This document shows, piece by piece, positions 1 through 64,000 of a DNA stretch of 64,000 nt. Each line of letters opens with the position of its first letter. The first letter of the stretch is position 1. Where the stretch lies: assembly GCF_013376105.1 (NCBI RefSeq), contig NZ_JAAMFM010000001.1, forward strand, positions 124,001 to 188,000, written 5' to 3'. The position numbers were made by a program, and so were the translations under genes. This DNA comes from Arthrobacter wenxiniae (lineage in GTDB: Bacteria > Actinomycetota > Actinomycetes > Actinomycetales > Micrococcaceae). Below the pieces are notes generated by a model. It was not told where the DNA came from. It did no database searches and worked only from the letters and a program-made list of their open reading frames with translations.

Positions 1-114
1 GAAAAGGTCATGAACAAGCTGATCGAGGAGGGCGCCTACACCAAGATCCTGACCAAGTGGAACAACGTCGAGGGTGCGCTTCCGAAGGCAGTCCTGAACC
101 CGACGGCGGGCTAG
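1..114 (+). CDS. Amino acid ABC transporter substrate-binding protein, C-terminal end (partial)
   Basis: The window opens inside this gene. Only 37 codons remain before the TAG stop, in the frame that begins at base 1. The fragment (KLIEEGAYTKILTKWNNVEG) resembles the last helix of polar amino acid binding proteins, where a similar 'Y..I..KW' segment closes the fold. The permease starts 3 nt after the stop and the ATPase follows, which fits the usual binding protein-permease-ATPase order. The identification rests mainly on this context, because the ligand-binding lobes lie outside the window. Confidence 0.75.
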   Translation, partial: EKVMNKLIEEGAYTKILTKWNNVEGALPKAVLNPTAG

Positions 115-117
115 CCA

Positions 118-1092
118 TTGAGCCGCCTACTTTCGCGCCGGACCGCCCACAGCGGGGGCGCCGGCCTGGAACTGATTGACGCAGTTCCGGTCCGGCACCC
201 CTGGCGGTGGGTCGGCGCCGTCGTCATCCTGCTGATACTGGTCCTGGTGGTCCAGTCGATGACCACCAACCCGAAGTTCTACTGGGGCACCTTCAGGACG
301 TACCTCTTTGACGTGCTGGTCATCCAGGGCGTGGGCTGGACGCTCATCCTGACGGTCACCTCCATGATCATCGCCATTGTGCTGGCCATCCTGCTCGCCT
401 TCATGCGCCAGTCCGACAACCCCCTGTTCCGGTATGTTTCCTGGGTCTGGGTCTGGTTTTTCCGCGGCACCCCCGTTTACACGCAGTTGCTGTTCTGGGG
501 ATCCGTGGGGGCCCTCTACCCCAAGATCATTGTCGGGGTGCCCTTCGGACCGGAGCTGTTTTCCTGGGACACGGCCACGGTCATCAATGCCACCGTCGCT
601 GCCATTGTCGGGCTGGGCCTGAACGAGTCCGCCTACCTGGCAGAGATCTTCCGGGCCGGATTGAAGTCCGTGGACAACGGCCAGATGGAGGCCGCCGAGG
701 CCTTGGGCATGCGGCGTTCAAAGGTCATGTGGCGGATCATCCTGCCCCAGGCCATGCGCGTCATCATCCCGCCGACCGGCAATGAAACCATCGGCATGCT
801 CAAGACCACCTCGCTGGTGCTCGCCGTCCCGTTCACCCTGGACCTGACGTTCGTCACCAACGCCCTGGCAAGCCGGACGTTCCTGCCCATCCCGCTGCTC
901 ATGGTGGCCGCGTTCTGGTACCTGGGCATCACCTCGGTGCTGATGGTGGGCCAGTACTACATTGAACGGCACTACGGCAAGGGCGTGGACAACGTCACGA
1001 AGGCGCCCGTCCAGGCCACGGCCGCGGCGGCCGCGGCACATGCAAAGCCGGTGGATCCCGCCGACGGAACCACGGAAGGCGGCCGGCCATGA
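118..1092 (+). CDS. Polar amino acid ABC transporter permease (His/Glu/Gln/Arg/opine family)
   Basis: This is the inner-membrane permease subunit of an amino acid importer, 324 aa. A hydrophobic segment at about residues 28-50 is followed by the typical HisM/GlnP core of several membrane helices. The cytoplasmic EAA loop that docks on the ATPase is visible near residue 195 ([20 protein letters not shown]). The start used is TTG, 3 nt after the binding-protein stop, so translation is probably coupled. The alanine-rich tail (residues about 300-315) has no known role. The ATPase gene overlaps its 3' end by 4 nt (ATGA). The exact amino acid cannot be read from the sequence. Confidence 0.88.
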
Positions 1093-1892
1093 CGGACACC
1101 GCATCGATCAAGAAGCAGGAATCCACCCGCACCAAGCCCCTTGTGGAAATCCAGGGCGTGCACAAGCTCTTTGGCTCCCACCACGTCCTCAAGGGCATTG
1201 ACATGACGGTCAAGCAGGGCGAGGTCTCGGTCATCATCGGCCCGTCCGGCTCCGGCAAATCCACGCTGCTGCGCTGCATCAACCTGCTGGAAACCATTAG
1301 TGCCGGCCGGATCTACGTCCATGACGACCTCATCGGCTACCGCGAGGTCAACGGCAAGCTCCACGACCTGACCACGAAGCAGATCGCGGCCCAGCGCCGT
1401 GAAATCGGCATGGTGTTCCAGCGCTTCAACCTGTTCCCGCACAAGACCGCGTTGCAAAACGTGATCGAGGCTCCCACCCAGGTCAAGCGCCAGTCCAAGG
1501 CTGCGGCGAAGCTGAAGGCGACGGAGCTGCTGGAGATGGTGGGGCTGGGCGACCGCGCCGACTTCTACCCCTCCCAGCTTTCCGGCGGCCAGCAGCAGCG
1601 CGTTGCCATCGCCCGGGCCCTGGCCATGGAGCCGGAGCTGATGCTCTTTGACGAGCCCACCTCCGCCCTGGACCCCGAGCTGGTGGGCGACGTCCTGGAA
1701 GTCATGAAGGACCTGGCCAAGTCCGGCATGACCATGATCGTGGTCACCCACGAGATCGGCTTTGCCCGCGAAGTGGGCGACACCCTGACGTTCATGGACG
1801 CCGGCGTGGTGGTCGAATCCGGCAACCCGCGGGAGATCATCGCCAACCCGCAGCACCACCGGACGCAGGAGTTCCTCAGCCGCGTGCTGTAG
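1089..1892 (+). CDS. Amino acid ABC transporter ATP-binding protein (GlnQ-like)
   Basis: This 267-aa cytoplasmic ATPase powers the importer encoded upstream. It has Walker A (GPSGSGKST, residues 51-59), a Q-loop ([10 protein letters not shown]), the ABC signature (LSGGQQQR), Walker B with D-loop ([12 protein letters not shown]) and the switch histidine (VVTHE). It has the standard length for the GlnQ/HisP family. The ATG overlaps the permease stop by 4 nt, so the three genes form one operon. The next gene, menD, converges on it from the other strand, and I see no strong terminator in the 30-nt gap. Confidence 0.93.
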
Positions 1893-1922
1893 CTGCAGGG
1901 GTGGGCCCGGACGTTTCTGTGT

Positions 1923-3647
1923 CTACGGGTTCAGCGCCGCGGCGATCCGGGCGTGGAGTTCCCGGAGCCCCTCGCGGGTGGCCGCGACTTCGACGATGCT
2001 GCGCCCGCGCACCGGCGGGGCCAGCGCGGCGGCGAGTTCCGCCGTCGTGCCCGCCGCCGTGTGGCGCCAGCCGTAGGCCGCGGCCAGGGCGCGCAGGTCC
2101 ACGGCGTGCGGCGTGCCAAAGAAGCGTTCGACGGCGGCCGCGTAGTTGGGTGACTCGGCCAGCCTCCCGTGCTCCAGGACCGAGAAGATGCCGCCGCCGG
2201 CGTCGTTGAGGACGATGAGCTGGACGTCCGCCTCCTGTTCGCCGGTGCCCAGCAGCAGCGCGCCGGAATCATGCAGCAGGGTGAGGTCCCCCAGGAGCAC
2301 GCGGGTGGGCGCGGCCGTGGCCAGGGCAATGCCGGTGGCCGTGGCGACCGTGCCGTCAATGCCGGCCAGTCCGCGGTTGGCGAACACCCGGGTCCCGTCT
2401 TCCGCACCGTCGCCGCCGGCTGGCGCGGGCCTGCCGGCCAGGTCCGCGTCACGCACCGTGTTGGACGAACCCAGGAGCAGGTTGGCGGGGCCCTGCGCCG
2501 CATCGTGCCGCGCGCGGTCCCACACCTGGCGGGCAACGGCCGGGCCGCTCAGCCTCCCGGGTTGGGCGGCCTCCGCCAGGACGGCATCCAGGCTGTCTTC
2601 GGCGGCCCCTGCCGCGTCCTGCCAGGCCTCGAGCCAGCCCGCCGGGCCCGTTCCGGCAAATCCCACCAGCTGGTCCCACTGGGTCAACACCAGTTCCGGG
2701 CGCCTGCCGGGCTCAAACCAGGCGACGGGGCGGGGCAGGTACAAGGCCCGCTCCAGCTCGGTGCGGGCCAGCAGCCGGGCCACGGGCCGCGACAGGGTGG
2801 GCCGGCCAAGGACCACCACGCGCTCGATCGGCTGCGCGGACGCCGGGCCGAACTGCTCCAGCAGCAGGCGGTACGGGCCCACGGCGTTGGGGCCGAACCT
2901 GGCGTTCGACGACGGCTCGGCCAGGAGCGGCAGGCCCAAGGTGCGGGCAAAGTGTTCGGCGGCGGGTCCGGCGTCGTGCCCGGCGAGGACCACGGTGCGG
3001 TGGCTCGTGGAGGGCAGGGCGATCTCCGGTGTTCGAGCCTGTCGAGATCCGGTGGTTTCGACCGGCTCAAGCAGCGGGGCGGGATGAACCACCGGCAGAA
3101 GCCGTTCCCACTCGGAACCGTCGAGCGCCGGCGTGAGGGGGTCGCGGAACGCGAGGTTGACCTGCGCCGGCCCGGCGGGGATGCCCTCAAGCCGTCCCCG
3201 GGCGCCGCTGAGGGCCGTGGCGATGGCGGCGGTGGGGTCGATCCCGGCGGCCACGTCGGTGGCGAACCGGACGTGGTCGCCAAAGAGGTCCAGCTGGATG
3301 GTGGTCTGGTTGGCGCCGGTGCCGCGCAATTCCGCGGGGCGGTCGGCGGACAGCACAAGCAGGGGCGTGCCGGCGTGGTTGGCCTCCATGACGGCCGGCA
3401 TCAGGTTGCCCACGGCCGTCCCGGAGGTGGTCAGGACGGCTGCCGGGTGCCCCGATCCCTGCGCCAGGCCGAGGGCCGTGAAGCCTGCCACGCGTTCGTC
3501 GATCCGGACGTAGGCGGTCAGCCTGCCGTCGGCTTCGGCCTCCGCCAGCGCGTAGGCAAGTGGCGCGCTGCGAGAGCCCGGCGCCACCACCACATGCCGC
3601 ACACCGGCACGCTCCAGCGCATCCACCACATACCGGGCGGTGTCCAT
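1923..3647 (-). CDS. menD: 2-succinyl-5-enolpyruvyl-6-hydroxy-3-cyclohexene-1-carboxylate synthase (MenD)
   Basis: MenD joins isochorismate and 2-oxoglutarate with thiamine diphosphate in menaquinone synthesis. The 574-aa protein begins at [15 protein letters not shown]. The frame is open for 76 codons further upstream, but that stretch overlaps menC and does not look like MenD. The N-terminal [15 protein letters not shown] motif (about residues 20-34), the [11 protein letters not shown] segment and the [13 protein letters not shown] / [14 protein letters not shown] ThDP-Mg region are all present. An atypical linker at about residues 192-207 is encoded by a REP-like repeat (3026-3072). menC lies just upstream on the same strand. 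Confidence 0.93.
3026..3072. repeat. REP-like inverted repeat inside menD
   Basis: Two imperfect inverted arms, TTCGAGCCTGTCGAGA and TTTCGACCGGCTCAAG, flank a short centre. One arm, read on the minus strand, contains TCGACAGGCTCGAACACCG. That closely matches the element found inside menB (TCGACAGGCTCAACCACCG). The repeat keeps the menD frame open and encodes a Pro/Thr/Glu/Arg linker. Elements of this kind are, from memory, common between genes in Micrococcaceae genomes. Finding one inside an essential enzyme is unusual. Confidence 0.65.
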
Positions 3648-3689
3648 CGAACTAAGTAAACCCACGCCACCATCTAACCACCCGGGCAG

Positions 3690-3730
3690 GGTCTCGATGC
3701 GCTCGCGGGGCGCGCTGCCCGACCGCCGGG
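3690..3730. repeat. Degenerate intergenic repeat between menC and menD
   Basis: The string GGTCTCGATGCGCTCGC followed by a G/C-rich tail lies in the 109-nt gap between menD and menC. It resembles the start of a second repeat copy at 19496 (GGTCTCGACGCGTTCGC). Both copies are degenerate and in intergenic DNA, so I regard them as decayed members of one dispersed repeat family. I see no gene here. Confidence 0.35.
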
Positions 3731-3756
3731 GCAGGCAGGCAGGTCCAGCGTGCGAA

Positions 3757-4722
3757 TTACAGCAGAGCGTGGCAGCGGCGGAGGCGGTCCAGCCACCAGT
3801 CGCGGCGTTCTGCCGGCGCGGCGAAGCGGTCCAGCAGTTCCGGGTCCGCGGCGACGTCGCGCACGGCGATGCCACCGGACACGGCCACCAGGCTGTTGGC
3901 GGTCACGTCGCCGGCCATCAGCGAGACCGTCCCCAGCCCGCAGGCGTAGGGGAGCTGCGGCAGCGCGGCGGCCAGCGCCAGGCCCGCCCGGATCCCCACC
4001 GAGGAATCCAGCGCTGAACTGACGACGGCGGGCAGCCCGGCCTCCGCCACGATCTCCAGCGCCTGCCGCACGCCGCCCAGCGGTGCCGCCTTGACCACCA
4101 GCAGGTCCGCCGCCCCGGCGCGGGCCACGGCCAGCGGGTCGGTGGCCTTGCGGACGCTTTCGTCCGCGGCAATCAGCACGGACCCGGCCAGGGCCCGGCG
4201 CACCGCGGCCATGTCGGCAACCGAGGCAACCGGCTGTTCGGCGTATTCGAGCCCAAACACGGAGAGCATGGCCAGCGCCCGGACGGCCTGGTCGGCGTCC
4301 CACCCCCCGTTGGCATCGACGCGGATCCGCGCGTCCGGCAGCAGGTGCCGCACGGCACCCACGCGGGCGGCATCGTCCCGCAGCGTCTGACCGGGCTCGG
4401 CCACCTTGACCTTCACAGTGTGAACGCCGTCGAACGCCGCGAGGACGGCCGGCACCTCGGCCGCGGACACGGCCGGCACCGTGGCATTGACCGGAATCCA
4501 CTCCCGCACGCCCTCCGGGTACCCCAGCCAGCCGGCCTCGACTGCCGAGGCGAGCCACCGGGCCGACTCGACGTCGTCGTACTCCACAAACGGTGAGAAC
4601 TCGGCCCAGCCCGCCGGGCCCTCCAGGAGCAGCACCTCCCGCTCCAGCACGCCCCGGAATTTCACGCGCATGGGCAGGGAGGCAACGCGGGCGGAGGCGA
4701 GGAGTTCGTCGAGGGCAACCAT
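3757..4722 (-). CDS. menC: o-Succinylbenzoate synthase (MenC)
   Basis: MenC dehydrates SHCHC, the product made from MenD's SEPHCHC, to o-succinylbenzoate. The 321-aa protein is an enolase-superfamily barrel. I see the KxK acid/base motif (VKVKV, K104/K106), metal ligands in VDANGGW (D136), EYAEQP (E162) and AADES (D187), and the second catalytic lysine (VVKAAPLGG, K211). The start is ATG at 4722 (MVALDELL); the longer open frame upstream runs into the divergent PAP2 gene and is a shadow. The gene is followed 109 nt later by menD on the same strand. Confidence 0.9.
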   Translation of the reverse strand: MVALDELLASARVASLPMRVKFRGVLEREVLLLEGPAGWAEFSPFVEYDDVESARWLASAVEAGWLGYPEGVREWIPVNATVPAVSAAEVPAVLAAFDGVHTVKVKVAEPGQTLRDDAARVGAVRHLLPDARIRVDANGGWDADQAVRALAMLSVFGLEYAEQPVASVADMAAVRRALAGSVLIAADESVRKATDPLAVARAGAADLLVVKAAPLGGVRQALEIVAEAGLPAVVSSALDSSVGIRAGLALAAALPQLPYACGLGTVSLMAGDVTANSLVAVSGGIAVRDVAADPELLDRFAAPAERRDWWLDRLRRCHALL

Positions 4723-4807
4723 GGCCAACACTTTAGCGCCCCGGCCGGCGCCCCGGTTCCGGAGCGCGGCCAGCTTGCTTTCATGAATCTGTGGGAACCT
4801 AGTCAGG

Positions 4808-5710
4808 ATGAGTACGAAAGCCCCCCGTTCCCGCCGCGGCAGCACGCTGCCCCGGGGCAGGCCCATCCCGGCCGCCCCGTTCCTGACCGGCGCCCTCGTC
4901 TCGGTGGCCGGAGTCGTCGCAACGTACCTGTTTTTCGTCAACAGCACCCTGGGACAGTTTCTGGACGAGTCCGCCCTGGTCCAGGCGAAGGTGGCCCAGC
5001 GTTTCATTGGTCTTCCGGCGGCCGGGGTCCTGGACCTGCTTCCGGCCACCTCCGTGGTGATCGCGTCCCTGGTGGTGCTTTTTGTCACGCTGGCCCGGCG
5101 CCGGTGGAAGGCCGCCGGCATCGCCCTGGTTGCCATGGCCGCCGCCAACCTCAGCACGCAGCTGATCAAGTTCGGCCTGCCGGACCGGCCGTTCGTGGGC
5201 GTGCAGACCTTGTCGCTGAACTCGCTCCCGTCCGGCCACAGCACGCTCGCGGCGAGTGCCGCCGCGGCGGTGTTCCTGGTGGCCTCCCCGCGCTGGCGCC
5301 CGGCCGCGGCGTTTGTGGGCGGCAGCTACGCCGTGGTCGCCGGGATCGCGACGTTGATCAACCAGTGGCACCGCCCGGCCGACGTGGTGGCCGCCTTCTT
5401 CGTGGTGTCCTTCTGGACCTGCGTTGCGGCCCTGCCCATCCTGCGGACCGGCCGGTCCTGGAACGTGTGGCTGGGCTCGGGGCGCCACTGGGCGTCGCGC
5501 CGCTGGTGGACGGGGCTGGCCGCGCTGGCCGCCGTCCTCGCCGCCGTCTCAACTGCGCTGGTCCTGCGGGCGGTTTCCTCCCACGCCCACGACAGCGTCA
5601 TTAGTTTTTTCCTGGCCGGTGTGGGCCTGATTGTGGTGTCCGGCTACGGCCTGACCGTCCTGGGCACACTGCTGCTCACCCGGGAAGCACGACGCCGTTC
5701 CGTCCGTTAG
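4808..5710 (+). CDS. PAP2-family membrane phosphatase
   Basis: This 300-aa integral membrane protein belongs to the type 2 phosphatidic acid phosphatase family, which hydrolyses lipid phosphates or undecaprenyl pyrophosphate. It has about six hydrophobic segments. Motif 1 is KFGLPDRP (K121, RP 127-128), motif 2 is SLPSGHST (H144), and motif 3 is QWHRPAD (H188, D192). Motif 1 spacing is one residue shorter than the textbook KX6RP. The arginine normally in motif 3 (SRxxxxxH) is threonine here, so the phosphate site may be altered. The substrate is unknown. It is transcribed divergently from menC. Confidence 0.8.
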   Translation: MSTKAPRSRRGSTLPRGRPIPAAPFLTGALVSVAGVVATYLFFVNSTLGQFLDESALVQAKVAQRFIGLPAAGVLDLLPATSVVIASLVVLFVTLARRRWKAAGIALVAMAAANLSTQLIKFGLPDRPFVGVQTLSLNSLPSGHSTLAASAAAAVFLVASPRWRPAAAFVGGSYAVVAGIATLINQWHRPADVVAAFFVVSFWTCVAALPILRTGRSWNVWLGSGRHWASRRWWTGLAALAAVLAAVSTALVLRAVSSHAHDSVISFFLAGVGLIVVSGYGLTVLGTLLLTREARRRSVR

Positions 5711-5723
5711 GCCCCTGCCCCCG

Positions 5724-5800
5724 GCGCCGCCGTGGTCCAGGCGCCGCCGTGGTCCAGGGGCCGCCGTGGTCCAGGGGCCGCCATGGGCCAGGGGCCGCCG
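5724..5800. repeat. 17-bp tandem repeat, about 4.5 copies
   Basis: The unit GCGCCGCCGTGGTCCAG occurs at 5724-5740 and 5741-5757. Close variants beginning GGGCCGCC follow at 5758-5774 and 5775-5791, with a partial fifth copy to 5800. It fills the gap between the convergent PAP2 and serine hydrolase genes. The outermost copies are less alike than the inner ones, as expected for slippage-generated repeats. Confidence 0.9.
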
Positions 5801-5802
5801 GT

Positions 5803-6927
5803 TCACAGTGCCGCTGCGAGCGGCTCCCAGAAGTAGCTGAAGTCTTCTTCCGGACCGGCCATGGCCCGCTGCGTGAACAGCACTCCGATGAAGTCTGCGG
5901 TCGGGTTGACGTAGGCCGTGGTGCCCGTACCGCCCGTCCAGCCGTAGCCGCCCGGTGTCGTCCAGGACCCGGCTCCGTCAGTGGTGACGCCGACCTGCCA
6001 GCCCCAGGAAATGCCCGGACCCACCATTTCCACCATGCCTTCGCGCTGCGCAACGGTGAGCTGGTCCGAGGTCATGTGCCGGCGCTGTTCAGCCGGCAGC
6101 AGCGAATCCTCCGCCAGGGCTGTCAGAAACGCCAGGTAATCCGGGACGGTGGACACGAGTCCGCCGGCCAGGGTTTCGAACACCGGCTCCCGCGAGAAAA
6201 CGCCGTCCGGCGCGTCCAGGATCTCCAGTCCGTCCACACCCGGGCGGTAGGCGGTGGGCAGTTCGGCGGCGTCCCCCAAGAACCCGGTGTCATGCAGGCC
6301 GAGCGGCCCGGTGATGCGTTCGGCCAGGATTTGCCGCAGGGGGGCCTGGCCGGCGCGGGCCATGAGCACCGAGAGGAGGTCGCTGCCGGTGTGGTAGCTC
6401 CAGCGCTCGCCGGGCTGGTGCTCCAGTGGAAGTGCGCCGACCCGGTGCATGAATTCTTCGCTTGTCATGGACGGAGGAATGGGTCCGGGCGCTATCCCCG
6501 CGGCGGCAATGGCCCTCGCCAGCGGCGTGTCGCCGACGATGACGCCCAAGCCGTGGGTGAGGGTCATAAGGTGGCGGACGGTAATGTCGTGCCCGGCGGG
6601 AACAGTGCTTTCCAGCGGGGCATCCGGGCTGGTGAGCACGCGTGGGTAGGCCAGCTCGGGAAGCCAGACATCGGCCGGGTCGTCGGGCGCCAGCGTGCCG
6701 TCGGCAACCATGGACGCGGCGATCGCCCCGGCCACGGGCTTGCTCAGCGACGCGATCCGAAAGGGCGTGTCGACGCGCATCGGTTCGGCCCTTCCCAGCG
6801 TGCGGACGCCGGTGGCGAAGAACTCCGTGGTGCCGCCGTGCCTGATGCCGGCGACCATGCCGGGCGCCCAGCCCGACTCCACCTTGTCCCGCAAGGCCTG
6901 CCAAACGGGTTCGAATTGTGCGCTCAT
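5803..6927 (-). CDS. Beta-lactamase/penicillin-binding-protein family serine hydrolase
   Basis: The 374-aa protein has the class C beta-lactamase fold shared with esterases and DD-peptidases. The catalytic SxxK tetrad is SLSK (S60 to K63) after the typical TPFRIAS lead-in. The second motif is YHT in WSYHTGSDLL, where class C enzymes have YxN. No signal peptide is visible, which favours a cytoplasmic esterase or amidase over a true beta-lactamase. A third-motif region lies near GGYGWTGGTGTTAYV. The substrate cannot be inferred. It converges with the PAP2 gene. Confidence 0.82.
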   Translation of the reverse strand: MSAQFEPVWQALRDKVESGWAPGMVAGIRHGGTTEFFATGVRTLGRAEPMRVDTPFRIASLSKPVAGAIAASMVADGTLAPDDPADVWLPELAYPRVLTSPDAPLESTVPAGHDITVRHLMTLTHGLGVIVGDTPLARAIAAAGIAPGPIPPSMTSEEFMHRVGALPLEHQPGERWSYHTGSDLLSVLMARAGQAPLRQILAERITGPLGLHDTGFLGDAAELPTAYRPGVDGLEILDAPDGVFSREPVFETLAGGLVSTVPDYLAFLTALAEDSLLPAEQRRHMTSDQLTVAQREGMVEMVGPGISWGWQVGVTTDGAGSWTTPGGYGWTGGTGTTAYVNPTADFIGVLFTQRAMAGPEEDFSYFWEPLAAAL

Positions 6928-6958
6928 GATTCCATGATTCGCGGCCCGGCCGGTGCCG

Positions 6959-7494
6959 TCAACCGTTATTGGGGCGGCAGGCGGTCACGCGGTCCATCGG
7001 TGAATTCGGCCCGCCAAAAGCGCAGTTCCCTTTGCGCGCCCCGAGACGGGAACGCCGTGAAGGGCAGCTCCCCAGCCGGATGGCGCTCGCCGCGGCCAGG
7101 GCACTTCGGTTCGCGGCGCCGCGGCCTTGGCGACAAAGCCAGCGAATCTGCAAACTCACCCCGATGCCTGTCCTTGAGGTTCCCGATGGCGTGGGGTCTC
7201 CTTGGCCGTGAGCCATGCGACGGCAAACTGCAGGTCGAGGTTTCGATCCGCCGACACGCGTTGCCAGCGCCCCTGAGGCGGTCAAATCGCTGCACACCAG
7301 GCCCTGCCAGCCGTCCCGGCCGCTGCCGACGCTGCCTTTCAGCACAGGAATCCTGCGGCCCCCGGCACCGGCCAAATGTGCCGCGTCGATGGCCACCCGG
7401 TGCGGACTGCCGGCAAGGTCCAGCATGGAAGCGCTTGACTTCTCCTGAACTCCGGGCAGGGCGGGCTCATCGCCGGCTGCAGTCCCGGCACGCA
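6959..7494 (-). pseudogene. Degenerate coding stretch, unrecognised
   Basis: This 567-nt space between the serine hydrolase and the cytosine deaminase holds no convincing intact gene. On the minus strand, about 7280-7460 reads as an open frame with G/C-rich third positions (for example VAIDAAHLAGAGGRR and GRDGWQGLVC). Further on, the coding-like signal moves into other frames, and no start with a ribosome site is present. I read it as a frame-broken remnant. I recognise no family. Confidence 0.35.
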
Positions 7495-7929
7495 CTATTC
7501 GGCGATGTCCTCGGCCCACAGCTGGGGGTGTTCCTGCTGAAACTGGCGCATCATGTCCACGCAGCGCCCGTCGTCGAGGACCTCCACGACCACTCCGCGG
7601 GAGCGCAGCAGCTCAAACTCGCCCGCAAATGTTTGCGCCTCGCCCACCACCACGTGGGGGATCTTGAACTGGATGATGGTCCCCGTGCACATGGCACACG
7701 GCGCGAGCGTGGTGTAGAGGACCGTGTCGCGGTAGCTGCGCTGGCGGCCGGCCGCACGCAGCGCGGACATTTCCCCGTGGGCGATGGGGTCCCCGTGCTG
7801 GACCCGTTCGTTATGTCCGACGGCGATCACCTCGCCACCGCGCGCCAATGCCGCGCCGATGGGAATGCCGCCCTGGGACAGGCTCTCACGCGCCGCCTGG
7901 TACGCGGCTTCAAAGGCAGGATCGGTCAT
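7495..7929 (-). CDS. Cytosine deaminase, yeast Fcy1 type
   Basis: A 144-aa zinc deaminase of the CDA fold. The zinc and proton-shuttle motifs are HGE (H51, E53) and PCAMC (C78, C81). The match to yeast cytosine deaminase as I remember it runs the whole length, including LYTTLxPC, the GIPIG loop and a C-terminus ending in RQFQQEHPQLWAEDIAE-like sequence. This is the small fungal-type enzyme, not the amidohydrolase CodA of enteric bacteria. It would convert cytosine to uracil. AAAGGA lies 7 nt before the ATG. An MFS transporter gene sits 74 nt upstream on the same strand. A guanine or tRNA adenosine deaminase role is less likely. Confidence 0.82.
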   Translation of the reverse strand: MTDPAFEAAYQAARESLSQGGIPIGAALARGGEVIAVGHNERVQHGDPIAHGEMSALRAAGRQRSYRDTVLYTTLAPCAMCTGTIIQFKIPHVVVGEAQTFAGEFELLRSRGVVVEVLDDGRCVDMMRQFQQEHPQLWAEDIAE

Positions 7930-8003
7930 CGGGTTGTCCTTTGCAGATGCTCCATGGCGCCCCGTCGGGTGCCGTCAGGGTCGGGTTCCTTCAGGCTACC
8001 CGC

Positions 8004-9200
8004 CTACCGCGCAACGGGCTTGTTGCGCGGCACCCAATAACCCAGGACGGCGGCCGCGGCCAGTCCCAGCAGGCCGGTGGCGGCAATCCCGAAGGACAGC
8101 GTCACGGCGGCGGTAAGCCCGGAGAGGATGGCGGGCCCGCTGGAACCGCCGGCGTCCGAGAGGAAGCGCCAGATGCCCAGGAACTGGGCGCGTCCGTGCC
8201 GCGGCGAGTAGTCCGCGCCCATGGTCATGATCAGCCCGGAGCCGATCCCGTTGCCAAAACCGATCAGCAGCGCCACCAGCAGCAGGGAAGCGGCCCCCGT
8301 GGTCAGGGGCATGAGCAGCAGCGCAACGCCCATCAGCACCATGGACGGCACCGCCACCCAGATGCGGCCCTTGTGGTCCATGACCTTGCCCGCCGGGTAA
8401 AACACCAGCATGTCGATGGCCCCGGACAGCCCGTAGATGACGGACGTCACGGCGGGGTTCAGGCCCAGGTTGTCCGCCCACAGCGGCACCACCACCTGGC
8501 GGGAGGAGCGCACCGCACTGACGAGCAACACGCCAAAGCCCACCGTCAGAAACACCTTCCGGTGGGCGGCGATGAGCGAGCGTACCGTGGGGAGGGGGCC
8601 GCCCGGCGTCGGGCCCTGGCCGCTGACAAGGTCCGGCAGGCCCCAAGCCACCGCCCCCGCCCCCGCGACGGAGACGGCCGCCACCCAATACGCGCCGGTC
8701 AGGCCCACCAGGTGGATGACGAGCGCGCCAATGAACGGCCCGGCAAAGAGGCCGATCCGCCCCACCCCGCCCAGCGTTGACATGGCCCGGGCCCGCAGGA
8801 TCGGCGGCACGGCCTCGGTCAGGTAGCTTTGCCGGGCCAGGTTGAACACGGCGGCGGCGGCCCCGATCAGGAACACGCCCAGCCCAAAGAGCACGAGGCT
8901 GCCGGAGAACACACACAGCAGCATGGCCAGCAGGCTCAGCATGGCGGCGCCGACCATGCCAATCCGTTCCCCAAATTTCGCCGTGATTACCGACGCCGGA
9001 ATGTTGCTGACCAGCGAGCCGACGCCGATCAGCGAGACCACCAGGGCCGCGCCGGCCAGGGAGGCACCCATGTCGCGGGCGCTCAGGGGAATGATGGGCA
9101 GGATGGCGCCCTCGCCCACGCCAAACAACAGGGACGGTCCGAACGCCGGAACCGCGATGGACCACAGGCTGAAGTCGCCGGGATTTGCTGTTTTGCTCAC
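8004..9200 (-). CDS. Major facilitator superfamily transporter
   Basis: A 398-aa transporter with about 12 hydrophobic segments. The loop between helices 2 and 3 (AKFGERIG) resembles the MFS A-motif region. I chose GTG at 9200 (VSKTANPGDF) because GTGGAAGC lies just upstream; the frame is open to 9245 but that extension has no ribosome site. A drug or metabolite exporter is plausible. Co-transcription with the downstream cytosine deaminase suggests a pyrimidine-related substrate, but this is only context. Confidence 0.82.
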   Translation of the reverse strand: MSKTANPGDFSLWSIAVPAFGPSLLFGVGEGAILPIIPLSARDMGASLAGAALVVSLIGVGSLVSNIPASVITAKFGERIGMVGAAMLSLLAMLLCVFSGSLVLFGLGVFLIGAAAAVFNLARQSYLTEAVPPILRARAMSTLGGVGRIGLFAGPFIGALVIHLVGLTGAYWVAAVSVAGAGAVAWGLPDLVSGQGPTPGGPLPTVRSLIAAHRKVFLTVGFGVLLVSAVRSSRQVVVPLWADNLGLNPAVTSVIYGLSGAIDMLVFYPAGKVMDHKGRIWVAVPSMVLMGVALLLMPLTTGAASLLLVALLIGFGNGIGSGLIMTMGADYSPRHGRAQFLGIWRFLSDAGGSSGPAILSGLTAAVTLSFGIAATGLLGLAAAAVLGYWVPRNKPVAR

Positions 9201-9265
9201 TGCTTCCACTCTAGACCCGGCGGCCACTCCGGACGCGGCGGCCAAACCCCTGGCGGCCGAATCCC

Positions 9266-9340
9266 GTCGGGGCGTTCGCGGAGGGAGGGGTCAACCCGCA
9301 CCGGCGGTGTATCTTGTCGGGGCGTTCGCGGGTTGGCCCC
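9266..9340. repeat. Direct repeat and hairpin after the MBL-fold gene
   Basis: GTCGGGGCGTTCGCGG occurs at 9266-9281 and again at 9316-9331, 50 bp apart. An overlapping inverted repeat pairs GGGGTCAACCCGC (9287-9299) with GCGGGTTGGCCCC (9328-9340), with one mismatch in 13. It lies in the 144-nt gap between the MBL-fold gene and the MFS gene, both on the minus strand. It could be a weak terminator for the former, but there is no T-tract. Confidence 0.6.
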
Positions 9341-9344
9341 TGTG

Positions 9345-10082
9345 TCACGGGTTCGCGCGGGACTCGAAGGCCCCGCCCTCCACTGCGCCCTCCATGGTGT
9401 CCGCCATCCGCGCGGCAAATTCCGCCGTCACAGGGTTCCCATGCCCGGGAACCATGACCGGGTACCCGCCGCCCATGCCGGCCAGCGTCCTCAGCACACG
9501 GACCCAGCCGCCTCGGTCCGCGTCCTCAAACTGCGGATCGGCGCCTTCCTCCAGCACGTCGCCGGCAAACAACACGCCGGGCGCACCCACCATGAGGTCG
9601 CCGTCGGTGTGCGCCGGACCGAGGCAGAACAGTATGGCGGACACGCCGCCAAGGTCCAGTTCCACGGGGTCCGCGCCCACCGTCCGGGTGGGCAGCACCA
9701 ACTCCGTGCATGGCCCCTCCCCCGCCGCCATTTCAGGTTCGACGCCGGACACGGCCGCCCGCTGCGACTCCCCCGTCCCGGCCATGTGCCGCCGGGCGGC
9801 GGCGTGCGCCCAAAAGTCGGAGACGCCGTCGTGCCTGAAAACGGCGTTCCCGAAGAAGTGGTCCCAGTGGGCGTGCGTGTTCGCCACCACCAGCGGCAGG
9901 GGCGTCACACTGCGCACCGCCGCCAGGACTTCCGCGGCGTGCCTCGGCCCGCAACCGGTGTCGACAACCAGGGCCCGCTCGGAGCCGACGATCAGCCCTA
10001 TGTTGACCAGCGCCCTGGCGTAACTGCTGCGCATCACCTGGCTGGGGCCGCCAAGACGCCGCCATGAGGCTCCTTGGGCCAT
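9345..10082 (-). CDS. Metallo-beta-lactamase-fold hydrolase
   Basis: A 245-aa MBL-fold protein. The signature is THAHWDH (H70, H72, D74, H75), with further ligands at GPAHTDGD and the aspartate in FAGDVLE. A late PGHGNP supplies the last histidine. The open frame is longer, but ATG at 10082 follows AGGGGG at good spacing, while the upstream extension overlaps the arsR promoter. The GPAHTDGD and PGHGNP layout resembles class B beta-lactamases and related thiolesterases. The substrate is unknown. It is divergent from the arsR-CDF operon. Confidence 0.82.
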   Translation of the reverse strand: MAQGASWRRLGGPSQVMRSSYARALVNIGLIVGSERALVVDTGCGPRHAAEVLAAVRSVTPLPLVVANTHAHWDHFFGNAVFRHDGVSDFWAHAAARRHMAGTGESQRAAVSGVEPEMAAGEGPCTELVLPTRTVGADPVELDLGGVSAILFCLGPAHTDGDLMVGAPGVLFAGDVLEEGADPQFEDADRGGWVRVLRTLAGMGGGYPVMVPGHGNPVTAEFAARMADTMEGAVEGGAFESRANP

Positions 10083-10169
10083 GGATACCCCCTGTTGTTG
10101 CCTGCGACCTTGAACTACAGCATGGCGTGCCCGGCCGGGACACACAAGGGACAGGAAGGCGGGCCTCAT

Positions 10170-10217
10170 TTGCGGGCCCGGCCCTCACGGTGCCACTATA
10201 TGCGTATGAACGCAGAT
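10170..10217 (+). promoter_or_regulatory. Promoter and ArsR-type operator for the metal-export operon
   Basis: A candidate -35 box, TTGCGG (10170-10175), lies 18 nt before a -10-like CACTAT (10194-10199). An 8-4-8 inverted repeat with one mismatch, ATATGCGT-ATGA-ACGCAGAT (10198-10217), overlaps the -10 box and the start codon. ArsR/SmtB repressors bind operators of this kind. A transcript starting about 7 nt after the -10 box would begin at the ATG at 10206, so the mRNA may be leaderless. Confidence 0.5.
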
Positions 10218-10567
10218 AAGAAGACGTGCGGGCGTTCCCCGGACGGAGAATTTGTAGAGCTGGCTGTTGAAGTCTTTTCCATGCTCGCCGATGCCACGCG
10301 CGTGCGCATCATCCTGGCCCTGCGCGACGGCGAGCTGTCCGTCAGCAACCTGGCAAACCTCGTGGACAAGTCGCCGGCCGCCGTCTCCCAGCACCTGGCG
10401 AAGTTGCGCTTGGCACGCATGGTGGCGACCCGTCAGGACGGCCAGCGGGTCTACTACCGGCTGGAAGATGAGCACGCCAGCCAGCTGGTGACCGACGCGA
10501 TCTTCCAGGCAGAGCACTCCCTGGGCGGGATCCCCCGCCACCACCACGAACAGGGCGGCGACCAGGC

Positions 10568-10571
<4 letters not shown>
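10206..10571 (+). CDS. ArsR/SmtB-family metal-sensing repressor
   Basis: A 121-aa winged-helix repressor. The recognition region reads LANLVDKSPAAVSQHLAKLR and the beta-wing is RQDGQRVYYRLED. The last helix carries D-E-H and then AEH, and the tail is His-rich (PRHHHEQ), similar in style to the alpha-5 and tail metal sites of Ni/Co/Zn sensors such as NmtR or KmtR. The start is ATG 10206; ATG 10200 in the same frame is possible. Neither has a clear ribosome site. The gene overlaps the CDF exporter by 4 nt, so it almost certainly represses its own operon until metal binds. Confidence 0.88.
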
Positions 10572-11596
<1,025 letters not shown>

Positions 11597-11608
<12 letters not shown>

Positions 11609-11650
11609 AGGTCGGCGCACCCTTAAAGGTCGGCGCACCCTTAAAGGTCG
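11597..11650. repeat. 18-bp tandem triplication holding both convergent stop codons
   Basis: GCGCACCCTTAAAGGTCG occurs three times without change at 11597-11614, 11615-11632 and 11633-11650. The first copy supplies the TAA of the CDF gene on the plus strand. The third supplies the TAA of the E2 gene on the minus strand. Each unit carries a stop in both reading directions, so loss or gain of units leaves both proteins unchanged. Confidence 0.95.
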
Positions 11651-13014
11651 GCCAGGGCAGCTGCGGGATTTTCCATGGCGTCGGCAATGAACCGGAGGAA
11701 GCCGGCGGCCACCGCGCCGTCGCAGGCGCGGTGGTCGAAGGCCAGCGTCAGCTCCGTCATCTTCCGCACGCACAGTTCCCCGTCGACCACCCAAGGCTTG
11801 TCAACGATGCGCCCCAGCCCCAGCATGGCGGCCTCCGGGTGGTTGATGATCGCGGCCGAGCCGTCCACGCCGAACACGCCGTAGTTGTTGACGGTGAACG
11901 TGCCGCCGCTGAGCTCGGCCGGCCCGGCCTTGCCGTCGCGGGCGGTCTTCGCCAGGTCCCGGATGGCCGTGTCAAGCGCCCGCGCGCTGCGGCCCTGGGC
12001 GTTGCGGAGCACGGGAACCACGAGTCCGCGGTCGGTTTGCGCGGCGAAGCCCAGGTTGATCCCGTCAAATTCAACGACGGTGTCCGCGCCTTCCGCGCTG
12101 ACCAGCTGCGTGTTCAGCTGCGGGAACCGGGCCAGCCCGGCCGTGACAAAGCGGGCCACGAAGGCCAGGATGCCTGGCGCCGTGCCGTCCTTGGCCTTCA
12201 TCCCCGCCCGCAGTTCCACCAGCGCCGTGGCGTCGACGTCGACCCACACGGTGGCTTCGGGAATTTCCCGCCGGCTCCTGGACAGGGCAATGGCCGCGGC
12301 CTTCTTCACACCCGTCAGCGGCGTCCGCGCGAGCACGCGCAGCCCGGTCCGGGGATCGACGGCGGCGGAGCCGGGGCCTGCCGGGGCCGGCACCGGGGCA
12401 AGAGCAGGGGCGACAGCCGGGGTCACGGCCTGCGCCATGGCCGCTTCAACGTCGCGGCGCAGGATCAACCCGTCCGCACCCGAGCCGGGGATGTCCGCCA
12501 GGGCAAGCCCGGAGTCGTGGGCCATCTTGCGCACCAGCGGCGACACCACCAGGTGCACCCGGCGCTGCGGCGCGGCCCCAGCAGCAACTTCGGCCGGCTC
12601 CTGGCGCAAGTGGCTGCGGCGCGACGGACGCGTCCGGCCCGGGCCGCCGTGTCCGGGCGTGCCGTAGCCGATGAGAACATTGCCCGAGCCGGAAGCGGCG
12701 CCCACGCCGGAGGAAGGCGCGGCCGCGACGTCCGGAGACGGTGCCTGCGCCGCGGCAGCCGGGACCGCCGCGCCGGGCGCTGAAACCGAGATCAGGGGCT
12801 TGCCGACCTCCAGGGTGTCGCCCTCGGCGCCGTGCAGCGTGGCGACGGTTCCCTCAAACGGGGAGGGCACCTCCACCACGGACTTTGCGGTTTCAACTTC
12901 CGCGATGGGCTGGTCGACGTGGACGGTGTCACCCTCGGCAACCAGCCAGGTGACGAGTTCGGCCTCAACGAGCCCTTCGCCGAGGTCCGGCAGCATGAAG
13001 ACCTGCAGGCTCAT
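11641..13014 (-). CDS. bkdC: 2-oxoacid dehydrogenase E2 component (dihydrolipoyl acyltransferase)
   Basis: The 457-aa E2 core transfers the acyl group from E1 to CoA. Domain order is one lipoyl domain (lipoyl lysine K44 in VETAKSV), a proline/alanine-rich linker, an E3-binding domain (VSPLVRKMAHDSGLALADI, near residue 170), a second linker and the catalytic domain ending in DHRACDG (H428). The ATG at 13014 overlaps the E1beta stop by 4 nt. The operon has no E3 gene, so a housekeeping E3 must serve. The neighbouring Lrp-type regulator favours a branched-chain 2-oxoacid complex over pyruvate dehydrogenase. Confidence 0.88.
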   Translation of the reverse strand: MSLQVFMLPDLGEGLVEAELVTWLVAEGDTVHVDQPIAEVETAKSVVEVPSPFEGTVATLHGAEGDTLEVGKPLISVSAPGAAVPAAAAQAPSPDVAAAPSSGVGAASGSGNVLIGYGTPGHGGPGRTRPSRRSHLRQEPAEVAAGAAPQRRVHLVVSPLVRKMAHDSGLALADIPGSGADGLILRRDVEAAMAQAVTPAVAPALAPVPAPAGPGSAAVDPRTGLRVLARTPLTGVKKAAAIALSRSRREIPEATVWVDVDATALVELRAGMKAKDGTAPGILAFVARFVTAGLARFPQLNTQLVSAEGADTVVEFDGINLGFAAQTDRGLVVPVLRNAQGRSARALDTAIRDLAKTARDGKAGPAELSGGTFTVNNYGVFGVDGSAAIINHPEAAMLGLGRIVDKPWVVDGELCVRKMTELTLAFDHRACDGAVAAGFLRFIADAMENPAAALADL

Positions 13015-14108
13015 GATTCCTCCCACTGGAGCGAGTCGACGGCGTCCAGGATCCGGTCCACGCCGGGCAGGTAATGCTTTTCCAGCCGTGGCGCCGGGAA
13101 CGGGATGTCGAAGCCGGTCACCCGCAGCACGGGCGCGGCGAGCGAGTGGAAACAGCGCTCCTGGATGCGGGCGGCAATCTCGGAGGCCATGGAGGCGAAG
13201 CCCGGGGCCTCGGCAATGACCACGGCCCGCCCGGTGGAGCGGACGGCGGCACTGATGGTCTCGTCGTCGTACGGGACAAGGGAACGGACGTCGATGACCT
13301 GGAGGGAACGGCCTTCGGCGGCTGCGGTCTCGGCGGCGGCGAGCGCGGCGGCCATGGACGGGCCGTAGGCGATCAGCGTGGCGTCGGTGCCCTCGCGGGC
13401 AATCGCGGCGCGGCCGATGGTGCCGGGGATGGCGCTTCCGGCGGCGTAGCGGGCGCGCAGGGCGTCCAGGTCCACGGTGTCCTTGGAGAAGTACAGCTTC
13501 TTGGGTTCCAGAAACACCACGGGGTCCGGGGAGGCGATGGCGTCGCGGAGCATGATGTAGGCGTCGGTGACCGTCGACGGCGTCAACACCGTCAGGCCCG
13601 GCGTGTGCACGTAGTAGGCCTCGGAGGAATCGCAGTGGTGCTCCACCCCGCCGATCCCGCCGGCATACGGGATGCGGATGACCAGAGGCAGGCGGACGCG
13701 GCCCTTGGTGCGGTTGCCCATCTTGGCCACATGGCTGGTGATCTGCTCGAACGCGGGGTAGGCGAAGGCGTCGAACTGCATCTCGACGACGGGCCTCATG
13801 CCGTTGACGGCCATGCCCGTGGCCATGCCGATGATGCCGGACTCCGCCAGCGGGGTGTCGAAGCAGCGGTCCTCCCCGAAGCGCCGAGTCAAGCCGTCAG
13901 TCACGCGGAACACGCCGCCCAGGGTGCCCACGTCCTCGCCGAAGACCAGCACGGAGGCGTCCGCCGCCATGGAATCGGCCATGGCCAGCGTCAGTGCCTT
14001 GGCAAAGGTGATGGTCTGGACGCCGGACAATTCGGGGCCGGGGCCGGGGCGGGCGGCGGGGCGGGCCGTGCCGGCATTGGACTGGGGCTGGTGCGCCATG
14101 GTGGTCAC
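13011..14108 (-). CDS. bkdB: 2-oxoacid dehydrogenase E1 component, beta subunit
   Basis: A 365-aa partner of E1alpha in the ThDP-dependent decarboxylase. Recognisable segments are FGEDVGTLGGVFRVT, ESGIIGMATGMAV, and the potassium and interface region around GGVEHHCDSSEAYY. I chose the GTG at 14108: it overlaps the E1alpha stop (GTGA) and follows GGAAGGAG at 7 nt. An ATG 9 nt later is an alternative. The order E1alpha-E1beta-E2, with overlapping starts, suggests equimolar translation. Confidence 0.9.
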   Translation of the reverse strand: MTTMAHQPQSNAGTARPAARPGPGPELSGVQTITFAKALTLAMADSMAADASVLVFGEDVGTLGGVFRVTDGLTRRFGEDRCFDTPLAESGIIGMATGMAVNGMRPVVEMQFDAFAYPAFEQITSHVAKMGNRTKGRVRLPLVIRIPYAGGIGGVEHHCDSSEAYYVHTPGLTVLTPSTVTDAYIMLRDAIASPDPVVFLEPKKLYFSKDTVDLDALRARYAAGSAIPGTIGRAAIAREGTDATLIAYGPSMAAALAAAETAAAEGRSLQVIDVRSLVPYDDETISAAVRSTGRAVVIAEAPGFASMASEIAARIQERCFHSLAAPVLRVTGFDIPFPAPRLEKHYLPGVDRILDAVDSLQWEES

Positions 14109-15259
14109 TGGTGTGCTCCTTCCAGGGAAGCGGCGGCGAGCTCGTCCGCCAGCTGGCGGGCCTGCTCGCGCAGCTGCGGGGTGGGCTCGGAATAAACAAA
14201 GGCGAAGAGGTCCGCCGGGTCCGGCACGGTCTCCATGTTGAGGCCGTCGCGGATCACCTTCGCCATGGCCTCGGCGGAGGCCGTGATCCGGGCGGCGTCC
14301 GCCGGAGCCAGGTGGCCGGCGTCGTGCAGGTACTTCTCCATGCGCAGCAGGGGGTCCCGCGGCACCCACTGCGCCACTTCCCCGGCGCTGCGGTAGCGGG
14401 TGGCGTCATCGGCGTTGGTGTGGGACTCCATGCGGTAGGTGTGGGCCTCCACGAGGGCCGGGCCGCCGCCATTGCGGGCGCGTTCGACGGCGTGCCCCAC
14501 CACCGCGAGCAGCGCGGCGAGGTCGTTGCCGTCCACGCGCTCCCCGGGCATGCCGTAGCCCACGGCCTTGTGCGCCAGGGACGGGGCCACGGACTGGTGG
14601 ATGAGCGGGACGGAAATGGCGTACTGGTTGTTTTGCACCAGGAACACGACGGGGACGTGGAACACGGCGGCAAAGTTCAGCGCCTCGTGGAAGTCGCCTT
14701 CGCTGGTCGCGCCGTCGCCGCACAGGGCCAGCGCCACGGTGTCCTCGCCGCGCAGCTTGGCGGCGTGGGCCACCCCGACGGCGTGCAGCAGCTGGGTGGC
14801 GAGGGGCGTGGCGGGAAGTGCGGTGTTGTGCTGGTGCGGGTCAAAGCCGCTGTGCCAGTCGCCGCGCAGGGACTCGAAGGCCTCCATGGGGTCCACCCCG
14901 CGGCCCAGGATGGCCACGGTGTCGCGGTAGGTGGGGAACAGCCAGTCGCTGGGGCGCAGGCACATGTCCGCCGCCACCTGGCAGGCCTCCTGGCCGGCCG
15001 ACGACGGATACACCGCCATCCGCCCCTGCCGCACCAGGGCGTTGGCCTGGTCGTTGATGCGCCGGCCCACCACCAGGCGCCCGTAGCCGTCCACGAGCGT
15101 TGCCGGGTCCGGGATGGGGTAGCTTTCCTTGTACTCGGCGGCGGGGGCGGCCGAGCCGTCGGGGGCAATCAGCTGGACTGGCGCGGCGGACGGCAGGAGG
15201 TATCCCTCCGGGCGCCCCGCATTGCCGGCGTAGTCCATAAATTCCGGGTGGTTCGTCAT
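14105..15259 (-). CDS. bkdA: 2-oxoacid dehydrogenase E1 component, alpha subunit
   Basis: A 384-aa ThDP-binding subunit. The ThDP/Mg motif begins GDGATSEGDFHEALNFA and ends VFLVQNN. The SHTNADDATRYR segment resembles the phosphorylation-loop region of branched-chain E1alpha, and MCLRPSDWLFPTYRD is typical of the family. It is the first gene of the operon; GGAGGAG lies about 11 nt before the ATG. The oxoacid preference is inferred from similarity and from the divergent Lrp regulator, not proven. Confidence 0.88.
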   Translation of the reverse strand: MTNHPEFMDYAGNAGRPEGYLLPSAAPVQLIAPDGSAAPAAEYKESYPIPDPATLVDGYGRLVVGRRINDQANALVRQGRMAVYPSSAGQEACQVAADMCLRPSDWLFPTYRDTVAILGRGVDPMEAFESLRGDWHSGFDPHQHNTALPATPLATQLLHAVGVAHAAKLRGEDTVALALCGDGATSEGDFHEALNFAAVFHVPVVFLVQNNQYAISVPLIHQSVAPSLAHKAVGYGMPGERVDGNDLAALLAVVGHAVERARNGGGPALVEAHTYRMESHTNADDATRYRSAGEVAQWVPRDPLLRMEKYLHDAGHLAPADAARITASAEAMAKVIRDGLNMETVPDPADLFAFVYSEPTPQLREQARQLADELAAASLEGAHQ

Positions 15260-15509
15260 TGAAGTCCCACTCCTCCCAGGGAGTTGCGCGGTCCCTGCGC
15301 GCCCCTGGTTGGGGGCGCGCGGCGGACCGCAGGCGTAAAGATGTTCCGTCCCTCAAGTATGCGATTGGATGGCGATCTGTATCGACAGGCTGCGCAGAGT
15401 GTGGAATTTTGCGATCTACTGTCATAATCTTGAAGACAAAACAATCATGTGACGTGCATTACCGGCCGGGATGTCTGACGGGCCTTCCGGCAGAACCAAA
15501 GGACCCGCC
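15260..15509. promoter_or_regulatory. Divergent promoter region between the bkd-type operon and the Lrp gene
   Basis: This 250-nt gap holds the control region for both directions. Its centre (about 15395-15450) is much richer in A and T than its surroundings, with CATAAT at 15423-15428 as a candidate -10 box for the Lrp gene. Lrp proteins bind such loosely palindromic A/T-rich DNA. I could not define exact operators. Confidence 0.35.
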
Positions 15510-15962
15510 ATGCCAGACCACTCCCCCGTGCCGCTGGACGACGTGGACCGCCGGATCATCGCCGAACTGGTCCGCGACGGCCGGCTGTCAGTCACCACCG
15601 TTGCCGAGAATGTGCACATCTCCCGTGCACACGCCTACGCGCGGATTGCACGCCTGACCTCCACCGGCGTGCTGACAAAGTTCACCGCCCTGATCGACCC
15701 GGTGAAGGCGGGGCTGAAGTCCTCGGCCTATGTAACCCTCAAGGTCAGCCAACATTCCTGGCGCGAATTAAAGGAAGAGCTGCGCGCCATTCCGGAGGTG
15801 GAACACATCGCCCTGGTGGGCGGGGACTTCGACGTCATCCTGCTGGTGCGGGCGGAGGACAACGCCGGGCTCCGGCGGGTCATTTTTGACCAGCTCCAGT
15901 CCATGGCCGGCATCCAGGACACCCAGACGTTCCTCGTCTTTGAGGACCTCGACAACCGGTGA
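15510..15962 (+). CDS. Lrp/AsnC-family transcriptional regulator (BkdR-like)
   Basis: A 150-aa regulator with an N-terminal helix-turn-helix (DDVDRRIIAELVRDGRLSV followed by HISRAHAYARIARL) and a C-terminal RAM effector domain (GGDFDVILLV). Its position, divergent from the E1/E2 operon, is the classic arrangement for BkdR, which responds to branched-chain amino acids. The ATG at 15510 is preferred because AAAGGA lies 7 nt upstream; an in-frame ATG at 15471 has no comparable site. Confidence 0.9.
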   Translation: MPDHSPVPLDDVDRRIIAELVRDGRLSVTTVAENVHISRAHAYARIARLTSTGVLTKFTALIDPVKAGLKSSAYVTLKVSQHSWRELKEELRAIPEVEHIALVGGDFDVILLVRAEDNAGLRRVIFDQLQSMAGIQDTQTFLVFEDLDNR

Positions 15963-16106
15963 GCGGCCGCTGCCGAACAGACCCGCCCCCGCCCCCGGTT
16001 TACGCGCGATGAAACCATGAATTTGCCATGAATCACAATCGGCCCGTTGACGTTAATGCGCACCGGGCGCATTCTGGTGCGGGGACATCTCGGAGGGGAG
16101 CGCGCC

Positions 16107-17774
16107 ATGGCCACGTTGAAGACACCTGTTCCGCCCGCCGGCGCCAGGCCCGGACTTAAGCGCGAGATTGGGTTCATTGGACTGCTGTGGGCCTCCACCG
16201 GCTCCATCATCGGGTCCGGCTGGCTCTTCGGGGCCAAGGACGCCCTGCAGATCGCCGGGCCGGCCGCGATTATTTCCTGGGTCATCGGCGGCATCTGCAT
16301 CTTGATCCTGGCACTGCCCCACGCCGAGCTTGGCGGCATGTACCCCGTGTCCGGCGGCACCGCCCGATTCCCGCACTATGCCTTCGGCGGCGCGGTGGGC
16401 GCATCCTTTGGCTGGTTTTCATGGGTCCAGGCAGCAACGGTGGCACCCATCGAGGTCCAGGCCATGATCAACTACGCCGGACACTATTCCTTTGCGAAGT
16501 CCTGGCTCGTCATCAAGCAAACGGCTGCCGGACCGCAGCCCACCCTGACCGGCAGCGGCCTCGTGGTTGCCATCCTGCTCATGGCCTTCGTCACGGCCAT
16601 CAACTTCCTGAGCATCAGGAAGCTGGCCAACGTCAACAGCGCGGCCACCTGGTGGAAGGTCGGCGTGCCGCTGCTGACAATTTTCATGCTGGCCGTGTTC
16701 AATTTCCATCCAGGCAATTTCACCGGCGCCAACGGATTCTCCCCCGACGGCGTCAAGGGCATCCTGTCCGCCGTGTCCACCGGCGGCATCGTCTTTGCGC
16801 TGCTGGGATTCGAGCAGGCCGACCAGCTTGCCGGGGAGAGCAAGAACCCGAAACGGGACATACCGCGGGCAGTCATCGGATCCACCATCATCGGCGTCTT
16901 CATCTACCTGCTGGTGCAGTTCGCGTTCCTGGTGGCGCTGCCGCCCTCCCAGATCGGCACGACCTGGAAGGATGGCCTGGACACGGCCATGACCGGACCT
17001 TTCGCGGACATTGCCACACTGGTGGGATTCGGTTGGCTCGCATCGATCCTCTACATCGACGCCCTCATCTCCCCGGGCGGCACGGCTCTGATCTATGTCA
17101 CGGCGTCGTCGCGTGTTTCCTACGGTCTGAGCCGCAACGGCTATGTGCCGGTGGTGTTTGAAAAGACCAACAAGTCAGGCGTTCCCTGGGTTGGGCTGAT
17201 CGCGGCGTTCGTCATTGGCTGCATCTGCTTCCTGCCGTTCCCCACGTGGCAGTCAATCGTTGGCCTGATCACCAGCGCCAGCGTCCTGATGTACGCGGGC
17301 GCACCCCTGGCCCTGGGCGTGTTCCGGCGCAGGCTGCCGGATGAGGACCGCCCCTACCGGCTCCCCGGAGCCACCATCATGTCACCGCTGGCGTTCATCG
17401 TGGCGAACCTGCTGATCATGTGGACCGGCTGGGGCACCGACTGGAAGCTCGGCGTCGCCATCCTCATTGGCTATGTCATCCTCGTCGGCAACCGCGTTTT
17501 CAAGCTGAACCCGACCAAGCCGCAGATGGACTGGAAGGCCGCCCAATGGCTGCCGGTCTACCTTGTGGGCATGGGACTGATTGTGTTCCTCAGCGACTTC
17601 GGGCCGCTGGCCCACCCCTGGTTCCCGCTGTACTGGGACATTGTGGCCACGGCGGTCTTCAGCGCCATCATCTACTACTGGGCGGTGCACGTGGCACTGA
17701 CCACGGAGGAGATCAACAAGGTGGTCCACTCTGCGCTGGTTGAGGAGGAGGAAGCCCTCCCGCTGTCCTCCTGA
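16107..17774 (+). CDS. APC-superfamily amino acid permease
   Basis: A 555-aa transporter with about 12 to 14 hydrophobic helices. The first helix carries the glycine-rich substrate loop (STGSIIGSGWLFGA) of amino acid/polyamine/organocation carriers. A second conserved region is GGIVFALLGFEQADQLAGES. GGAGGGGA lies 7 nt before the ATG; the open frame begins 60 nt earlier but lacks a ribosome site. The substrate is unknown. Because it follows the Lrp gene in the same direction, it may import an amino acid that feeds the 2-oxoacid dehydrogenase. Confidence 0.85.
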   Translation: MATLKTPVPPAGARPGLKREIGFIGLLWASTGSIIGSGWLFGAKDALQIAGPAAIISWVIGGICILILALPHAELGGMYPVSGGTARFPHYAFGGAVGASFGWFSWVQAATVAPIEVQAMINYAGHYSFAKSWLVIKQTAAGPQPTLTGSGLVVAILLMAFVTAINFLSIRKLANVNSAATWWKVGVPLLTIFMLAVFNFHPGNFTGANGFSPDGVKGILSAVSTGGIVFALLGFEQADQLAGESKNPKRDIPRAVIGSTIIGVFIYLLVQFAFLVALPPSQIGTTWKDGLDTAMTGPFADIATLVGFGWLASILYIDALISPGGTALIYVTASSRVSYGLSRNGYVPVVFEKTNKSGVPWVGLIAAFVIGCICFLPFPTWQSIVGLITSASVLMYAGAPLALGVFRRRLPDEDRPYRLPGATIMSPLAFIVANLLIMWTGWGTDWKLGVAILIGYVILVGNRVFKLNPTKPQMDWKAAQWLPVYLVGMGLIVFLSDFGPLAHPWFPLYWDIVATAVFSAIIYYWAVHVALTTEEINKVVHSALVEEEEALPLSS

Positions 17775-17805
17775 CTCCGCGGGCAATGAGGGTTAGGCTC
17801 GTTGC

Positions 17806-18579
17806 ATGAGCACAGCCAGCAAGGCCACGGAACTTCTCCGCCTCCACCACGCCCCCGAAATCCTCCAGCTCGCCAATGTGTGGGACGTCATCAGCACCAA
17901 GGTGATTTCGGAGCTGCCCGGCACCAAGGCCCTCGCCACCGCCAGCCATTCCATCGCCGCGTCCTACGGCTATGAGGACGGCGAGCACATCCCCATCGCC
18001 ACGATGATCGAGGCAGTCGGCCGGATCGCGGCGGCCACGGACCTGCCCGTCACGGCCGATCTTGAGGCCGGCTACGGCAACCCCGGGGAGACCATCCGCA
18101 AGGCGATCGGCGTCGGCATTGTGGGGGCAAACATCGAGGACCAGATGCGCCCGCTGCCACAGGCCGTCGCCCAGATGAAGCAGGCCGCCGACGCGGGCGC
18201 CGCCGAAGGCATCGATTTTGTCCTCAACGCCCGCACCGACGCCTTCCTGCGCGGCGCGGACCGCGACCCCCGGGAGGTGCTGGAGGCCGCCGTCGAACGC
18301 GGCCGCGCATATCTCGAGGTGGGGGCCAAATGCGTCTTCGTGCCCGGCAAGCTCGACGAGCCCACCGTCAAGGCGCTCGTCGCCGGCATCGGGCGCGGCA
18401 AGGTCAGCGTCATCAACGTCCCCGGCTCGCTCAGCCCGTCCAGGCTTCAGGAGCTGGGTGTGGCCCGGATTTCCTACGGCCCGTGGATCCAGCGCGTGGC
18501 CCTCACCGCCATCGCCGACGCCGCCACGGAACTCATGAACGACGGCTCCCTCCCCGAAGGCACCCGCCCGCTGAACTGA
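17806..18579 (+). CDS. Isocitrate lyase/PEP mutase-family enzyme
   Basis: A 257-aa (beta/alpha)8-barrel enzyme. The metal-binding segment is ADLEAGYG and a second acidic motif is ANIEDQ, both typical of PrpB and PEP mutase relatives. LNARTDAF further matches the family. The long KKCGH loop of true isocitrate lyases is absent, which points to a 2-methylisocitrate lyase, oxaloacetase or phosphonomutase-like reaction. The substrate is unresolved. It lies 31 nt after the permease and may share its transcript. Confidence 0.8.
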   Translation: MSTASKATELLRLHHAPEILQLANVWDVISTKVISELPGTKALATASHSIAASYGYEDGEHIPIATMIEAVGRIAAATDLPVTADLEAGYGNPGETIRKAIGVGIVGANIEDQMRPLPQAVAQMKQAADAGAAEGIDFVLNARTDAFLRGADRDPREVLEAAVERGRAYLEVGAKCVFVPGKLDEPTVKALVAGIGRGKVSVINVPGSLSPSRLQELGVARISYGPWIQRVALTAIADAATELMNDGSLPEGTRPLN

Positions 18580-18683
18580 GCTGCCCGGCGATGGCGCATG
18601 CCCGGCAGAGGCTGAAACCGGGTTGGTGTCGAAAACCCTCCGATGGATCGGCGGGGGACGGTAACGTGCAGAACTGGGGCGGG

Positions 18684-19466
18684 TCAGCGGCCGGTGAAGC
18701 TTGGCTTTCGCTTGGCGGTAAAGGCGGCGAAGCCCTCGGCGTAGTCGGCCGTCCCGGACAGGGCGGCCTGCGCCTGGTTTTCAAGGACGACGGCGTCCCA
18801 GAGCCCCAGCCGACGGTCGCGGATCTGCGCCACCAGGGTCTTGCTGGCGTTGAACGCCCGGGTGGGCCCGTTGGCCGCCTTGGCTGCCGCGGCGCGGGTG
18901 AAGTCGAGCAGTTCCTCCGCCGGCCTGGCCCGGCTGAACAGCCCGGAGGCCACGGCCTCCCCGCCGCTGATGAGTTCGGCGGTGTAGATCAGGTCAAGGG
19001 TGCGGTGCATCCCGAGGCGCTCGGTGAACAGCCAGTGGCCGCCCGAGTCCAGCGTGGCCCCGAGGTTGGCGAACGGCGAGCCGATCTTGGCGTTCTCGGC
19101 CACGTACACCACGTCGGTGGCGACCAGCAGGCCCAGCCCCACGCCCAGGCAGGCGCCCTGCGCGGCGGCGAAGGTGGGGGCCGGGAATCCGCCCATCTTC
19201 TTCAGGAGCGGGGCCAGCAGCCCGTCGAGGTAGCCGCTGACATCGTCCGTGGCGCCGTCCACCCCGGCGATGTCGCGGCCGGCACAAAACGCCCGTCCCT
19301 CACCGCGCAGGAGCAGCGCCCGGACGGTGCCCGCACCGGCGGCGCCTGCCGCTTCGTCATAGACAGCGGACAGCTCCCCCAGAGCGGCCTCGTTGAGCGA
19401 GTTCAGCTTCTCGGGGGCGTTGAGAACAATCTCGGCCACGCCGTCGGAAATCGAAAGCTCAATCAT
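18684..19466 (-). CDS. paaG: 1,2-epoxyphenylacetyl-CoA isomerase (PaaG), crotonase family
   Basis: A 260-aa crotonase-fold enzyme that converts ring-epoxyphenylacetyl-CoA to the oxepin. The oxyanion-hole segments are FCAGRDIAG and QGACLGVGLGL. The catalytic aspartate fits LDSGGHW, matching the PDCGGTW of PaaG as I recall it. It is the last gene of the paaABCDE unit, 78 nt after paaE. A generic enoyl-CoA hydratase is the alternative, but the DSGG motif and the position favour PaaG. Confidence 0.8.
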   Translation of the reverse strand: MIELSISDGVAEIVLNAPEKLNSLNEAALGELSAVYDEAAGAAGAGTVRALLLRGEGRAFCAGRDIAGVDGATDDVSGYLDGLLAPLLKKMGGFPAPTFAAAQGACLGVGLGLLVATDVVYVAENAKIGSPFANLGATLDSGGHWLFTERLGMHRTLDLIYTAELISGGEAVASGLFSRARPAEELLDFTRAAAAKAANGPTRAFNASKTLVAQIRDRRLGLWDAVVLENQAQAALSGTADYAEGFAAFTAKRKPSFTGR

Positions 19467-19495
19467 GGGGACTCCTCGGAGGTTGTGCGCTTCTC

Positions 19496-19533
19496 GGTCT
19501 CGACGCGTTCGCAGAGCTCACCGCCCGGCCACC
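19496..19533. repeat. Degenerate intergenic repeat between paaE and paaG
   Basis: GGTCTCGACGCGTTCGC followed by AGAGCTCACCGCC and ACCGG fills half of the 78-nt gap. It resembles the copy at 3690. Its location inside an operon suggests it does not stop transcription, though it could affect RNA stability between paaE and paaG. Confidence 0.35.
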
Positions 19534-19544
19534 GGGGGCACGGG

Positions 19545-20747
19545 TCAGCCGTCGTAGTCAACGGTGACCTCGGGGGTGGTGGGGCGCGATTGGCAGGTGA
19601 GGACGTAGCCGTTCTCGATCTCGTCGGGTTCGAGTGCGTAGTTTTCCTCCATCTCCACCTTGCCGCACACCAGCTTCGCCCGGCAGGTCCCGCACACGCC
19701 GCCGGCGCAGGCGAAGGGGACATCGGGGCGCACGCGCAGGGCGGCGTTGAGGATGGATTCGCGCGCATGGATGGGACTGAGGATGTCCGCGGTGAGGCCG
19801 TCGAGCGTGAACGTGATCTTGTAGGTTTCCTCGGATTCGTCCACCAGGACGGCCCGGCCGGCCTGGCCTTCCGGCTGGTCGGGGCGGCCCGTGGTGAACA
19901 GTTCAAAGCGGACCCTGTCCCGGGGGACGCCGCGGGCCTCGAGCACGTCACGGCACAGCTGCACCAGTTCGAAGGGCCCGCAGAGGAACCATTCGTCGAC
20001 GTCGTCCGCGTGGATGGCCGTGCCGAGCAGGGATTCGAGCTTGTCCGCGTCGAGGCGCCCGCTCATGAGCGGGGCGATGCGCTGTTCGCGGGAAAGCACG
20101 TGGTGGAGGGCGAAGCGCTGCGGATACCTGTCCTTGAGGTCCGCCAGCTCCTCCAGGAACATGACGTCCATGGTGGCCTTGTTCGCGTAGACCAGGTCGA
20201 GGCGGGTCCCGGGGTTGCCCGCCAGCAGGGACTTCGCGAGGGCCATGACGGGCGTGATGCCGGACCCGGCGGCGATGGCCACGTACGTTCCGGCGTCGCG
20301 CGCGATGTCCTCGGGGTGGTTCATGCTGTTGAGGACGTTGGACACTCCCCCGGCGGCTTCGCCGTGCTTGGAGATGAAGGCGCCCATGGGGCTCATGACG
20401 TCCATGACGGCCCCCGCCGCCAGCTCCGCATTGGCCCAGGTGGAGAACTCGCCGCCGATGTCGCGCTTGATGGCCACGCGGATCTCCGAGGAGCCGTCCT
20501 CAAACTGCACCGGCACGGCGCAGATCGAGTAGCTGCGGCGCACCTCGCGGTCCACGCCGTCCGCGCCCGGCATCTGCACGCGCAGCGCCACGTACTGGCC
20601 GGGCAGGTAGTCGTAGTAGCCGGCCAGCGCGGCGGGCACCTCGAAGGTGACCTCGATGGCGTCCTCGGTGAGCCGGCGGACCGCCTTGACGGTAAGCGCG
20701 TGGAACGAGGCCCGGCGCCGGGCGGTGGCGTCAGCGGGAACAGTCAT
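19545..20747 (-). CDS. paaE: Phenylacetyl-CoA epoxidase reductase subunit (PaaE)
   Basis: A 400-aa electron-transfer subunit that passes electrons from NADPH to the PaaA di-iron site. Domain order: FAD-binding domain (RRSYSIC), NAD(P)-binding domain (AAGSGITPV and FLCGPFELV), and a C-terminal plant-type ferredoxin with ligands C347, C352, C355 and C385 (CAGGVCGTC...LTC). The ATG shares one base with the paaD stop (TAATG), so translation is coupled. The upstream extension of the frame lies inside paaD and is not used. Confidence 0.94.
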   Translation of the reverse strand: MTVPADATARRRASFHALTVKAVRRLTEDAIEVTFEVPAALAGYYDYLPGQYVALRVQMPGADGVDREVRRSYSICAVPVQFEDGSSEIRVAIKRDIGGEFSTWANAELAAGAVMDVMSPMGAFISKHGEAAGGVSNVLNSMNHPEDIARDAGTYVAIAAGSGITPVMALAKSLLAGNPGTRLDLVYANKATMDVMFLEELADLKDRYPQRFALHHVLSREQRIAPLMSGRLDADKLESLLGTAIHADDVDEWFLCGPFELVQLCRDVLEARGVPRDRVRFELFTTGRPDQPEGQAGRAVLVDESEETYKITFTLDGLTADILSPIHARESILNAALRVRPDVPFACAGGVCGTCRAKLVCGKVEMEENYALEPDEIENGYVLTCQSRPTTPEVTVDYDG

Positions 20748-21319
20748 TAGAGCACCTTGAAGTAGTCGAACGGTTCCTTGCAGTCCTGGCAGACGTAGAG
20801 CGCCTTGCAGGAAGTGGAGCCGAAGCGGGTGAGTTCCTTGGTATGGAGCGATTGGCATTGCGGGCACTTGACTGCCAGGGCCAGCCGGACCGGGCCGCTG
20901 TGGCCGCCGGCGCGCGAGTGGCCGCTGGGCGGGGCGATGCCGTATTCCTCAAGCTTGGCCCGGCCCGCGGCGCTCATCCAGTCCGTGGTCCAGGCCGGGG
21001 ACAGCACCGTGACCACCTCCGCGGACTGGCCTTCCCTGGCGAACTCGGCCACCACGTCGTCACGGATGGCGTCCAGGGCCGGGCAGCCGGAGTAGGTGGG
21101 CGTGATGGTGACCCGGACGGCCGGCCGGCTGGCGTCAACGCGCGGGGCAGAGGCGGCCGGGGTCCCGGCGTCGTGCACCTCCACGCTGCGCAGGATGCCC
21201 AGGTCCGCGATGGTGAGCACGGGGATTTCGGGGTCGCAGACGCGTGCGGCGATGTCCCAGGCCTGCTGCTGCGCAGTCTTTCGGGGCGCCCCCTTTTCTT
21301 GGACCTCCACGGCACTCAC
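20747..21319 (-). CDS. paaD: PaaD, iron-sulfur assembly-type protein of the phenylacetyl-CoA epoxidase
   Basis: A 190-aa protein of the MIP18/DUF59 type, needed for epoxidase activity, probably in cluster maturation. The N-terminal DUF59 part includes VCDPEIPVLTIADLGI and TPTYSGCPA. The C-terminus is a zinc-ribbon-like CPxC...C...CQDC. It is somewhat longer than the E. coli protein. It starts with GTG at 21319, overlapping the paaC stop by 4 nt (GTGA). Confidence 0.93.
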   Translation of the reverse strand: MSAVEVQEKGAPRKTAQQQAWDIAARVCDPEIPVLTIADLGILRSVEVHDAGTPAASAPRVDASRPAVRVTITPTYSGCPALDAIRDDVVAEFAREGQSAEVVTVLSPAWTTDWMSAAGRAKLEEYGIAPPSGHSRAGGHSGPVRLALAVKCPQCQSLHTKELTRFGSTSCKALYVCQDCKEPFDYFKVL

Positions 21320-22173
21320 CAGCCCGCTCCGGGAAATTCGCGGGCCAGGACCTGCATCTCGGCCAAAATGAAGCCCAGGTATTCGGAGTGGCGGCCCAGC
21401 CGGCCCCCGCCCGTGGCCATGGGGTGGCCCGAGACGTCCAGTTCCGCCTCAGCCAGCACGGCGCCGGTGGAGCGGTCAAACTCTTCCTTCAGTGATGACG
21501 GCACGACGCCGGCGTCCCCGACTTTTGCGATCAACGGATCGTCTTCGAAGAGCTCGCCGACAAACGGCCACATGAGCGCGAGTCCGGCTTCCATGCGGCG
21601 CCGGGATTCCTCGGTGCCGCCCGCCAGGCGCAGGACCCACTGGGTGCTGTGGTCCAGGTGGTAGTCCACCTCCTTGACGGCCTTGGCAGCGATGGCGGCC
21701 AGCATGGGGTCCGTGGACTTGCTCAGCTCCCGGTACAGGGGGAACTGATAGTTGGCCGCGATGAACTGGCGGGCAATGGTGGCGGCGAAGTCGCCGTTGG
21801 GCTGCTCAAAGAGGTGCGCGGAGCGGAATTCGGGTTCGTGGCGGAAGTAGGCGAGCTCGTCCTCCGATTTCCCCCAGGCGGAGCCGGCATACGTAAGGAA
21901 GGAACGGGCGTGGCCCAGCTGGTCCAGGGCGATGTTGCCCAGGGCCACGTCCTCTTCAAGCTCGGGGGCGCGGGAAATCCAGTGACCCAGCCGCTGGGCC
22001 AGGATCAGGGCGTCGTCGCCCAGGCGCAGCGCGTAGTCGGCGACGTCCCCGCCGGGCGTCGCCGTGCCCTGTTCGGCGGCGAGCGCAATGTCCTCGGGCC
22101 GGAGGGCAAAGCCGGGCGTGATGCGGGTGGCGGAGGCTGAGGCGTCGCCACCCAGGCTGCTTGAGTGGTCCAT
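21316..22173 (-). CDS. paaC: Phenylacetyl-CoA epoxidase structural subunit (PaaC)
   Basis: A 285-aa helical partner of PaaA in the multicomponent epoxidase. Its ferritin-like fold is recognisable from DDALILAQRLGHWISRAPELEED and the helix containing NIALDQLGHARSF. It lacks a full di-iron set, as usual for PaaC. ATG 22173 overlaps the paaB stop (TAATG) and the end overlaps paaD. Confidence 0.94.
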   Translation of the reverse strand: MDHSSSLGGDASASATRITPGFALRPEDIALAAEQGTATPGGDVADYALRLGDDALILAQRLGHWISRAPELEEDVALGNIALDQLGHARSFLTYAGSAWGKSEDELAYFRHEPEFRSAHLFEQPNGDFAATIARQFIAANYQFPLYRELSKSTDPMLAAIAAKAVKEVDYHLDHSTQWVLRLAGGTEESRRRMEAGLALMWPFVGELFEDDPLIAKVGDAGVVPSSLKEEFDRSTGAVLAEAELDVSGHPMATGGGRLGRHSEYLGFILAEMQVLAREFPGAGW

Positions 22174-22505
22174 TAGAGGTGCTTCACCCCTTCGCTCTTC
22201 GTGTAGTAGGTGGCGTGGCGGTAGTCCTTGCCCTGGGGCGATTCAAAGAAGGAGCCCTTGGAGTCGGGGTCCGAGGCGGCGATGGCGTCGGAGGGGACCA
22301 CCCAGATGGAAACGCCTTCGTTGCGGCGCGTGTACAGGTCCCGGGCGTTGCGCAGCGCCATGGACGCGTCGGGTGCGTGCAGGGAGCCGGCGTGGACGTG
22401 GCTCAGTCCCCGGCTGGAGCGCACAAAGACCTCCCACAGGGGCCAGCGGGGGGCACCTTCGGCGGGTGCAGGTGCCGTGCCTTCTGGTAAACGGGCTTCA
22501 TTCAT
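22173..22505 (-). CDS. paaB: Phenylacetyl-CoA epoxidase subunit PaaB
   Basis: A 110-aa subunit that bridges the PaaAC dimers. The diagnostic stretch is WPLWEVFVRSSRGLSHVHAG followed by ALRNARDLYTRR. The start is ATG 22505 (MNEARLPEG), 2 nt after the paaA stop; the open frame continues upstream only as a shadow of paaA. A proline/alanine-rich N-terminal extension of about 20 residues precedes the core. Confidence 0.95.
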   Translation of the reverse strand: MNEARLPEGTAPAPAEGAPRWPLWEVFVRSSRGLSHVHAGSLHAPDASMALRNARDLYTRRNEGVSIWVVPSDAIAASDPDSKGSFFESPQGKDYRHATYYTKSEGVKHL

Positions 22506-22507
22506 GT

Positions 22508-23533
22508 CTAGGCTGCTGCTTTCTGTGCGTTCGTGGACGACTGCTTCGCGGCCTGCTTCGCTGCGTAGGCCGCGGCCGCCTCGCGGACCCAGGCGCCGTC
22601 GGCATGCGCGGAGCGGCGGCGCTCCAGGCGCTGCGCGTTGCAGGGGCCGCGGCCGGCCAGGACTTCCTTGAATTCCTCCCAGTCCAGCGGGCCGTGTTCC
22701 CACTTCTTGGTGTCCTCGTTAAAGCGGATTTCATCGTCGGGGAGGGTCAGCCCCAGCACCTTGACCTGCTCGGCGAGCATCCCCACAAAGCGGGAGCGCA
22801 ACTCGTCGTTGCTGAAGCGCTTGATGTTCCAGGCCATGGACTGCTTGGAGTTGGGCGAATCGTCATCCGGCGGGCCGAACATCATCAGCGACGGCGCGTA
22901 CCAGCGGTTGACGGCGTCCTGGGCCATGGCGCGTTGTGCGGGGGTGCCGTTGGCCAGTTCCAGCAGGATCTCGAAGCCCTGGCGCTGGTGGAAGGATTCC
23001 TCCTTGCACACGCGCACCATGGCCCGGCCGTATGGGCCGTACGATGCCCGGCACAGCGGCACCTGGTTGCAGATGGCGGCGCCGTCCACCATCCAGCCGA
23101 TGGCGCCCATGTCCGCCCAGGTCACGGTGGGGTAGTTGAAGATGGAGGAATAGCGGGCCTTGCCGGCCACCAGGGCGTCCATCATCTCGTCCCGCGTGGT
23201 GCCCAGCGTTTCGGCTGCGGAGTAGAGGTAGAGCCCGTGCCCGGCCTCGTCCTGGACCTTGGCCATGAGGATCGACTTTCGCTTCAGGCTCGGGGCCCGG
23301 GTGATCCAGTTGGCCTCGGGCTGCATGCCGATGATCTCCGAGTGCGCGTGCTGGGAGATCTGGCGCACCAGGGACCGCCGGTAGGCCTCCGGCATCCAGT
23401 CCTTGGGCTCCACGCGGGAATCCTTGGCGATGATCCGGTCAAAATTCTCCTGCCCCGCGGCGTCCTCCGGGGTCAGGGCTTCCATTGCGTTCTGGGGGGC
23501 GGGCTGGCCCGCCGGCTGCACGTTCCGTGCCAT
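22508..23533 (-). CDS. paaA: Phenylacetyl-CoA epoxidase catalytic subunit (PaaA)
   Basis: A 341-aa di-iron oxygenase subunit that epoxidises the aromatic ring of phenylacetyl-CoA. Iron ligands fit KVQDEAGHG and [12 protein letters not shown]. The start is ATG 23533 after GAGGAG at 6 nt; the nine extra residues of the longer frame lack a ribosome site. It is the first gene of paaABCDE-paaG. Transcription is likely driven by the strong promoter at 23581-23609 and repressed by PaaR. Confidence 0.96.
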
Positions 23534-23561
23534 GGCAACTCCTCGATGTGGCGCCGACATT

Positions 23562-23609
23562 ATTTACCGACCGTTCGTTCAGAATATAATGTGACGGGCG
23601 CCTCGTCAA
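23562..23609 (-). promoter_or_regulatory. paaA promoter with overlapping PaaR-type operator
   Basis: On the minus strand a -35 box TTGACG (23604-23609) and a -10 box TATTCT (23581-23586) are 17 bp apart. The plus-strand sequence ATTTACCGACCGTTCGTTC (23562-23580) abuts the -10 box and covers the expected transcript start. Its core, ACCGACCGTTCGTT, fits the ACCG-NN-CG-NN-CGGT pattern I recall for corynebacterial PaaR, with one base off. Nineteen bases are identical to the site in front of paaJ. Confidence 0.72.
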
Positions 23610-23624
23610 TCGGGCGGCTGTGGA

Positions 23625-23671
23625 TTGACAGATGCGTGTGCAAGGGTATTACCTAATGAACATTCGGTAAG
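23625..23671 (+). promoter_or_regulatory. paaI promoter with PaaR-like operator
   Basis: A -35 box TTGACA (23625-23630) is 16 bp from TATTAC (23647-23652). Overlapping the -10 box is ACCTAATGAACATTCGGT (23651-23668), whose ends form an inverted repeat ACCtAATG / CATTcGGT. The right half matches the CGGTNAG half of the PaaR pattern, but the left half is divergent. It should control paaI-paaK-paaR, and so PaaR itself. Confidence 0.55.
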
Positions 23672-23690
23672 AAAGCGTGAGGAGTGACAC

Positions 23691-24128
23691 ATGGGGGCCA
23701 TCGAGGCCGGGGAACAGCACCCCATCCTGTTGAATGACCATGCGTCGGAGTGGCTGGGCATCGAGGTGCTGAACCTCGACGACGGCCATGCCACCATTGC
23801 CATGACGCTGCGTCCGGAGATGATGAACGGTTTTGGCATCACCCACGGCGGCATGATCTTCGCATTTGCCGACTCCGCCTTTGCGCTGGCCTGCAACTCA
23901 GCCCACGGCGACGACGGCCTTGTGACCGTGGCCTCCGGCGCAGACGTCACCTTCCTGGCCCCCACCCGCGCGGGCCAGCGGATCACCGCCGTCGCCAGCC
24001 GCCGCCAGCAGCAGGGCCGCAGCGGGCTCTATGACGTCCAGGTCATCGCCGACGACGGCGGCACCCCCACCGTCGTGGCTGAATTCCGCGGCCGCAGCCG
24101 GACCATCCCCAACAGACACACGAATTGA
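23691..24128 (+). CDS. paaI: Hydroxyphenylacetyl-CoA thioesterase (PaaI)
   Basis: A 145-aa hotdog-fold thioesterase. The active-site helix is THGGMIFAFADSAFALACN, with the aspartate and glycine pair typical of PaaI. It is thought to release CoA from dead-end intermediates of the pathway. GAGGAGTG lies upstream of ATG 23691. It is divergent from paaA and 15 nt ahead of paaK. Confidence 0.9.
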   Translation: MGAIEAGEQHPILLNDHASEWLGIEVLNLDDGHATIAMTLRPEMMNGFGITHGGMIFAFADSAFALACNSAHGDDGLVTVASGADVTFLAPTRAGQRITAVASRRQQQGRSGLYDVQVIADDGGTPTVVAEFRGRSRTIPNRHTN

Positions 24129-24143
24129 AAGGTCCGACCCACG

Positions 24144-25460
24144 ATGACCGAAACCACCCAGAAGGACCCCTCCCTGCTGGACGCCGCGGAGCTCATGAGC
24201 CGCGACGAACTGGAGGCCCTGCAGCTCAAGCGGCTCCAGGACACCGTGGCCTACGCCTACAGCCGCGTGCCGCTGTACAAGCGCAAGTTTGACGAGGTCG
24301 GCGTCCACCCGCAGGACCTGAAGGACCTTTCCGATCTGGCGAAGTTCCCCTACACGACCAAGGAGGACCTGCGCCAGGAGTACCCGTTCGGCATGTTTGC
24401 CGTGCCCCAGAGCGAGGTGGTGCGCATCCACGCCAGCTCCGGCACCACGGGCCGGCCCACCGTGGTGGGCTACACGCAAAACGACCTCAACGTCTGGGCA
24501 TCCCTCGTGGCCCGCTCCATGCGCGCCTCCGGCGTCAAGCCCGGGATGAAGGTCCACAACGCCTATGGCTACGGCCTGTTCACCGGCGGTCTGGGCGCAC
24601 ACTATGGCGCCGAGGCGCTGGGCACCACCGTCATCCCCATGTCCGGCGGCCAGACCGAGAAGCAGATCCAGCTGATCCAGGACTTCGCGCCGGACGCCAT
24701 CATGTGCACGCCCACGTACCTGCTGACCATCATGGACGCGATGATCCACCGCGGCATCGACCCCCGTGCCACCTCGCTGAAATTCGCCGTGTGCGGCGCC
24801 GAGCCGTGGACTGAGGAGATGCGCCACGAGCTTGAGCAGGGCCTGAACCTCGACGCCTGCGACATCTACGGGCTCTCCGAGGTCATGGGCCCGGGCGTGG
24901 CCGGCGAATCGGTGGAGACCAAGGACGGGAACCACATCTGGGAGGACCACTTCCGGCCCGAAATCATCGACCCCTTCGACCACACCACGGTGCTGCCGGA
25001 CGGCCACAAGGGCGAACTCGTGTTCACCGCCCTGACGAAGGAAGCGCTGCCCATCATCCGGTACCGCACCAAGGATCTCTCCAGCCTGCTGCCCGGAACG
25101 GCCCGCCCGTCCATGCGCCGGATGGCCAGGATCACCGGCCGCAGCGACGACATGATCATCCTGCGCGGCGTGAACATGTTCCCCTCCCAGATCGAGGAAA
25201 TCGCCCTGCGGATCCCTGCGTTGAGTCCCCACTTCCAGCTGGAGCTGACCCGCAGCGGCCGCATGGATGCCATGACCATCCACATCGAGCCCCGCGAAAA
25301 CACCACCCCCGGGGACCGTGCGGCCGCCGCCGCGGAACTGAAGTCCCAGATCAAGATCCACGTGGGCTCATCGTGCACCGTCGACGTCGTGGAACCCGGG
25401 ACCCTGGAACGCTCCAACGGCAAGCTGCGCCGGATCTACGACAACCGGCCCAGGCCTTGA
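24144..25460 (+). CDS. paaK: Phenylacetate-CoA ligase (PaaK)
   Basis: A 438-aa acyl-adenylate-forming ligase that starts the pathway by making phenylacetyl-CoA from phenylacetate, ATP and CoA. The P-loop is ASSGTTGRPTVVGYT. Further family motifs are YGLSEVMGPGVA and the hinge region TGRSDDMIILRGVN. Its length is normal for PaaK. It lies between paaI and paaR, and all three genes run in the same direction with short gaps. Confidence 0.96.
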   Translation: MTETTQKDPSLLDAAELMSRDELEALQLKRLQDTVAYAYSRVPLYKRKFDEVGVHPQDLKDLSDLAKFPYTTKEDLRQEYPFGMFAVPQSEVVRIHASSGTTGRPTVVGYTQNDLNVWASLVARSMRASGVKPGMKVHNAYGYGLFTGGLGAHYGAEALGTTVIPMSGGQTEKQIQLIQDFAPDAIMCTPTYLLTIMDAMIHRGIDPRATSLKFAVCGAEPWTEEMRHELEQGLNLDACDIYGLSEVMGPGVAGESVETKDGNHIWEDHFRPEIIDPFDHTTVLPDGHKGELVFTALTKEALPIIRYRTKDLSSLLPGTARPSMRRMARITGRSDDMIILRGVNMFPSQIEEIALRIPALSPHFQLELTRSGRMDAMTIHIEPRENTTPGDRAAAAAELKSQIKIHVGSSCTVDVVEPGTLERSNGKLRRIYDNRPRP

Positions 25461-25497
25461 TCCCGGGGGTCGATCCCCGCGTGAGAAACTAGGAACC

Positions 25498-26118
25498 ATG
25501 CCCAACACCGCACCCGCCACCGCCACGAACTCCGCCGCGTCCAAGCGGGGCCGTCCCGGCTACGACCAGCGGTCCGTGCTGCGGATCGCCGTGGACGTTT
25601 TCAACAAGCACGGCTACGACGCCACGTCCATGGGCCTCCTGGCCGAGCACCTGGGCATCTCCAAATCCGCCATCTACCACCACGTCCCCTCCAAGGAGGA
25701 CCTGCTGCGTCTGGCCCTGGAGGAGGCCATGGGCGGCCTTGAAGGCGTGTTGACGCTCGACGGCGCCACCACCGGCGCGCCGGACGCCCGCCTTGAGTTT
25801 GTGCTCCGGGGTACCATCGGGGTGCTGGTGGACCGGCTCCCGTTCGTCACGCTGCTGCTGCGCCTGCGCGGCAACACGGACATGGAACGCGACGCCCTGG
25901 CCCGGCGCCGCGTGTTCGACCGCACCATCACCGGGCTCGTCGCCACCGCCCAGCAGGAGGGCTCCCTGCGCACGGACATCGCGCCCGGCACCATCACCCG
26001 GCTGCTGTTCGGCACCATCAACTCGATCGTGGAATGGTACAAGCCCGGCGGCGCGCTTTCGGCCGAAAAGCTGGCCGACGACGTCATCACCATGTCCTTC
26101 CAGGGCCTGCACAAGTAG
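25498..26118 (+). CDS. paaR: TetR-family repressor of phenylacetate genes (PaaR)
   Basis: A 206-aa TetR regulator. The helix-turn-helix spans roughly residues 40-60 (LLAEHLGISKSAIYHHVPSK). It sits 37 nt after paaK and is probably co-transcribed. Actinobacteria typically use a TetR-type PaaR that releases DNA on binding phenylacetyl-CoA, in place of the GntR-type PaaX. Operator-like sites before paaA, paaI and paaJ fit this role. The ligand is inferred. Confidence 0.85.
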   Translation: MPNTAPATATNSAASKRGRPGYDQRSVLRIAVDVFNKHGYDATSMGLLAEHLGISKSAIYHHVPSKEDLLRLALEEAMGGLEGVLTLDGATTGAPDARLEFVLRGTIGVLVDRLPFVTLLLRLRGNTDMERDALARRRVFDRTITGLVATAQQEGSLRTDIAPGTITRLLFGTINSIVEWYKPGGALSAEKLADDVITMSFQGLHK

Positions 26119-26167
26119 CCGGCACGGCGCCGTTGACTGCGCCCCCGGGCAGGCGCACGATTTAGGC

Positions 26168-26932
26168 ATGGCCACCAAAATTTCAGACTCCCTGCGGGCG
26201 CTCACTCCGGAGCTCCGCTACGAACCCACCACCAAGCGCATCCGTGCCCTGCTCGGGGACCAGCCCGTCCTGGATTCCCGCAGCGCCGTGGTGCTTTGGG
26301 AACCCCGGCGGGTGGTGCCGTGCTACGCGGTGCCGGCAAACGACGTCGTGGGCGTCCTGAGCCCGGCCGCGCCCCAGCCGCCGGGACCGGACACGCGGCC
26401 CGTCCTGCACCCGGGCATCCCGTTTGGCCGGCACAGCTCCCCGGGGAAACCGCTCGATGTCTCGGCCGCCGGGCAGACGGCGGCGGGCGGCGCGTTTGAG
26501 CTCGAGGACCCGGACCTTGCCGGCTACGTGGCGTTCGACCCCGACGCCTTTGGCTGGCTGGAGGAGGACGACGCCGTCCAGTCGCACCCGCGCGACCCTT
26601 TCCACCGCGTGGACATCCGCCACAGCTCGCGGCACGTCCTGGTCAGCAGCGGCGGGCTGGTGCTGGCCGAGTCCACGGCGCCGGTCATGGTGTTTGAAAC
26701 CAACCTGGTCGAGCGGACCTACCTGCCGGCGGCCGACATCAACTGGGACCAGCTGATCACAACCGACTCCGTGACGCTGTGCCCCTACAAGGGCACGGCG
26801 AGCTACTGGCGGCTGGCCGGCGGGTCCGGGGAGGACGTGGCCTGGAGCTACCAGGAACCGCTGCCGCCCGCGGCGGAAATCGCCGGGCTGGTGTGCTTTT
26901 ACGCCAACCTGGTGGACGTCAAGGAGCTCTAG
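26168..26932 (+). CDS. DUF427-domain protein
   Basis: A 254-aa soluble protein. The region around residues 145-230 has the DUF427 pattern (RVDIRHSSRHVLVS...GLVLAES, then PVMVFET and TLCPYKGTASYW). The N-terminal half repeats a weaker version (SRSAVVLWEPRRVVPCYAVP), so it looks like a two-domain DUF427 protein. No enzymatic role is established that I know of. It lies 49 nt after paaR in the same direction, but there is no evidence that it belongs to phenylacetate metabolism. Confidence 0.8.
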   Translation: MATKISDSLRALTPELRYEPTTKRIRALLGDQPVLDSRSAVVLWEPRRVVPCYAVPANDVVGVLSPAAPQPPGPDTRPVLHPGIPFGRHSSPGKPLDVSAAGQTAAGGAFELEDPDLAGYVAFDPDAFGWLEEDDAVQSHPRDPFHRVDIRHSSRHVLVSSGGLVLAESTAPVMVFETNLVERTYLPAADINWDQLITTDSVTLCPYKGTASYWRLAGGSGEDVAWSYQEPLPPAAEIAGLVCFYANLVDVKEL

Positions 26933-27244
26933 CCGGCCGCCAGGCAGCTTCCTGGCCTGTTGTGCGCAACGGCAGGCTCCAGCCGCACGCACGACACTGC
27001 CCAGCGCACGGCCCCCGCCTACACGGCGGCGCAGGACGGGTCACGGAGGCCGGACGATCCCAAGCACGTCGCCGGGAGCGTCCATGTCCGATTCAAGGTC
27101 AGGGGGCGCAGTCGGCATGCCCCGCTTGTCGCCATGCGCACAACCCGCCGGCAGTCTGACGCATGGCGCTTTGCGAGCTTGTGGGCAAAGGGAGCGCTTG
27201 GGCACCAGCGGCTGGAGGAATGCGGGCTTCGCCGCCCCGTGCCT
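26933..27244. other. Intergenic region with a small hairpin, no gene seen
   Basis: This 312-nt gap separates the convergent DUF427 gene and paaZ. A short hairpin, GCCAGG-CAGCTT-CCTGGC (26939-26956), follows the DUF427 stop but lacks a T-tract, so it is only a weak candidate terminator. The rest shows no reading frame with a ribosome site or coding-like third positions, and I see no repeat. Confidence 0.5.
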
Positions 27245-29377
27245 CTACTTGTAGAGCGTGTCCTCTTTCTCCACGAGGGTCAGGACGTCGTAGGTGGCCA
27301 CGATCTCGCCGTCCTGGTTGTGCAGGATCGCGTCCCAGCACACCTCGCCGTATTCGTCGGTGACGCGCGGGGTGATCTTCTTGGCCGTCAGGGTCACCCG
27401 GATGGAGTCGCCCGCCGCCACGGGCGTGATGAAACGAAGGTTTTCCAGGCCGTAGTTGGCGAGCACGGGGCCCGGCTCCGGCTCCACGAACAGCCCGGCC
27501 GCCCAGGAGACCAGCAGGTAGCCGTGGGCCACGATGCCGGGGAAGAACGGGTTCCTTTCGGCCGCCGCGGCATTCGTGTGGGCGTAGAACGTGTCTTCGG
27601 TGGAGTTGGCAAACGCCGTGATGTCCTCCAACGTGACCTGCCGCAGCCCGGAGGCAAACGCGTCGCCGATGCGCAGCTCGGCCAGCGACTTCCGGAACGG
27701 GTGGACGGCACCGGCCACGGCACCGAACTCCACGGAACCGGCGGCCGTCCGGTCAGCCCCGGTGTGCCACACGCCGGTGACGGCGGTGAGCATGTTGGGC
27801 GAGCCCTGGATGGCGGTGCGCTGCATGTGGTGCTTGACGGAGCGGATGCCGCCCAGTTCCTCGCCGCCACCGGCGCGCCCGGGGCCGCCGTGGACCAGGT
27901 GCGGCACGGGGGAACCGTGGCCCGTCGAGGTGCGCGCGTCCTCGCGGTTGAGGACCAGCACGCGGCCGTGGTGGGCGGCGATGCCCGTCACCATCTGCCG
28001 GGCCACCCCGGGATCGTTGGTGCACACCGTGGCGACGAGGGACCCGGCCCCCAGCGCGGCGAGCCGGACCGCCTCGGAGACGTCGCCGCCGTCGTGCGTG
28101 TCGTAGCCCAGGACGCTGGTGACGGGACCAAAGGCCTCCAGGGCGTGGACGGCGGGGGCCTCGGCGTCGGCCCAACTCAGAAGCACGGGCGACATGAACG
28201 CGCCGTCGGCGACGGCGTCCACGGTCCCGTCCGCGCGGGTCACCCTGGGCGCGTCCAGGCTGCCGAAGGCGAGCTCGCCGCCGGCGGCGAGCATGGTCTC
28301 CACGGCAGAGCGGACGTCGGCCAGCTGCTCCAGCGAGGCAAGGGCGCCCATGGTGACGCCGGCGGCGCGGGGGTCGCCCACCACCACGCGCTCGGTGATG
28401 CGCGCGCCAATGGCGTCGATGACGGCCTGGCGCAGCCCGTTGGGGACGATGGCGCGGCGGATGGACGTGCACTTCTGGCCGGCCTTGACGGTCATCTCGG
28501 TGACGACGGACTTGATGAACGCGTCGAATTCCGGCGTGCCGGGGACGGCGTCGGGGCCCAGGATGGCGGCGTTGAGCGAGTCGGTCTCCGAGGTGAAGCG
28601 GACGCCGCCATGGGCCACGTTGGGGTGGTTCTTCAGGAGGTTCGCGGTGCTGGCGGAGCCGGTGAAGGAGACCATGTCCCGGTAGTCGAGCTGGTCCAGC
28701 AGGTTCCGGGCGGAGCCGGAAATCAGCTGCAGCGAGCCGGCGGGCAGGATCCCGGATTCGACGATGGCGCGCACGGCGGCCTCGGCCAGGTAGCCGCTGG
28801 GCGTGGCCGGCTTGACGATGGTGGGCACGCCGGCGATGAAGGCGGGGGCGAACTTTTCCAGCATGCCCCAGACGGGGAAGTTGAAGGCGTTGATCTGCAC
28901 GGCCACGCCCGGGATGCGGGTGTAGATGTGCTCGCCGATGAACGAGCCGTCCTTGCTCAGCACCTCCACGGGCCCGTCCACTATGACGTTGGCGTTGGGC
29001 AGTTCGCGCCGGCCCTTGGAGGAAAACGTGAACAGCACGCCGATGCCGCCGTCGATGTCCACCATGGAATCGATCTTGGTGGCGCCGGTCCGGGCGGATA
29101 TCGCGTAAAGCTCCTCGCGGCGCCCGTTGAGATATGCCGCCAGCTCGCGCAGCTTCAGCGCCCGCTCGTGGATGGTCAGCGTGCCAAGTGCGGCCTGCCC
29201 CACGGTCCGTCCGTGGTGCACGGCCGCGGCCAGGTCCAGCCCCTCGGCCGACACCCGGGCCAGGACCTCGCCCGTGCTGGCGTCGCGCGCATCGGTGGAA
29301 CGGGCGCCGTCGGCGGGGGTCCACCAGGCGTCCTGGATGTAGCTCGGAACCGTTTCAATTGACGTAGCTGTGGCCAT
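27245..29377 (-). CDS. paaZ: Bifunctional oxepin-CoA hydrolase / 3-oxo-5,6-dehydrosuberyl-CoA semialdehyde dehydrogenase (PaaZ)
   Basis: A 710-aa fusion enzyme that opens the oxepin ring and oxidises the aldehyde. Residues about 1-520 are an aldehyde dehydrogenase (FTGSAST cofactor loop, catalytic cysteine in GQKCTSIRRA). Residues about 550-710 are a MaoC-type hydratase (NPFFPGIVAHGYLL). I chose ATG 29377 because AAAGGA lies 8 nt upstream; the GTG at 29386 is too close to that site. It is the last gene of paaJ-F-H-Z. Confidence 0.94.
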   Translation of the reverse strand: MATATSIETVPSYIQDAWWTPADGARSTDARDASTGEVLARVSAEGLDLAAAVHHGRTVGQAALGTLTIHERALKLRELAAYLNGRREELYAISARTGATKIDSMVDIDGGIGVLFTFSSKGRRELPNANVIVDGPVEVLSKDGSFIGEHIYTRIPGVAVQINAFNFPVWGMLEKFAPAFIAGVPTIVKPATPSGYLAEAAVRAIVESGILPAGSLQLISGSARNLLDQLDYRDMVSFTGSASTANLLKNHPNVAHGGVRFTSETDSLNAAILGPDAVPGTPEFDAFIKSVVTEMTVKAGQKCTSIRRAIVPNGLRQAVIDAIGARITERVVVGDPRAAGVTMGALASLEQLADVRSAVETMLAAGGELAFGSLDAPRVTRADGTVDAVADGAFMSPVLLSWADAEAPAVHALEAFGPVTSVLGYDTHDGGDVSEAVRLAALGAGSLVATVCTNDPGVARQMVTGIAAHHGRVLVLNREDARTSTGHGSPVPHLVHGGPGRAGGGEELGGIRSVKHHMQRTAIQGSPNMLTAVTGVWHTGADRTAAGSVEFGAVAGAVHPFRKSLAELRIGDAFASGLRQVTLEDITAFANSTEDTFYAHTNAAAAERNPFFPGIVAHGYLLVSWAAGLFVEPEPGPVLANYGLENLRFITPVAAGDSIRVTLTAKKITPRVTDEYGEVCWDAILHNQDGEIVATYDVLTLVEKEDTLYK

Positions 29378-29431
29378 GGCCGGCACGTCCTTTCAGTGTT
29401 GTCTTGGCGGGCCTTCCAGCCCGGAAAAGCA

Positions 29432-30322
29432 TTAGCTCCAGTCGAAGAATCCCTTGCCGGACTTGCGCCCCAGTTCGCCGCGGGCCACCTTCTCGCGCAG
29501 GATTTGCGGCGGTGCGAAGCGCTCCCCGAGGGTTTCGGCGAGGTATTCGGCAATGCCCAGGCGCACGTCCAGGCCCACGATGTCCGTGGTGCGCAGCGGC
29601 CCTGTGGGGTGCTTGTAGCCGAGCACCATGGCGTTGTCGATGTCCTCGGCGCTCGCCACGCCCTCCTCGACCATGCGCATGGCCTCCAGGGCCAGCATCA
29701 CGCCCAGGCGCGAGGAGGCGAAGCCGGGTGCGTCGTTGACGACGACGGCGGTCTTGCCCAGCGCCGCCACCCAGCCTTTCGCCGTGGCCACCAGGTCCGG
29801 GCTGGTCTGCCTGGCGACGACCACCTCGATGAGCGTGGACGCCGGGACCGGGTTGAAGAAGTGCAGGCCGATGAAGTTCTCCGGCCGCGCCAGCTCCGCG
29901 GCGAGCCCGGACATGGTCAGGGAGGAGGTGTTGGAGGCCAGGAATGCGGCGGGGTCCAGGTGCCGCTCCACGCCCTGCAGCGCCGAGACTTTCAGCTCCC
30001 AGATTTCCGGGACGGCCTCGACCACCAGCCCGCACCGGGCAAAGCCGGCGTAGTCGGTGGACACTGCCAGGCGTGCCAGCACCTCGTCCGCGCCATCGGC
30101 CAGGCCGCGTTCCACGGACTTGGCCACGGAGCCTTCCACCCGGGTGCGGGCGCCGGCGGCAGCATCGTCGTCGCGCTCCACCACCAGCACCTCGCACCCG
30201 GCCATCAGGAAGCCGTGGGCGATGCCGGCGCCCATGCGCCCGCCGCCCAGGACGCCCACAAAGTGCGGAAGCGTTGGTGAAAAAGCACCCGTTTGTGAGG
30301 GAGCGTCTGGTGTTTGTGTCAT
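29432..30322 (-). CDS. paaH: 3-hydroxyacyl-CoA dehydrogenase (PaaH)
   Basis: A 296-aa NAD-dependent dehydrogenase for the beta-oxidation half of the pathway. The dinucleotide-binding GxGxxG is GGGRMG (residues 26-31). The catalytic region includes FIGLHFFNPVP, and the C-terminal domain contains DIVGLDVRLGI. It is the short single-domain form, about 290 aa, like 3-hydroxybutyryl-CoA dehydrogenases; the larger two-domain E. coli PaaH differs. The ATG overlaps the paaF stop by 4 nt. Confidence 0.9.
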   Translation of the reverse strand: MTQTPDAPSQTGAFSPTLPHFVGVLGGGRMGAGIAHGFLMAGCEVLVVERDDDAAAGARTRVEGSVAKSVERGLADGADEVLARLAVSTDYAGFARCGLVVEAVPEIWELKVSALQGVERHLDPAAFLASNTSSLTMSGLAAELARPENFIGLHFFNPVPASTLIEVVVARQTSPDLVATAKGWVAALGKTAVVVNDAPGFASSRLGVMLALEAMRMVEEGVASAEDIDNAMVLGYKHPTGPLRTTDIVGLDVRLGIAEYLAETLGERFAPPQILREKVARGELGRKSGKGFFDWS

Positions 30323-31128
30323 TTCTTCCTCCTGTCCAGGAACGCCTGCATGCGCTCAAACTTGGCGGGCGATTCAAACAGCTCCGCCTGCTCCCGGTTG
30401 TCGACCTCGGGATGGGCTTCCCGCGGTGCGTGGAACACGCGCTTGGTGGCCTGCACCGCCAGCGGGTCCTGCAGACCGATCCGCTCCGCCAGGCCATGGG
30501 CCGCGGCCATCAGTTCCGCGGACTCGACCAGTTCGGTGATGAGTCCCACGGCCAGGCAGCCCTCGCCGGTGAGGATGCGCCCGGCCAGCAGCATCTGCTT
30601 TGCCACGGGCTCGCCCACCAGCTCCTTCAGCCGCCAGGTGGCCCCGGCGGCCGCCATGATCCCCAGCGACGTTTCCGGCTGGCCCATGCGCAGTGCCCGG
30701 GTGCCGATGCGGAAGTCCGCGGCGTAGGCCAGCTCGGCCCCGCCGCCGAGCGCGTACCCGTCCAGGGCCGCGATGACGGGCATGGGCAGCCTGGCAATGC
30801 GGTCAAACAGGCCGGAGTTGATGCCGGCGAGGGCGTCGCCGCGGCGGCGTTCGCGCAGCTGGGCGATGTCCGCGCCGGAGGCGAAGATCCCTTTAGTCCC
30901 TGCGCCCTCGTCGCCGGCAATCCCCGAGAGGATGAGCACCTTGGGGGTCTGCTCCAGGTGCGTGCAGACGGCGTGCAGCTCCTCGACCATCTGCACGTCG
31001 ATCGCGTTCCGCACGGCGGGCCGGTTGAGCTGGACGGCCACCCGGTCCTCCGCCTCGGTGACCACAAGCGTGGCAAAGGCTCCGGGGTCCAGGCGGGGCC
31101 CGGCGTCGTGCGCCAGGGAATCCCCCAT
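30319..31128 (-). CDS. paaF: 2,3-dehydroadipyl-CoA hydratase (PaaF), crotonase family
   Basis: A 269-aa enoyl-CoA hydratase. Oxyanion-hole segments are GIFASGADIAQL and DGYALGGGAELA. The active-site glutamate position fits GQPETSLGIM. The start is ATG 31128, overlapping the paaJ stop (TGATG); the longer frame lies inside paaJ. The insertion DEGAGTKG before the first oxyanion loop is slightly longer than usual. Confidence 0.88.
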   Translation of the reverse strand: MGDSLAHDAGPRLDPGAFATLVVTEAEDRVAVQLNRPAVRNAIDVQMVEELHAVCTHLEQTPKVLILSGIAGDEGAGTKGIFASGADIAQLRERRRGDALAGINSGLFDRIARLPMPVIAALDGYALGGGAELAYAADFRIGTRALRMGQPETSLGIMAAAGATWRLKELVGEPVAKQMLLAGRILTGEGCLAVGLITELVESAELMAAAHGLAERIGLQDPLAVQATKRVFHAPREAHPEVDNREQAELFESPAKFERMQAFLDRRKK

Positions 31129-32354
31129 CACAGCCCCTCCACGAGCAGCGCCGCTCCCTGGCCCACGCCCACGCACATGGTCGCCAGGCCCAGCCCGCCG
31201 GGTGCTTCCCGGTCGAGGCGCCCGAGCAGGGTGATGACAATCCGCGAGCCGGAGGAGCCGAGCGGGTGGCCCAGGGCGATGGCGCCGCCGTCGTTGTTGA
31301 CTGTGCCCGGGTCCAGGCCGAGCTCACGCATGCTGGCCAGGGACTGGGAGGCGAAGGCCTCGTTGAGTTCCACTGCGGCGAGTTGGCTGACGCCAAGCCC
31401 CTGCCGTTCGAGGACCTTGCGGGTGGCCGCGACGGGGCCCATGCCCATGATTTCCGGGGCCACGCCCGCCGCGGCGCCATCGAGGATGCGGGCGCGCGGG
31501 ACGAGCCCGTATTTCTTGAGGGCGGCTTCGGAGGCGACGATGATGGCGGAGGCGCCGTCGTTAAGGGACGAGGCGTTGCCGGCCGTGACCACTGTGCCGC
31601 CCTTGACCACGGGGCGCAGTTTTGAGAGTACGTCCATCGTGGTGCCGGGACGGGGGCCCTCGTCGGTGTCCACGACGGTGTCCCCCTTCCGCCCGCGGAC
31701 CGTGACGGGGACGATCTCCCCCGCGAAGCGGCCGGCGGCGATGGCAGCCAGGGCGAGTTCGTGGGAGCGGACGGCAAAGGCGTCGCAGTCCTCACGGGAG
31801 GTGCCGTAGACGCGGGCCACCTCCTCGGCGGTCTCCGGCATGGAGAAGGTCATCTTCCCTCCGCGGGAGAGCTCGCCCGAGAGGAAGTCCGGGTTGGTGA
31901 AGCGCCAGCCGATGGAGGTGTCGAAGGTGGCGCCCGGCTTGGCGAAGGCCTTCTCCGGCTTGGCCATGACCCACGGGGCGCGGGACATGGACTCCACGCC
32001 GCCGGCCACCACGATGTCCGCGGCGCCGGCCTTGACCATGTGGGAGGCCATCGTAATGGCGGACATGCCGGAGGCGCACAGCCGGTTGACGGTGATGCCG
32101 GGGACGGTGTCCGGGAAGCCGGCCAGCAGCCACGCCATGCGCGCCACGTTGCGGTTTTCCTCGCCGGCGCCGTTGGCGTTGCCGAGGATGACCTCGTCCA
32201 CGTCCGCCGGATCGATCCCGGTCCTGGCGATGAGCTCCTTGACGGCCAGTGCCGCGAGGTCGTCCGGGCGCACGCTGGACAGGGCCCCGCCGTAGCGCCC
32301 CACCGGCGTCCGGACGCCGCCCACCAGGAATGCCTGCGGTGTTGCTGTGGCCAT
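31128..32354 (-). CDS. paaJ: 3-oxoadipyl-CoA / 3-oxo-5,6-dehydrosuberyl-CoA thiolase (PaaJ)
   Basis: A 408-aa thiolase that cleaves the beta-oxidation products to acetyl-CoA and succinyl-CoA. Catalytic residues are the acyl cysteine C93 (NRLCASGMSA), histidine H363 (GHPLGSSG) and C394 (CVGVGQG). The start is ATG 32354 (MATATPQ), with GAAGGG upstream. It heads the paaJ-F-H-Z operon behind the second PaaR-like site. A generic acetyl-CoA acetyltransferase is possible from sequence alone; the operon decides the call. Confidence 0.9.
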   Translation of the reverse strand: MATATPQAFLVGGVRTPVGRYGGALSSVRPDDLAALAVKELIARTGIDPADVDEVILGNANGAGEENRNVARMAWLLAGFPDTVPGITVNRLCASGMSAITMASHMVKAGAADIVVAGGVESMSRAPWVMAKPEKAFAKPGATFDTSIGWRFTNPDFLSGELSRGGKMTFSMPETAEEVARVYGTSREDCDAFAVRSHELALAAIAAGRFAGEIVPVTVRGRKGDTVVDTDEGPRPGTTMDVLSKLRPVVKGGTVVTAGNASSLNDGASAIIVASEAALKKYGLVPRARILDGAAAGVAPEIMGMGPVAATRKVLERQGLGVSQLAAVELNEAFASQSLASMRELGLDPGTVNNDGGAIALGHPLGSSGSRIVITLLGRLDREAPGGLGLATMCVGVGQGAALLVEGL

Positions 32355-32416
32355 GAAAGTACCCTTCGAACGTGCTGTGCGGCGTGGCAATTGCTTCCGC
32401 CAGGGACCCGGCCGCA

Positions 32417-32469
32417 ATTTACCGACCGTTCGTTCTATAAATATTCCATGTGATGGGGCGCACGGTCAA
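32417..32469 (-). promoter_or_regulatory. paaJ promoter region with PaaR-type operator
   Basis: ATTTACCGACCGTTCGTTC (32417-32435) is identical over 19 bp to the site before paaA. It is followed on the plus strand by the A/T-rich TATAAATATT, which must contain the -10 box of the minus-strand promoter. TTGACC (32464-32469, minus strand) is a possible -35 box, but the best -10 spacing is uncertain. The shared operator ties this operon to the same regulator. Confidence 0.68.
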
Positions 32470-32521
32470 CTGCGGAGCCGTCATCCGTCGAAGTCAGGCC
32501 CAGTTCCCAGCCGGGCGGCTG

Positions 32522-32569
32522 CCACCCGCTGGCGGCGGTGCCGACCCGCTGGCGGCGGTGCCGACCCGC
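32522..32569. repeat. 20-bp tandem repeat, about 2.4 copies
   Basis: CCGACCCGCTGGCGGCGGTG at 32541-32560 is preceded by a near copy lacking one base (32522-32540) and followed by a partial copy. It lies in the 349-nt gap between the divergent paaJ and oligopeptidase genes. I see no gene in that gap. Confidence 0.85.
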
Positions 32570-32703
32570 ACCGGATCCGTGAGGACGCCTGGCTGCCCCG
32601 GTCTCGCGGCCGGCCCGGCAACCGGTCAACCACGTTCACGCAGAAACTCCGCTGTGGGCATACACCGGCGCCGCGGTGGGCTGGCCTCGATACAGTGGAT
32701 TCC

Positions 32704-34944
32704 ATGACCACCTCCCGCGCCGCAGCAACTCCGTCAGCACCCGAACGCACCGCCGCGCCGGCAGCGGCGTCAGTACCCGCCGCGCCGGCCTCCCCGCCCG
32801 TGGCCAAGAAGGTCCCGGTCACGCGCACCCACCACGGCGACACCTTCACGGACAGCTACGAATGGCTGCGCGAGAAGGACAACCCGGAGGTCGTGGCCCA
32901 CCTCAACGCCGAGCAGGCCTACACGGACGCCGTCACGGCCGGGCAGGAGCAACTGCGCCAGGACATCTTCAACGAGATCAAGAACCGGACGCAGGAAACG
33001 GACCTGTCCGTCCCGAGCCGCAAGGACGGCTGGTGGTATTACTCCCGCATGGTCGAAGGAAGTGCCTACTCGATCCAGTGCAGGGTCCGCGCCGCAGGCG
33101 ATGGCAGCACCGTGGAGCACTGGACGCCGCCGGTGGTGGAACCCGGCGTCGACGTCCCCGGGGAACAGGTCCTGCTCGACGGCAACGCCGAGGCGCAGGG
33201 CCAGCCGTTCTTCTCCCTGGGCGGCGCCGCCGTGACCCGCGACGGGAACCTGTACGCCTACGCCGCGGACTTCGCCGGCGACGAGCTGTTCACCATTCGG
33301 ATCAAGGACCTGCGCACCGGCGGGCTGCTGCCGGACACCATCGAGAAGGCGTTTTACGGACTTGCCTTCTCCCCCGACGGCGGCACCCTGTACTACATGG
33401 TGGCGGACGACTCCTGGCGCCCCTACCAGGTCAAAACCCACATCCTCGGCACCCCCGTCGCCGAAGACCAGGTCCTGTACCAGGAGGACGACGTCGCCAT
33501 GTGGACGGGCTTCGGCCTCTCCGCCGACCGCCGCCACCTGCTGGTCAGCATCGGCTGCTCCGAATTCAGCGAGACCCGGCTGCTGGCCTTTGACTCACCG
33601 GAAAAGGGCCTGCAAACCCTCATCCCGCGCGGCGGGCATATCCTGTACGACGCCGAACCGTTCCTGTGGAAGGGCGTCGAAAAGATCCTTTTGACGCATG
33701 ACCGCGACGCCGCCAACTCCATGATCTCGCTGGTCGACGCCGCGGAGTTCGCCAAGCCCCTGACCGAACAGGAGTGGGCCACCGTGGTCGCCCACGACGA
33801 GGCCGTGCGCATCAACGGGGCCACCGTCACGGCCACCCACATGGTGGTTTCGCTGCGCAAGGACACCATCGAGCGCATCCAGGCAACCCCGCTGGAAGGC
33901 CTGGGCACCGCGGCGCAGGAGTCCGGCGTCGAACCCTCCTTTGACGAGGAGCTGTACACGGCCTCGATGGGCGGGAGCGAGTTTGACTCGCCCGTGATCC
34001 GGGTGGTGTACACCTCCGACTTCACGCCGCCGCGCGTCTATGACTACGTGCTGCCCACGGCGGCACTGCCCCACGGCGAGCTCCTGCTGCGCAAGGAAAC
34101 CCCCGTGTTGGGCGGCTACCGTGCCGCGGACTACGTGGCCACCCGCGAGTGGGCGACGGCCGACGACGGCACCAAGGTCCCGCTGTCCGTGCTGCGCCGC
34201 GCGGACCTGCCCCGGGATGGGACGAATGCCGGCGTGGTGTACGGCTACGGGTCCTACGAGGTCAGCATGGACCCCGGCTTCGGCGTGCCGCGGCTCTCGC
34301 TTTTGGACCGCGGCGTGGTGTTTGTGATCGCGCACGTGCGCGGCGGCGGCGAGATGGGCCGGCACTGGTACGAGGACGGCAAGAAGCTGCGCAAGAAGAA
34401 CACCTTCAGCGACTTCATTGCGGCAACGGACTGGCTGGCGCAGTCCGGCTGGGTGGACCCCGCGCGGATCGGCGCCATGGGCGGCTCGGCCGGCGGGCTG
34501 CTGATGGGCGCCGTGGCGAACATGGCGCCGGAAAAGTACGCGGCCATCGTGGCGCAGGTGCCGTTCGTCGACGCGCTGACCACCATTCTGGACCCGGAGC
34601 TGCCGCTGTCCGCGCTCGAGTGGGAGGAATGGGGCAATCCCATCACCGACCCCGAGGTGTACGGCTACATGAAGCACTACACGCCGTATGAGAACGTGCG
34701 GGCCGCGGCCTACCCGGCCATCGCGGCCGTGACGAGTTTCAACGACACCCGGGTCCTGTACGTGGAGCCTGCCAAGTGGGTGCAGGAGCTGCGGGCCAGG
34801 TCCACGGGGACGGCACCGATTGTGCTCAAGATCGAGATGGACGGCGGCCATGGCGGCGCCTCCGGCCGGTACGAAGGCTGGAAGACGCGCGCTTGGGACT
34901 ACGCGTTCCTGGCCGACGCGATCGGGGCGCGCACGCTGCGGTAG
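32704..34944 (+). CDS. ptrB: S9 prolyl oligopeptidase-family peptidase (oligopeptidase B-like)
   Basis: A 746-aa cytoplasmic serine peptidase that cuts short peptides, probably after basic residues. An Ala/Pro-rich N-terminus is followed by a beta-propeller domain (FTDSYEWLREKDNPEVVAHL, GLAFSPDG) and an alpha/beta hydrolase domain. The catalytic triad is S595 (GGSAGG), D681 (FNDTRV) and H716 (GGHGG). The RGGGEMGRHWYEDGKKLRKK segment is typical of oligopeptidase B. The start is ATG 32704; the frame is open much further upstream but crosses the paaJ promoter. Confidence 0.9.
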   Translation: MTTSRAAATPSAPERTAAPAAASVPAAPASPPVAKKVPVTRTHHGDTFTDSYEWLREKDNPEVVAHLNAEQAYTDAVTAGQEQLRQDIFNEIKNRTQETDLSVPSRKDGWWYYSRMVEGSAYSIQCRVRAAGDGSTVEHWTPPVVEPGVDVPGEQVLLDGNAEAQGQPFFSLGGAAVTRDGNLYAYAADFAGDELFTIRIKDLRTGGLLPDTIEKAFYGLAFSPDGGTLYYMVADDSWRPYQVKTHILGTPVAEDQVLYQEDDVAMWTGFGLSADRRHLLVSIGCSEFSETRLLAFDSPEKGLQTLIPRGGHILYDAEPFLWKGVEKILLTHDRDAANSMISLVDAAEFAKPLTEQEWATVVAHDEAVRINGATVTATHMVVSLRKDTIERIQATPLEGLGTAAQESGVEPSFDEELYTASMGGSEFDSPVIRVVYTSDFTPPRVYDYVLPTAALPHGELLLRKETPVLGGYRAADYVATREWATADDGTKVPLSVLRRADLPRDGTNAGVVYGYGSYEVSMDPGFGVPRLSLLDRGVVFVIAHVRGGGEMGRHWYEDGKKLRKKNTFSDFIAATDWLAQSGWVDPARIGAMGGSAGGLLMGAVANMAPEKYAAIVAQVPFVDALTTILDPELPLSALEWEEWGNPITDPEVYGYMKHYTPYENVRAAAYPAIAAVTSFNDTRVLYVEPAKWVQELRARSTGTAPIVLKIEMDGGHGGASGRYEGWKTRAWDYAFLADAIGARTLR

Positions 34945-34953
34945 GCGAAGGGA

Positions 34954-35517
34954 TCAGCTGCGCACCACGGCGTAGATGGCCTCCGACGTCCATTCGCCCT
35001 TGAGGTACATGTTGTCCCGAAGCACGCCTTCGCGGCGCATCCCGAGCCGTTCGCAGATGGCGGCGGAGGCGCCGTTGCGCGCATCCAGCCGCGCCTCCAC
35101 CCGGTGGAAGCCGAGGTGGTCGATGGCCAGGTCAAGCACGGCGCGCGCCGCCTCTGTGGCGTAGCCGTGCCCCTGCGCCCCCGGGGCCAGCGTCCAGCCG
35201 ATTTCCCCGACGCGCTCAGCCCCGTCGCCGTCCCCGGTCCTGCCGCCCGGATTCCACTTCAACGCCAGTTCCCCCACCAGCCCGGGCAGCCCCGCCCGCT
35301 CCACCGCGAACGTGGCCCAGTCGCCGGGGCCCGCAAAGGGGTCCTCCACGTACTTGGCAATGCGCGCCATGCACTGCACGTAGCTCCGCGGCCCGCCGTA
35401 CAGATACCGCGCGGTCTCGGGCAGGCGCTGGTACGCGTAGTAGGCGTCAAGGTCGTCGGCACAGAAGCGGCGCAGCACCAGCCGCTCGGTGGTCAGCGGG
35501 TAGGGAATTTCAACCAT
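34954..35517 (-). CDS. GNAT-family N-acetyltransferase (RimJ/RimL-like)
   Basis: A 187-aa acetyltransferase. The N-terminal YPLTTERLVLRRF and the acetyl-CoA loop APGAQGHGYATEAAR are typical of the RimJ/RimL group, which acetylates ribosomal proteins or small amines. The C-terminal VEARLDARNGASAAICERLG supports it. The 5' end overlaps ackA by 8 nt, so it is the last gene of pta-ackA on this strand. The target is unknown. Confidence 0.87.
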   Translation of the reverse strand: MVEIPYPLTTERLVLRRFCADDLDAYYAYQRLPETARYLYGGPRSYVQCMARIAKYVEDPFAGPGDWATFAVERAGLPGLVGELALKWNPGGRTGDGDGAERVGEIGWTLAPGAQGHGYATEAARAVLDLAIDHLGFHRVEARLDARNGASAAICERLGMRREGVLRDNMYLKGEWTSEAIYAVVRS

Positions 35518-36649
35518 GAACCGAGCTTACGACGGCGGCCGTCGCCTCTGCTATGGCCCGCTCCTCATCCGTGGGGACCACGAGCACCGGGAACGCCGAG
35601 TCCGGGGCGCTGACCACCCGCGGCGAGCCGGACCGCACCAGGTTTGCCTCGGCGTCGAGCGTCAGGCCCAAGGCACCCAGGCGCCCCACCACCTGCGCCC
35701 GGAAGGCGGAGGAGTTCTCCCCGATCCCGGCCGTGAACACGAGGGCGTGGGCGCCGCCCACAGCCACGTGGTAGCCGCCAATGTACTTCGCCAGCCGGTG
35801 TGAGGCGACGTCCAGGGCCATCCGCGCCCGCCTGTCCCCAGCTTCCGCGGCGTCCACAATGGCGCGCATGTCGTTGTTGCCGGCCAGCGCCTTGAGCCCG
35901 GAGTCGCGGTTGAGCATGGTGTCGATGTCGTCCGCGGACAGACCCTGCCGCTGGAGGTAGATGAGGATGGACGGGTCCAGGTCGCCGCTGCGGGTGCCCA
36001 TGACCAGCCCCTCCAGCGGCGTGAAGCCCATGGAGGTGTCCACGCTGGCCCCGCCCTCGATGGCGGTCAGGGACACGCCGTTCCCGAGGTGGGCCACCAC
36101 TGCGTTGAACTTTTCCCGCGGGACGCCCAGCAGTTCCGCGGCCCGGCCCGTGACAAACTCGTGCGAGGTCCCGTGGAAACCGTAGCGGCGGATCCCGTAT
36201 TGCCGGTACAGCGAATCCGGCACCGCATAGCGCCAGGCGTGCTCGGGCAGGGTGCGGTGGAACGCAGTGTCAAAAACGGCCACCTGCGGCAGTTCCGGCC
36301 ACTTGGCGGTGATGGCGCGGATGCCCAGCACGTTGGCGGGGTTGTGCAGCGGCGCCAGCGGGTTCAGCCGCTCAATGGCCCGGGTGATCTCGTTGTTGAC
36401 GAGCACCGGCTCGCCAAAGCGTTCCCCGCCATGCACCACCCGATGCCCGACGGCGTCCAGCGGCCTGCCTTCCAGCACGCCTTCCAGCTCGGCCTCCACC
36501 TGGTCCATGGCGGCGCCGTGGTCAGCCGGCCCGCCGGCGCCCTCGCCGATCCGCTCAATCAGCCCGCTTGCCTGGACCTCGTTGCTGGCGGTGTCGCGCA
36601 CCTGGTACTTCAGCGAGGAGGAGCCGGAGTTGATGACCAGAACGCGCAC
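35510..36649 (-). CDS. ackA: Acetate kinase (AckA)
   Basis: A 379-aa kinase that makes ATP from acetyl phosphate, or acetyl phosphate from acetate. The N-terminal signature is VLVINSGSSSLKYQV, and the second signature is FDTAFHRTLP. Phosphate-binding VAHLGNGVSLTAIEGG and ATP-site FTAGIGENSSAFR are intact. The start is GTG, sharing one base with the pta stop (TAGTG). With pta it forms the acetate overflow and assimilation pathway. Confidence 0.96.
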   Translation of the reverse strand: MRVLVINSGSSSLKYQVRDTASNEVQASGLIERIGEGAGGPADHGAAMDQVEAELEGVLEGRPLDAVGHRVVHGGERFGEPVLVNNEITRAIERLNPLAPLHNPANVLGIRAITAKWPELPQVAVFDTAFHRTLPEHAWRYAVPDSLYRQYGIRRYGFHGTSHEFVTGRAAELLGVPREKFNAVVAHLGNGVSLTAIEGGASVDTSMGFTPLEGLVMGTRSGDLDPSILIYLQRQGLSADDIDTMLNRDSGLKALAGNNDMRAIVDAAEAGDRRARMALDVASHRLAKYIGGYHVAVGGAHALVFTAGIGENSSAFRAQVVGRLGALGLTLDAEANLVRSGSPRVVSAPDSAFPVLVVPTDEERAIAEATAAVVSSVHG

Positions 36650-38739
36650 TAGGATTCCTTCGATTCGGCGGGAGCCTGCGCCTGGATGGCGGTGATGGCC
36701 ACGGTGTTGACGATGTCCTCCACGGTGCAGCCGCGGGAGAGGTCGTTGATGGGCTTGCGCAGGCCCTGCAGGACCGGGCCCACGGCCACGGCGCCGGAGG
36801 ACTGCTGCACGGCCTTGTAGGTGTTGTTGCCGGTGTTCAGGTCCGGGAAGATAAACACGGTGGCCTGCCCGGCCACGGCGGAGGCGGGCAGTTTCGAGGC
36901 GGCAATGGCCGCGTCGACGGCGGCGTCGTATTGGATGGGACCCTCGACGGGCAGGTCCGGGCGGGCGGCCCGGACCAGGGCCGTGGCACGGCGCACCTGG
37001 TCCACGGCCGAGCCCGAACCGGAACCGCCGGTGGAGTAGGAGAGCATGGCGATGCGCGGCTCCACCCCAAACTGTGCCGCCGTCTCCGCCGAGGCGACGG
37101 CAATGTCGGCCAGCTGCTCTTCATTGGGTTCGGGGTTGACGGCGCAGTCCCCGTACACCAGCACCCGGTCGGCGAGCAGCATCAGGAACACGGAGGAGAC
37201 CAGGCGCACGCCGTCGCGGGTTTTCACGAATTCCAGTGCGGGGCGGATGGTGTTGGCGGTGGTGTGGGCGGCGCCGGACACCATGCCGTCCACGTGGCCC
37301 AGCTGGACCATCATGGTGCCGAAATAGGAGCCGTCGGCCATGACCTCCCGCGCCCGGGCCAGGTCCACGCCCTTGTGGGCGCGCAGCCGCTGGTATTCCT
37401 TGGCAAATCCTTCGCGCAGTTCCGAGGTGTCCGGGTCGACGATCTCCACGCCGTCCAGGTCGACGCCGTGGGCGGCCGCCAGTTCGGCAACCGTGCCTGC
37501 GTTTCCCAGCACGGTCAAATCGCACACGTCGCGGCGGTGCAGGATTTCGGCGGCCCGCAGCACGCGCACATCGTTTCCCTCCGGCAACACGATCCTCTTG
37601 CGGTCGCTGCGGGCCCGCTCGATCAGCTCGTGCAGGAAGCGCAGCGGCGTCATGGTGGCCGGGCGCGGCAGCGCCATCCTTTCCAGGAGTTCGGCCTCGT
37701 CCACGCTGCGCGCCCAGGCGCCCATTGCCGCCGCGACCTTTCGGCGCTGGCCCGAGTGGATCTCGCTGCGCACCTCGATGACGGCGCGGGCGGTGCTGAA
37801 CGTGTCGTCGTCGTGCTTAAAAACGGGGAACGGCGCGTGGGCCAGGATGGGCAGCACGTTCGGGTCCGGTGCAAGGCCTCCGGTCAGGATCATCCCGCTG
37901 GGCACGGGGAATTCGGGCGAGAACGCGGAGGCCAGCGACGCCACCATGACGTCGGCACGGTCGCCGGGCACAATGACCAGGTCGTTGGCTTCGAGCAGGT
38001 GGAGGAAGTTGCCCACTGTCATGGCGGCAATCTTGATGGCGTGGACGTCGCGTTCCAGCTCCGCACTGCCGGCAATCTGCTGCAGCCGCATGGCCTTGGC
38101 GACCTCCCCCACGGTGGGCCGGGAAATTTCGGCAATCTCGGGGATGACATAGACGGGACGGTGGCTGGCGCCCGGGCGGACGGCGGCCTGGATGGCAGCC
38201 ACCGTCCCGGGATCGGCGCGGTTGACCATCATGGCCAGCAGGGAGCAGTTGGCGGCCACCAGTTCCTTGCGGGCCACGTCCACGGCATCGGCAGACTCTT
38301 CGGCGCTGAGCCCGCGTGCGCCGACCACGGCGAGCACGGGCAGCCCCAGGTTGTTGGCGAGCCGGGCGTTGAGGTCGAATTCCACCGCCGCGTCCTGGCC
38401 GGTGAGGTCCGTACCCTCGACGATGACGACGTCGCACGCCTTGGCAATTTCGCTGTAGATCTCCACGCACCGGGCGTCAATGTCCTCACGCCTGCCGGCC
38501 GCGAGCAGTGCCCGTGCCTCGGCCCCGCTCATGCCCGCCCGGCACACGTCCGGGGCGAGCCGGTACATGCGCCGGAGCATGACCACCGTGGGGTCGTTTT
38601 CCGGTTCGGGACCCGAAGTGATGGGCCGGAAGAAGCCGATCCTGTCCGCGTGCCGGTGCAGGGCGTCGGCCAGGCCCAGGGACACGAGCGTCTTGCCGGA
38701 GCCCGGCGTCGTGGCACTGACATATATTCCACGGATCAT
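36649..38739 (-). CDS. pta: Phosphate acetyltransferase, long form (Pta)
   Basis: A 696-aa enzyme that interconverts acetyl-CoA and acetyl phosphate. Domain order: N-terminal P-loop/BioD-like domain (SATTPGSGKT, near residue 10), a DRTGG regulatory domain around residues 215-330, and the C-terminal catalytic PTA_PTB domain (VLPEGNDVRVLRAAE and MLSYSTGGSGSG). It begins at ATG 38739 after AAAGGCGG. The long form is typical of actinobacteria and enterics. Confidence 0.95.
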   Translation of the reverse strand: MIRGIYVSATTPGSGKTLVSLGLADALHRHADRIGFFRPITSGPEPENDPTVVMLRRMYRLAPDVCRAGMSGAEARALLAAGRREDIDARCVEIYSEIAKACDVVIVEGTDLTGQDAAVEFDLNARLANNLGLPVLAVVGARGLSAEESADAVDVARKELVAANCSLLAMMVNRADPGTVAAIQAAVRPGASHRPVYVIPEIAEISRPTVGEVAKAMRLQQIAGSAELERDVHAIKIAAMTVGNFLHLLEANDLVIVPGDRADVMVASLASAFSPEFPVPSGMILTGGLAPDPNVLPILAHAPFPVFKHDDDTFSTARAVIEVRSEIHSGQRRKVAAAMGAWARSVDEAELLERMALPRPATMTPLRFLHELIERARSDRKRIVLPEGNDVRVLRAAEILHRRDVCDLTVLGNAGTVAELAAAHGVDLDGVEIVDPDTSELREGFAKEYQRLRAHKGVDLARAREVMADGSYFGTMMVQLGHVDGMVSGAAHTTANTIRPALEFVKTRDGVRLVSSVFLMLLADRVLVYGDCAVNPEPNEEQLADIAVASAETAAQFGVEPRIAMLSYSTGGSGSGSAVDQVRRATALVRAARPDLPVEGPIQYDAAVDAAIAASKLPASAVAGQATVFIFPDLNTGNNTYKAVQQSSGAVAVGPVLQGLRKPINDLSRGCTVEDIVNTVAITAIQAQAPAESKES

Positions 38740-38895
38740 GGGACCGCCTTTCAAGCGTCTCCCCCAATCCAAGCACGCCGGGCGGGGCAGCAACATGGAA
38801 AGCGGCAGGAATCACCCGCGGGAGAAGGCTCCCGGCCGGTTGCAGCCTGCCGCCTGGGGATCCGAAGGCGCGCGGCCGACGCATAGGGTTGGGGG

Positions 38896-39609
38896 ATGGA
38901 CATCTTGTTTGGCCACCTCACCACCCCCTCCCAGGGTTTCTCCCTCGCCTTTCGGATCCTGGGGGTTGTCATCATGTGCGCCGGCATGGCATTGCTGGGG
39001 CGGCGCAACGAGGTGGGGTGGTGGCTGGCCGTTGGATCGTTCGCCCTGCAAATTCCGGCCGCGTTCTTCCAGATTTCCGCCAGCGTCCCCGTCTCCCCGG
39101 CCGGCCTGCTGCTGTACCTGGCGGCCTCGTGGATCGCGCCGCTCGTGGGTGTTGGCGCGGCGCTGTACGGGCTGGCCTGGTTCCGGAAGGCGCCCCTGGC
39201 ACGGCCGTTGGTGCGCGACGTTGCCCTGCGGCGGTTCCGCCCGGCGGATGTTGTGGCGCCCTTGGCGGTGGCCGTGGTTTTTGCCGTGGCCTACCTGCTG
39301 CCTCCGTTGGCGCTGTCGTTTGGCCTGGGGGGCTCCGGCGGGCTGGACCGCTTCCCGGTGGTGCCGGTCCTGGCCGCGGGCCTGCTCACGGGACTGCTGC
39401 CCGCCGGCCTGGCCGGACTGGCGGTCCGGTCCCGCTGGGCCTGGCTGCCTATCGCGGGGTCCTCCGTGGCGTCGCTCGGCGGCGTGGCCCTGGCGGCCCA
39501 GGGATCGGTGCTGATCTTCCTGTTCATGGCGCAGGCGGCCCTTGCCGTGTTTGGCTTCAGGGGCTGGGGCTCGCTGCGGCGCGAGGCCCAGCTGCGGCCC
39601 GGTTCGTGA
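38896..39609 (+). CDS. Multi-pass membrane protein, unrecognised
   Basis: A 237-aa protein with about seven hydrophobic segments, rich in Ala, Val, Leu and Gly. A weak resemblance to PnuC-type nicotinamide riboside transporters lies in WWLAVGSFALQI near the N-terminus and FGFRGWGSLRRE near the end. The key PnuC residues cannot be confirmed by eye, so I leave it unnamed. It has a normal start and high-GC codon usage, so it is a real gene. It is divergent from pta. Confidence 0.65.
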   Translation: MDILFGHLTTPSQGFSLAFRILGVVIMCAGMALLGRRNEVGWWLAVGSFALQIPAAFFQISASVPVSPAGLLLYLAASWIAPLVGVGAALYGLAWFRKAPLARPLVRDVALRRFRPADVVAPLAVAVVFAVAYLLPPLALSFGLGGSGGLDRFPVVPVLAAGLLTGLLPAGLAGLAVRSRWAWLPIAGSSVASLGGVALAAQGSVLIFLFMAQAALAVFGFRGWGSLRREAQLRPGS

Positions 39610-39633
39610 GTTTGCCCCCAAGCCCACATTTCG

Positions 39634-39663
39634 TTGACAGGCGGCTTGCAGCCGTGGTCAACT
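39634..39663 (+). promoter_or_regulatory. Candidate promoter for the RIO-kinase transcript
   Basis: TTGACA (39634-39639) is 18 nt from TCAACT (39658-39663), giving a good -35 and a poor -10 box. Outer GTTGAC/GTCAAC arms also form a small inverted repeat across this spot. The ribosome site AAGGAGG follows at 39700-39706. The promoter call is tentative. Confidence 0.3.
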
Positions 39664-39711
39664 GGCAGTGTTTTACAGACGTGCCCGCTCGTCGACCCTA
39701 AGGAGGACCAC

Positions 39712-39795
39712 ATGAATGTTCACGCAGCAGTTCGCGCCCAAAACATCAGCTTGTCCTTCCACAGGAGTCGATTCACCCATGAAGTCTTCTGCTGA
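39712..39795 (+). CDS. Possible 27-aa leader ORF overlapping the RIO-kinase start
   Basis: ATG 39712 lies 5 nt after a perfect AAGGAGG and opens a 27-codon frame (MNVHAAVRAQNISLS...) that ends in TGA at 39793-39795. The kinase ATG at 39779 lies inside it, 17 nt before that stop, in another frame. This is the layout of a translationally coupled leader peptide. The rival reading is that AAGGAGG serves ATG 39716, in frame with the kinase. The extra 21 codons of that reading have A/T-rich third positions, unlike real genes here, so I favour the leader slightly. Confidence 0.38.
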   Translation: MNVHAAVRAQNISLSFHRSRFTHEVFC

Positions 39796-40690
39796 CCCAC
39801 AGCACTTCGAAGCACCGTCTTTTTCACCCATCAAGAACCGCCGCGGCACGCCCGTGCGCGACATCTTCGGATCCGACCCGCGCCCCCGCGACTGGAACAT
39901 GCTGGACGATTCCCTCGCGGACAACCAGCGGTGGTCCACCTGGCCCGAGCTGGAAAAGCTCATGCGCGGGCCCTCCCCCTACCCGGACTTTGTCATTGAG
40001 GACGCCGCGGCGGTGGACACCGACCTCGGCGTGCTGAAGACCGGCAAGGAGGCGGACGTGTTCCTCGTGGAGCGCGCCACCGAACACCGCAGCGCACTGC
40101 TCGCCGCCAAGCGGTACCGCTCCGCGGACCAACGCCTGTTCCACCGCTCCTCGGCCTATACGGAGGGCCGGTCCGTGCGCCGCTCCCGCGACGCCCGCGC
40201 CATCAAGGGCGGCAGCACGTACGGCCGCGGGGTGGAGGCCGCCCGCTGGGCCGACGCCGAATGGACCTACCTGCGCATGGCACACGGGGCCGCCATCCCC
40301 GTGCCGTATCCGGTCCAGATCTTCGGCACCGAGATCATGATGGAGTTCATCGAGGACCCTGGGCATCCCGGCGTGGCGGCGCCCCGCCTGCAGTCCGCCC
40401 ACCCCGGGCCCGCCCAGCTGCGCGGCTACTGGGACCAGGTGGTGGAGGCCATGCTGGGATTCGCCCGGATGGGCTTTGCCCACGGCGACCTCTCGCCGTA
40501 CAACGTGCTGGTGGCCGGCGACCGGCTGGTGGTCATCGACCTGCCCCAACTGGTGGACCTGGCCGGAAACCTGCAGGCCGCGGAGTTGCTGGCCCGCGAC
40601 TGCCGGAACATGTGCGCCTGGTTCGCCTCCCGCGGATTGAAGGTCGACGACGGCGCCCTCCTGGGCGAGCTCCTCGCCGCGGCGTGGTGA
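39779..40690 (+). CDS. RIO-type serine/threonine kinase
   Basis: A 303-aa atypical kinase. The RIO nucleotide loop is KTGKEADVFLVE (near residue 86), and the ATP-binding lysine is K111 (LAAKRY). The catalytic loop HGDLSPYNVLV (H235, D237) and metal-binding D254 (VVIDLPQ) are intact, so it should be active. RIO kinases act in ribosome maturation in archaea and eukaryotes; the bacterial role is not settled. The start is uncertain: ATG 39779 has AGGAG 11 nt upstream, while ATG 39716 would add 21 residues. Confidence 0.85.
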   Translation: MKSSADPQHFEAPSFSPIKNRRGTPVRDIFGSDPRPRDWNMLDDSLADNQRWSTWPELEKLMRGPSPYPDFVIEDAAAVDTDLGVLKTGKEADVFLVERATEHRSALLAAKRYRSADQRLFHRSSAYTEGRSVRRSRDARAIKGGSTYGRGVEAARWADAEWTYLRMAHGAAIPVPYPVQIFGTEIMMEFIEDPGHPGVAAPRLQSAHPGPAQLRGYWDQVVEAMLGFARMGFAHGDLSPYNVLVAGDRLVVIDLPQLVDLAGNLQAAELLARDCRNMCAWFASRGLKVDDGALLGELLAAAW

Positions 40691-40693
40691 GGC

Positions 40694-40990
40694 TCAGGAG
40701 GCGGGGCGGACCTTGCCCGGCAGGAATGGCAGCCAGGGCGCCGAATAGACCAGCGTGGCCCCGGCGCCGGGCTCCACGGTGAAGCTCGCTTCGCCAAACT
40801 TCCACAGCCGGTTGAACAGGAAAATCTCCACCGTCGCGGCGCCGCTGCCCGGGACCTTCCAGTTCCGGGTCCCCCACTGCGCCGGCTGGCCCATGCCGTC
40901 GACCACGACCGTCGGCTTGGGGAACCAGCCCAGCCACGGCTTGTGCAGGGTCAGTTCAAAGCGGCGGGTGGTGCTTGTTGGTTCGATCAC
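40694..40990 (-). CDS. Small hypothetical protein
   Basis: A 98-aa soluble protein with many beta-prone and aromatic residues (KPWLGWFPKPTVVVDG, then VEIFLFNRLWKFG). It has no membrane helix or signal peptide. It looks like a single small beta-sandwich domain. G/C-rich third positions support it as a real gene. It ends 3 nt from the RIO-kinase stop in convergent orientation. I do not recognise the family. Confidence 0.6.
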   Translation of the reverse strand: MIEPTSTTRRFELTLHKPWLGWFPKPTVVVDGMGQPAQWGTRNWKVPGSGAATVEIFLFNRLWKFGEASFTVEPGAGATLVYSAPWLPFLPGKVRPAS

Positions 40991-41122
40991 ATGCCCCAGC
41001 CTATAGAGAGTTGGCCCGGCGCAGTTCCCAGTCCCGGTCCGGCTTCAGTTCCGCCAGGAATGCGTCGTGGTGGCTGGAGACGACGAACGCGGGCGCCCAG
41101 ACTTTTCGCATAGGCTTCCACG

Positions 41123-41872
41123 ATGGACGTTCAACAACCCCTTAACGCAGCCGCCGACTGGTGGCACGCCGTGCTGGCCGGATTTGTGCACACCGGCGCT
41201 CCCGTGGTGCCCGGCGCGGTGCTTGGCGGGATAGTGGCTGCGGCCGTTGTCCTGAGCATCCCGCGCGCAACGTGGCGCTGGTTCGGCCTGTACGTGACGT
41301 TCGTGCACGAACTCGGGCATGCCTTCGCCGCGCTCATGACCGGCCGCTACATCCACGGGCTGAAGATCGGGCTGGACCATTCCGGGCAGCTGGTCAGCAG
41401 CGGGCGGCGCGGTTTCAGCGCCACCTGGTCCGGGTTCTGGGGCTATCCTGCGCCGGCAGTGGTGGGCGCGGCGCTGGTGTGGTCGGTGACGGCGGGGTGG
41501 GCCGGTGCCGCCATGTCGCTCGGGGCACTGGTGCTGCTCGTGGCCCTCGTCTTCCTGCGCAACTTCACCGGCATCCTGGTGGCCGTGGCCAGCGCGGCCG
41601 TGGCCCAGGCGCTCGTGATGCTGGTGGATCCGCTGGGCGTCAGCTATGTGGTGCTGGCACTGGGGATCGCGCTGGGCGTGGGCTCGGTGCGTGACTTCCT
41701 CAAGGTCGCGGCCGTGCACACCAGCCGCCGCAGCCAGCTGTCCAGCTCCGACGCCTGGATCCTGTCCCGCGCCACGGGCGTCCCGTCCGCAGTATGGCTG
41801 GCCGGGTTTGCCGTGGTCATCGCCGCCTGCGCCGCAGCCTCCGCCTGGCTGCTGTGGGGGATGCTGGCCTAG
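41123..41872 (+). CDS. M50-family membrane metallopeptidase
   Basis: A 249-aa integral membrane protein with about five or six hydrophobic helices. The zinc motif HELGHA (H62, E63, H66) lies in the second helix, as in M50 site-2 proteases. A later aspartate, in LVDPLGVSY, may be the third ligand, although the usual LDG-type motif is not clear. No PDZ or CBS domain is present, so it is the minimal M50B-like form common in actinobacteria. The substrate is unknown. Its stop overlaps the convergent RibD-like gene by 4 nt. Confidence 0.78.
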   Translation: MDVQQPLNAAADWWHAVLAGFVHTGAPVVPGAVLGGIVAAAVVLSIPRATWRWFGLYVTFVHELGHAFAALMTGRYIHGLKIGLDHSGQLVSSGRRGFSATWSGFWGYPAPAVVGAALVWSVTAGWAGAAMSLGALVLLVALVFLRNFTGILVAVASAAVAQALVMLVDPLGVSYVVLALGIALGVGSVRDFLKVAAVHTSRRSQLSSSDAWILSRATGVPSAVWLAGFAVVIAACAAASAWLLWGMLA

Positions 41873-42432
41873 TCGTTGCGCACTGCATAGTGGAGATGGA
41901 CGACGCCGTTGCCAAACGTGCGCTCATCCAGCAGTTCCAGCCCCGTCCGGACGGCGGCGGGCAGCGCGCGGGTGCCCCCGCCCACGATGATGGGCGAGAG
42001 CAGCAGGTGGATCTGGTCCACCAGCCCGGCCGCGAACGCCTGTCCGGCGAGTTCGGCACCGCCCACGGAGAGGTCGGCGTCCGCCTCCGCCTTCAGGCGG
42101 CGTACCGCGTCCGGATCGAACGTGGGCTCGATCCGCGTCCTGGCCGTCTCCACCTCCTGCAGGGTGCGGGAGTAGACCACCTTGTCCGCCAGGTGCCACA
42201 GGTCCGCGTAGTCCCGCACCACGCGCATCAGGTCCGTCTTCCCGTAAAAGCTGTCCCAAACCTTCATCGTCTCGTACATGCGGCGGCCAAACAGGTAGGT
42301 GCCGATGGGCCGTTCAAGGTCGTTGACAAAGCTGTGGACCTGCTCGTCCGGCGCGCTCCAGTCAAAGCTGCCGCTCGTGTCGTTGATGTAGCCGTCCAGT
42401 GACGTGATGGCGGTGTAAAAGAGTTGGGCCAC
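41869..42432 (-). CDS. Dihydrofolate reductase-fold protein (RibD C-terminal family)
   Basis: A 187-aa NADPH-binding oxidoreductase of the RibD C-terminal/DHFR superfamily. The start YTAITSLDGYINDTSGSFDW and the later DLSVGGAELAGQAF are typical. Most relatives are stand-alone reductases of unknown substrate, not riboflavin enzymes. It ends convergently with the M50 gene. Confidence 0.83.
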   Translation of the reverse strand: MAQLFYTAITSLDGYINDTSGSFDWSAPDEQVHSFVNDLERPIGTYLFGRRMYETMKVWDSFYGKTDLMRVVRDYADLWHLADKVVYSRTLQEVETARTRIEPTFDPDAVRRLKAEADADLSVGGAELAGQAFAAGLVDQIHLLLSPIIVGGGTRALPAAVRTGLELLDERTFGNGVVHLHYAVRND

Positions 42433-42509
42433 AGGAGATCATCCCTCACACGTTCGGAAAGTATTTGTCCGCCCCTCCAGTATTCGCTTTCCCGCCGTGT
42501 TGCGGCAGC

Positions 42510-44837
42510 CTATTTGCCCAGCTTTTTTTGCAGCCACTTCACGGCGGCGTCGGACTGGCTGCCAAACGGGTCCTCATTCACCACGTATGTCCAGGTCGAG
42601 GATGCCCGGCGGAGGCCGGCGGCCAGCAGGTCCGCCGTGCCGTCCGCCACTTCCAGCGCATCAAAGGATTCCCGGGCGCTGTCCGCGGCCCGGTCCAGGA
42701 ACCCCTCGAAGGCGAAAATCGTTTCCCGCCGGTATTCATCCAGCGGATTTTGCCGGCCCAGGGCGCGCAGGTGGATCGCGGCACGCTGCTCGGACAGCAG
42801 GGCCAGGTGGTCGCTCCAGTGCGCGTCCAGCTGGAACAGCATCACCTGGCGGCAGATCCCCGCCAGCTCCGCCGCGCCCAGGGCGGCACGAAGTCTCCCG
42901 ACGTGTTCCGAGCCCTCAAACGGTTCCAGCGCCGCGGCATCGACCGTGAGGACCCGGTCCCTTTCGGCCAGCACCACGCGGCGCTGGTGGGCAATGAGCT
43001 CGTTGTACTTCCAGGAGATCTCCTGGGTGGTGAAGCGCTCCTGCTCGGCAAGGCGCTGGGTTCGGTCCAGCAGGCGGGACACGCCCGCCCGGGTGACGCG
43101 TCCGGCGTCGTCCGCGTCCCCGGCGAGGGAACTGCCCAGTTCCAGGCCCTGGATCTCCTGGCCGTTGGCCGCCGGGTCCTCAATGCTGGAGAAGGTGACG
43201 CTGGCGCCGGGATCGCCCTGGCGGCCGGCGCGGCCGCGGAGCTGCGCGTCCAGGCGGGGCGAGTGGAACCGGCCGGCGATCACCACCAGCAGCCCGCCCA
43301 GCGCGGCGACCTCGCCGTGGGCGGCCGCGCCGGCGCCCTTGCCGCCGAGGATTATGTCGGTGCCGCGGCCCGCCATCTGCGTGGAGACCGTCACGGCGTG
43401 CTTGCGCCCCGCCTCCGCAATGATGCCTGCCTCCAGGGCGTCGTTGCGCGCGTTGAGGACCTGGCAGTCCACGTTCCTGGCCGTAAGGTCCGCGGCGAAC
43501 CGCTCCGAGGCGGCGACGCTGTGCGTGCCGAGGAGCACCGGGCGCCCCACGGCGTGCGCCGCCACCACCGCCTCGACCACGGCGGCGTCGCGCTGCGCGG
43601 CGGTGGCGTAGATGCGCTCGGGCAGGTCCTCGCGGATGCAGGGCCTGTGCGGCGGAATGCGGCCGGCGTCGAGTTCGTAGTGCGTGCGCAGGTATTCGGC
43701 GACGGCCGAGGCGGTGCCGCTCATGCCGGTCACGGTGGCGAACGACCTGACCAGGTCGCGCACCAGCAGCTGGTCCAGGACCTCGCCCTGTTCAGTCTTC
43801 AGCAGGCCTTCCTTGGTCTCGACGGCCGCCTGCAGCCCGTCCGGCCAGCGCTGCGTGTGCGCCACCCGGCCGCGGGAATCCGAGACTATCTGGGCCCGGC
43901 CGGCCCGCACAATGTAGTCGACGTCCCGCTGCAGGAGGACCTGGGCATGCAGGGCCACATTGAGGGAGGAGAACAGCGGCGTGCCTGCCGCCGAGTACAG
44001 CTCGACGCCGGGCCACCTCCCCTCCGCCTTGTTGATCCCGGCGTCGGTCAGCGAGACGTTCCGCCGGTCCGGTTCCACGGTGTAGTCGGTCTCCGGGTCC
44101 AGCCCGCGCACAAAATCCGCCACGTCCACGCCCTGCAGCTCGCTGCGGGCCCGGCCCGCCAGGACCAGCGGCACCACGGCCTCGTCCACCAGCACGGAGT
44201 CGATTTCATCCACGATGCACACGTCAAAGGGCCGGAGGACGGCCTGGTCCGGCCCGGTGCGGCTGCGGTCCCGCAGGACGTCAAAGCCGAGTTCATTGAC
44301 GGAGACGTAGACAACATCTGCCTGGTAGGCGTGTTTCTTCTCCTCCGGGGTGCTGCCGGCCGTCACGGAGGCGGAGGTGATGCCCAGTGCCCCATAGTAG
44401 GGGCCCATCCAGGCGGCGTCCCGTTGGGCGAGGTAGTCGTTGACCGTCAGGACGTGGACGCGACGGCCGTTGAGGGCGTGCGCGCCGGCCGCCAGGGCGC
44501 CCACCAGGGTCTTGCCCTCCCCGGTGTCCAGCTCCACCACGGTCCCCTGGAGCATGGTGGCGGCCGCGAGCAGCTGGGTGTCGAACGGGACCATGGCCAG
44601 TGCACGGCCGGCCAGGACGCGGGCGCTGAACAGGTAGTCCTCGAGGCGCTGGCCGGTCCACGGCTTATTGTCCGCCGCCAGTTGCTTGATGGTTTTCCGG
44701 GCCTGGGCCAGGCCTTCCCGTTCGGTGGCTTCATCCGCCCGCTTCGCCGCCCGGCCCACTTCCCCGGTGAAGATGGCCGTGTCCGCGACGCCGGGGGTGT
44801 TGAACAGCCAGTTCTTGAATTGCTGGGGGAAACGCAC
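42510..44837 (-). CDS. secA2: Accessory preprotein translocase ATPase SecA2
   Basis: A 775-aa SecA paralogue that drives export of a subset of proteins. Motif I is DTGEGKT (residues 104-110), the DEAD-type box is VDEIDSV, the preprotein-binding domain lies around residues 220-350, and motif VI-like GRGTDIILGG and RGRAGRQGDPG are intact. It is shorter than housekeeping SecA (about 900 aa) and lacks the C-terminal zinc tail, which fits SecA2. It starts with GTG after GAGG. No typical SecA2 substrate gene is next to it. Confidence 0.88.
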   Translation of the reverse strand: MRFPQQFKNWLFNTPGVADTAIFTGEVGRAAKRADEATEREGLAQARKTIKQLAADNKPWTGQRLEDYLFSARVLAGRALAMVPFDTQLLAAATMLQGTVVELDTGEGKTLVGALAAGAHALNGRRVHVLTVNDYLAQRDAAWMGPYYGALGITSASVTAGSTPEEKKHAYQADVVYVSVNELGFDVLRDRSRTGPDQAVLRPFDVCIVDEIDSVLVDEAVVPLVLAGRARSELQGVDVADFVRGLDPETDYTVEPDRRNVSLTDAGINKAEGRWPGVELYSAAGTPLFSSLNVALHAQVLLQRDVDYIVRAGRAQIVSDSRGRVAHTQRWPDGLQAAVETKEGLLKTEQGEVLDQLLVRDLVRSFATVTGMSGTASAVAEYLRTHYELDAGRIPPHRPCIREDLPERIYATAAQRDAAVVEAVVAAHAVGRPVLLGTHSVAASERFAADLTARNVDCQVLNARNDALEAGIIAEAGRKHAVTVSTQMAGRGTDIILGGKGAGAAAHGEVAALGGLLVVIAGRFHSPRLDAQLRGRAGRQGDPGASVTFSSIEDPAANGQEIQGLELGSSLAGDADDAGRVTRAGVSRLLDRTQRLAEQERFTTQEISWKYNELIAHQRRVVLAERDRVLTVDAAALEPFEGSEHVGRLRAALGAAELAGICRQVMLFQLDAHWSDHLALLSEQRAAIHLRALGRQNPLDEYRRETIFAFEGFLDRAADSARESFDALEVADGTADLLAAGLRRASSTWTYVVNEDPFGSQSDAAVKWLQKKLGK

Positions 44838-45065
44838 GGAGCCTCGAGTCGTTTGGGGCCTGGCCGGCCGGTGGTCCTTTCACGGTACCCGGGGCGCGGA
44901 ATGGGCGCCAACTGGCGTTCCGGTCTCCCCGCAGTTGGCGCGGCGGCGTCCAGGCAAGTGAAAACGCCTGGTGCCACAGGGTGGCCGAATTTGGACTCCT
45001 GACAGGCGCGGACGTTGCCGACCCTGCCGGCTGCAGGTCGCGAAGCCGCGGCAGCTGGTCCTCGC

Positions 45066-45210
45066 GGCGAATTCGGGACCCGGACACGGTTCGCCTTCTT
45101 CGCAAGGCCGCCAGTGCCCGTCCTCTACACCGCTGCAAGGGAACAGACGGCAGTGTGCGAGACACTGCCGCAGGACATGCCCGCTGAAGGCGGCGCCCGT
45201 GACTACGCGG
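45066..45210 (+). pseudogene. RES-domain toxin remnant
   Basis: In one plus frame the stretch TRTRFAFFARPPVPVLYTAA, then EQTAVCETLPQDMP and GG, matches the core of RES-domain NAD-degrading toxins (RFxFFGxPxVPVLYxA...AVxETL). The usual N-terminal part is missing in this frame; an adjacent frame gives NSGPGHG, recalling the NPGxG that should precede RF. The remaining half of the domain does not follow. I read it as a frame-broken remnant of about 50 codons. No antitoxin gene is beside it. Confidence 0.55.
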
Positions 45211-45344
45211 ACTACGCCTGCGTCTTTTTGGCGGCCGGTCCGGCCCTCCGACCTGGCCTTGGATCCCGGGGTTGCCGGCGTCCTTGAACTGGAACTGGAC
45301 AGGAACTGGCACTCCGACTTCTGCGCACCGCCGCATGTGGACGT

Positions 45345-45509
45345 TCGCTGGTAGGGCGCCAGGCGAACCGGCTGCGGCGAGAGGTCCCTGGCGAACGCAT
45401 GCCCTTCCGCCCCGTTGGTGGCCACGACGAGGACCAGCACGGGTGCGCCGTTGACGCCCCACGAGCTGCCCGCCACCTTGACGTACGTGACCGCCAGCCA
45501 TGACGGCAT
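45345..45509 (-). pseudogene. Coding-like remnant, unrecognised
   Basis: From ATG 45509 the frame reads MPSWLAVTYVKVAGSSWGVN and on to ATNGAEGHAFARDLSPQPVR, with about 90 percent G/C in third positions. Downstream of 45345 this bias vanishes, and upstream the coding-like signal is in a different frame (GLLDGVAAAAAGLWATPGAD). I infer a real gene broken by frameshift and 3' loss. I do not recognise the family. Confidence 0.42.
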
Positions 45510-45596
45510 CCACGCGCGGGGTCGCGACGTCCGCGCCCGGCGTCGCCCACAATCCTGCCGCGGCGGCCGCGACCCCGTCCAGCAGGCCCGCGCCGT

Positions 45597-46289
45597 TCAG
45601 CGGCACCTCGCCACCACGGCGTCGATCTCCGCCGCCGTGACGCCGTTGGCCAGCAGGAACGCCCGCACGTCCAGCCCGCCCACAAACCGGCTCAGCGCCC
45701 GCTCCCGGTCCGCCACGACGCCGGCCATCTCGTCCTCGGCCAGGTAGTGCTCGTACGGGTGCTTCACGGGAGCCACCAGGTGCCAGCTGTTGATCCCGCG
45801 CGACGCCAGCTCGTCCTGCCCGGCCGCCCGCTCCGCCTGCCCGGCGAGTGCCAGCAGCAGCGACGCCACCAGCCCCGTCCTGTCCCGCCCGCCCGAACAA
45901 TGGATCACCACCTTCCCCCGGGCCGCGGCCAGCTCCTTGAACACGGCGGCCAGCTGCCCGGGAAACAGCCGCAGGATGTCCGCGTACAGCCGCGGGTGGT
46001 TCATGTAGGGCTGGACCAGGGCCTGGTACTCGGCGTTGTCCGGGTCCTCCGTGGGTGAATTGACGACGTCGAACCGGGCCATGGCGCCGTCCCCCACCAC
46101 CGGGTCGGTCGGCCTGCGCTTCCGCTCGCCGGGATTCCGCAGGTCGATCACGGTGCGGACGCCGTCGTCGTACACCTGCTCCCAGCCGCGCTCGGTGAGC
46201 CACTCGCTGCGGCCCATCCGGTAAATGTCGCCGATGAGGAGGCGCGCGTTGACGGCGCCCTCCCAGTGCGGAACCTCAGGTGCGGGCAT
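45597..46289 (-). CDS. Tyrosine-type protein phosphatase
   Basis: A 230-aa phosphatase with the CX5R loop HCSGGRDRTG (C131, R137). The general-acid region fits NSPTEDPD near residue 80. It resembles the Tyr_phosphatase3/PtpB group, whose members act on phosphotyrosine, phosphoserine or phosphoinositides. The start directly follows the GNAT gene's TGA with no gap, so the two are co-translated. Confidence 0.85.
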   Translation of the reverse strand: MPAPEVPHWEGAVNARLLIGDIYRMGRSEWLTERGWEQVYDDGVRTVIDLRNPGERKRRPTDPVVGDGAMARFDVVNSPTEDPDNAEYQALVQPYMNHPRLYADILRLFPGQLAAVFKELAAARGKVVIHCSGGRDRTGLVASLLLALAGQAERAAGQDELASRGINSWHLVAPVKHPYEHYLAEDEMAGVVADRERALSRFVGGLDVRAFLLANGVTAAEIDAVVARCR

Positions 46290-46892
46290 TCAGCGCTGCC
46301 TGGCCACGCGGAGGTCCAGGCCGTTGCGGACCTGCGGCCATTCATGGGCGAGGATGGAGAAGACCACGGTGTCGCGCAGCGAGCCGTCGGGCATGCGGGT
46401 GTGCGAGCGCAATACGCCATCCTGCTTGGCACCCAAGCGGGCAATGGCCTCGCGGGACTGCAGGTTCATCCAGTGTGTCCGGAATTCAACGGCAACGCAG
46501 CCAAGGGTTTCAAAGGCGTGCCCCAGCAGGAGGCGCTTGCTGTCCGGGTTGGTGCCGGTGCCTTGCACGCTGGCGGCGTTCCAGGTGGAGCCGATCTCCA
46601 GCCGTGGCACGTCTGCGTCGATGTTCATGTACGTGGTCATGCCGATGACCTTGGCCGGCCCGGCGGGATCATTCAGGCGCGTGGTGAAGGGGACCATCAT
46701 GCCGGAGTCCTGCAGGGCCAGGCGGCGGTCGATTTCCGCCATCATGGCCTCGGGGCGGGGAACGGACGTGTACCAGAGGTGCCACAGCGCGCCGTCGGAC
46801 GCCGCCTCGACCAGCCCGTCGTGGTGGTCCCGGCTCAACGGCTCCAGGGTGACGTACTTTCCGCGCAGGGTGACCGGTGCAATTGCTGTCAT
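46290..46892 (-). CDS. GNAT-family N-acetyltransferase
   Basis: A 200-aa acetyltransferase of the RimJ/RimL type. It begins MTAIAPVTLRGKYVTLEPLS. The family's adjacent-to-CoA region reads EIGSTWNAASVQGTGTNPDSKRLLLGHAF in order around residues 107-135, and VEFRTHWMNLQSREAIARLG is conserved. I chose ATG 46892; the frame is open upstream but runs across the large palindrome. It is the first gene of a two-gene unit with the phosphatase. The substrate is unknown. Confidence 0.84.
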   Translation of the reverse strand: MTAIAPVTLRGKYVTLEPLSRDHHDGLVEAASDGALWHLWYTSVPRPEAMMAEIDRRLALQDSGMMVPFTTRLNDPAGPAKVIGMTTYMNIDADVPRLEIGSTWNAASVQGTGTNPDSKRLLLGHAFETLGCVAVEFRTHWMNLQSREAIARLGAKQDGVLRSHTRMPDGSLRDTVVFSILAHEWPQVRNGLDLRVARQR

Positions 46893-46937
46893 GAAAAAAC
46901 AGTAGCGGATGCCGCCCAACCCTGAAGTGGCGCGCCA

Positions 46938-46988
46938 TTGGATCCCAACCGTGCTCCACTTGGCAAGTGGAGCCCGGTTGGGATCCAA
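46938..46988. repeat. 51-bp near-perfect palindrome between divergent genes
   Basis: The arms 46938-46962 and 46964-46988 are each 25 nt and match with a single mismatch around one central base. The outer part is TTGGATCCCAACCG and the inner part GCTCCACTTG. It lies 45 nt from the GNAT start and 49 nt from the VOC start, in the shared upstream region. A further partial copy, GGATCCAACCGGGCTCC, overlaps its right end. It could be an operator, a stable hairpin or a mobile palindromic repeat. Confidence 0.92.
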
Positions 46989-47037
46989 CCGGGCTCCCGT
47001 GCTGGACGGCCGGGCCCGCCCGCGGCAGACTCTCACC

Positions 47038-47472
47038 ATGGCCTATTCACTGCAGATCGTCGTCGATGCCCTCAAGCCCCACGAACTTGCCGACTGGTGG
47101 GCGGAAACGCTGGGCTGGGCCGTGGAGGCCTCGGACGAGGCATTCATCAGGTCCATGGTGGACCAGGGATTCGCGTCCGCGGACCAGACAATGCGGCACC
47201 ACGGCGTGCTGGTCTGGAAGGACGGCCAGGCGGTCACGGCCGGCCCGGACGCGGGCAGCGGCCAGCCGCGGATCCTGTTCCAGTCCGGTGACCGGGAAAA
47301 GGCGGACAAGAACCGCATCCACTGGGACGTGCGGGTCGGCGGCGAGGACAAGGCGGAGGTGCGCCAAAGGCTGGAAGCCCGCGGCGCCACCTTCCTGTGG
47401 GAGGCCAGCCAGGGTCCGCACGCTTGGTTCACCATGGCCGACCCCGAAGGCAACGAGTTCTGCATCAGCTGA
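47038..47472 (+). CDS. VOC-superfamily protein (glyoxalase/bleomycin-resistance type)
   Basis: A 144-aa protein of the vicinal oxygen chelate fold. It starts MAYSLQIVVDALKPHELADW and ends with the metal-site-like DPEGNEFCIS. HWDVRVGGEDK provides another conserved histidine. Single-gene VOC proteins of this length bind metals, antibiotics or small electrophiles; the ligand is not evident. The ATG follows the intergenic palindrome. Confidence 0.83.
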   Translation: MAYSLQIVVDALKPHELADWWAETLGWAVEASDEAFIRSMVDQGFASADQTMRHHGVLVWKDGQAVTAGPDAGSGQPRILFQSGDREKADKNRIHWDVRVGGEDKAEVRQRLEARGATFLWEASQGPHAWFTMADPEGNEFCIS

Positions 47473-47490
47473 TGCCGCCCGTGTGAACCT

Positions 47491-47522
47491 GTGTGAATCT
47501 TATGAATTCATAAGATTCACAC
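47491..47522. promoter_or_regulatory. Perfect 32-bp palindrome upstream of the orphan ATPase
   Basis: GTGTGAATCTTATGAA is followed directly by its exact reverse complement, giving a 32-bp palindrome with no mismatch. GTGTGAA occurs once more just before it (47481-47487), and AATTCATAAG recurs just after it (47524-47533). The block is A/T-rich in a G/C-rich genome. With the ATPase start 14-29 nt downstream, it is most likely an operator at that gene's promoter. No T-tract follows, so a terminator is less likely. Confidence 0.85.
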
Positions 47523-47550
47523 AAATTCATAAGCGGTGTGGGATGGCAAG

Positions 47551-48651
47551 ATGGACAATCCATTCAAACCATCGTTCGGCCGCACCCCGCCAGAACTGCT
47601 GGACCGCACCGATGTACTCGACGAGTTCGAATACGGGCTCAGTCTTCGCTCGGGCGTCCTCGGGCTGCTCACGATCATCACGGGTGCCCGTGGCGTCGGC
47701 AAGACCGTCATGCTCAATGAGGCCCAGGACCTGGCGCGCGAACAAGGATGGGCCGTCATCTCCGACACGTCCACAGATGGTTTTTTGGCGCGGATCGCAG
47801 ATGCCATGAGCGCGATCAATGACGAACTGGGGGCGGCCCCGCCCGCCAGGAAGATCACAGCGTTTGTCGCCGCCGGATTCGGGGTCACCACACGGCTGGC
47901 CCCTGAGAGACAGGTGGAATTTCGAAGCCTCGGCGGCCAGCTTCTTCGCCGACTGGATGAAAACAAGACCGGGCTGCTGATCACGCTTGATGAAATTCAG
48001 GACGCAAACCGTGGCGAGCTGCTTCACCTCGCTGCGGTCATTCAGCACTTTGTCCGGGACGGCCTGCCGATCGGCTTTGTGTGTGCCGGCCTCCCGTCAG
48101 CAGTCTCCGACTTGCCTAATGAGGGTGTGGCGACCTTTTTGCGGCGGGCTGACAAAATCGACCTTCATTCAGTCGAAATCGCGGACGTGGAAAGTTCGTA
48201 CATCAAATTGTTCGCCTCGGCCGGGCTCACCCTGCCCGGCAACATGGCATCCAAGGCCGCCATCGCCACGACCGGTTATCCATTTCTGGTCCAGCTGATC
48301 GGGTACTTCTTGTGGCGTGAGGCAGAAAAGACTGGCGGAATGTTGGGGGACGATGCTGTGGACCGAGCCATTGCGGCAGGCCTTCAACGAAACATTCGAC
48401 TGGTCCTGGAGCCGGCCCTGGCCAACACCCGCCGCCGCGACATGGACTACCTGCGGGCCATGGCCGTCGACGATGGAGTTTCCGGAACGGGCAACGTTGC
48501 CGAGCGCATGGGGGCAAAATTGACGCTGGCGGCCAACTACCGGGCAAGGCTCATAGATGCCGGCCCGATCGAAGCTGCCGGGCATGGCGAGGTGCGATTC
48601 TCCATCCCCGGTCCGCGGCAGTACCTCCGATCGACACCGCCGCGAGATTGA
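47551..48651 (+). CDS. Orphan P-loop ATPase with C-terminal winged-helix-like domain
   Basis: A 366-aa AAA/STAND-type ATPase. Walker A is GARGVGKT (residues 45-52), Walker B is LLITLDEIQD (D146, E147), and a sensor-like GFVCAGLP follows. The C-terminal 60 residues (YLRAMAVDDG, then NVAERMG and YRARLIDAGPIE) look like the winged helix of Orc1/Cdc6-like ATPases. The start is ATG 47551 or GTG 47536; neither has a strong ribosome site. It has no partner gene, and the perfect palindrome just upstream suggests it may bind DNA and control itself. Its function is unknown. Confidence 0.78.
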   Translation: MDNPFKPSFGRTPPELLDRTDVLDEFEYGLSLRSGVLGLLTIITGARGVGKTVMLNEAQDLAREQGWAVISDTSTDGFLARIADAMSAINDELGAAPPARKITAFVAAGFGVTTRLAPERQVEFRSLGGQLLRRLDENKTGLLITLDEIQDANRGELLHLAAVIQHFVRDGLPIGFVCAGLPSAVSDLPNEGVATFLRRADKIDLHSVEIADVESSYIKLFASAGLTLPGNMASKAAIATTGYPFLVQLIGYFLWREAEKTGGMLGDDAVDRAIAAGLQRNIRLVLEPALANTRRRDMDYLRAMAVDDGVSGTGNVAERMGAKLTLAANYRARLIDAGPIEAAGHGEVRFSIPGPRQYLRSTPPRD

Positions 48652-48733
48652 CCGCAGAAGATGAGCGCGCAGGACGGCGATGCCTTCGCGCCGGCGCTGA
48701 CACCTGCCTGCCCCGCCCCCGCCAGCTAAGATC

Positions 48734-49711
48734 GTGAGGGTGAGCGCAGACAAACTCCCCGAGCAGGTTTCCGACATCTTTGACCCCGCCCGCTGGCGCG
48801 TGGTGGAAGGCTTCGATTTCCAGGACATGACCTACCACCGCCAGGTGGAACGGGTTTCGACAGGCTCAACCACCGAAGCAAGGGACCTGCCCACGGTCCG
48901 CATCGCCTTCAACCGCCCGGAGGTGCGCAACGCCTTCCGCCCCGGCACCGTCGACGAGCTGTACCGCGCCATGGACCACGCCCGCATGACCCCGGATGTG
49001 GCCACCGTGCTGCTGACCGGCAACGGACCCTCCCCCAAGGACGGCGGCCATTCCTTCTGCTCCGGCGGGGACCAGCGCATCCGCGGCCGCGACGGCTACC
49101 GATACACCGTACAAGATACCGGCGGCGAGTCGAAGGAGACCATCGACCCCGCCCGGGCCGGCCGCCTCCACATCCTGGAGGTCCAGCGGCTCATGCGCAC
49201 CATGCCCAAGGTGGTCATCGCCGTCGTCAACGGCTGGGCCGCCGGGGGCGGACACTCCCTCCACGTCGTCTCCGACCTGACCATCGCCTCCCGCCAGCAC
49301 GGGAAGTTCAAGCAGACGGACGCCACGGTGGGCTCGTTCGACGCCGGCTACGGTTCCGCGCTGCTGGCCCGCCAGATCGGCCAAAAGGCTGCCCGGGAGA
49401 TCTTCTTCCTGGCCCGCGAATATTCCGCTGACGACATGGTCCGCATGGGCGCCGTCAACGAGGCCGTGGACCACGCGGAGCTGGAAAACGTGGCCCTGGA
49501 ATATGCTGCCGACATTGCCCGGCAGTCCCCGCAGGCGATCCGGATGCTCAAGTTTGCCTTCAACCTGGCCGACGACGGACTGGCCGGACAGCAGGTCTTT
49601 GCCGGCGAGGCCACCCGCCTGGCCTACATGACGGACGAGGCCGTGGAGGGCAAGGAAGCCTTCCTGGAAAAGCGCGACCCCGACTGGTCCAACTTCCCGT
49701 ACTACTTCTAA
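48734..49711 (+). CDS. menB: 1,4-dihydroxy-2-naphthoyl-CoA synthase (MenB)
   Basis: A 325-aa crotonase-fold enzyme that closes the second ring of the naphthoquinone. MenB signatures are intact: RIAFNRPEVRNAFRP, CSGGDQRIRG, NGWAAGGGHSLHVV and TDATVGSFDAGYGS. Residues 40-53 (RVSTGSTTEARDLP) are extra compared with mycobacterial MenB as I recall it, where only about three residues lie between HR.V and TVR. The insert is encoded by the REP-like element. The start is GTG 48734; GTG 48740 is an alternative. Confidence 0.95.
   Translation: MRVSADKLPEQVSDIFDPARWRVVEGFDFQDMTYHRQVERVSTGSTTEARDLPTVRIAFNRPEVRNAFRPGTVDELYRAMDHARMTPDVATVLLTGNGPSPKDGGHSFCSGGDQRIRGRDGYRYTVQDTGGESKETIDPARAGRLHILEVQRLMRTMPKVVIAVVNGWAAGGGHSLHVVSDLTIASRQHGKFKQTDATVGSFDAGYGSALLARQIGQKAAREIFFLAREYSADDMVRMGAVNEAVDHAELENVALEYAADIARQSPQAIRMLKFAFNLADDGLAGQQVFAGEATRLAYMTDEAVEGKEAFLEKRDPDWSNFPYYF
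48853..48875. repeat. REP-like element inside menB
   Basis: GGTTTCGACAGGCTCAACCA followed by CCG lies within the menB coding region. It matches the core of the element in menD (TCGACAGGCTCGAACACCG). The insertion adds about 12 codons near the N-terminus and keeps the frame. It falls in the loop between the first strand pair of the crotonase fold. Confidence 0.7.
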
Positions 49712-49732
49712 TCCCCCATAAATAGGCAGCCC

Positions 49733-50869
49733 ATGAACATCGATCCCCTGCTCAAGGCACTTTCCGAGGCCCTGTCCGGCGAAGGCCCGGCCGTCGAAAT
49801 CGCGGCCGACGGCAGCTTCACCCGCCTCCCGCAAGGCGAGCTGGGCCTGGCGGCCGGAAGCGAAACGGTCATTGCCGCCGTCGTCCGCACCTCGGGGAGC
49901 ACCGGGACGCCCAAGCGGACCATGCTCAGCGTGGATGCGCTGGCGGCGTCGAGCGTGGGCACGGCCCTGGCGCTGCGCGGCGAGGGGCAGTGGCTGCTGG
50001 CCCTGCCCGTGCACTACGTGGCGGGGCTGCAGGTGCTGGTCCGTTCGCTGTTTGCCGGGACGCGGCCGTGGGCCATGGACCTTACCGGCGGCTTCACGGC
50101 CGGGGCCTTCACGGCGGCCGCCCTGGAGCTGACCGACAAGCTGCGCTACACGTCGCTGGTCCCCACGCAGCTCACCCGCCTGCTCACCAACCCGTCGGCC
50201 GAGACGCTCACGGTCCTGCGCCGCTTCGACGCTATCCTGCTCGGCGGCGCGCCTGCCAGCCCCGTGCTGCTCGAGGCCGCGCGCGGGGCCGGCGTCACCG
50301 TGGTCACGACCTACGGCATGTCCGAAACCTGCGGCGGCTGCGTGTACGACGGCGTCCCGCTCGGCGGCGTGGAACTCGCCATCCGCGGGGGCCGGGTGCG
50401 GCTGGGCGGGTCCGTGGTGGCCTCCGGGTACCTGGGCGACCCCGCGCTGACGGCGGCCGCGTTCACCGAGTCCGACAATGGCGTGCGCTGGTATGAAACC
50501 GGCGACCTGGGCGAACTGGACGGCAAGGGGCGGCTGCGGGTCCTGGGCCGTGTGGACGACGTCATCATCTCCGGCGGGCTGAAAATCTCCGCCGCGGCCG
50601 TGGCCGACGGACTCCACAGGGTGCGGGGCGTCCGCGAGGCCTTTGTGGGGCCGGTGGCCGATCCCGAATGGGGCCAGCAGGTGGCCGCGCTGGTGGTAGG
50701 TAGCTGCTCCCGCGAGGAACTGCGCGCCGGTGCGGCGTCGCTGCTGGAGCCGCACCAGGTGCCCAAGACTGTGGTGTTTGTCTCCGAGCTGCCCGTGCTG
50801 GCCACCGGAAAGCCTGACAGGACGGCGATTTTGGCGCTGCTGGCGGACGCGGCGGCGGCCGGGAGGTAG
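49733..50869 (+). CDS. menE: o-Succinylbenzoate-CoA ligase (MenE)
   Basis: A 378-aa adenylate-forming ligase that activates o-succinylbenzoate for MenB. The P-loop is RTSGSTGTPK (near residue 57), the adenylate site is TTYGMSETCGG, and the hinge is GRVDDVIISGGLKIS. The final PVLATGKPDR carries the catalytic lysine. It is shorter than most AMP ligases, as usual for actinobacterial MenE, which lacks much of the N-terminal subdomain. It lies 21 nt after menB. Confidence 0.93.
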   Translation: MNIDPLLKALSEALSGEGPAVEIAADGSFTRLPQGELGLAAGSETVIAAVVRTSGSTGTPKRTMLSVDALAASSVGTALALRGEGQWLLALPVHYVAGLQVLVRSLFAGTRPWAMDLTGGFTAGAFTAAALELTDKLRYTSLVPTQLTRLLTNPSAETLTVLRRFDAILLGGAPASPVLLEAARGAGVTVVTTYGMSETCGGCVYDGVPLGGVELAIRGGRVRLGGSVVASGYLGDPALTAAAFTESDNGVRWYETGDLGELDGKGRLRVLGRVDDVIISGGLKISAAAVADGLHRVRGVREAFVGPVADPEWGQQVAALVVGSCSREELRAGAASLLEPHQVPKTVVFVSELPVLATGKPDRTAILALLADAAAAGR

Positions 50870-50942
50870 CCCGCACCCGGCACAATGGACACTGACAGGT
50901 TTTTAGCCGCCTGCGCGGACATTGCGCGGACAAGGAGTAACT

Positions 50943-51821
50943 GTGGCCACTGTTGGTCAATGGATTGAAGGCGCGCGCCTGCGGACGCTGCCGATGGCTG
51001 TTGCCCCGGTGATCATCGGCACCGCCGCCGCGTACGACCTCGGCGCCCTCCATTGGGGCCGGGCCGTCCTGGCCGCACTGGTGTCCCTCCTGTTGCAGGT
51101 GGGCGTCAACTACGCCAACGACTATTCCGACGGGATCCGCGGCACCGACGAGGTCCGCGTGGGCCCGCTGCGCCTGGTGGGATCCGGGGCGGCGGCGCCC
51201 GGCCAGGTGAAGATGGCTGCCTTCGGCGCCCTGGGCCTGGCCATGGTGGCCGGGTTGGTCCTGGTGGTGTTGTCCCAGGCGTGGTGGCTGCTGCTGGTCG
51301 GGGCCGGGGCCGTCATTGCCGCGTGGGGCTACACGGGCGGCAAGAACCCCTACGGCTACATGGGCCTGGGCGACGTCTTTGTGTTCTTCTTCTTCGGCCC
51401 CGTGGCAACCCTGGGAACCGTGTTCACCCAGGCCGGCGCCGTGAGCACGGCCGCAGTCCTGGGGTCCATCGCAACGGGGTTGATCGCCGTCGCACTCTTG
51501 ATGGCCAACAATGTCCGCGACATCCCCACGGACCGCGCGGTGGGCAAGCGGACCCTCGCCGTGCGGCTCGGGGACAGAAATGCGCGACTCAGCTACGTGG
51601 TGATGCTGGCGCTGGCGGTGCCGCTGCCGCTGTTTCTGGTTCCGGCCAAGCCGTGGCTGCTGCTGGTGCTGCTGCTGGTGCCGTTCATGCTCATGCCCAG
51701 CTGGCTGATGCTCAAGGGCAAGAAGCGCAAGAGCCTGATCCCCGTCCTGAAGCAGACGGGCATGCTCAACCTTGGCTTCAGCGTCCTGTTTGCCGCGGCG
51801 ATGGTGCTGACGGGGCTGTAG
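50943..51821 (+). CDS. menA: 1,4-dihydroxy-2-naphthoate prenyltransferase (MenA)
   Basis: A 292-aa membrane enzyme of the UbiA family that attaches the isoprenoid tail to DHNA. The first aspartate-rich motif is NDYSDGIRGTD. The second region, NNVRDIPTDRAVGKRTLA, contains the second Asp pair. About eight membrane helices are visible. The start is GTG 50943 after AAGGAG; the frame opens 21 nt earlier without a ribosome site. It follows menE in the same direction, forming menB-menE-menA. Confidence 0.94.
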   Translation: MATVGQWIEGARLRTLPMAVAPVIIGTAAAYDLGALHWGRAVLAALVSLLLQVGVNYANDYSDGIRGTDEVRVGPLRLVGSGAAAPGQVKMAAFGALGLAMVAGLVLVVLSQAWWLLLVGAGAVIAAWGYTGGKNPYGYMGLGDVFVFFFFGPVATLGTVFTQAGAVSTAAVLGSIATGLIAVALLMANNVRDIPTDRAVGKRTLAVRLGDRNARLSYVVMLALAVPLPLFLVPAKPWLLLVLLLVPFMLMPSWLMLKGKKRKSLIPVLKQTGMLNLGFSVLFAAAMVLTGL

Positions 51822-51848
51822 CCGGCGGGGATGCCTGCGTTTCGCGGG

Positions 51849-52487
51849 TTACCTGCGTGCAGCCCACTCGCGGAACGCCGCCAGGTTGGCTTCGCTGCCC
51901 GTGACGTCCACGGTTGCGGCACGCCGGCGGCCCGAAACGTAGAGCGCCATTTCCACGGGGTCACCGGTGACCAAGACGGTGCCGCGGCCCTTCCGCACGG
52001 GCACCGCGGGACGGTTTTTGGCGGCGATCGTGACGCCGACGGGGCTGCGCAGATACGCGATCCGGGCCATCAGCGGCAGCTTGGCCCACAGGGCGTCGAG
52101 CTGGCCTTCGGGCAGGACCCTGGGCGTGTTGTCGCCGGTCCCCCGGCGGACGTCCTCATGGTGGATCACGTATTCCACGAGCTGGACGGAGTCGCCCAGC
52201 CAGGTCATGGGGTTGGCCGCCCCGGTGCCGGCGGCGAACCGCTGGACCAGCGCCGCATAGCCGGCCGGGGACCCGGCGGCCGAAACGTATTGGCCAAGCC
52301 GTTTCTCCGTGCCCGGCTCCGGGCGGGCCGCGTCGTCGAGGAGCCGCTTCAAGGGCGCATGTTCACGCATCACCAGGTGGGCCAGCAGGCGCCGGACGGT
52401 CCAGCCTTCGCAAAGTGTCGGCGCGTCCGGGTCCACCGCCCGGAACGTCTCCACGAGTGCAAGCCGTTCCGTGTCCATCCAGCGCAT
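51849..52487 (-). CDS. DinB/maleylpyruvate isomerase-type metal-binding protein (TIGR03085-like)
   Basis: A 212-aa protein of the mycothiol-dependent/DinB-like four-helix fold. The N-terminal TERLALVETFRAVDPDAPTL, then CEGWTVRRLLAHLVMRE, carries the first metal histidine, and YVIHHEDVRRG carries two more. It corresponds to the actinobacterial TIGR03085 group, whose function is unknown. It converges with menA. Confidence 0.8.
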   Translation of the reverse strand: MRWMDTERLALVETFRAVDPDAPTLCEGWTVRRLLAHLVMREHAPLKRLLDDAARPEPGTEKRLGQYVSAAGSPAGYAALVQRFAAGTGAANPMTWLGDSVQLVEYVIHHEDVRRGTGDNTPRVLPEGQLDALWAKLPLMARIAYLRSPVGVTIAAKNRPAVPVRKGRGTVLVTGDPVEMALYVSGRRRAATVDVTGSEANLAAFREWAARR

Positions 52488-52554
52488 GCGGGTCCTTGTC
52501 GATCATGTTGCGGGCGGTCATGGTGCGGGCGGGTCCGGCCGGTCGTGCTGCCGC

Positions 52555-52884
52555 TCAGCCCTCGGGCTGGGCGCGGGGCTTCCTGGTGGCGCGGTCCGCG
52601 TCGACCCAGACGTCCGGGTTTGAGTCGACGAGTGAATCCTCGGCGTCGGCGTCGGCAACCGCGCCCGCGGACTGTGTCGTGGTGGCTTGGGGCGCGAAGC
52701 GCTCGGCGATGACGGCCGTGGCGCCGTCGCGCTGCTTGCGCAGGAGGAAAAAGCTGACCACGAAGGCGCACAGCGCCGCTGCCAGCGCGGACGACAGCGG
52801 GCTCAGGCGCAGGGCAAGGTTGGCCACCAGGAAGAATGCCAGAAACAGCAGGCCGCGGATCAGGGAGTATTTGAAGAAAGCCAC
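52555..52884 (-). CDS. DUF4229-type small membrane protein
   Basis: A 109-aa protein with two hydrophobic helices (YSLIRGLLFLAFFLVANLAL, then LSSALAAALCAFVVSFFLL) followed by a charged, probably cytoplasmic tail rich in Asp and Ala. This matches DUF4229 proteins, which in actinobacteria often sit near menA and ccs genes. The role is unknown. It lies 67 nt ahead of the TIGR03085-like gene on the same strand. Confidence 0.8.
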   Translation of the reverse strand: MAFFKYSLIRGLLFLAFFLVANLALRLSPLSSALAAALCAFVVSFFLLRKQRDGATAVIAERFAPQATTTQSAGAVADADAEDSLVDSNPDVWVDADRATRKPRAQPEG

Positions 52885-52955
52885 GGGCCAAGCTTAGCCG
52901 TTGATTCTGAACACACGCCCGGAGCCCAATTTGTCCGTCAACGATAGAATGAAGC

Positions 52956-53357
52956 ATGCGCTATATCCCAGTGATCTTCGGTGTGGTCCTCTTCATTTAC
53001 GGACTCATAGACTGCATCCGCAGCGAACCGGCCGATGTCCGGAGCCTGCCCAAGCCCGCCTGGATCATTGTTATTGTGCTGCTGCCCCTGGTGGGCGTCC
53101 TCCTCTGGCTCTTCCTGGGACGTCCGCGGTACGCGGCGGCTGTTGGCAGCCCCACCTCCGCTCAGCGCGGCCCGTCCCTCATGGGCCGCAGCAGCCAGTT
53201 CCGGGCCCCGGACGACGATCCCGACTTCCTCCGCAACCTGGAGGTGACCTGCGCGCAGAAGGCCGAGGCCGAACGCCTGCGCAAGCTCCGGGCCGAACTT
53301 GACGCCCGCGAGGCCAAGCTCCGCGAGCAGCACCCGAACGACGAAACCAAGCACTGA
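52956..53357 (+). CDS. PLDc_N-domain membrane protein
   Basis: A 133-aa protein. The first 60 residues hold two membrane helices with the PLDc_N pattern (DCIRSEPADVRSLPKPAW, then LLPLVGVLLWLFLGRP). A cytoplasmic tail of about 70 residues ends in a charged coiled-coil-like helix (EAERLRKLRAELDAREAKLR). PLDc_N is the membrane anchor of cardiolipin synthases but occurs alone in many actinobacteria. It is divergent from the DUF4229 gene. Confidence 0.83.
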   Translation: MRYIPVIFGVVLFIYGLIDCIRSEPADVRSLPKPAWIIVIVLLPLVGVLLWLFLGRPRYAAAVGSPTSAQRGPSLMGRSSQFRAPDDDPDFLRNLEVTCAQKAEAERLRKLRAELDAREAKLREQHPNDETKH

Positions 53358-53445
53358 ACCGGGCCGATCCGCCGCCCTTGAACATCCAGCCGGGCCGGCG
53401 GGGAGGACCGGGATTCCGGCGCCGGGCTGTCTTGGCTGCCCGCGA

Positions 53446-54546
53446 TCAGCTGCCCACGCCGGCGTAGGAGTGCAGGCCGGAGAAGTACACGTTGACGATC
53501 GTGAAGTTGAAGACCACACACAGGTAGCCAACAATCGACAGCCAGGCGGCACGGGTGCCCGTCCAGCCGCGCGTGGCGCGGGCGTGCAGGTAGCCGGCGT
53601 AGACAACCCAGATGACGAACGTCCACACTTCCTTGGTGTCCCAGCCCCAGAACCGGCCCCACGCCTTTTCGGCCCAGATGGAGCCGAACATCAGCGTCAG
53701 CGTCCAGCCCACAAAGGCGATGCCGTTGATGCGGTAGGACATGTTTTCCAGGCTCAGCGCGTTCGGAACCAGGCGCATGACCAGGGCCTTGTCCGGCTTG
53801 CCGGAGGCAATGGAGGCCTCGCGGCGCGACTGCAGAAGCTGCAGCACCGACATGGCGAAGGTCAGGGTGAACAGGGACGAGGACATGACGGCGATGGAGA
53901 CGTGGATGATCAGCCAGTAGCTTTGCAGCGCCGGCACCAGGTGCCCGGCGGGCGTCCAGAACGCCACCGACGCGGCCGTGATCATCACCAGCACCAGCCC
54001 GATGACGAAGGTGCCGAGGAAGCGCAGGTCGCGCCGGGTCAGCACCAGCAGGAAGATCAGCGCCACGGTGAACCCGCCGGTGGTGCAGAACTCGTACATG
54101 TTGCCCCACGGCACGCGCCCCGCGGCGAGCCCGCGGAACAGCACGGCCAGGCCGTGGACCACGGCGGCCACCACGGTGATTGCCACGGCAATCCTCGCTG
54201 CCCGGCGCTTTTCCTTCCCGTAACGCATGGAGTCGCCGGCCGTGATGCCGTCCGAGCCGCTGTGCGTCTTGCTGCTGGGGCGTACGCCGCGGTCAAGGGG
54301 ACCCGCTCCCAGGTCCTGGCCGATGGCGCCGGAGTCGGACGCCCCGGACGCTCCCACGCCCACCAGGCGGCTGGCATCGGCGGAGACCGTGCCGGCTGCG
54401 GAGTCCACGGCCAGGCCCCGGCGGACGGTCTTGCTGTACGTCACCAGATCCCAGGCGTAGGCGCAAAACGCAACGACGTAGGCCAGGCCGGCCATAAGCA
54501 TGAACTGCTCACTGAGCAGGGCAAAGCCTGCATTGATTGTTGGCAT
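53446..54546 (-). CDS. ccsB: Cytochrome c biogenesis protein CcsB (CcsA/CcmF-like haem handling)
   Basis: A 366-aa membrane protein of System II cytochrome c maturation. The haem-handling WWD-type motif is GRFWGWDTKEVW. Periplasmic histidines include those in GHLVPALQ and GLHSYAG. A roughly 90-residue polar insert after the first helix (TVRRGLAVDSAAGTVSADAS...) is typical of actinobacteria. The ATG overlaps the resB stop (TAATG). The protein joins haem to apocytochrome c with ResB. Confidence 0.93.
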   Translation of the reverse strand: MPTINAGFALLSEQFMLMAGLAYVVAFCAYAWDLVTYSKTVRRGLAVDSAAGTVSADASRLVGVGASGASDSGAIGQDLGAGPLDRGVRPSSKTHSGSDGITAGDSMRYGKEKRRAARIAVAITVVAAVVHGLAVLFRGLAAGRVPWGNMYEFCTTGGFTVALIFLLVLTRRDLRFLGTFVIGLVLVMITAASVAFWTPAGHLVPALQSYWLIIHVSIAVMSSSLFTLTFAMSVLQLLQSRREASIASGKPDKALVMRLVPNALSLENMSYRINGIAFVGWTLTLMFGSIWAEKAWGRFWGWDTKEVWTFVIWVVYAGYLHARATRGWTGTRAAWLSIVGYLCVVFNFTIVNVYFSGLHSYAGVGS

Positions 54547-56249
54547 TACTGGTCCTTACTTGACATGGTGACGCCGGCTGCGGCGTCGGAACGATTGGCG
54601 GGTGTCCGGTTACCATCTTCCACCTGCGGGTCCAGCGGCACCAGCCACTTGGCATGGAGTGCCTTGCTGATGGCGGCGGCCTCCCCTGCCAGGCGGTGGT
54701 CCTCGCCCCGGGCCAGCAGGCCGAACTCCACCATGGTGCGCCCGTCCGGGTGGTTGCCGGTGCGGATCCACACCCGGCGGCGGTTCAGGAAGAGGGAGGA
54801 CATCAGGCCGGCCAGGGCCAGGACAGCGAACACCAGGACGAAACCCTGGCCCGGGTCGTGGCGGATGTCCAGGGCGGCGAAGCGCTTGATGCCGTCAAAG
54901 CTGATGGTGCCGTTGCCGTCCGGCAGCTTGTAGCTCTGGCCGGGCGCAAGCACAATGCCGCCGGCCTTCAGGTCGCGGCCGTTGATTTGCTTCATCTTTG
55001 ACGTGTCGAGCGTGTAGACGTTGCGGGGAATGCCGTTGTCCAGGCCCAGGTCGCCCGTGTAGGCGTTGAGGTTCAGTTGCGGGTTGAACGGATCCGGGTC
55101 GGAGCCGTAGGACACGCCCTTGTCGTCCACGAGTGCTGTGGGCAGGAAGAAGCCGACAAAGCCGAGCTGCTTTGGCTTCGAGTCCGGGACCTTGATGACT
55201 ATCAGCGAGGTGTAGGCGCCGTCGGTGGGGATGGCGACCACCGGGCCCTGGAAGGCAACGTTTCCCTTGCCGTCCTTGACGGTCACCACCGGCGCGTAGC
55301 CGTTGCCGACCAGGTAGATGTTGGTGCCGCCCAGGGACACGGGGTCGTTGACCTTCAGCACCTGCTGCCTGGCCCCGGCGTCGGGGCCGTCCTTGGTGGT
55401 CAGGGTGGCCGTGAAGTCGATCGGCTGGCCATAGTGCCCCGGCGACTCACGGTCATACTTGACGGCCAGCTTGTCCAGCGTCACTGAATACGGGCTCAGG
55501 CGGTCGCTGTTGAAATAAGCGCCGGGGGTGAACGTGTCATAGCCGACGAGCGTGTTGACGAAGGTTTCGCCTTCCACCACCACCCGCTGGCCGCTGTACC
55601 CCGCCAGGCCGCTGTAGGCGACGGCCGCGAGGACGCCCAGGATGGAGACGTGGAAGACCAGGTTTCCCACTTCCTTCAGGAAGCCGATCTCGGCGCCCAC
55701 CGAGGGGCGTTCCGTGCCTAGATCGCGCACGTCCACGCGGTAGCGGCGCGACTTGAGGACGGCAGCGGCATCCCTGACGGCCTGTTCGGCGTCGACGCCG
55801 CTGCCGGCCGGGATCTCCACGGTGCCGTATTCGGCCAGCCGGGACAGGCGCTTGGGGGTGCGCGGGGGCGCCGAGCGCATGGCCTTCGCGTGGATCTTGG
55901 CCCGCGGCAGCACGCATCCCACCAGGGACGTGAAGAGCAGCAGGTAAATGGCCGCGAACCACGGCGAGGAGTAGACGTCGAAGAGCCTGAACCAGTCCAG
56001 GATGGGCCCGGAGGCGGGGTGGTCCGCCAGGTACTGCGTGACGTTGGAGGGGTTGGATGCGCGCTGCGGGAACAGGGACCCCGGAACGGCCGCCACGGCG
56101 AGCAGCAGCAGCAGGAACAGGGCCGTCCGCATGCTGGTCAGTTGCCGCCAGGCCCAGCGGAGCATGCCAACCCATCCCAGCCGTGGCAGCTCAACGTCGT
56201 CCTTGGCCGGCTTCTTGCCTTGCTCTTCTTGCACCGAGTCATCCCTCAT
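54546..56249 (-). CDS. resB: Cytochrome c biogenesis protein ResB
   Basis: A 567-aa membrane protein with N-terminal helices (WRQLTSMRTALFLLLLLAVA), a third and fourth helix, a long extracytoplasmic domain and a last helix near residue 505. Signatures SPWFAAIYLLLFTSLVGCVLP and GNLVFHVSILGVLAAVAY are typical of ResB. The start is ATG 56249, overlapping the ccdA stop (TGATG). It forms the haem export and ligation complex with CcsB. Confidence 0.94.
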   Translation of the reverse strand: MRDDSVQEEQGKKPAKDDVELPRLGWVGMLRWAWRQLTSMRTALFLLLLLAVAAVPGSLFPQRASNPSNVTQYLADHPASGPILDWFRLFDVYSSPWFAAIYLLLFTSLVGCVLPRAKIHAKAMRSAPPRTPKRLSRLAEYGTVEIPAGSGVDAEQAVRDAAAVLKSRRYRVDVRDLGTERPSVGAEIGFLKEVGNLVFHVSILGVLAAVAYSGLAGYSGQRVVVEGETFVNTLVGYDTFTPGAYFNSDRLSPYSVTLDKLAVKYDRESPGHYGQPIDFTATLTTKDGPDAGARQQVLKVNDPVSLGGTNIYLVGNGYAPVVTVKDGKGNVAFQGPVVAIPTDGAYTSLIVIKVPDSKPKQLGFVGFFLPTALVDDKGVSYGSDPDPFNPQLNLNAYTGDLGLDNGIPRNVYTLDTSKMKQINGRDLKAGGIVLAPGQSYKLPDGNGTISFDGIKRFAALDIRHDPGQGFVLVFAVLALAGLMSSLFLNRRRVWIRTGNHPDGRTMVEFGLLARGEDHRLAGEAAAISKALHAKWLVPLDPQVEDGNRTPANRSDAAAGVTMSSKDQ

Positions 56250-57007
56250 CAGATTGGCAGTATCACTTCGCTGGCAAACCAGAATTGCAGCTGGTTGATC
56301 CACGTCCCCCACAAACCGGTCACCATCAACAGGCCCAGGGAGATCAGCAGGCCCCCGCCAAACCACTGCAGGCCGCGGCGGTGCGTGCGGAAGAACGCCA
56401 GGGCGCCCAGCCCGCGCCGCACGCCCACGGCGATCAGCAGGAACGGCACCCCAAGCCCCAGACAGTACACAAACGTCAGGAACGCACCCTTGGCGGCGGT
56501 GGTCCCGTCAAAATACGACAACGCCAGGACGGCACTGAGGGTGGGGCCGATGCACGGCGCCCAGCCCAGCCCGAAGGTGATCCCCAGAACGGGGGCGCCC
56601 CACAGGCCCGCCGGCGGCTTCGCATGGATCTTGACATCGCGCTGGAACCAGTTCAGTCCGCCCAGGAACACCACGCCGAGCAGGATGACCACCACGCCCA
56701 GGACCTGCGTGACCCAGCCGGCGCCGGGGGTCCGCAGCCAGGCGCCCAGCTGACCGAACACCGCCCCGATGAGGACAAAGACCGTCGAAAACCCCAGGAC
56801 AAAAAGGCCAATGCCGAGCAGCATCCGGCCGCGCCGCTGCTTTTCCAGGTCGGCGCCGGCCAGACCGCTGACATAGCCCAGGTAGCCGGGCACCAGCGGC
56901 AGCACGCACGGCGACAGGAATGACACGATCCCGGCCAGCAGGGCGACCGGGATCGCCAGCAGCATGGGGCCGCTGAAAATCGCCTCGGCAAATGGGTTGT
57001 TGGCCAA
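56249..57007 (-). CDS. ccdA: Cytochrome c biogenesis membrane protein CcdA
   Basis: A 252-aa six-helix protein that carries reducing power across the membrane to the extracytoplasmic thioredoxin. The two redox cysteines lie in FLSPCVLPLVPGY (near residue 34) and GWAPCIGPT. The start appears to be TTG 57007, preceded by AGTAGGGA, 5 nt after the tlpA stop. It should reduce the TlpA-like partner encoded upstream. Confidence 0.92.
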   Translation of the reverse strand: MANNPFAEAIFSGPMLLAIPVALLAGIVSFLSPCVLPLVPGYLGYVSGLAGADLEKQRRGRMLLGIGLFVLGFSTVFVLIGAVFGQLGAWLRTPGAGWVTQVLGVVVILLGVVFLGGLNWFQRDVKIHAKPPAGLWGAPVLGITFGLGWAPCIGPTLSAVLALSYFDGTTAAKGAFLTFVYCLGLGVPFLLIAVGVRRGLGALAFFRTHRRGLQWFGGGLLISLGLLMVTGLWGTWINQLQFWFASEVILPI

Positions 57008-57012
57008 CGTCC

Positions 57013-57618
57013 CTACTTCTCGGCCAGCGCGGAGGTGATGAGCGCCTTGAGCGTCCCCTTGTCCGCCGGGCCCAGGATGCGGGCCGACACGCTGCCCTGC
57101 TTGTCCAGCACCAGGGTGGTGGGGACGGCGGCCGGCGGCACCAGGTTCCGCTTGGACAGGGCCAGCAGCACGCCGCCGTCCTTGTCCATGATGCTCGGGT
57201 ACGTCAGCTTGTAGCTGCGCTCGAACGCTTCCGCCGTGGCGACCTCGTCACGGATGTTCACGCCGTAGAAGTCCACGCCCTGCGGCTCAAATTCGACGTG
57301 CAGGGCCTGCAGCTCGGGCGCCTCCTCCCGGCACGGGGAGCACGCGGCATACCAAAAGTTCAGGACGGTGACCTTGCCGCGCAGCCCTGCCGCCGTGACG
57401 GTGCTGCCGTCAAAAAGCTTCCCGGAAAACTCCACGGGCGCGGAGCGCTTGGCCGGGGCGTATTCCGTGACGGAGCCGTCCCCCGCCACGAATCCCTTGC
57501 TGTCCCCCGCCGCGGCCTGTTTTGCGAGGGTGTCGCTGGACGCGCACGCCGTGAGGCCAATGGCCAGCACGGCGCCCGTGGCGGCGAACAATGAACGGCG
57601 GCTCATCGAGGAAGTCAC
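57013..57618 (-). CDS. TlpA/ResA-like lipoprotein thiol-disulfide oxidoreductase
   Basis: A 201-aa membrane-anchored thioredoxin. The N-terminus has RR, a hydrophobic core and the lipobox LTAC (C25), so it is exported and lipidated. The redox motif is CSPC (C93, C96) in NFWYAACSPCREEAP, and the cis-proline lies in AVPTTLVLD. It is the first gene of tlpA-ccdA-resB-ccsB and should keep apocytochrome c cysteines reduced. The start could be GTG 57618 or ATG 57606. Confidence 0.92.
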   Translation of the reverse strand: MTSSMSRRSLFAATGAVLAIGLTACASSDTLAKQAAAGDSKGFVAGDGSVTEYAPAKRSAPVEFSGKLFDGSTVTAAGLRGKVTVLNFWYAACSPCREEAPELQALHVEFEPQGVDFYGVNIRDEVATAEAFERSYKLTYPSIMDKDGGVLLALSKRNLVPPAAVPTTLVLDKQGSVSARILGPADKGTLKALITSALAEK

Positions 57619-57726
57619 TCTAGTTGTCTTTCATCTTGCAGGATTGTTGTGGCGTGGCTGGTTATTTTCGTCGGAATTTCTACATTACGTCGAAATGGTG
57701 GCTTTCGCCTAGCCCGGGCCGCAAAT

Positions 57727-58389
57727 TCAGGCTCCGGGGGTGGTGGCGGCGCCGGGCAGGAGCACAGCGGCGGGTTCGCTGTAGCTCACGCCCACCACGT
57801 CGTCCGCGTCGAACGTCAGGGATGTCAGGGAGGCCAGGGTGCATTCGCGGTGGCGGGGGTCGTGCCACAGCCGCCTGCCCTCGGCGCTGCGCCGCGTGGC
57901 CCAGATGGGCAGCTGGTGGCTGACCATGATGGCCTGCGCGCCATCCCCTCCCAGCTCGCAGGCACGACGCCGGGCATCCCGCGCCGCTGCGAGCATGCGT
58001 TCCGCCTGGGCCGCGTACGGCTCGCCCCAGGACGGGCGCAGGGGGTTCGCAAGATACGGCCAGTGCCTCGGCTTGAGGAGCTCGGCCTTGCTGACCTTCA
58101 TGCCCTCGAAATGGTTTTCAGCCTCAATGATGCGCGGATCGGTGACAATCTCCAGTCCCAGCGCGACAGCCGTGGGCTGCGCGGTTTCCTGGGCACGGGC
58201 CAGGGGTGAGGAAACAAGGTACACGGGGGCGGCGCCGCCGTCCGCCAGGGCCTTGAAGTGCCCCGCCACCAGGTCCGCCATGGCACGGCCGCGCTCGGAG
58301 AGGTGGAATTCGGGCAACCGGCCGTACAACACGCCCTCGGGATTAAATACCTCGCCATGGCGCAACAGGTGAACAGTGACTCGGGACAT
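57727..58389 (-). CDS. Histidine phosphatase-family protein (phosphoglycerate mutase-like)
   Basis: A 220-aa branch-1 histidine phosphatase. The catalytic RHG is at residues 10-12 (HLLRHGEVFNPEG), with the acid in EAENHFEGM and the second histidine in MVSHQLP. It begins at ATG 58389; the open frame upstream shows no coding character. Actinobacterial genes of this type beside the ccs/ResB operon are common. The substrate is unknown. Confidence 0.9.
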   Translation of the reverse strand: MSRVTVHLLRHGEVFNPEGVLYGRLPEFHLSERGRAMADLVAGHFKALADGGAAPVYLVSSPLARAQETAQPTAVALGLEIVTDPRIIEAENHFEGMKVSKAELLKPRHWPYLANPLRPSWGEPYAAQAERMLAAARDARRRACELGGDGAQAIMVSHQLPIWATRRSAEGRRLWHDPRHRECTLASLTSLTFDADDVVGVSYSEPAAVLLPGAATTPGA

Positions 58390-58597
58390 GTGTCCAAGTT
58401 TCTCAAAGTTACGCGGATTGGGGTTAATCAGGGAATTCCCAGCCTCGGGCGCCACAGTGGCACAAGTCCGGCCCAAAAAAACCAAGAAATTTCCGCCGCA
58501 GGGAATATTAGATGCAAACGCATGCTTATACCCGGTGAAGGACCTCGCTTGACGGGTCCTGAACCCTGTATTGAACCCCAATCCCTAGGAGCATCAC

Positions 58598-59155
58598 ATG
58601 ACTGCAACTTCCGTTGAAACCGTAGGCCTGAGCCAGGGCACCTGGAACTTTGACGCCGCCCACAGCACGGTTGGCTTCACCGTCCGTCACGCCGGCATCT
58701 CCAAGGTGCGCGGCCAGTTCACCGACGTGGACGCCACCTTGACCCTCGGGAAGACGCTGGCCGACGCCGCCGTCACCGCCACGATCCAGGCCAACAGCTT
58801 CAACTCCGGCGATGCGAACCGCGACGGCCACGTGCGCGGCGCCGACTTCCTTGAGGTCGAGGAACACCCCACGCTGACCTTCACCTCCACGGGCGTCTCC
58901 GGCGACGAGGGCGACTTTGAGCTGGCCGGCGAGCTGACCATCCGCGGCATCTCCAAGCCCGTCACCTTCAAGGGCGAGTTCAACGGCGTGGCCGTGGACC
59001 CGTTCGGCGCCACCCGCGCGGGCTTCGAGGCCAAGACCGTCATCAGCCGCAAGGAGTTCGGCCTGACCTGGAACGCGGCGCTGGAAGCCGGCGGCGTGCT
59101 GGTCTCCGACAAGGTCACGATCACCCTCGACGTTGCCTTCGTGAAGGCCGCCTAG
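58598..59155 (+). CDS. YceI-family lipid-binding protein
   Basis: A 185-aa lipocalin-like beta-barrel protein. Family features are TWNFDAAHSTVGFTVRHAGI near the start and the repeated strands VTATIQANSFNSGDANRDGH and FLEVEEHPTLTFTSTGV. No signal peptide is visible, so it is probably cytoplasmic, unlike E. coli YceI. It likely binds a polyisoprenoid or similar amphiphile. TAGGAG lies upstream of the ATG. A clear terminator follows. Confidence 0.92.
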   Translation: MTATSVETVGLSQGTWNFDAAHSTVGFTVRHAGISKVRGQFTDVDATLTLGKTLADAAVTATIQANSFNSGDANRDGHVRGADFLEVEEHPTLTFTSTGVSGDEGDFELAGELTIRGISKPVTFKGEFNGVAVDPFGATRAGFEAKTVISRKEFGLTWNAALEAGGVLVSDKVTITLDVAFVKAA

Positions 59156-59176
59156 GCACCCGAACGCCTTCCAGAC

Positions 59177-59217
59177 GTGCCGGTCCGCCCCGTGGCGGGC
59201 CGGCACTTCCCCTTTCC
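59177..59217 (+). terminator. Rho-independent terminator after yceI
   Basis: GTGCCGGTCCGCC (59177-59189) pairs with GGCGGGCCGGCAC (59194-59206) over 13 positions, one of them a U-G wobble in RNA, around a CCGT loop. TTCCCCTTT follows. It starts 21 nt after the yceI stop. The T-tract is interrupted by C but acceptable for a high-GC genome. Confidence 0.72.
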
Positions 59218-59354
59218 GCCCAAGTCCGCCCAAGTCCGCCCACGATTTTCCGCCCGGCGGCTCCGCCTGCCTGTTCCGGCTGCGTGGCCTGCCCCCCGCA
59301 GTGTGGTGGCTCCTGGGGAGCCTGGCCACTTTCCTGATTTCCGTGCCGTTCGTC

Positions 59355-59401
59355 AGCCCCAACGGCATGGCGGCGTCCATCGGCGCCATGCCGTTGGGGC
59401 T
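59355..59401. repeat. Perfect 18-bp-stem hairpin in the yceI downstream region
   Basis: AGCCCCAACGGCATGGCG (59355-59372) is followed after 11 nt by its exact reverse complement (59384-59401). It lies inside the 416-nt gap between yceI and the next gene, well past the terminator. That gap also has a short tandem repeat, CAAGTCCGCC twice at 59221-59240. I see no supported gene in it. The hairpin has no T-tract, so it is more like a REP element or structured RNA than a terminator. Confidence 0.85.
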
Positions 59402-59571
59402 GTCGAAGTCCTCCACCTGGATCAGTGCCCGCTCGCGGGGCGCCGCCGGATCCGGCACCCCGCCCGGGCACGTTCCGGGTAGGTCCGGGGCACGCGGTCG
59501 CGTAGGGTTAAATACAAACCCGGCGCGGCCCACAAGGCTGCCGCCGGCCGCCACCGAAAGGGACCACTTCC

Positions 59572-60258
59572 ATGACCACTCCTGACGAAACACCTCAAGA
59601 GCGGCCTACCCCCGGTCCCGGCCCCGGCCACTATGGCGAGATCGCCCCGGGCGTGCCGCGCTACGGCCAGTACGCCCCGGAGGGGTGGCGGCCGCCGCAG
59701 TCCGCGGACCCCGCGCACGACGCCGGGCCGTCCCAGGGCCTTCCGCCCGCCTCCGCCTACCCCGGCTCCGGCCCCGTGCCGCCCGGCCAACACCTGGCCG
59801 CACCCCGCCAGGTGGCGGTCTCCAGCAGGCTGATCATGGCGGCCGGCGGCCTGCAGGCGCTCTCGGGGTTGCTGCTGCTGTTTGTCTTGTTCCTGCCGTC
59901 CGTCCGGACCACGATGCTGGACGCCCTAAAGTCCGCCCTGCCCAGCGACCCCGCCTACGACACCCTGATGGCCGACCAGTCCGCCATCACCGGGCTGCTG
60001 GTCGGTGCCACCGTGCTCAGCCTGATTGCCGCGGCGGTGTACTTTTGGCTGGCCGTCAAAATCCGCCGCGGGGCCGGCTGGGCACGAACCACCGGGCTGG
60101 TCTTGTCCATCGTGTCCCTGCTGGCCCTGACGCAGCCGAACGTTTTCACCGTTGTCCAGGTGGGGCTGGGGCTCGTGGCCGTCATCATCCTGTACCGCTC
60201 CCCCGCCAAGGAATACTTTGCCAGGCGCGTCCCCGGAAACGGTCCGCACGGCTACTGA
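59572..60258 (+). CDS. Membrane protein with proline-rich N-terminus
   Basis: A 228-aa protein. Residues 1-80 are disordered and rich in Pro, Gly and Tyr (PTPGPGPGHYGEIAPGVPRY). Four hydrophobic helices follow (LIMAAGGLQALSGLLLLFVL, ITGLLVGATVLSLIAAAVYF, TTGLVLSIVSLLAL and VVQVGLGLVAVIILY). Such Pro-rich four-helix proteins are frequent in actinobacteria with no known role. AAAGGGA lies upstream of the ATG. It converges with rex. Confidence 0.75.
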   Translation: MTTPDETPQERPTPGPGPGHYGEIAPGVPRYGQYAPEGWRPPQSADPAHDAGPSQGLPPASAYPGSGPVPPGQHLAAPRQVAVSSRLIMAAGGLQALSGLLLLFVLFLPSVRTTMLDALKSALPSDPAYDTLMADQSAITGLLVGATVLSLIAAAVYFWLAVKIRRGAGWARTTGLVLSIVSLLALTQPNVFTVVQVGLGLVAVIILYRSPAKEYFARRVPGNGPHGY

Positions 60259-60273
60259 CAACAAGCCCGTCGC

Positions 60274-60972
60274 TCAGGCCCCCGGGCGGTCCTCGTCCAG
60301 GCGCGGGTCCGCCAGCCGCTGGGCGTGATAGGCCAAAATCTGCAGCTCGGTGGCCATGTCCACCTTGCGCAGGTTTACGAAGGCGGGAACTGAGAGGGCC
60401 ACGGGGGCGAAGCTGAGGATGCTGTGGATGCCCGCGTCCACCACGCGGTCGCACACCGATTGGGCCACCGCGGCCGGCAGCGCCAGGACCACCATGTTGG
60501 CGCGCGTCTTTTCCAGCGTGTGTTCGAGATCGGCCACGTCCGTGACGCGCAGCCAGCCAATCTCGGTGCCCACCAGCATTTGGTCCGCGTCCAACAGTGC
60601 CACCACGTCAAAGCCGCGGGACTCGAAGCCTGCATAGCGGGCCAGGGCGCGGCCCAGGTTTCCCGCACCGACGATGGCCACGCGCCATTCATGCGTCAGT
60701 CCGAGGGCCTGGGCGATCTTGCGGCTCAGGTGCGCCACCTCGTAGCCGACGCCGCGCGTGCCGTAGGAACCGAGGTAGGAAAGGTCCTTGCGGACGTTGG
60801 CGGAGCCGACGCCGGCCGATTCGGCCAGCGCCTCGGAGGACACCCGTTCGGTCCCCTCCGAGAGCAGGGCGTTCAGCGTGCGCAGGTACAGGGTCAGGCG
60901 CGACACCGTGGCAGGCGGCAGTTGCCGGGCCGCTTCTGCGGCCGGTTCGTCCGGGGTCTGCGATGGGGACAA
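60274..60972 (-). CDS. rex: Redox-sensing transcriptional repressor Rex
   Basis: A 232-aa NADH-responsive repressor. The winged-helix part is PPATVSRLTLYLRTLNALL, then VSSEALAESAGVGSANVRKD and LSYLGSYGTRGVGY. The Rossmann motif is IVGAGNLGRALA. I chose TTG 60972 because TTTGGAG lies 7 nt upstream; the open frame runs to 61023 but lacks any ribosome site. Rex usually controls respiratory genes, which fits the nearby cytochrome c maturation block. I did not find a clear Rex box in this interval. Confidence 0.94.
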   Translation of the reverse strand: MSPSQTPDEPAAEAARQLPPATVSRLTLYLRTLNALLSEGTERVSSEALAESAGVGSANVRKDLSYLGSYGTRGVGYEVAHLSRKIAQALGLTHEWRVAIVGAGNLGRALARYAGFESRGFDVVALLDADQMLVGTEIGWLRVTDVADLEHTLEKTRANMVVLALPAAVAQSVCDRVVDAGIHSILSFAPVALSVPAFVNLRKVDMATELQILAYHAQRLADPRLDEDRPGA

Positions 60973-61102
60973 GGTGACGCTCCAAATTCTGTTGCCATGG
61001 CCGCACCCGGGCGGGGAACACATGTCGCCGGGGTCCGCCGTCGGCCATTATCCACTGTAGGACGTGCCCAACCGTTAGCCAAAGCGGGGCCCGTGTGTGG
61101 CA

Positions 61103-61393
61103 TCAGCGCCCGGCCGGCGGTCCCTGCCGGCCCAGGGCCCGCTCCAGCACGGCGCCCAGCCGGACGGGGTCGATGTGCCAGAAATCGCGCGGCACACCGT
61201 CCACGAGGACCACCGGGACCTCTTCGCCGTAGCGTTCGACAAGGGCGGGATCGCCGTCAATCCGCCGCTCGCTCCACGCCACACCCAGGCGCCCGGCCAC
61301 GCCGGCCACCACTTCCCGGGCGTCCTCGCACAGGTGGCATTCGGCCTTGGTGATCAATTCGAGAATCGGCGTTGCGCCGGAAACGGGCTCCAT
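61103..61393 (-). CDS. Glutaredoxin-family thiol protein
   Basis: A 96-aa thioredoxin-fold protein. The redox motif is CHLC (C19, C22) in ITKAECHLCEDARE, and the cis-proline is in EVPVVLVDG. It belongs to the DUF836/glutaredoxin-2-like group. It lies upstream of rex on the same strand with a 130-nt gap, and both deal with redox state. Its partner is unknown. Confidence 0.85.
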   Translation of the reverse strand: MEPVSGATPILELITKAECHLCEDAREVVAGVAGRLGVAWSERRIDGDPALVERYGEEVPVVLVDGVPRDFWHIDPVRLGAVLERALGRQGPPAGR

Positions 61394-61488
61394 GCCTTAA
61401 CCGTACGCATACTTTAGTTTCGCCACCGTCAACCGCGCCAAAAACGGCACGACGGGCAAGGCAGGTGCGCATTGACTAGACTCGTTCC

Positions 61489-62301
61489 ATGCCCGACGTG
61501 ACTACCGACAGTGCCGAGGCCGCCTCGACCGCTGCGAATCTTCAGGGCGAAGCCGCATTCTTTGACGTGGACAACACGCTCATGAAGGGCGCCAGCCTGT
61601 TCCATGTGGCGCGGAAGATGTACCAGAAAAAGGCCTTCACGCTGCGGGACGCGGCCGGCTTTGCCTGGAAGCAGGCGAAGTTCATCCTGCGCGGGGAAAA
61701 CATGGCCGACGTCCACTCCGTCCAGGACTCGGCCAAGAAACTGGCGGCCGGCATCAGCTCGGAGTTTGTCCGCCACCTGGGCGAGGAAGTCTACGACGAG
61801 ATGATCGTCTCCAAGATCTGGCCCGGAACGCGGGCGCTCACGCAGGAGCACCTCAAGTCCGGGAGGCAGGTGTGGCTTGTGACCGCCACGCCGGTGGAGG
61901 TGGCCGGCGTCATTGCCAAGCGGCTGAGCCTGACCGGCGCCCTGGGCACCGTGGCGGAAGTCGAGGACGGCCTCTACACAGGCCGCATCGTGGGCGAGAT
62001 CCTGCACGGGGCGGCCAAGGGCCGGGCCGTGCGCGACCTGGCCGAACAGCAGGGGCTGGACCTGTCCCGGTGCTGGGCGTACAGCGACTCGTTCAACGAC
62101 ATCCCGCTGCTGACCGCGGTGGGCAACCCTGTCGCCATCAACCCCGACGCCCGGCTGCGCCGCCACGCGCGCGAGCACAACTGGCCCATTTACGACTACC
62201 GTTCGGGTCGCCGCGCGGCGACCCTGGGCCTGCAGGCCGCCACGGGCGCCGGGGTGGTGTACGGGCTCTGGAAGGGCATCGCCTCGATGCGGCGGAAGTA
62301 G
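61489..62301 (+). CDS. HAD-IB-family phosphatase (SerB-like)
   Basis: A 270-aa haloacid dehalogenase-type hydrolase. Motif I is FFDVDNT (D26, D28), motif II is LVTATP, and motif IV is YSDSFNDIPLL. The C1 cap between residues about 35 and 125 is typical of HAD-IB. The last helix (LQAATGAGVVYGLWKG) is hydrophobic. The substrate may be phosphoserine or a phospholipid head group. It is transcribed away from the glutaredoxin gene. Confidence 0.87.
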   Translation: MPDVTTDSAEAASTAANLQGEAAFFDVDNTLMKGASLFHVARKMYQKKAFTLRDAAGFAWKQAKFILRGENMADVHSVQDSAKKLAAGISSEFVRHLGEEVYDEMIVSKIWPGTRALTQEHLKSGRQVWLVTATPVEVAGVIAKRLSLTGALGTVAEVEDGLYTGRIVGEILHGAAKGRAVRDLAEQQGLDLSRCWAYSDSFNDIPLLTAVGNPVAINPDARLRRHAREHNWPIYDYRSGRRAATLGLQAATGAGVVYGLWKGIASMRRK

Positions 62302-62304
62302 GGG

Positions 62305-62343
62305 CACAAAACAAAAACACCCGCCCACAGATGTGGACAGGTG
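62305..62343 (-). terminator. Rho-independent terminator for the bS22 gene
   Basis: Read on the minus strand, CACCTGTCCACA pairs with TGTGGGCGGGTG across a 2-nt centre, with two G-U wobbles in RNA, and is followed by TTTTTGTTTTGTG. It starts 19 nt after the bS22 stop. The U-rich tail is on the minus-strand side only, so it ends the bS22 transcript and not that of the HAD gene. Confidence 0.85.
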
Positions 62344-62361
62344 CCTTGTGCAGACGCCGAC

Positions 62362-62460
62362 TTACTTCTTGTTGCGACGCTGGTGGCGGGTCTTGCGAAG
62401 CAGCTTGCGGTGCTTCTTCTTGGCCATCCGCTTGCGGCGCTTCTTGATTACTGAACCCAT
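62362..62460 (-). CDS. Small ribosomal protein bS22 (AURKAIP1/COX24 domain)
   Basis: A 32-aa, highly basic protein that begins [20 protein letters not shown] and ends in RRNKK. It nearly matches the mycobacterial bS22 as I remember it, a small-subunit protein seen in ribosome structures. It is too short for most gene finders. GAGGA lies upstream of the ATG, and a good terminator follows the stop. It is probably a one-gene transcript. Confidence 0.92.
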
Positions 62461-62571
62461 GGATTCCTCACAAACTACATAGTTGGCCCCAAACGGAGCC
62501 GTAAACGATTAGGTCGACCGATCGCAGGAATCGGTCAAAGCCGAAAATGGATCTTTCCTAGGGTACCGCCT

Positions 62572-62808
62572 CTAGCCGGTATGCGCCGAACCGGAGGCCC
62601 CGCCCTGGTCCTTGTCCTCCACCACGGACGACTTCAAGATGGTCTCCACCGCATTCTGGGGGACGCGGTAGGAGCGGCCAAAGCGGACGGCGGGCAGCTC
62701 CCCGGCATGGACCATGCGGTAGACGGTCATCTTCGACACGCGCATGAGCTCCGCGACCTCCTGGACCGTCAGGAAGTTCACATTGGAGAAGTTTTGCTCC
62801 TGCACCAT
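62572..62808 (-). CDS. Small excisionase/BldC-like helix-turn-helix protein
   Basis: A 78-aa DNA-binding protein. The MerR-type winged HTH reads FLTVQEVAELMRVSKMTVYR, followed by the wing (MVHAGELPAVRFGRSYRVPQ). This is the HTH_17 form typical of BldC-like developmental regulators and excisionases. There is no integrase nearby, so a chromosomal regulator is more likely. It lies 111 nt upstream of bS22 on the same strand. Confidence 0.88.
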   Translation of the reverse strand: MVQEQNFSNVNFLTVQEVAELMRVSKMTVYRMVHAGELPAVRFGRSYRVPQNAVETILKSSVVEDKDQGGASGSAHTG

Positions 62809-62962
62809 TGCCCCTGGCTTCCCTATTGTCGAATTAACCCGTTCCAGGATGATGAGGCCCGGAAAACCATAGGCCTTACTCTAGATGCTGGCGGGGCCAA
62901 AGTGAAAGCTGTTACCGGAAATTGGTCCCCGGACGCGGGATTCCCTGCGCGGCGCGGCCCTG

Positions 62963-64000
62963 TTACGCGGCGCGGGTCCGGCGCGCCCGCGCTGCCCCGG
63001 CCAGCGCTGCCAGCACGTCCGCCGTGACGTCCCATTCCATGCAGGCATCCGTCACGCTCTGCCCGTAGGCCAGCACGGCCGTGCCGGCGGCAACGTCACC
63101 GACGTCCAGTTTTTGCGCACCGCCCACCAGGAAGCTTTCCAGCATGACCCCGGCGATCGCCTGGGCGGAGGGGCCGCCCGCTTCGAGCTGGGCGCCGATT
63201 TCCAGCGCAACCTCGGCCTGGCGGTGGTGGCTCTTGCCGGAGTTGGCATGGCTGGCGTCCACGATCAACCGCGGGTTGATCCCGGCGCCGGCCGCCGACG
63301 CCGCGGCGGCCCCGACGTCGGCCGCGGAGTAGTTGGGCCCCTTGCGGCCGCCGCGCAGGATCACGTGGGTGTCCGCGTTGCCGGCCGTGCTGACCAGGGC
63401 GGCCCGGCCGTCGCCGTCGATCCCCAGGAACGACTGTGCCGCGCTGGCGGCGTTGCAGGCGTCCAGGGCCACCTGGAGGTCGCCGTCGGTGCCGTTCTTG
63501 AAGCCGACGGGCATCGACAGGCCCGAGGAAAGCTGGCGGTGGATCTGGCTTTCGGCAGTGCGCGCCCCGATGGCGCCCCAGGAGACGAGGTCGGCCGTGT
63601 ATTGGGGGCTGATGGGTTCCAGGAACTCGGTGCCGGCCGGCAGCCCCAGCCCCGCCACGTCGAGCAGGAATTTGCGGGCCATCCGCAGTCCCGTCGCGAC
63701 GTCGTGGCTGCCGTCCAGGAGCGGATCGTTGATCAGGCCCTTCCAGCCCACCGTGGTGCGCGGCTTTTCGAAGTAGGCCCGCATCACCACCAGCAGGTCC
63801 TCCTCGTGCTCCTTCGCGGCGGCGGCCAGGCGGCGCGCGTACTCCAGGCCGGCTGCGGGGTCGTGGATGGAGCACGGACCCGCGATCACCAGGAGCCTGT
63901 CGTCCACGCCGTCCATGACGGCCCGGACCTGGTCGCGGCCGCGCTCGACGACGGCAGCCGCCGGTGCGTCCAGCGGCAGTTCCGCCTCGAGTTCGGCGGG
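62963..64000 (-). CDS. 3-deoxy-7-phosphoheptulonate synthase, class I (partial)
   Basis: The first enzyme of the shikimate pathway, joining PEP and erythrose 4-phosphate. The gene runs off the window at 64000, so its N-terminus is missing; the frame stays open to the edge. Visible motifs are VIAGPCSIHDP, MRAYFEKPRTTVGWKG, GFKNGTDGD, ILRGGRKGPNY and VDASHANSGK. This is the AroF/G/H type, not the larger class II enzyme common in actinobacteria. About 345 residues are present here. Confidence 0.94.
   Translation of the reverse strand, partial: PAELEAELPLDAPAAAVVERGRDQVRAVMDGVDDRLLVIAGPCSIHDPAAGLEYARRLAAAAKEHEEDLLVVMRAYFEKPRTTVGWKGLINDPLLDGSHDVATGLRMARKFLLDVAGLGLPAGTEFLEPISPQYTADLVSWGAIGARTAESQIHRQLSSGLSMPVGFKNGTDGDLQVALDACNAASAAQSFLGIDGDGRAALVSTAGNADTHVILRGGRKGPNYSAADVGAAAASAAGAGINPRLIVDASHANSGKSHHRQAEVALEIGAQLEAGGPSAQAIAGVMLESFLVGGAQKLDVGDVAAGTAVLAYGQSVTDACMEWDVTADVLAALAGAARARRTRAA

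Follow-up and report, generated by a model that had tools for sequence, protein, structure and literature searches.

A gene for an ATPase of Arthrobacter wenxiniae was found to be preceded by an array of short repeated units, and comparison with its homologues makes it likely that the product, by its predicted structure a bare STAND/Orc-type ATPase, reads 9–10 bp units at its own promoter; several subunits would then line up on the array and repress the gene in a nucleotide-switched manner. The initial annotation had proposed an ATP-dependent regulator binding a palindrome at its own promoter. The idea of a regulator reading its own promoter now has strong comparative support from the arrays before the homologues, from a match between residue 329 of the protein and base 6 of the unit, and from a held-out test of that match; the palindromic form, in contrast, is not conserved.

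The ATPase gene and its candidate operator

The window is the whole stretch of 64,000 nucleotides that was analysed. Its ORF list gives a single ORF, from GTG 47536 to 48651, between the gene at 47038–47472, which we take to be of VOC type, and a gene starting at 48734, presumably menB-like (both names were read from the sequence). ATG 47551 is the likelier start, since the homologues begin with an M-x-NPF-like sequence. The features referred to below are as follows.

47490–47523, no strand: perfect 34-bp palindrome, core of the candidate operator, TGTGTGAATCTTATGAATTCATAAGATTCACACA, no mismatch
47482–47531, no strand: candidate operator, two head-to-head arrays of three TTCAYA units each (from the sequence, the genome pattern search and homologues L006/L054)
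47551–48651, plus strand: AAA_16/STAND-like ATPase, 366 aa from ATG 47551 or 371 aa from GTG 47536
47683–47706, plus strand: Walker A, GARGVGKT; G44, G47, G49 and K50 (counting D at 47554 as residue 1) do not vary across the 64 homologues aligned
47989–47994, plus strand: acidic pair DE of Walker B; D146 and E147 (same numbering as for Walker A) are likewise constant in the alignment of 64 homologues
48433–48600, plus strand: predicted winged-helix domain, model residues 294–349 (AlphaFold2, mean pLDDT per ten residues 91–96)
48535–48537, plus strand: residue 329 in the recognition helix, N here and K in others (counted from M at 47551), which matches unit base 6

The palindrome proved slightly longer than the 32 bp first claimed, extending over 34 bp without mismatch, and sits within 23-bp arms (91%, 47484–47529). 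It starts 17 bp past the stop codon of the upstream gene and ends 12 nt 5′ of GTG 47536 and 27 nt 5′ of ATG 47551. By arithmetic at about 66% GC, a perfect palindrome of this length is expected about 2e-5 times per 64 kb by chance. With up to 3 mismatches allowed, its 14-bp centre matched once in the window, any match at all being seen in 5 of 100 shuffles; with up to 2 allowed, it matched at a single place in the 4.33-Mb genome.

The extra half sites noted earlier on both sides of the palindrome were borne out, as each arm carries three TTCAYA units and both arms were found by pattern. The plus-strand units are located at 47507–47512 (TTCATA), 47516–47521 (TTCACA) and 47526–47531 (TTCATA), and the minus-strand units, listed outward, at 47501–47506 (TTCATA), 47492–47497 (TTCACA) and 47482–47487 (TTCACA); in both arms the steps outward from the centre are 9 and then 10 bp. 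A pattern search for TTCAY triples in the 4.33-Mb genome found the two arms of the candidate operator only. In the closest homologues, L006 and L054 (79–80%), the palindrome is present but imperfect, and the similarity of their upstream regions to the window peaks over the array. Two paralogues in the same genome (58% identity) each have a different array: genome searches found CTCAY triples at the gene of one paralogue and at one CTCAC microsatellite, and nowhere else, and TTACAC triples at the gene of the other only. Comparison supports the view that the array belongs to its own ATPase gene. The ATPase itself appears to be under purifying selection, with dN 0.123 and dS 1.004 against L054.

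Pfam AAA_16 (PF13191) matched the protein with 40.9 bits against a gathering cutoff of 32.6 (E 3.9e-10), and matched all 64 members at E ≤1e-2. The AlphaFold2 model (mean pLDDT 84.7) consists of a nucleotide-binding domain, a helical lid and a C-terminal winged helix, in agreement with the winged-helix-like C-terminus proposed initially; winged-helix profiles matched few of the 64 members (MarR_2 7, IclR 5, HTH_24 4). The best fold match was PABY2304 (2qen; Z 23.2, rmsd 3.7, 312 aligned), followed by SSO1545 (2fna; Z 22.6, rmsd 3.4, 306 aligned). Both are archaeal AAA+/STAND-like ATPases, and their three-domain fold of nucleotide-binding domain, helical lid and winged helix is found over the full length of the predicted model, although their identity to the window protein is 16–17%. 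To our knowledge, neither a function nor an operator array has been reported for either. Next after SSO1545 came the archaeal Orc1/Cdc6 proteins, likewise AAA plus winged helix, with ORC2 (1w5t; Z 20.4, rmsd 4.5, 330 aligned), 2qby (Z 17.8, rmsd 7.1, 313 aligned) and 2v1u (Z 16.2, rmsd 6.6, 325 aligned). The NB-ARC–winged-helix arrangement of plant NLR and apoptosome cores (NRC4, RPP1, CED-4) was matched as well (9cc9, Z 20.1, rmsd 4.5, 312 aligned; 7crc, Z 18.3, rmsd 4.4, 295 aligned; 4m9s, Z 17.1, rmsd 4.5, 291 aligned).

The model ends after one winged helix, with no sensor domain or LuxR/SdiA-type helix-turn-helix, and none is in the Pfam list. On this predicted structure the ATPase is a bare STAND/Orc-type core in which no effector or sensor domain was found. 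The best match among the PADLOC anti-phage families (E 0.0016) covered 53 residues around the P-loop only, and searches of defence, PHROGs and PDB sequences gave P-loop-level matches only, except for phrog_6841 (E 3.1e-12), whose function is not annotated. Matches in the viral fold library were mostly to general AAA proteins.

Arrays and distribution of the homologues

The homologue set comprised 85 loci, 80 chosen among the matches listed in family genomes plus five, with some near-identical pairs among them. Just 5′ of most homologue starts there is a row of units 9–10 bp apart, with a spacing that frequently alternates 9, 10, 9, 10. The unit varies by group (TTCACA, TACACA, CTCACA, TTCACC, TTAACC, TTACAC, TCTAAA, TATAAA, TTTAAA, TGCAAA and more). 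Since units are found on either strand across the homologues, DNA rather than RNA is the probable target. In several homologues the last unit abuts a Shine-Dalgarno-like AGGAG.

The rows were scored as chains of similar 6-mers spaced 8–11 bp within 95 bp upstream, and compared with shuffles and with 501 control upstreams, which were those of mechanical ORFs >200 aa in the same loci. Chains of at least four units were present in 44 of 85 homologues, whereas shuffles gave 7 of 850 and control upstreams 18 of 501; the mean chain was 3.75 units in homologues, 1.89 in shuffles and 2.10 in controls. At least three units were found in 65 of the 66 homologues with at least 37% identity and in 6 of the 19 below 37%; chains of that length arose in 86 of the 850 shuffles and in 99 of the 501 controls. 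A chain of two units at most was seen in 14 of the 85 homologues, 13 of which belong to the 19 below 37% identity.

Most homologues with at least 37% identity have direct arrays, so the palindrome is not the conserved element and cannot be kept as the shared feature; judged from these upstream sequences, what is conserved is the repeated unit. The initial annotation had held that upstream regions of homologues lacking a palindrome would refute its proposal. Taken literally, such regions are what was found, but the core idea survives. Inverted repeats at a shuffle p ≤0.05, counted after near-identical upstreams were dropped, occurred before 17 of 57 distant relatives (mostly of the NPYxPGAG type), before 5 of the 42 near homologues and before 3 of the 22 at middling distance; 40 of the 57 distant upstreams had no inverted repeat at p 0.05.

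Clear inverted repeats were seen 5′ of the start in the distant homologues L189, L190, L176, L177, L128 and L131, which suggests that the palindromic form occurs in that branch too. The upstream regions of L172 and L174, from another class of the phylum, have a 19-bp period with two differing half units, as if alternating. The 13-bp repeat GGGTTGGCATCCA occurs about six times, almost without change, immediately ahead of the distant homologue L192. In L164, from a Rhodococcus qingshengii plasmid, the start is preceded not by the 9–10 bp array but by a repeat of about 20 bp, AGCAATGAAACGACTAGTA, present twice.

Searches found homologues in Arthrobacter and other Micrococcaceae. They were present in 10 of 23 genomes of the genus, the window's own included, and in 128 of the 295 genomes sampled from the family, with several copies in some genomes and absence from others. 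In the phylum sample 48 of 296 genomes had homologues at E ≤1e-20, and 100 of 72,556 plasmid records carried them. Among the matches listed, the plasmid homologues were mostly annotated as 'ATP-binding protein', 'AAA family ATPase' or 'hypothetical protein'. Four plasmid records (L160, L162, L163 and L216) had toxin-antitoxin-like neighbours (AbiEii, HipA, DUF6088, RES), with no family common to the four.

Distant homologues were also seen at 39 loci on contigs of viral collections (L225–L263), many of which are perhaps prophages or mis-sorted host DNA. The phage collection gave one match only, which was set aside: it lies on a faecal contig without annotation, among ORFs that look bacterial. 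TTCAC arrays in viral contigs were also discarded, with 7 stretches against 4 for a reversed control pattern, not clearly above control; no ATPase profile match was found in the DNA fetched around the 7 stretches.

The window's locus was read in 14 loci, comprising relatives and the window itself: eight had no ATPase or array on reading, four were uninformative, one was the window and one was genome G006. In the eight gene-less loci the upstream gene is followed by menB within 23–324 bp. In G006 (L134, about 1935–2075) the array is kept with few changes, and so are the first three codons, the ATPase being lost just after (ATGGACAAT). This is a natural array-without-gene locus, useful for titration.

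Neighbours were compared in 79 of the 85 loci, those longer than 4,900 bases, which form 47 locus groups by a rough count in which loci are joined by any shared neighbour. No gene family was found in more than 7 of the 79 loci, and those that recurred lay at scattered distances, so that the description of the ATPase as an orphan holds, without a recurrent partner gene. Elsewhere in the window, on the minus strand, a 775-aa ORF (42510–44837) may encode an accessory SecA translocase, to judge by its motifs.

Residue 329 and base 6 of the unit

All pairs of 366 residues and 10 unit positions (3660 pairs) were scanned in 49 of the 85 homologues (at least 50% identity). Residue 329 with base 6 ranked second and residue 330 (Y or Q) with base 3 ranked third, and both residues lie in the recognition helix. 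The signal of residue 330 comes from a single clade (L053, L067), and Q was absent from the held-out proteins. The first rank was taken by residue 127 with unit position −1; this residue is outside the winged helix.

The prediction that K329 goes with C at base 6, and N329 with A, was fixed before 24 further homologues were looked at, 8 of which (L195, L197, L200, L206, L208, L209, L214 and L215) are at least 90% identical to a training protein. K or N was borne by 23 of the 24, each of them on the side expected: the 12 K proteins all have C in 75–100% of their units, and the 11 N proteins all have C in 0–50%. For 8 of the 11 N proteins, most units have A at base 6; for L195, L206 and L216, half of them or fewer do. 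L217 (V329, 42% identity) is outside the prediction. In L202, K goes with TTCACC, whereas its nearest training relative (71% identity) has N with CTCACA. The direction from K to C makes sense because lysine facing guanine is a common contact.

Over 72 homologues (the 49 of the scan and 23 of the 24 held out, again with near-identical pairs), having K329 or not agreed with having mostly C at base 6 or not in 72 of 72, with the cut of 0.6 for 'mostly C' chosen after the held-out test. Phi was 1.00 at residue 329 alone, and 0.78 in the next best column. On a tree built from residues 1–290, without the winged helix, each trait changes 4 times, in parallel; 2 of these 4 independent switches rest on starred branches, and a sign test on them cannot reach 0.05.

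Mantel tests of unit against protein distance gave rho 0.50–0.52, about equal in the three main domains. With the nucleotide-binding domain partialled out, rho was 0.143 for the winged helix, 0.146 for the recognition helix and 0.116 for the lid, and over 407 middling-distance pairs it was 0.538 for the lid, 0.391 for the recognition helix and 0.297 for the whole winged helix. The winged helix is not singled out, so these tests do not localise the reader domain. We nevertheless regard it as very probable, on the sequence comparisons taken together, that the winged helix reads the array units. Autoregulation would then follow.

Proposed mechanism and alternative explanations

In the proposed mechanism, the C-terminal winged helix would bind the 9–10 bp units over the promoter and ribosome-binding region of its own gene, and several subunits may occupy the array side by side, roughly one for each unit and DNA turn. 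The array-bound ATPase would repress its own gene and so set its own level. Repression is favoured over activation because the last unit abuts the Shine-Dalgarno-like AGGAG in several homologues. The nucleotide state may alter the assembly and thereby release or strengthen repression, ATP acting as the putative switch.

Archaeal orc1/cdc6 genes adjoin their origins, and often adjoin repeats bound by their winged helix. A replication-type initiator with the array as its iteron origin would fit the Orc1/Cdc6 fold, the iteron-like array adjoining the gene, the occurrence of homologues on plasmids (100 of 72,556 records) and the ParA or ParB genes near three plasmid copies examined. It is nonetheless very unlikely, as several copies occur in some genomes and none in others, the approximately 60 bp from the upstream stop codon to the array end leave little room for a separate unwinding region, and the TIGR02928 orc1/cdc6 model gave 10.8 bits against a cutoff of 181.3. 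In failing this family model, in its 9–10 bp units and in its patchy copy number the window protein differs from Orc1/Cdc6. Array and ATPase could instead be a minimal mobile unit for transposition or recombination, with a TniB/TnsC-like protein at its own end. Array and ORF are found in differing contexts, relatives lack the gene at the window's locus, the TniB model picks up 6 of 64 members at E ≤0.01, and the fold comparison includes TnsC (7ufi, Z 14.5, rmsd 4.3, 250 aligned). We consider this unlikely, however, given that the repeat search reported no 3′-side repeat matching the array, no recurrent transposase or integrase partner was among the families listed for the 79 loci, and TniB is absent from the Pfam matches of the window protein at E ≤1.

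The array could also be one site of a regulon through which the ATPase controls other genes, in the way that another operon is controlled by the ATPase regulator IniR, which has a domain like SSO1545 (PMC5760070). This too is improbable, with no further TTCAY triple array in the genome, where triples were searched, and no recurrent neighbour family in the 79 loci. The palindrome might have nothing to do with the ATPase and only form a hairpin or terminator in the transcript of the upstream gene, as its start 17 bp after the stop codon of that gene would suggest. Such a role is extremely improbable: the array goes with the ATPase in other contexts, most homologues with at least 37% identity show direct repeats and no hairpin, and the eight relatives in which the upstream gene stands beside menB without the ATPase have no array on reading.

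Self-repression by the ATPase from its own array is the reading that we prefer. Autoregulation through direct repeats is known in general, and the winged helix of NLR/STAND proteins is usually regarded as a switch. Unlike the NLRs, the window protein has no effector or repeat domain, and its winged helix seems to be base-reading; the NB-ARC of Rx1 has been reported to bind and bend DNA (PMC4599002). IniR of mycobacteria (PMC5760070) is a signal-transduction ATPase regulator of 818 aa that regulates iniBAC, with an N-terminal domain modelled on SSO1545, a MalT-like domain and an SdiA-like DNA-binding domain. IniR resembles the window protein in being an actinobacterial regulator with the same ATPase type. 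The window protein is shorter, at 366 aa; no sensor domain was found in it, and it apparently targets its own promoter. No function was found for these ATPase homologues among the papers listed in the literature searches, and a family of bare STAND/Orc-type ATPases with private diverging arrays and a residue-to-base match was not described there, subscription papers and preprints being outside the scope of the search.

Our best guess is that the gene is a self-dosed sentinel or a selfish accessory gene travelling with its operator between chromosomes and plasmids, because of its single-gene form, its patchiness and its plasmid copies. A further-reaching reading, which we hold to be rather unlikely, is a family of single-gene ATPases with private, evolving 9–10 bp addresses, decoded by the winged helix, at their own promoters only, each assembling as a DNA-templated oligomer, in which foreign copies of the array would titrate the protein, alter its level and trigger an output. 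If this private-address reading were true, the family would be a one-gene self/non-self or copy-number switch, and an incoming plasmid or element with a sister gene might be the trigger.

The family looks like a widespread, apparently undescribed self-controlling switch, for which the residue-to-base match gives a first molecular handle, namely a DNA site together with a specificity residue. If true, a STAND-type winged helix would be reading sequence, which would link NLR-like cores with Orc1/Cdc6.
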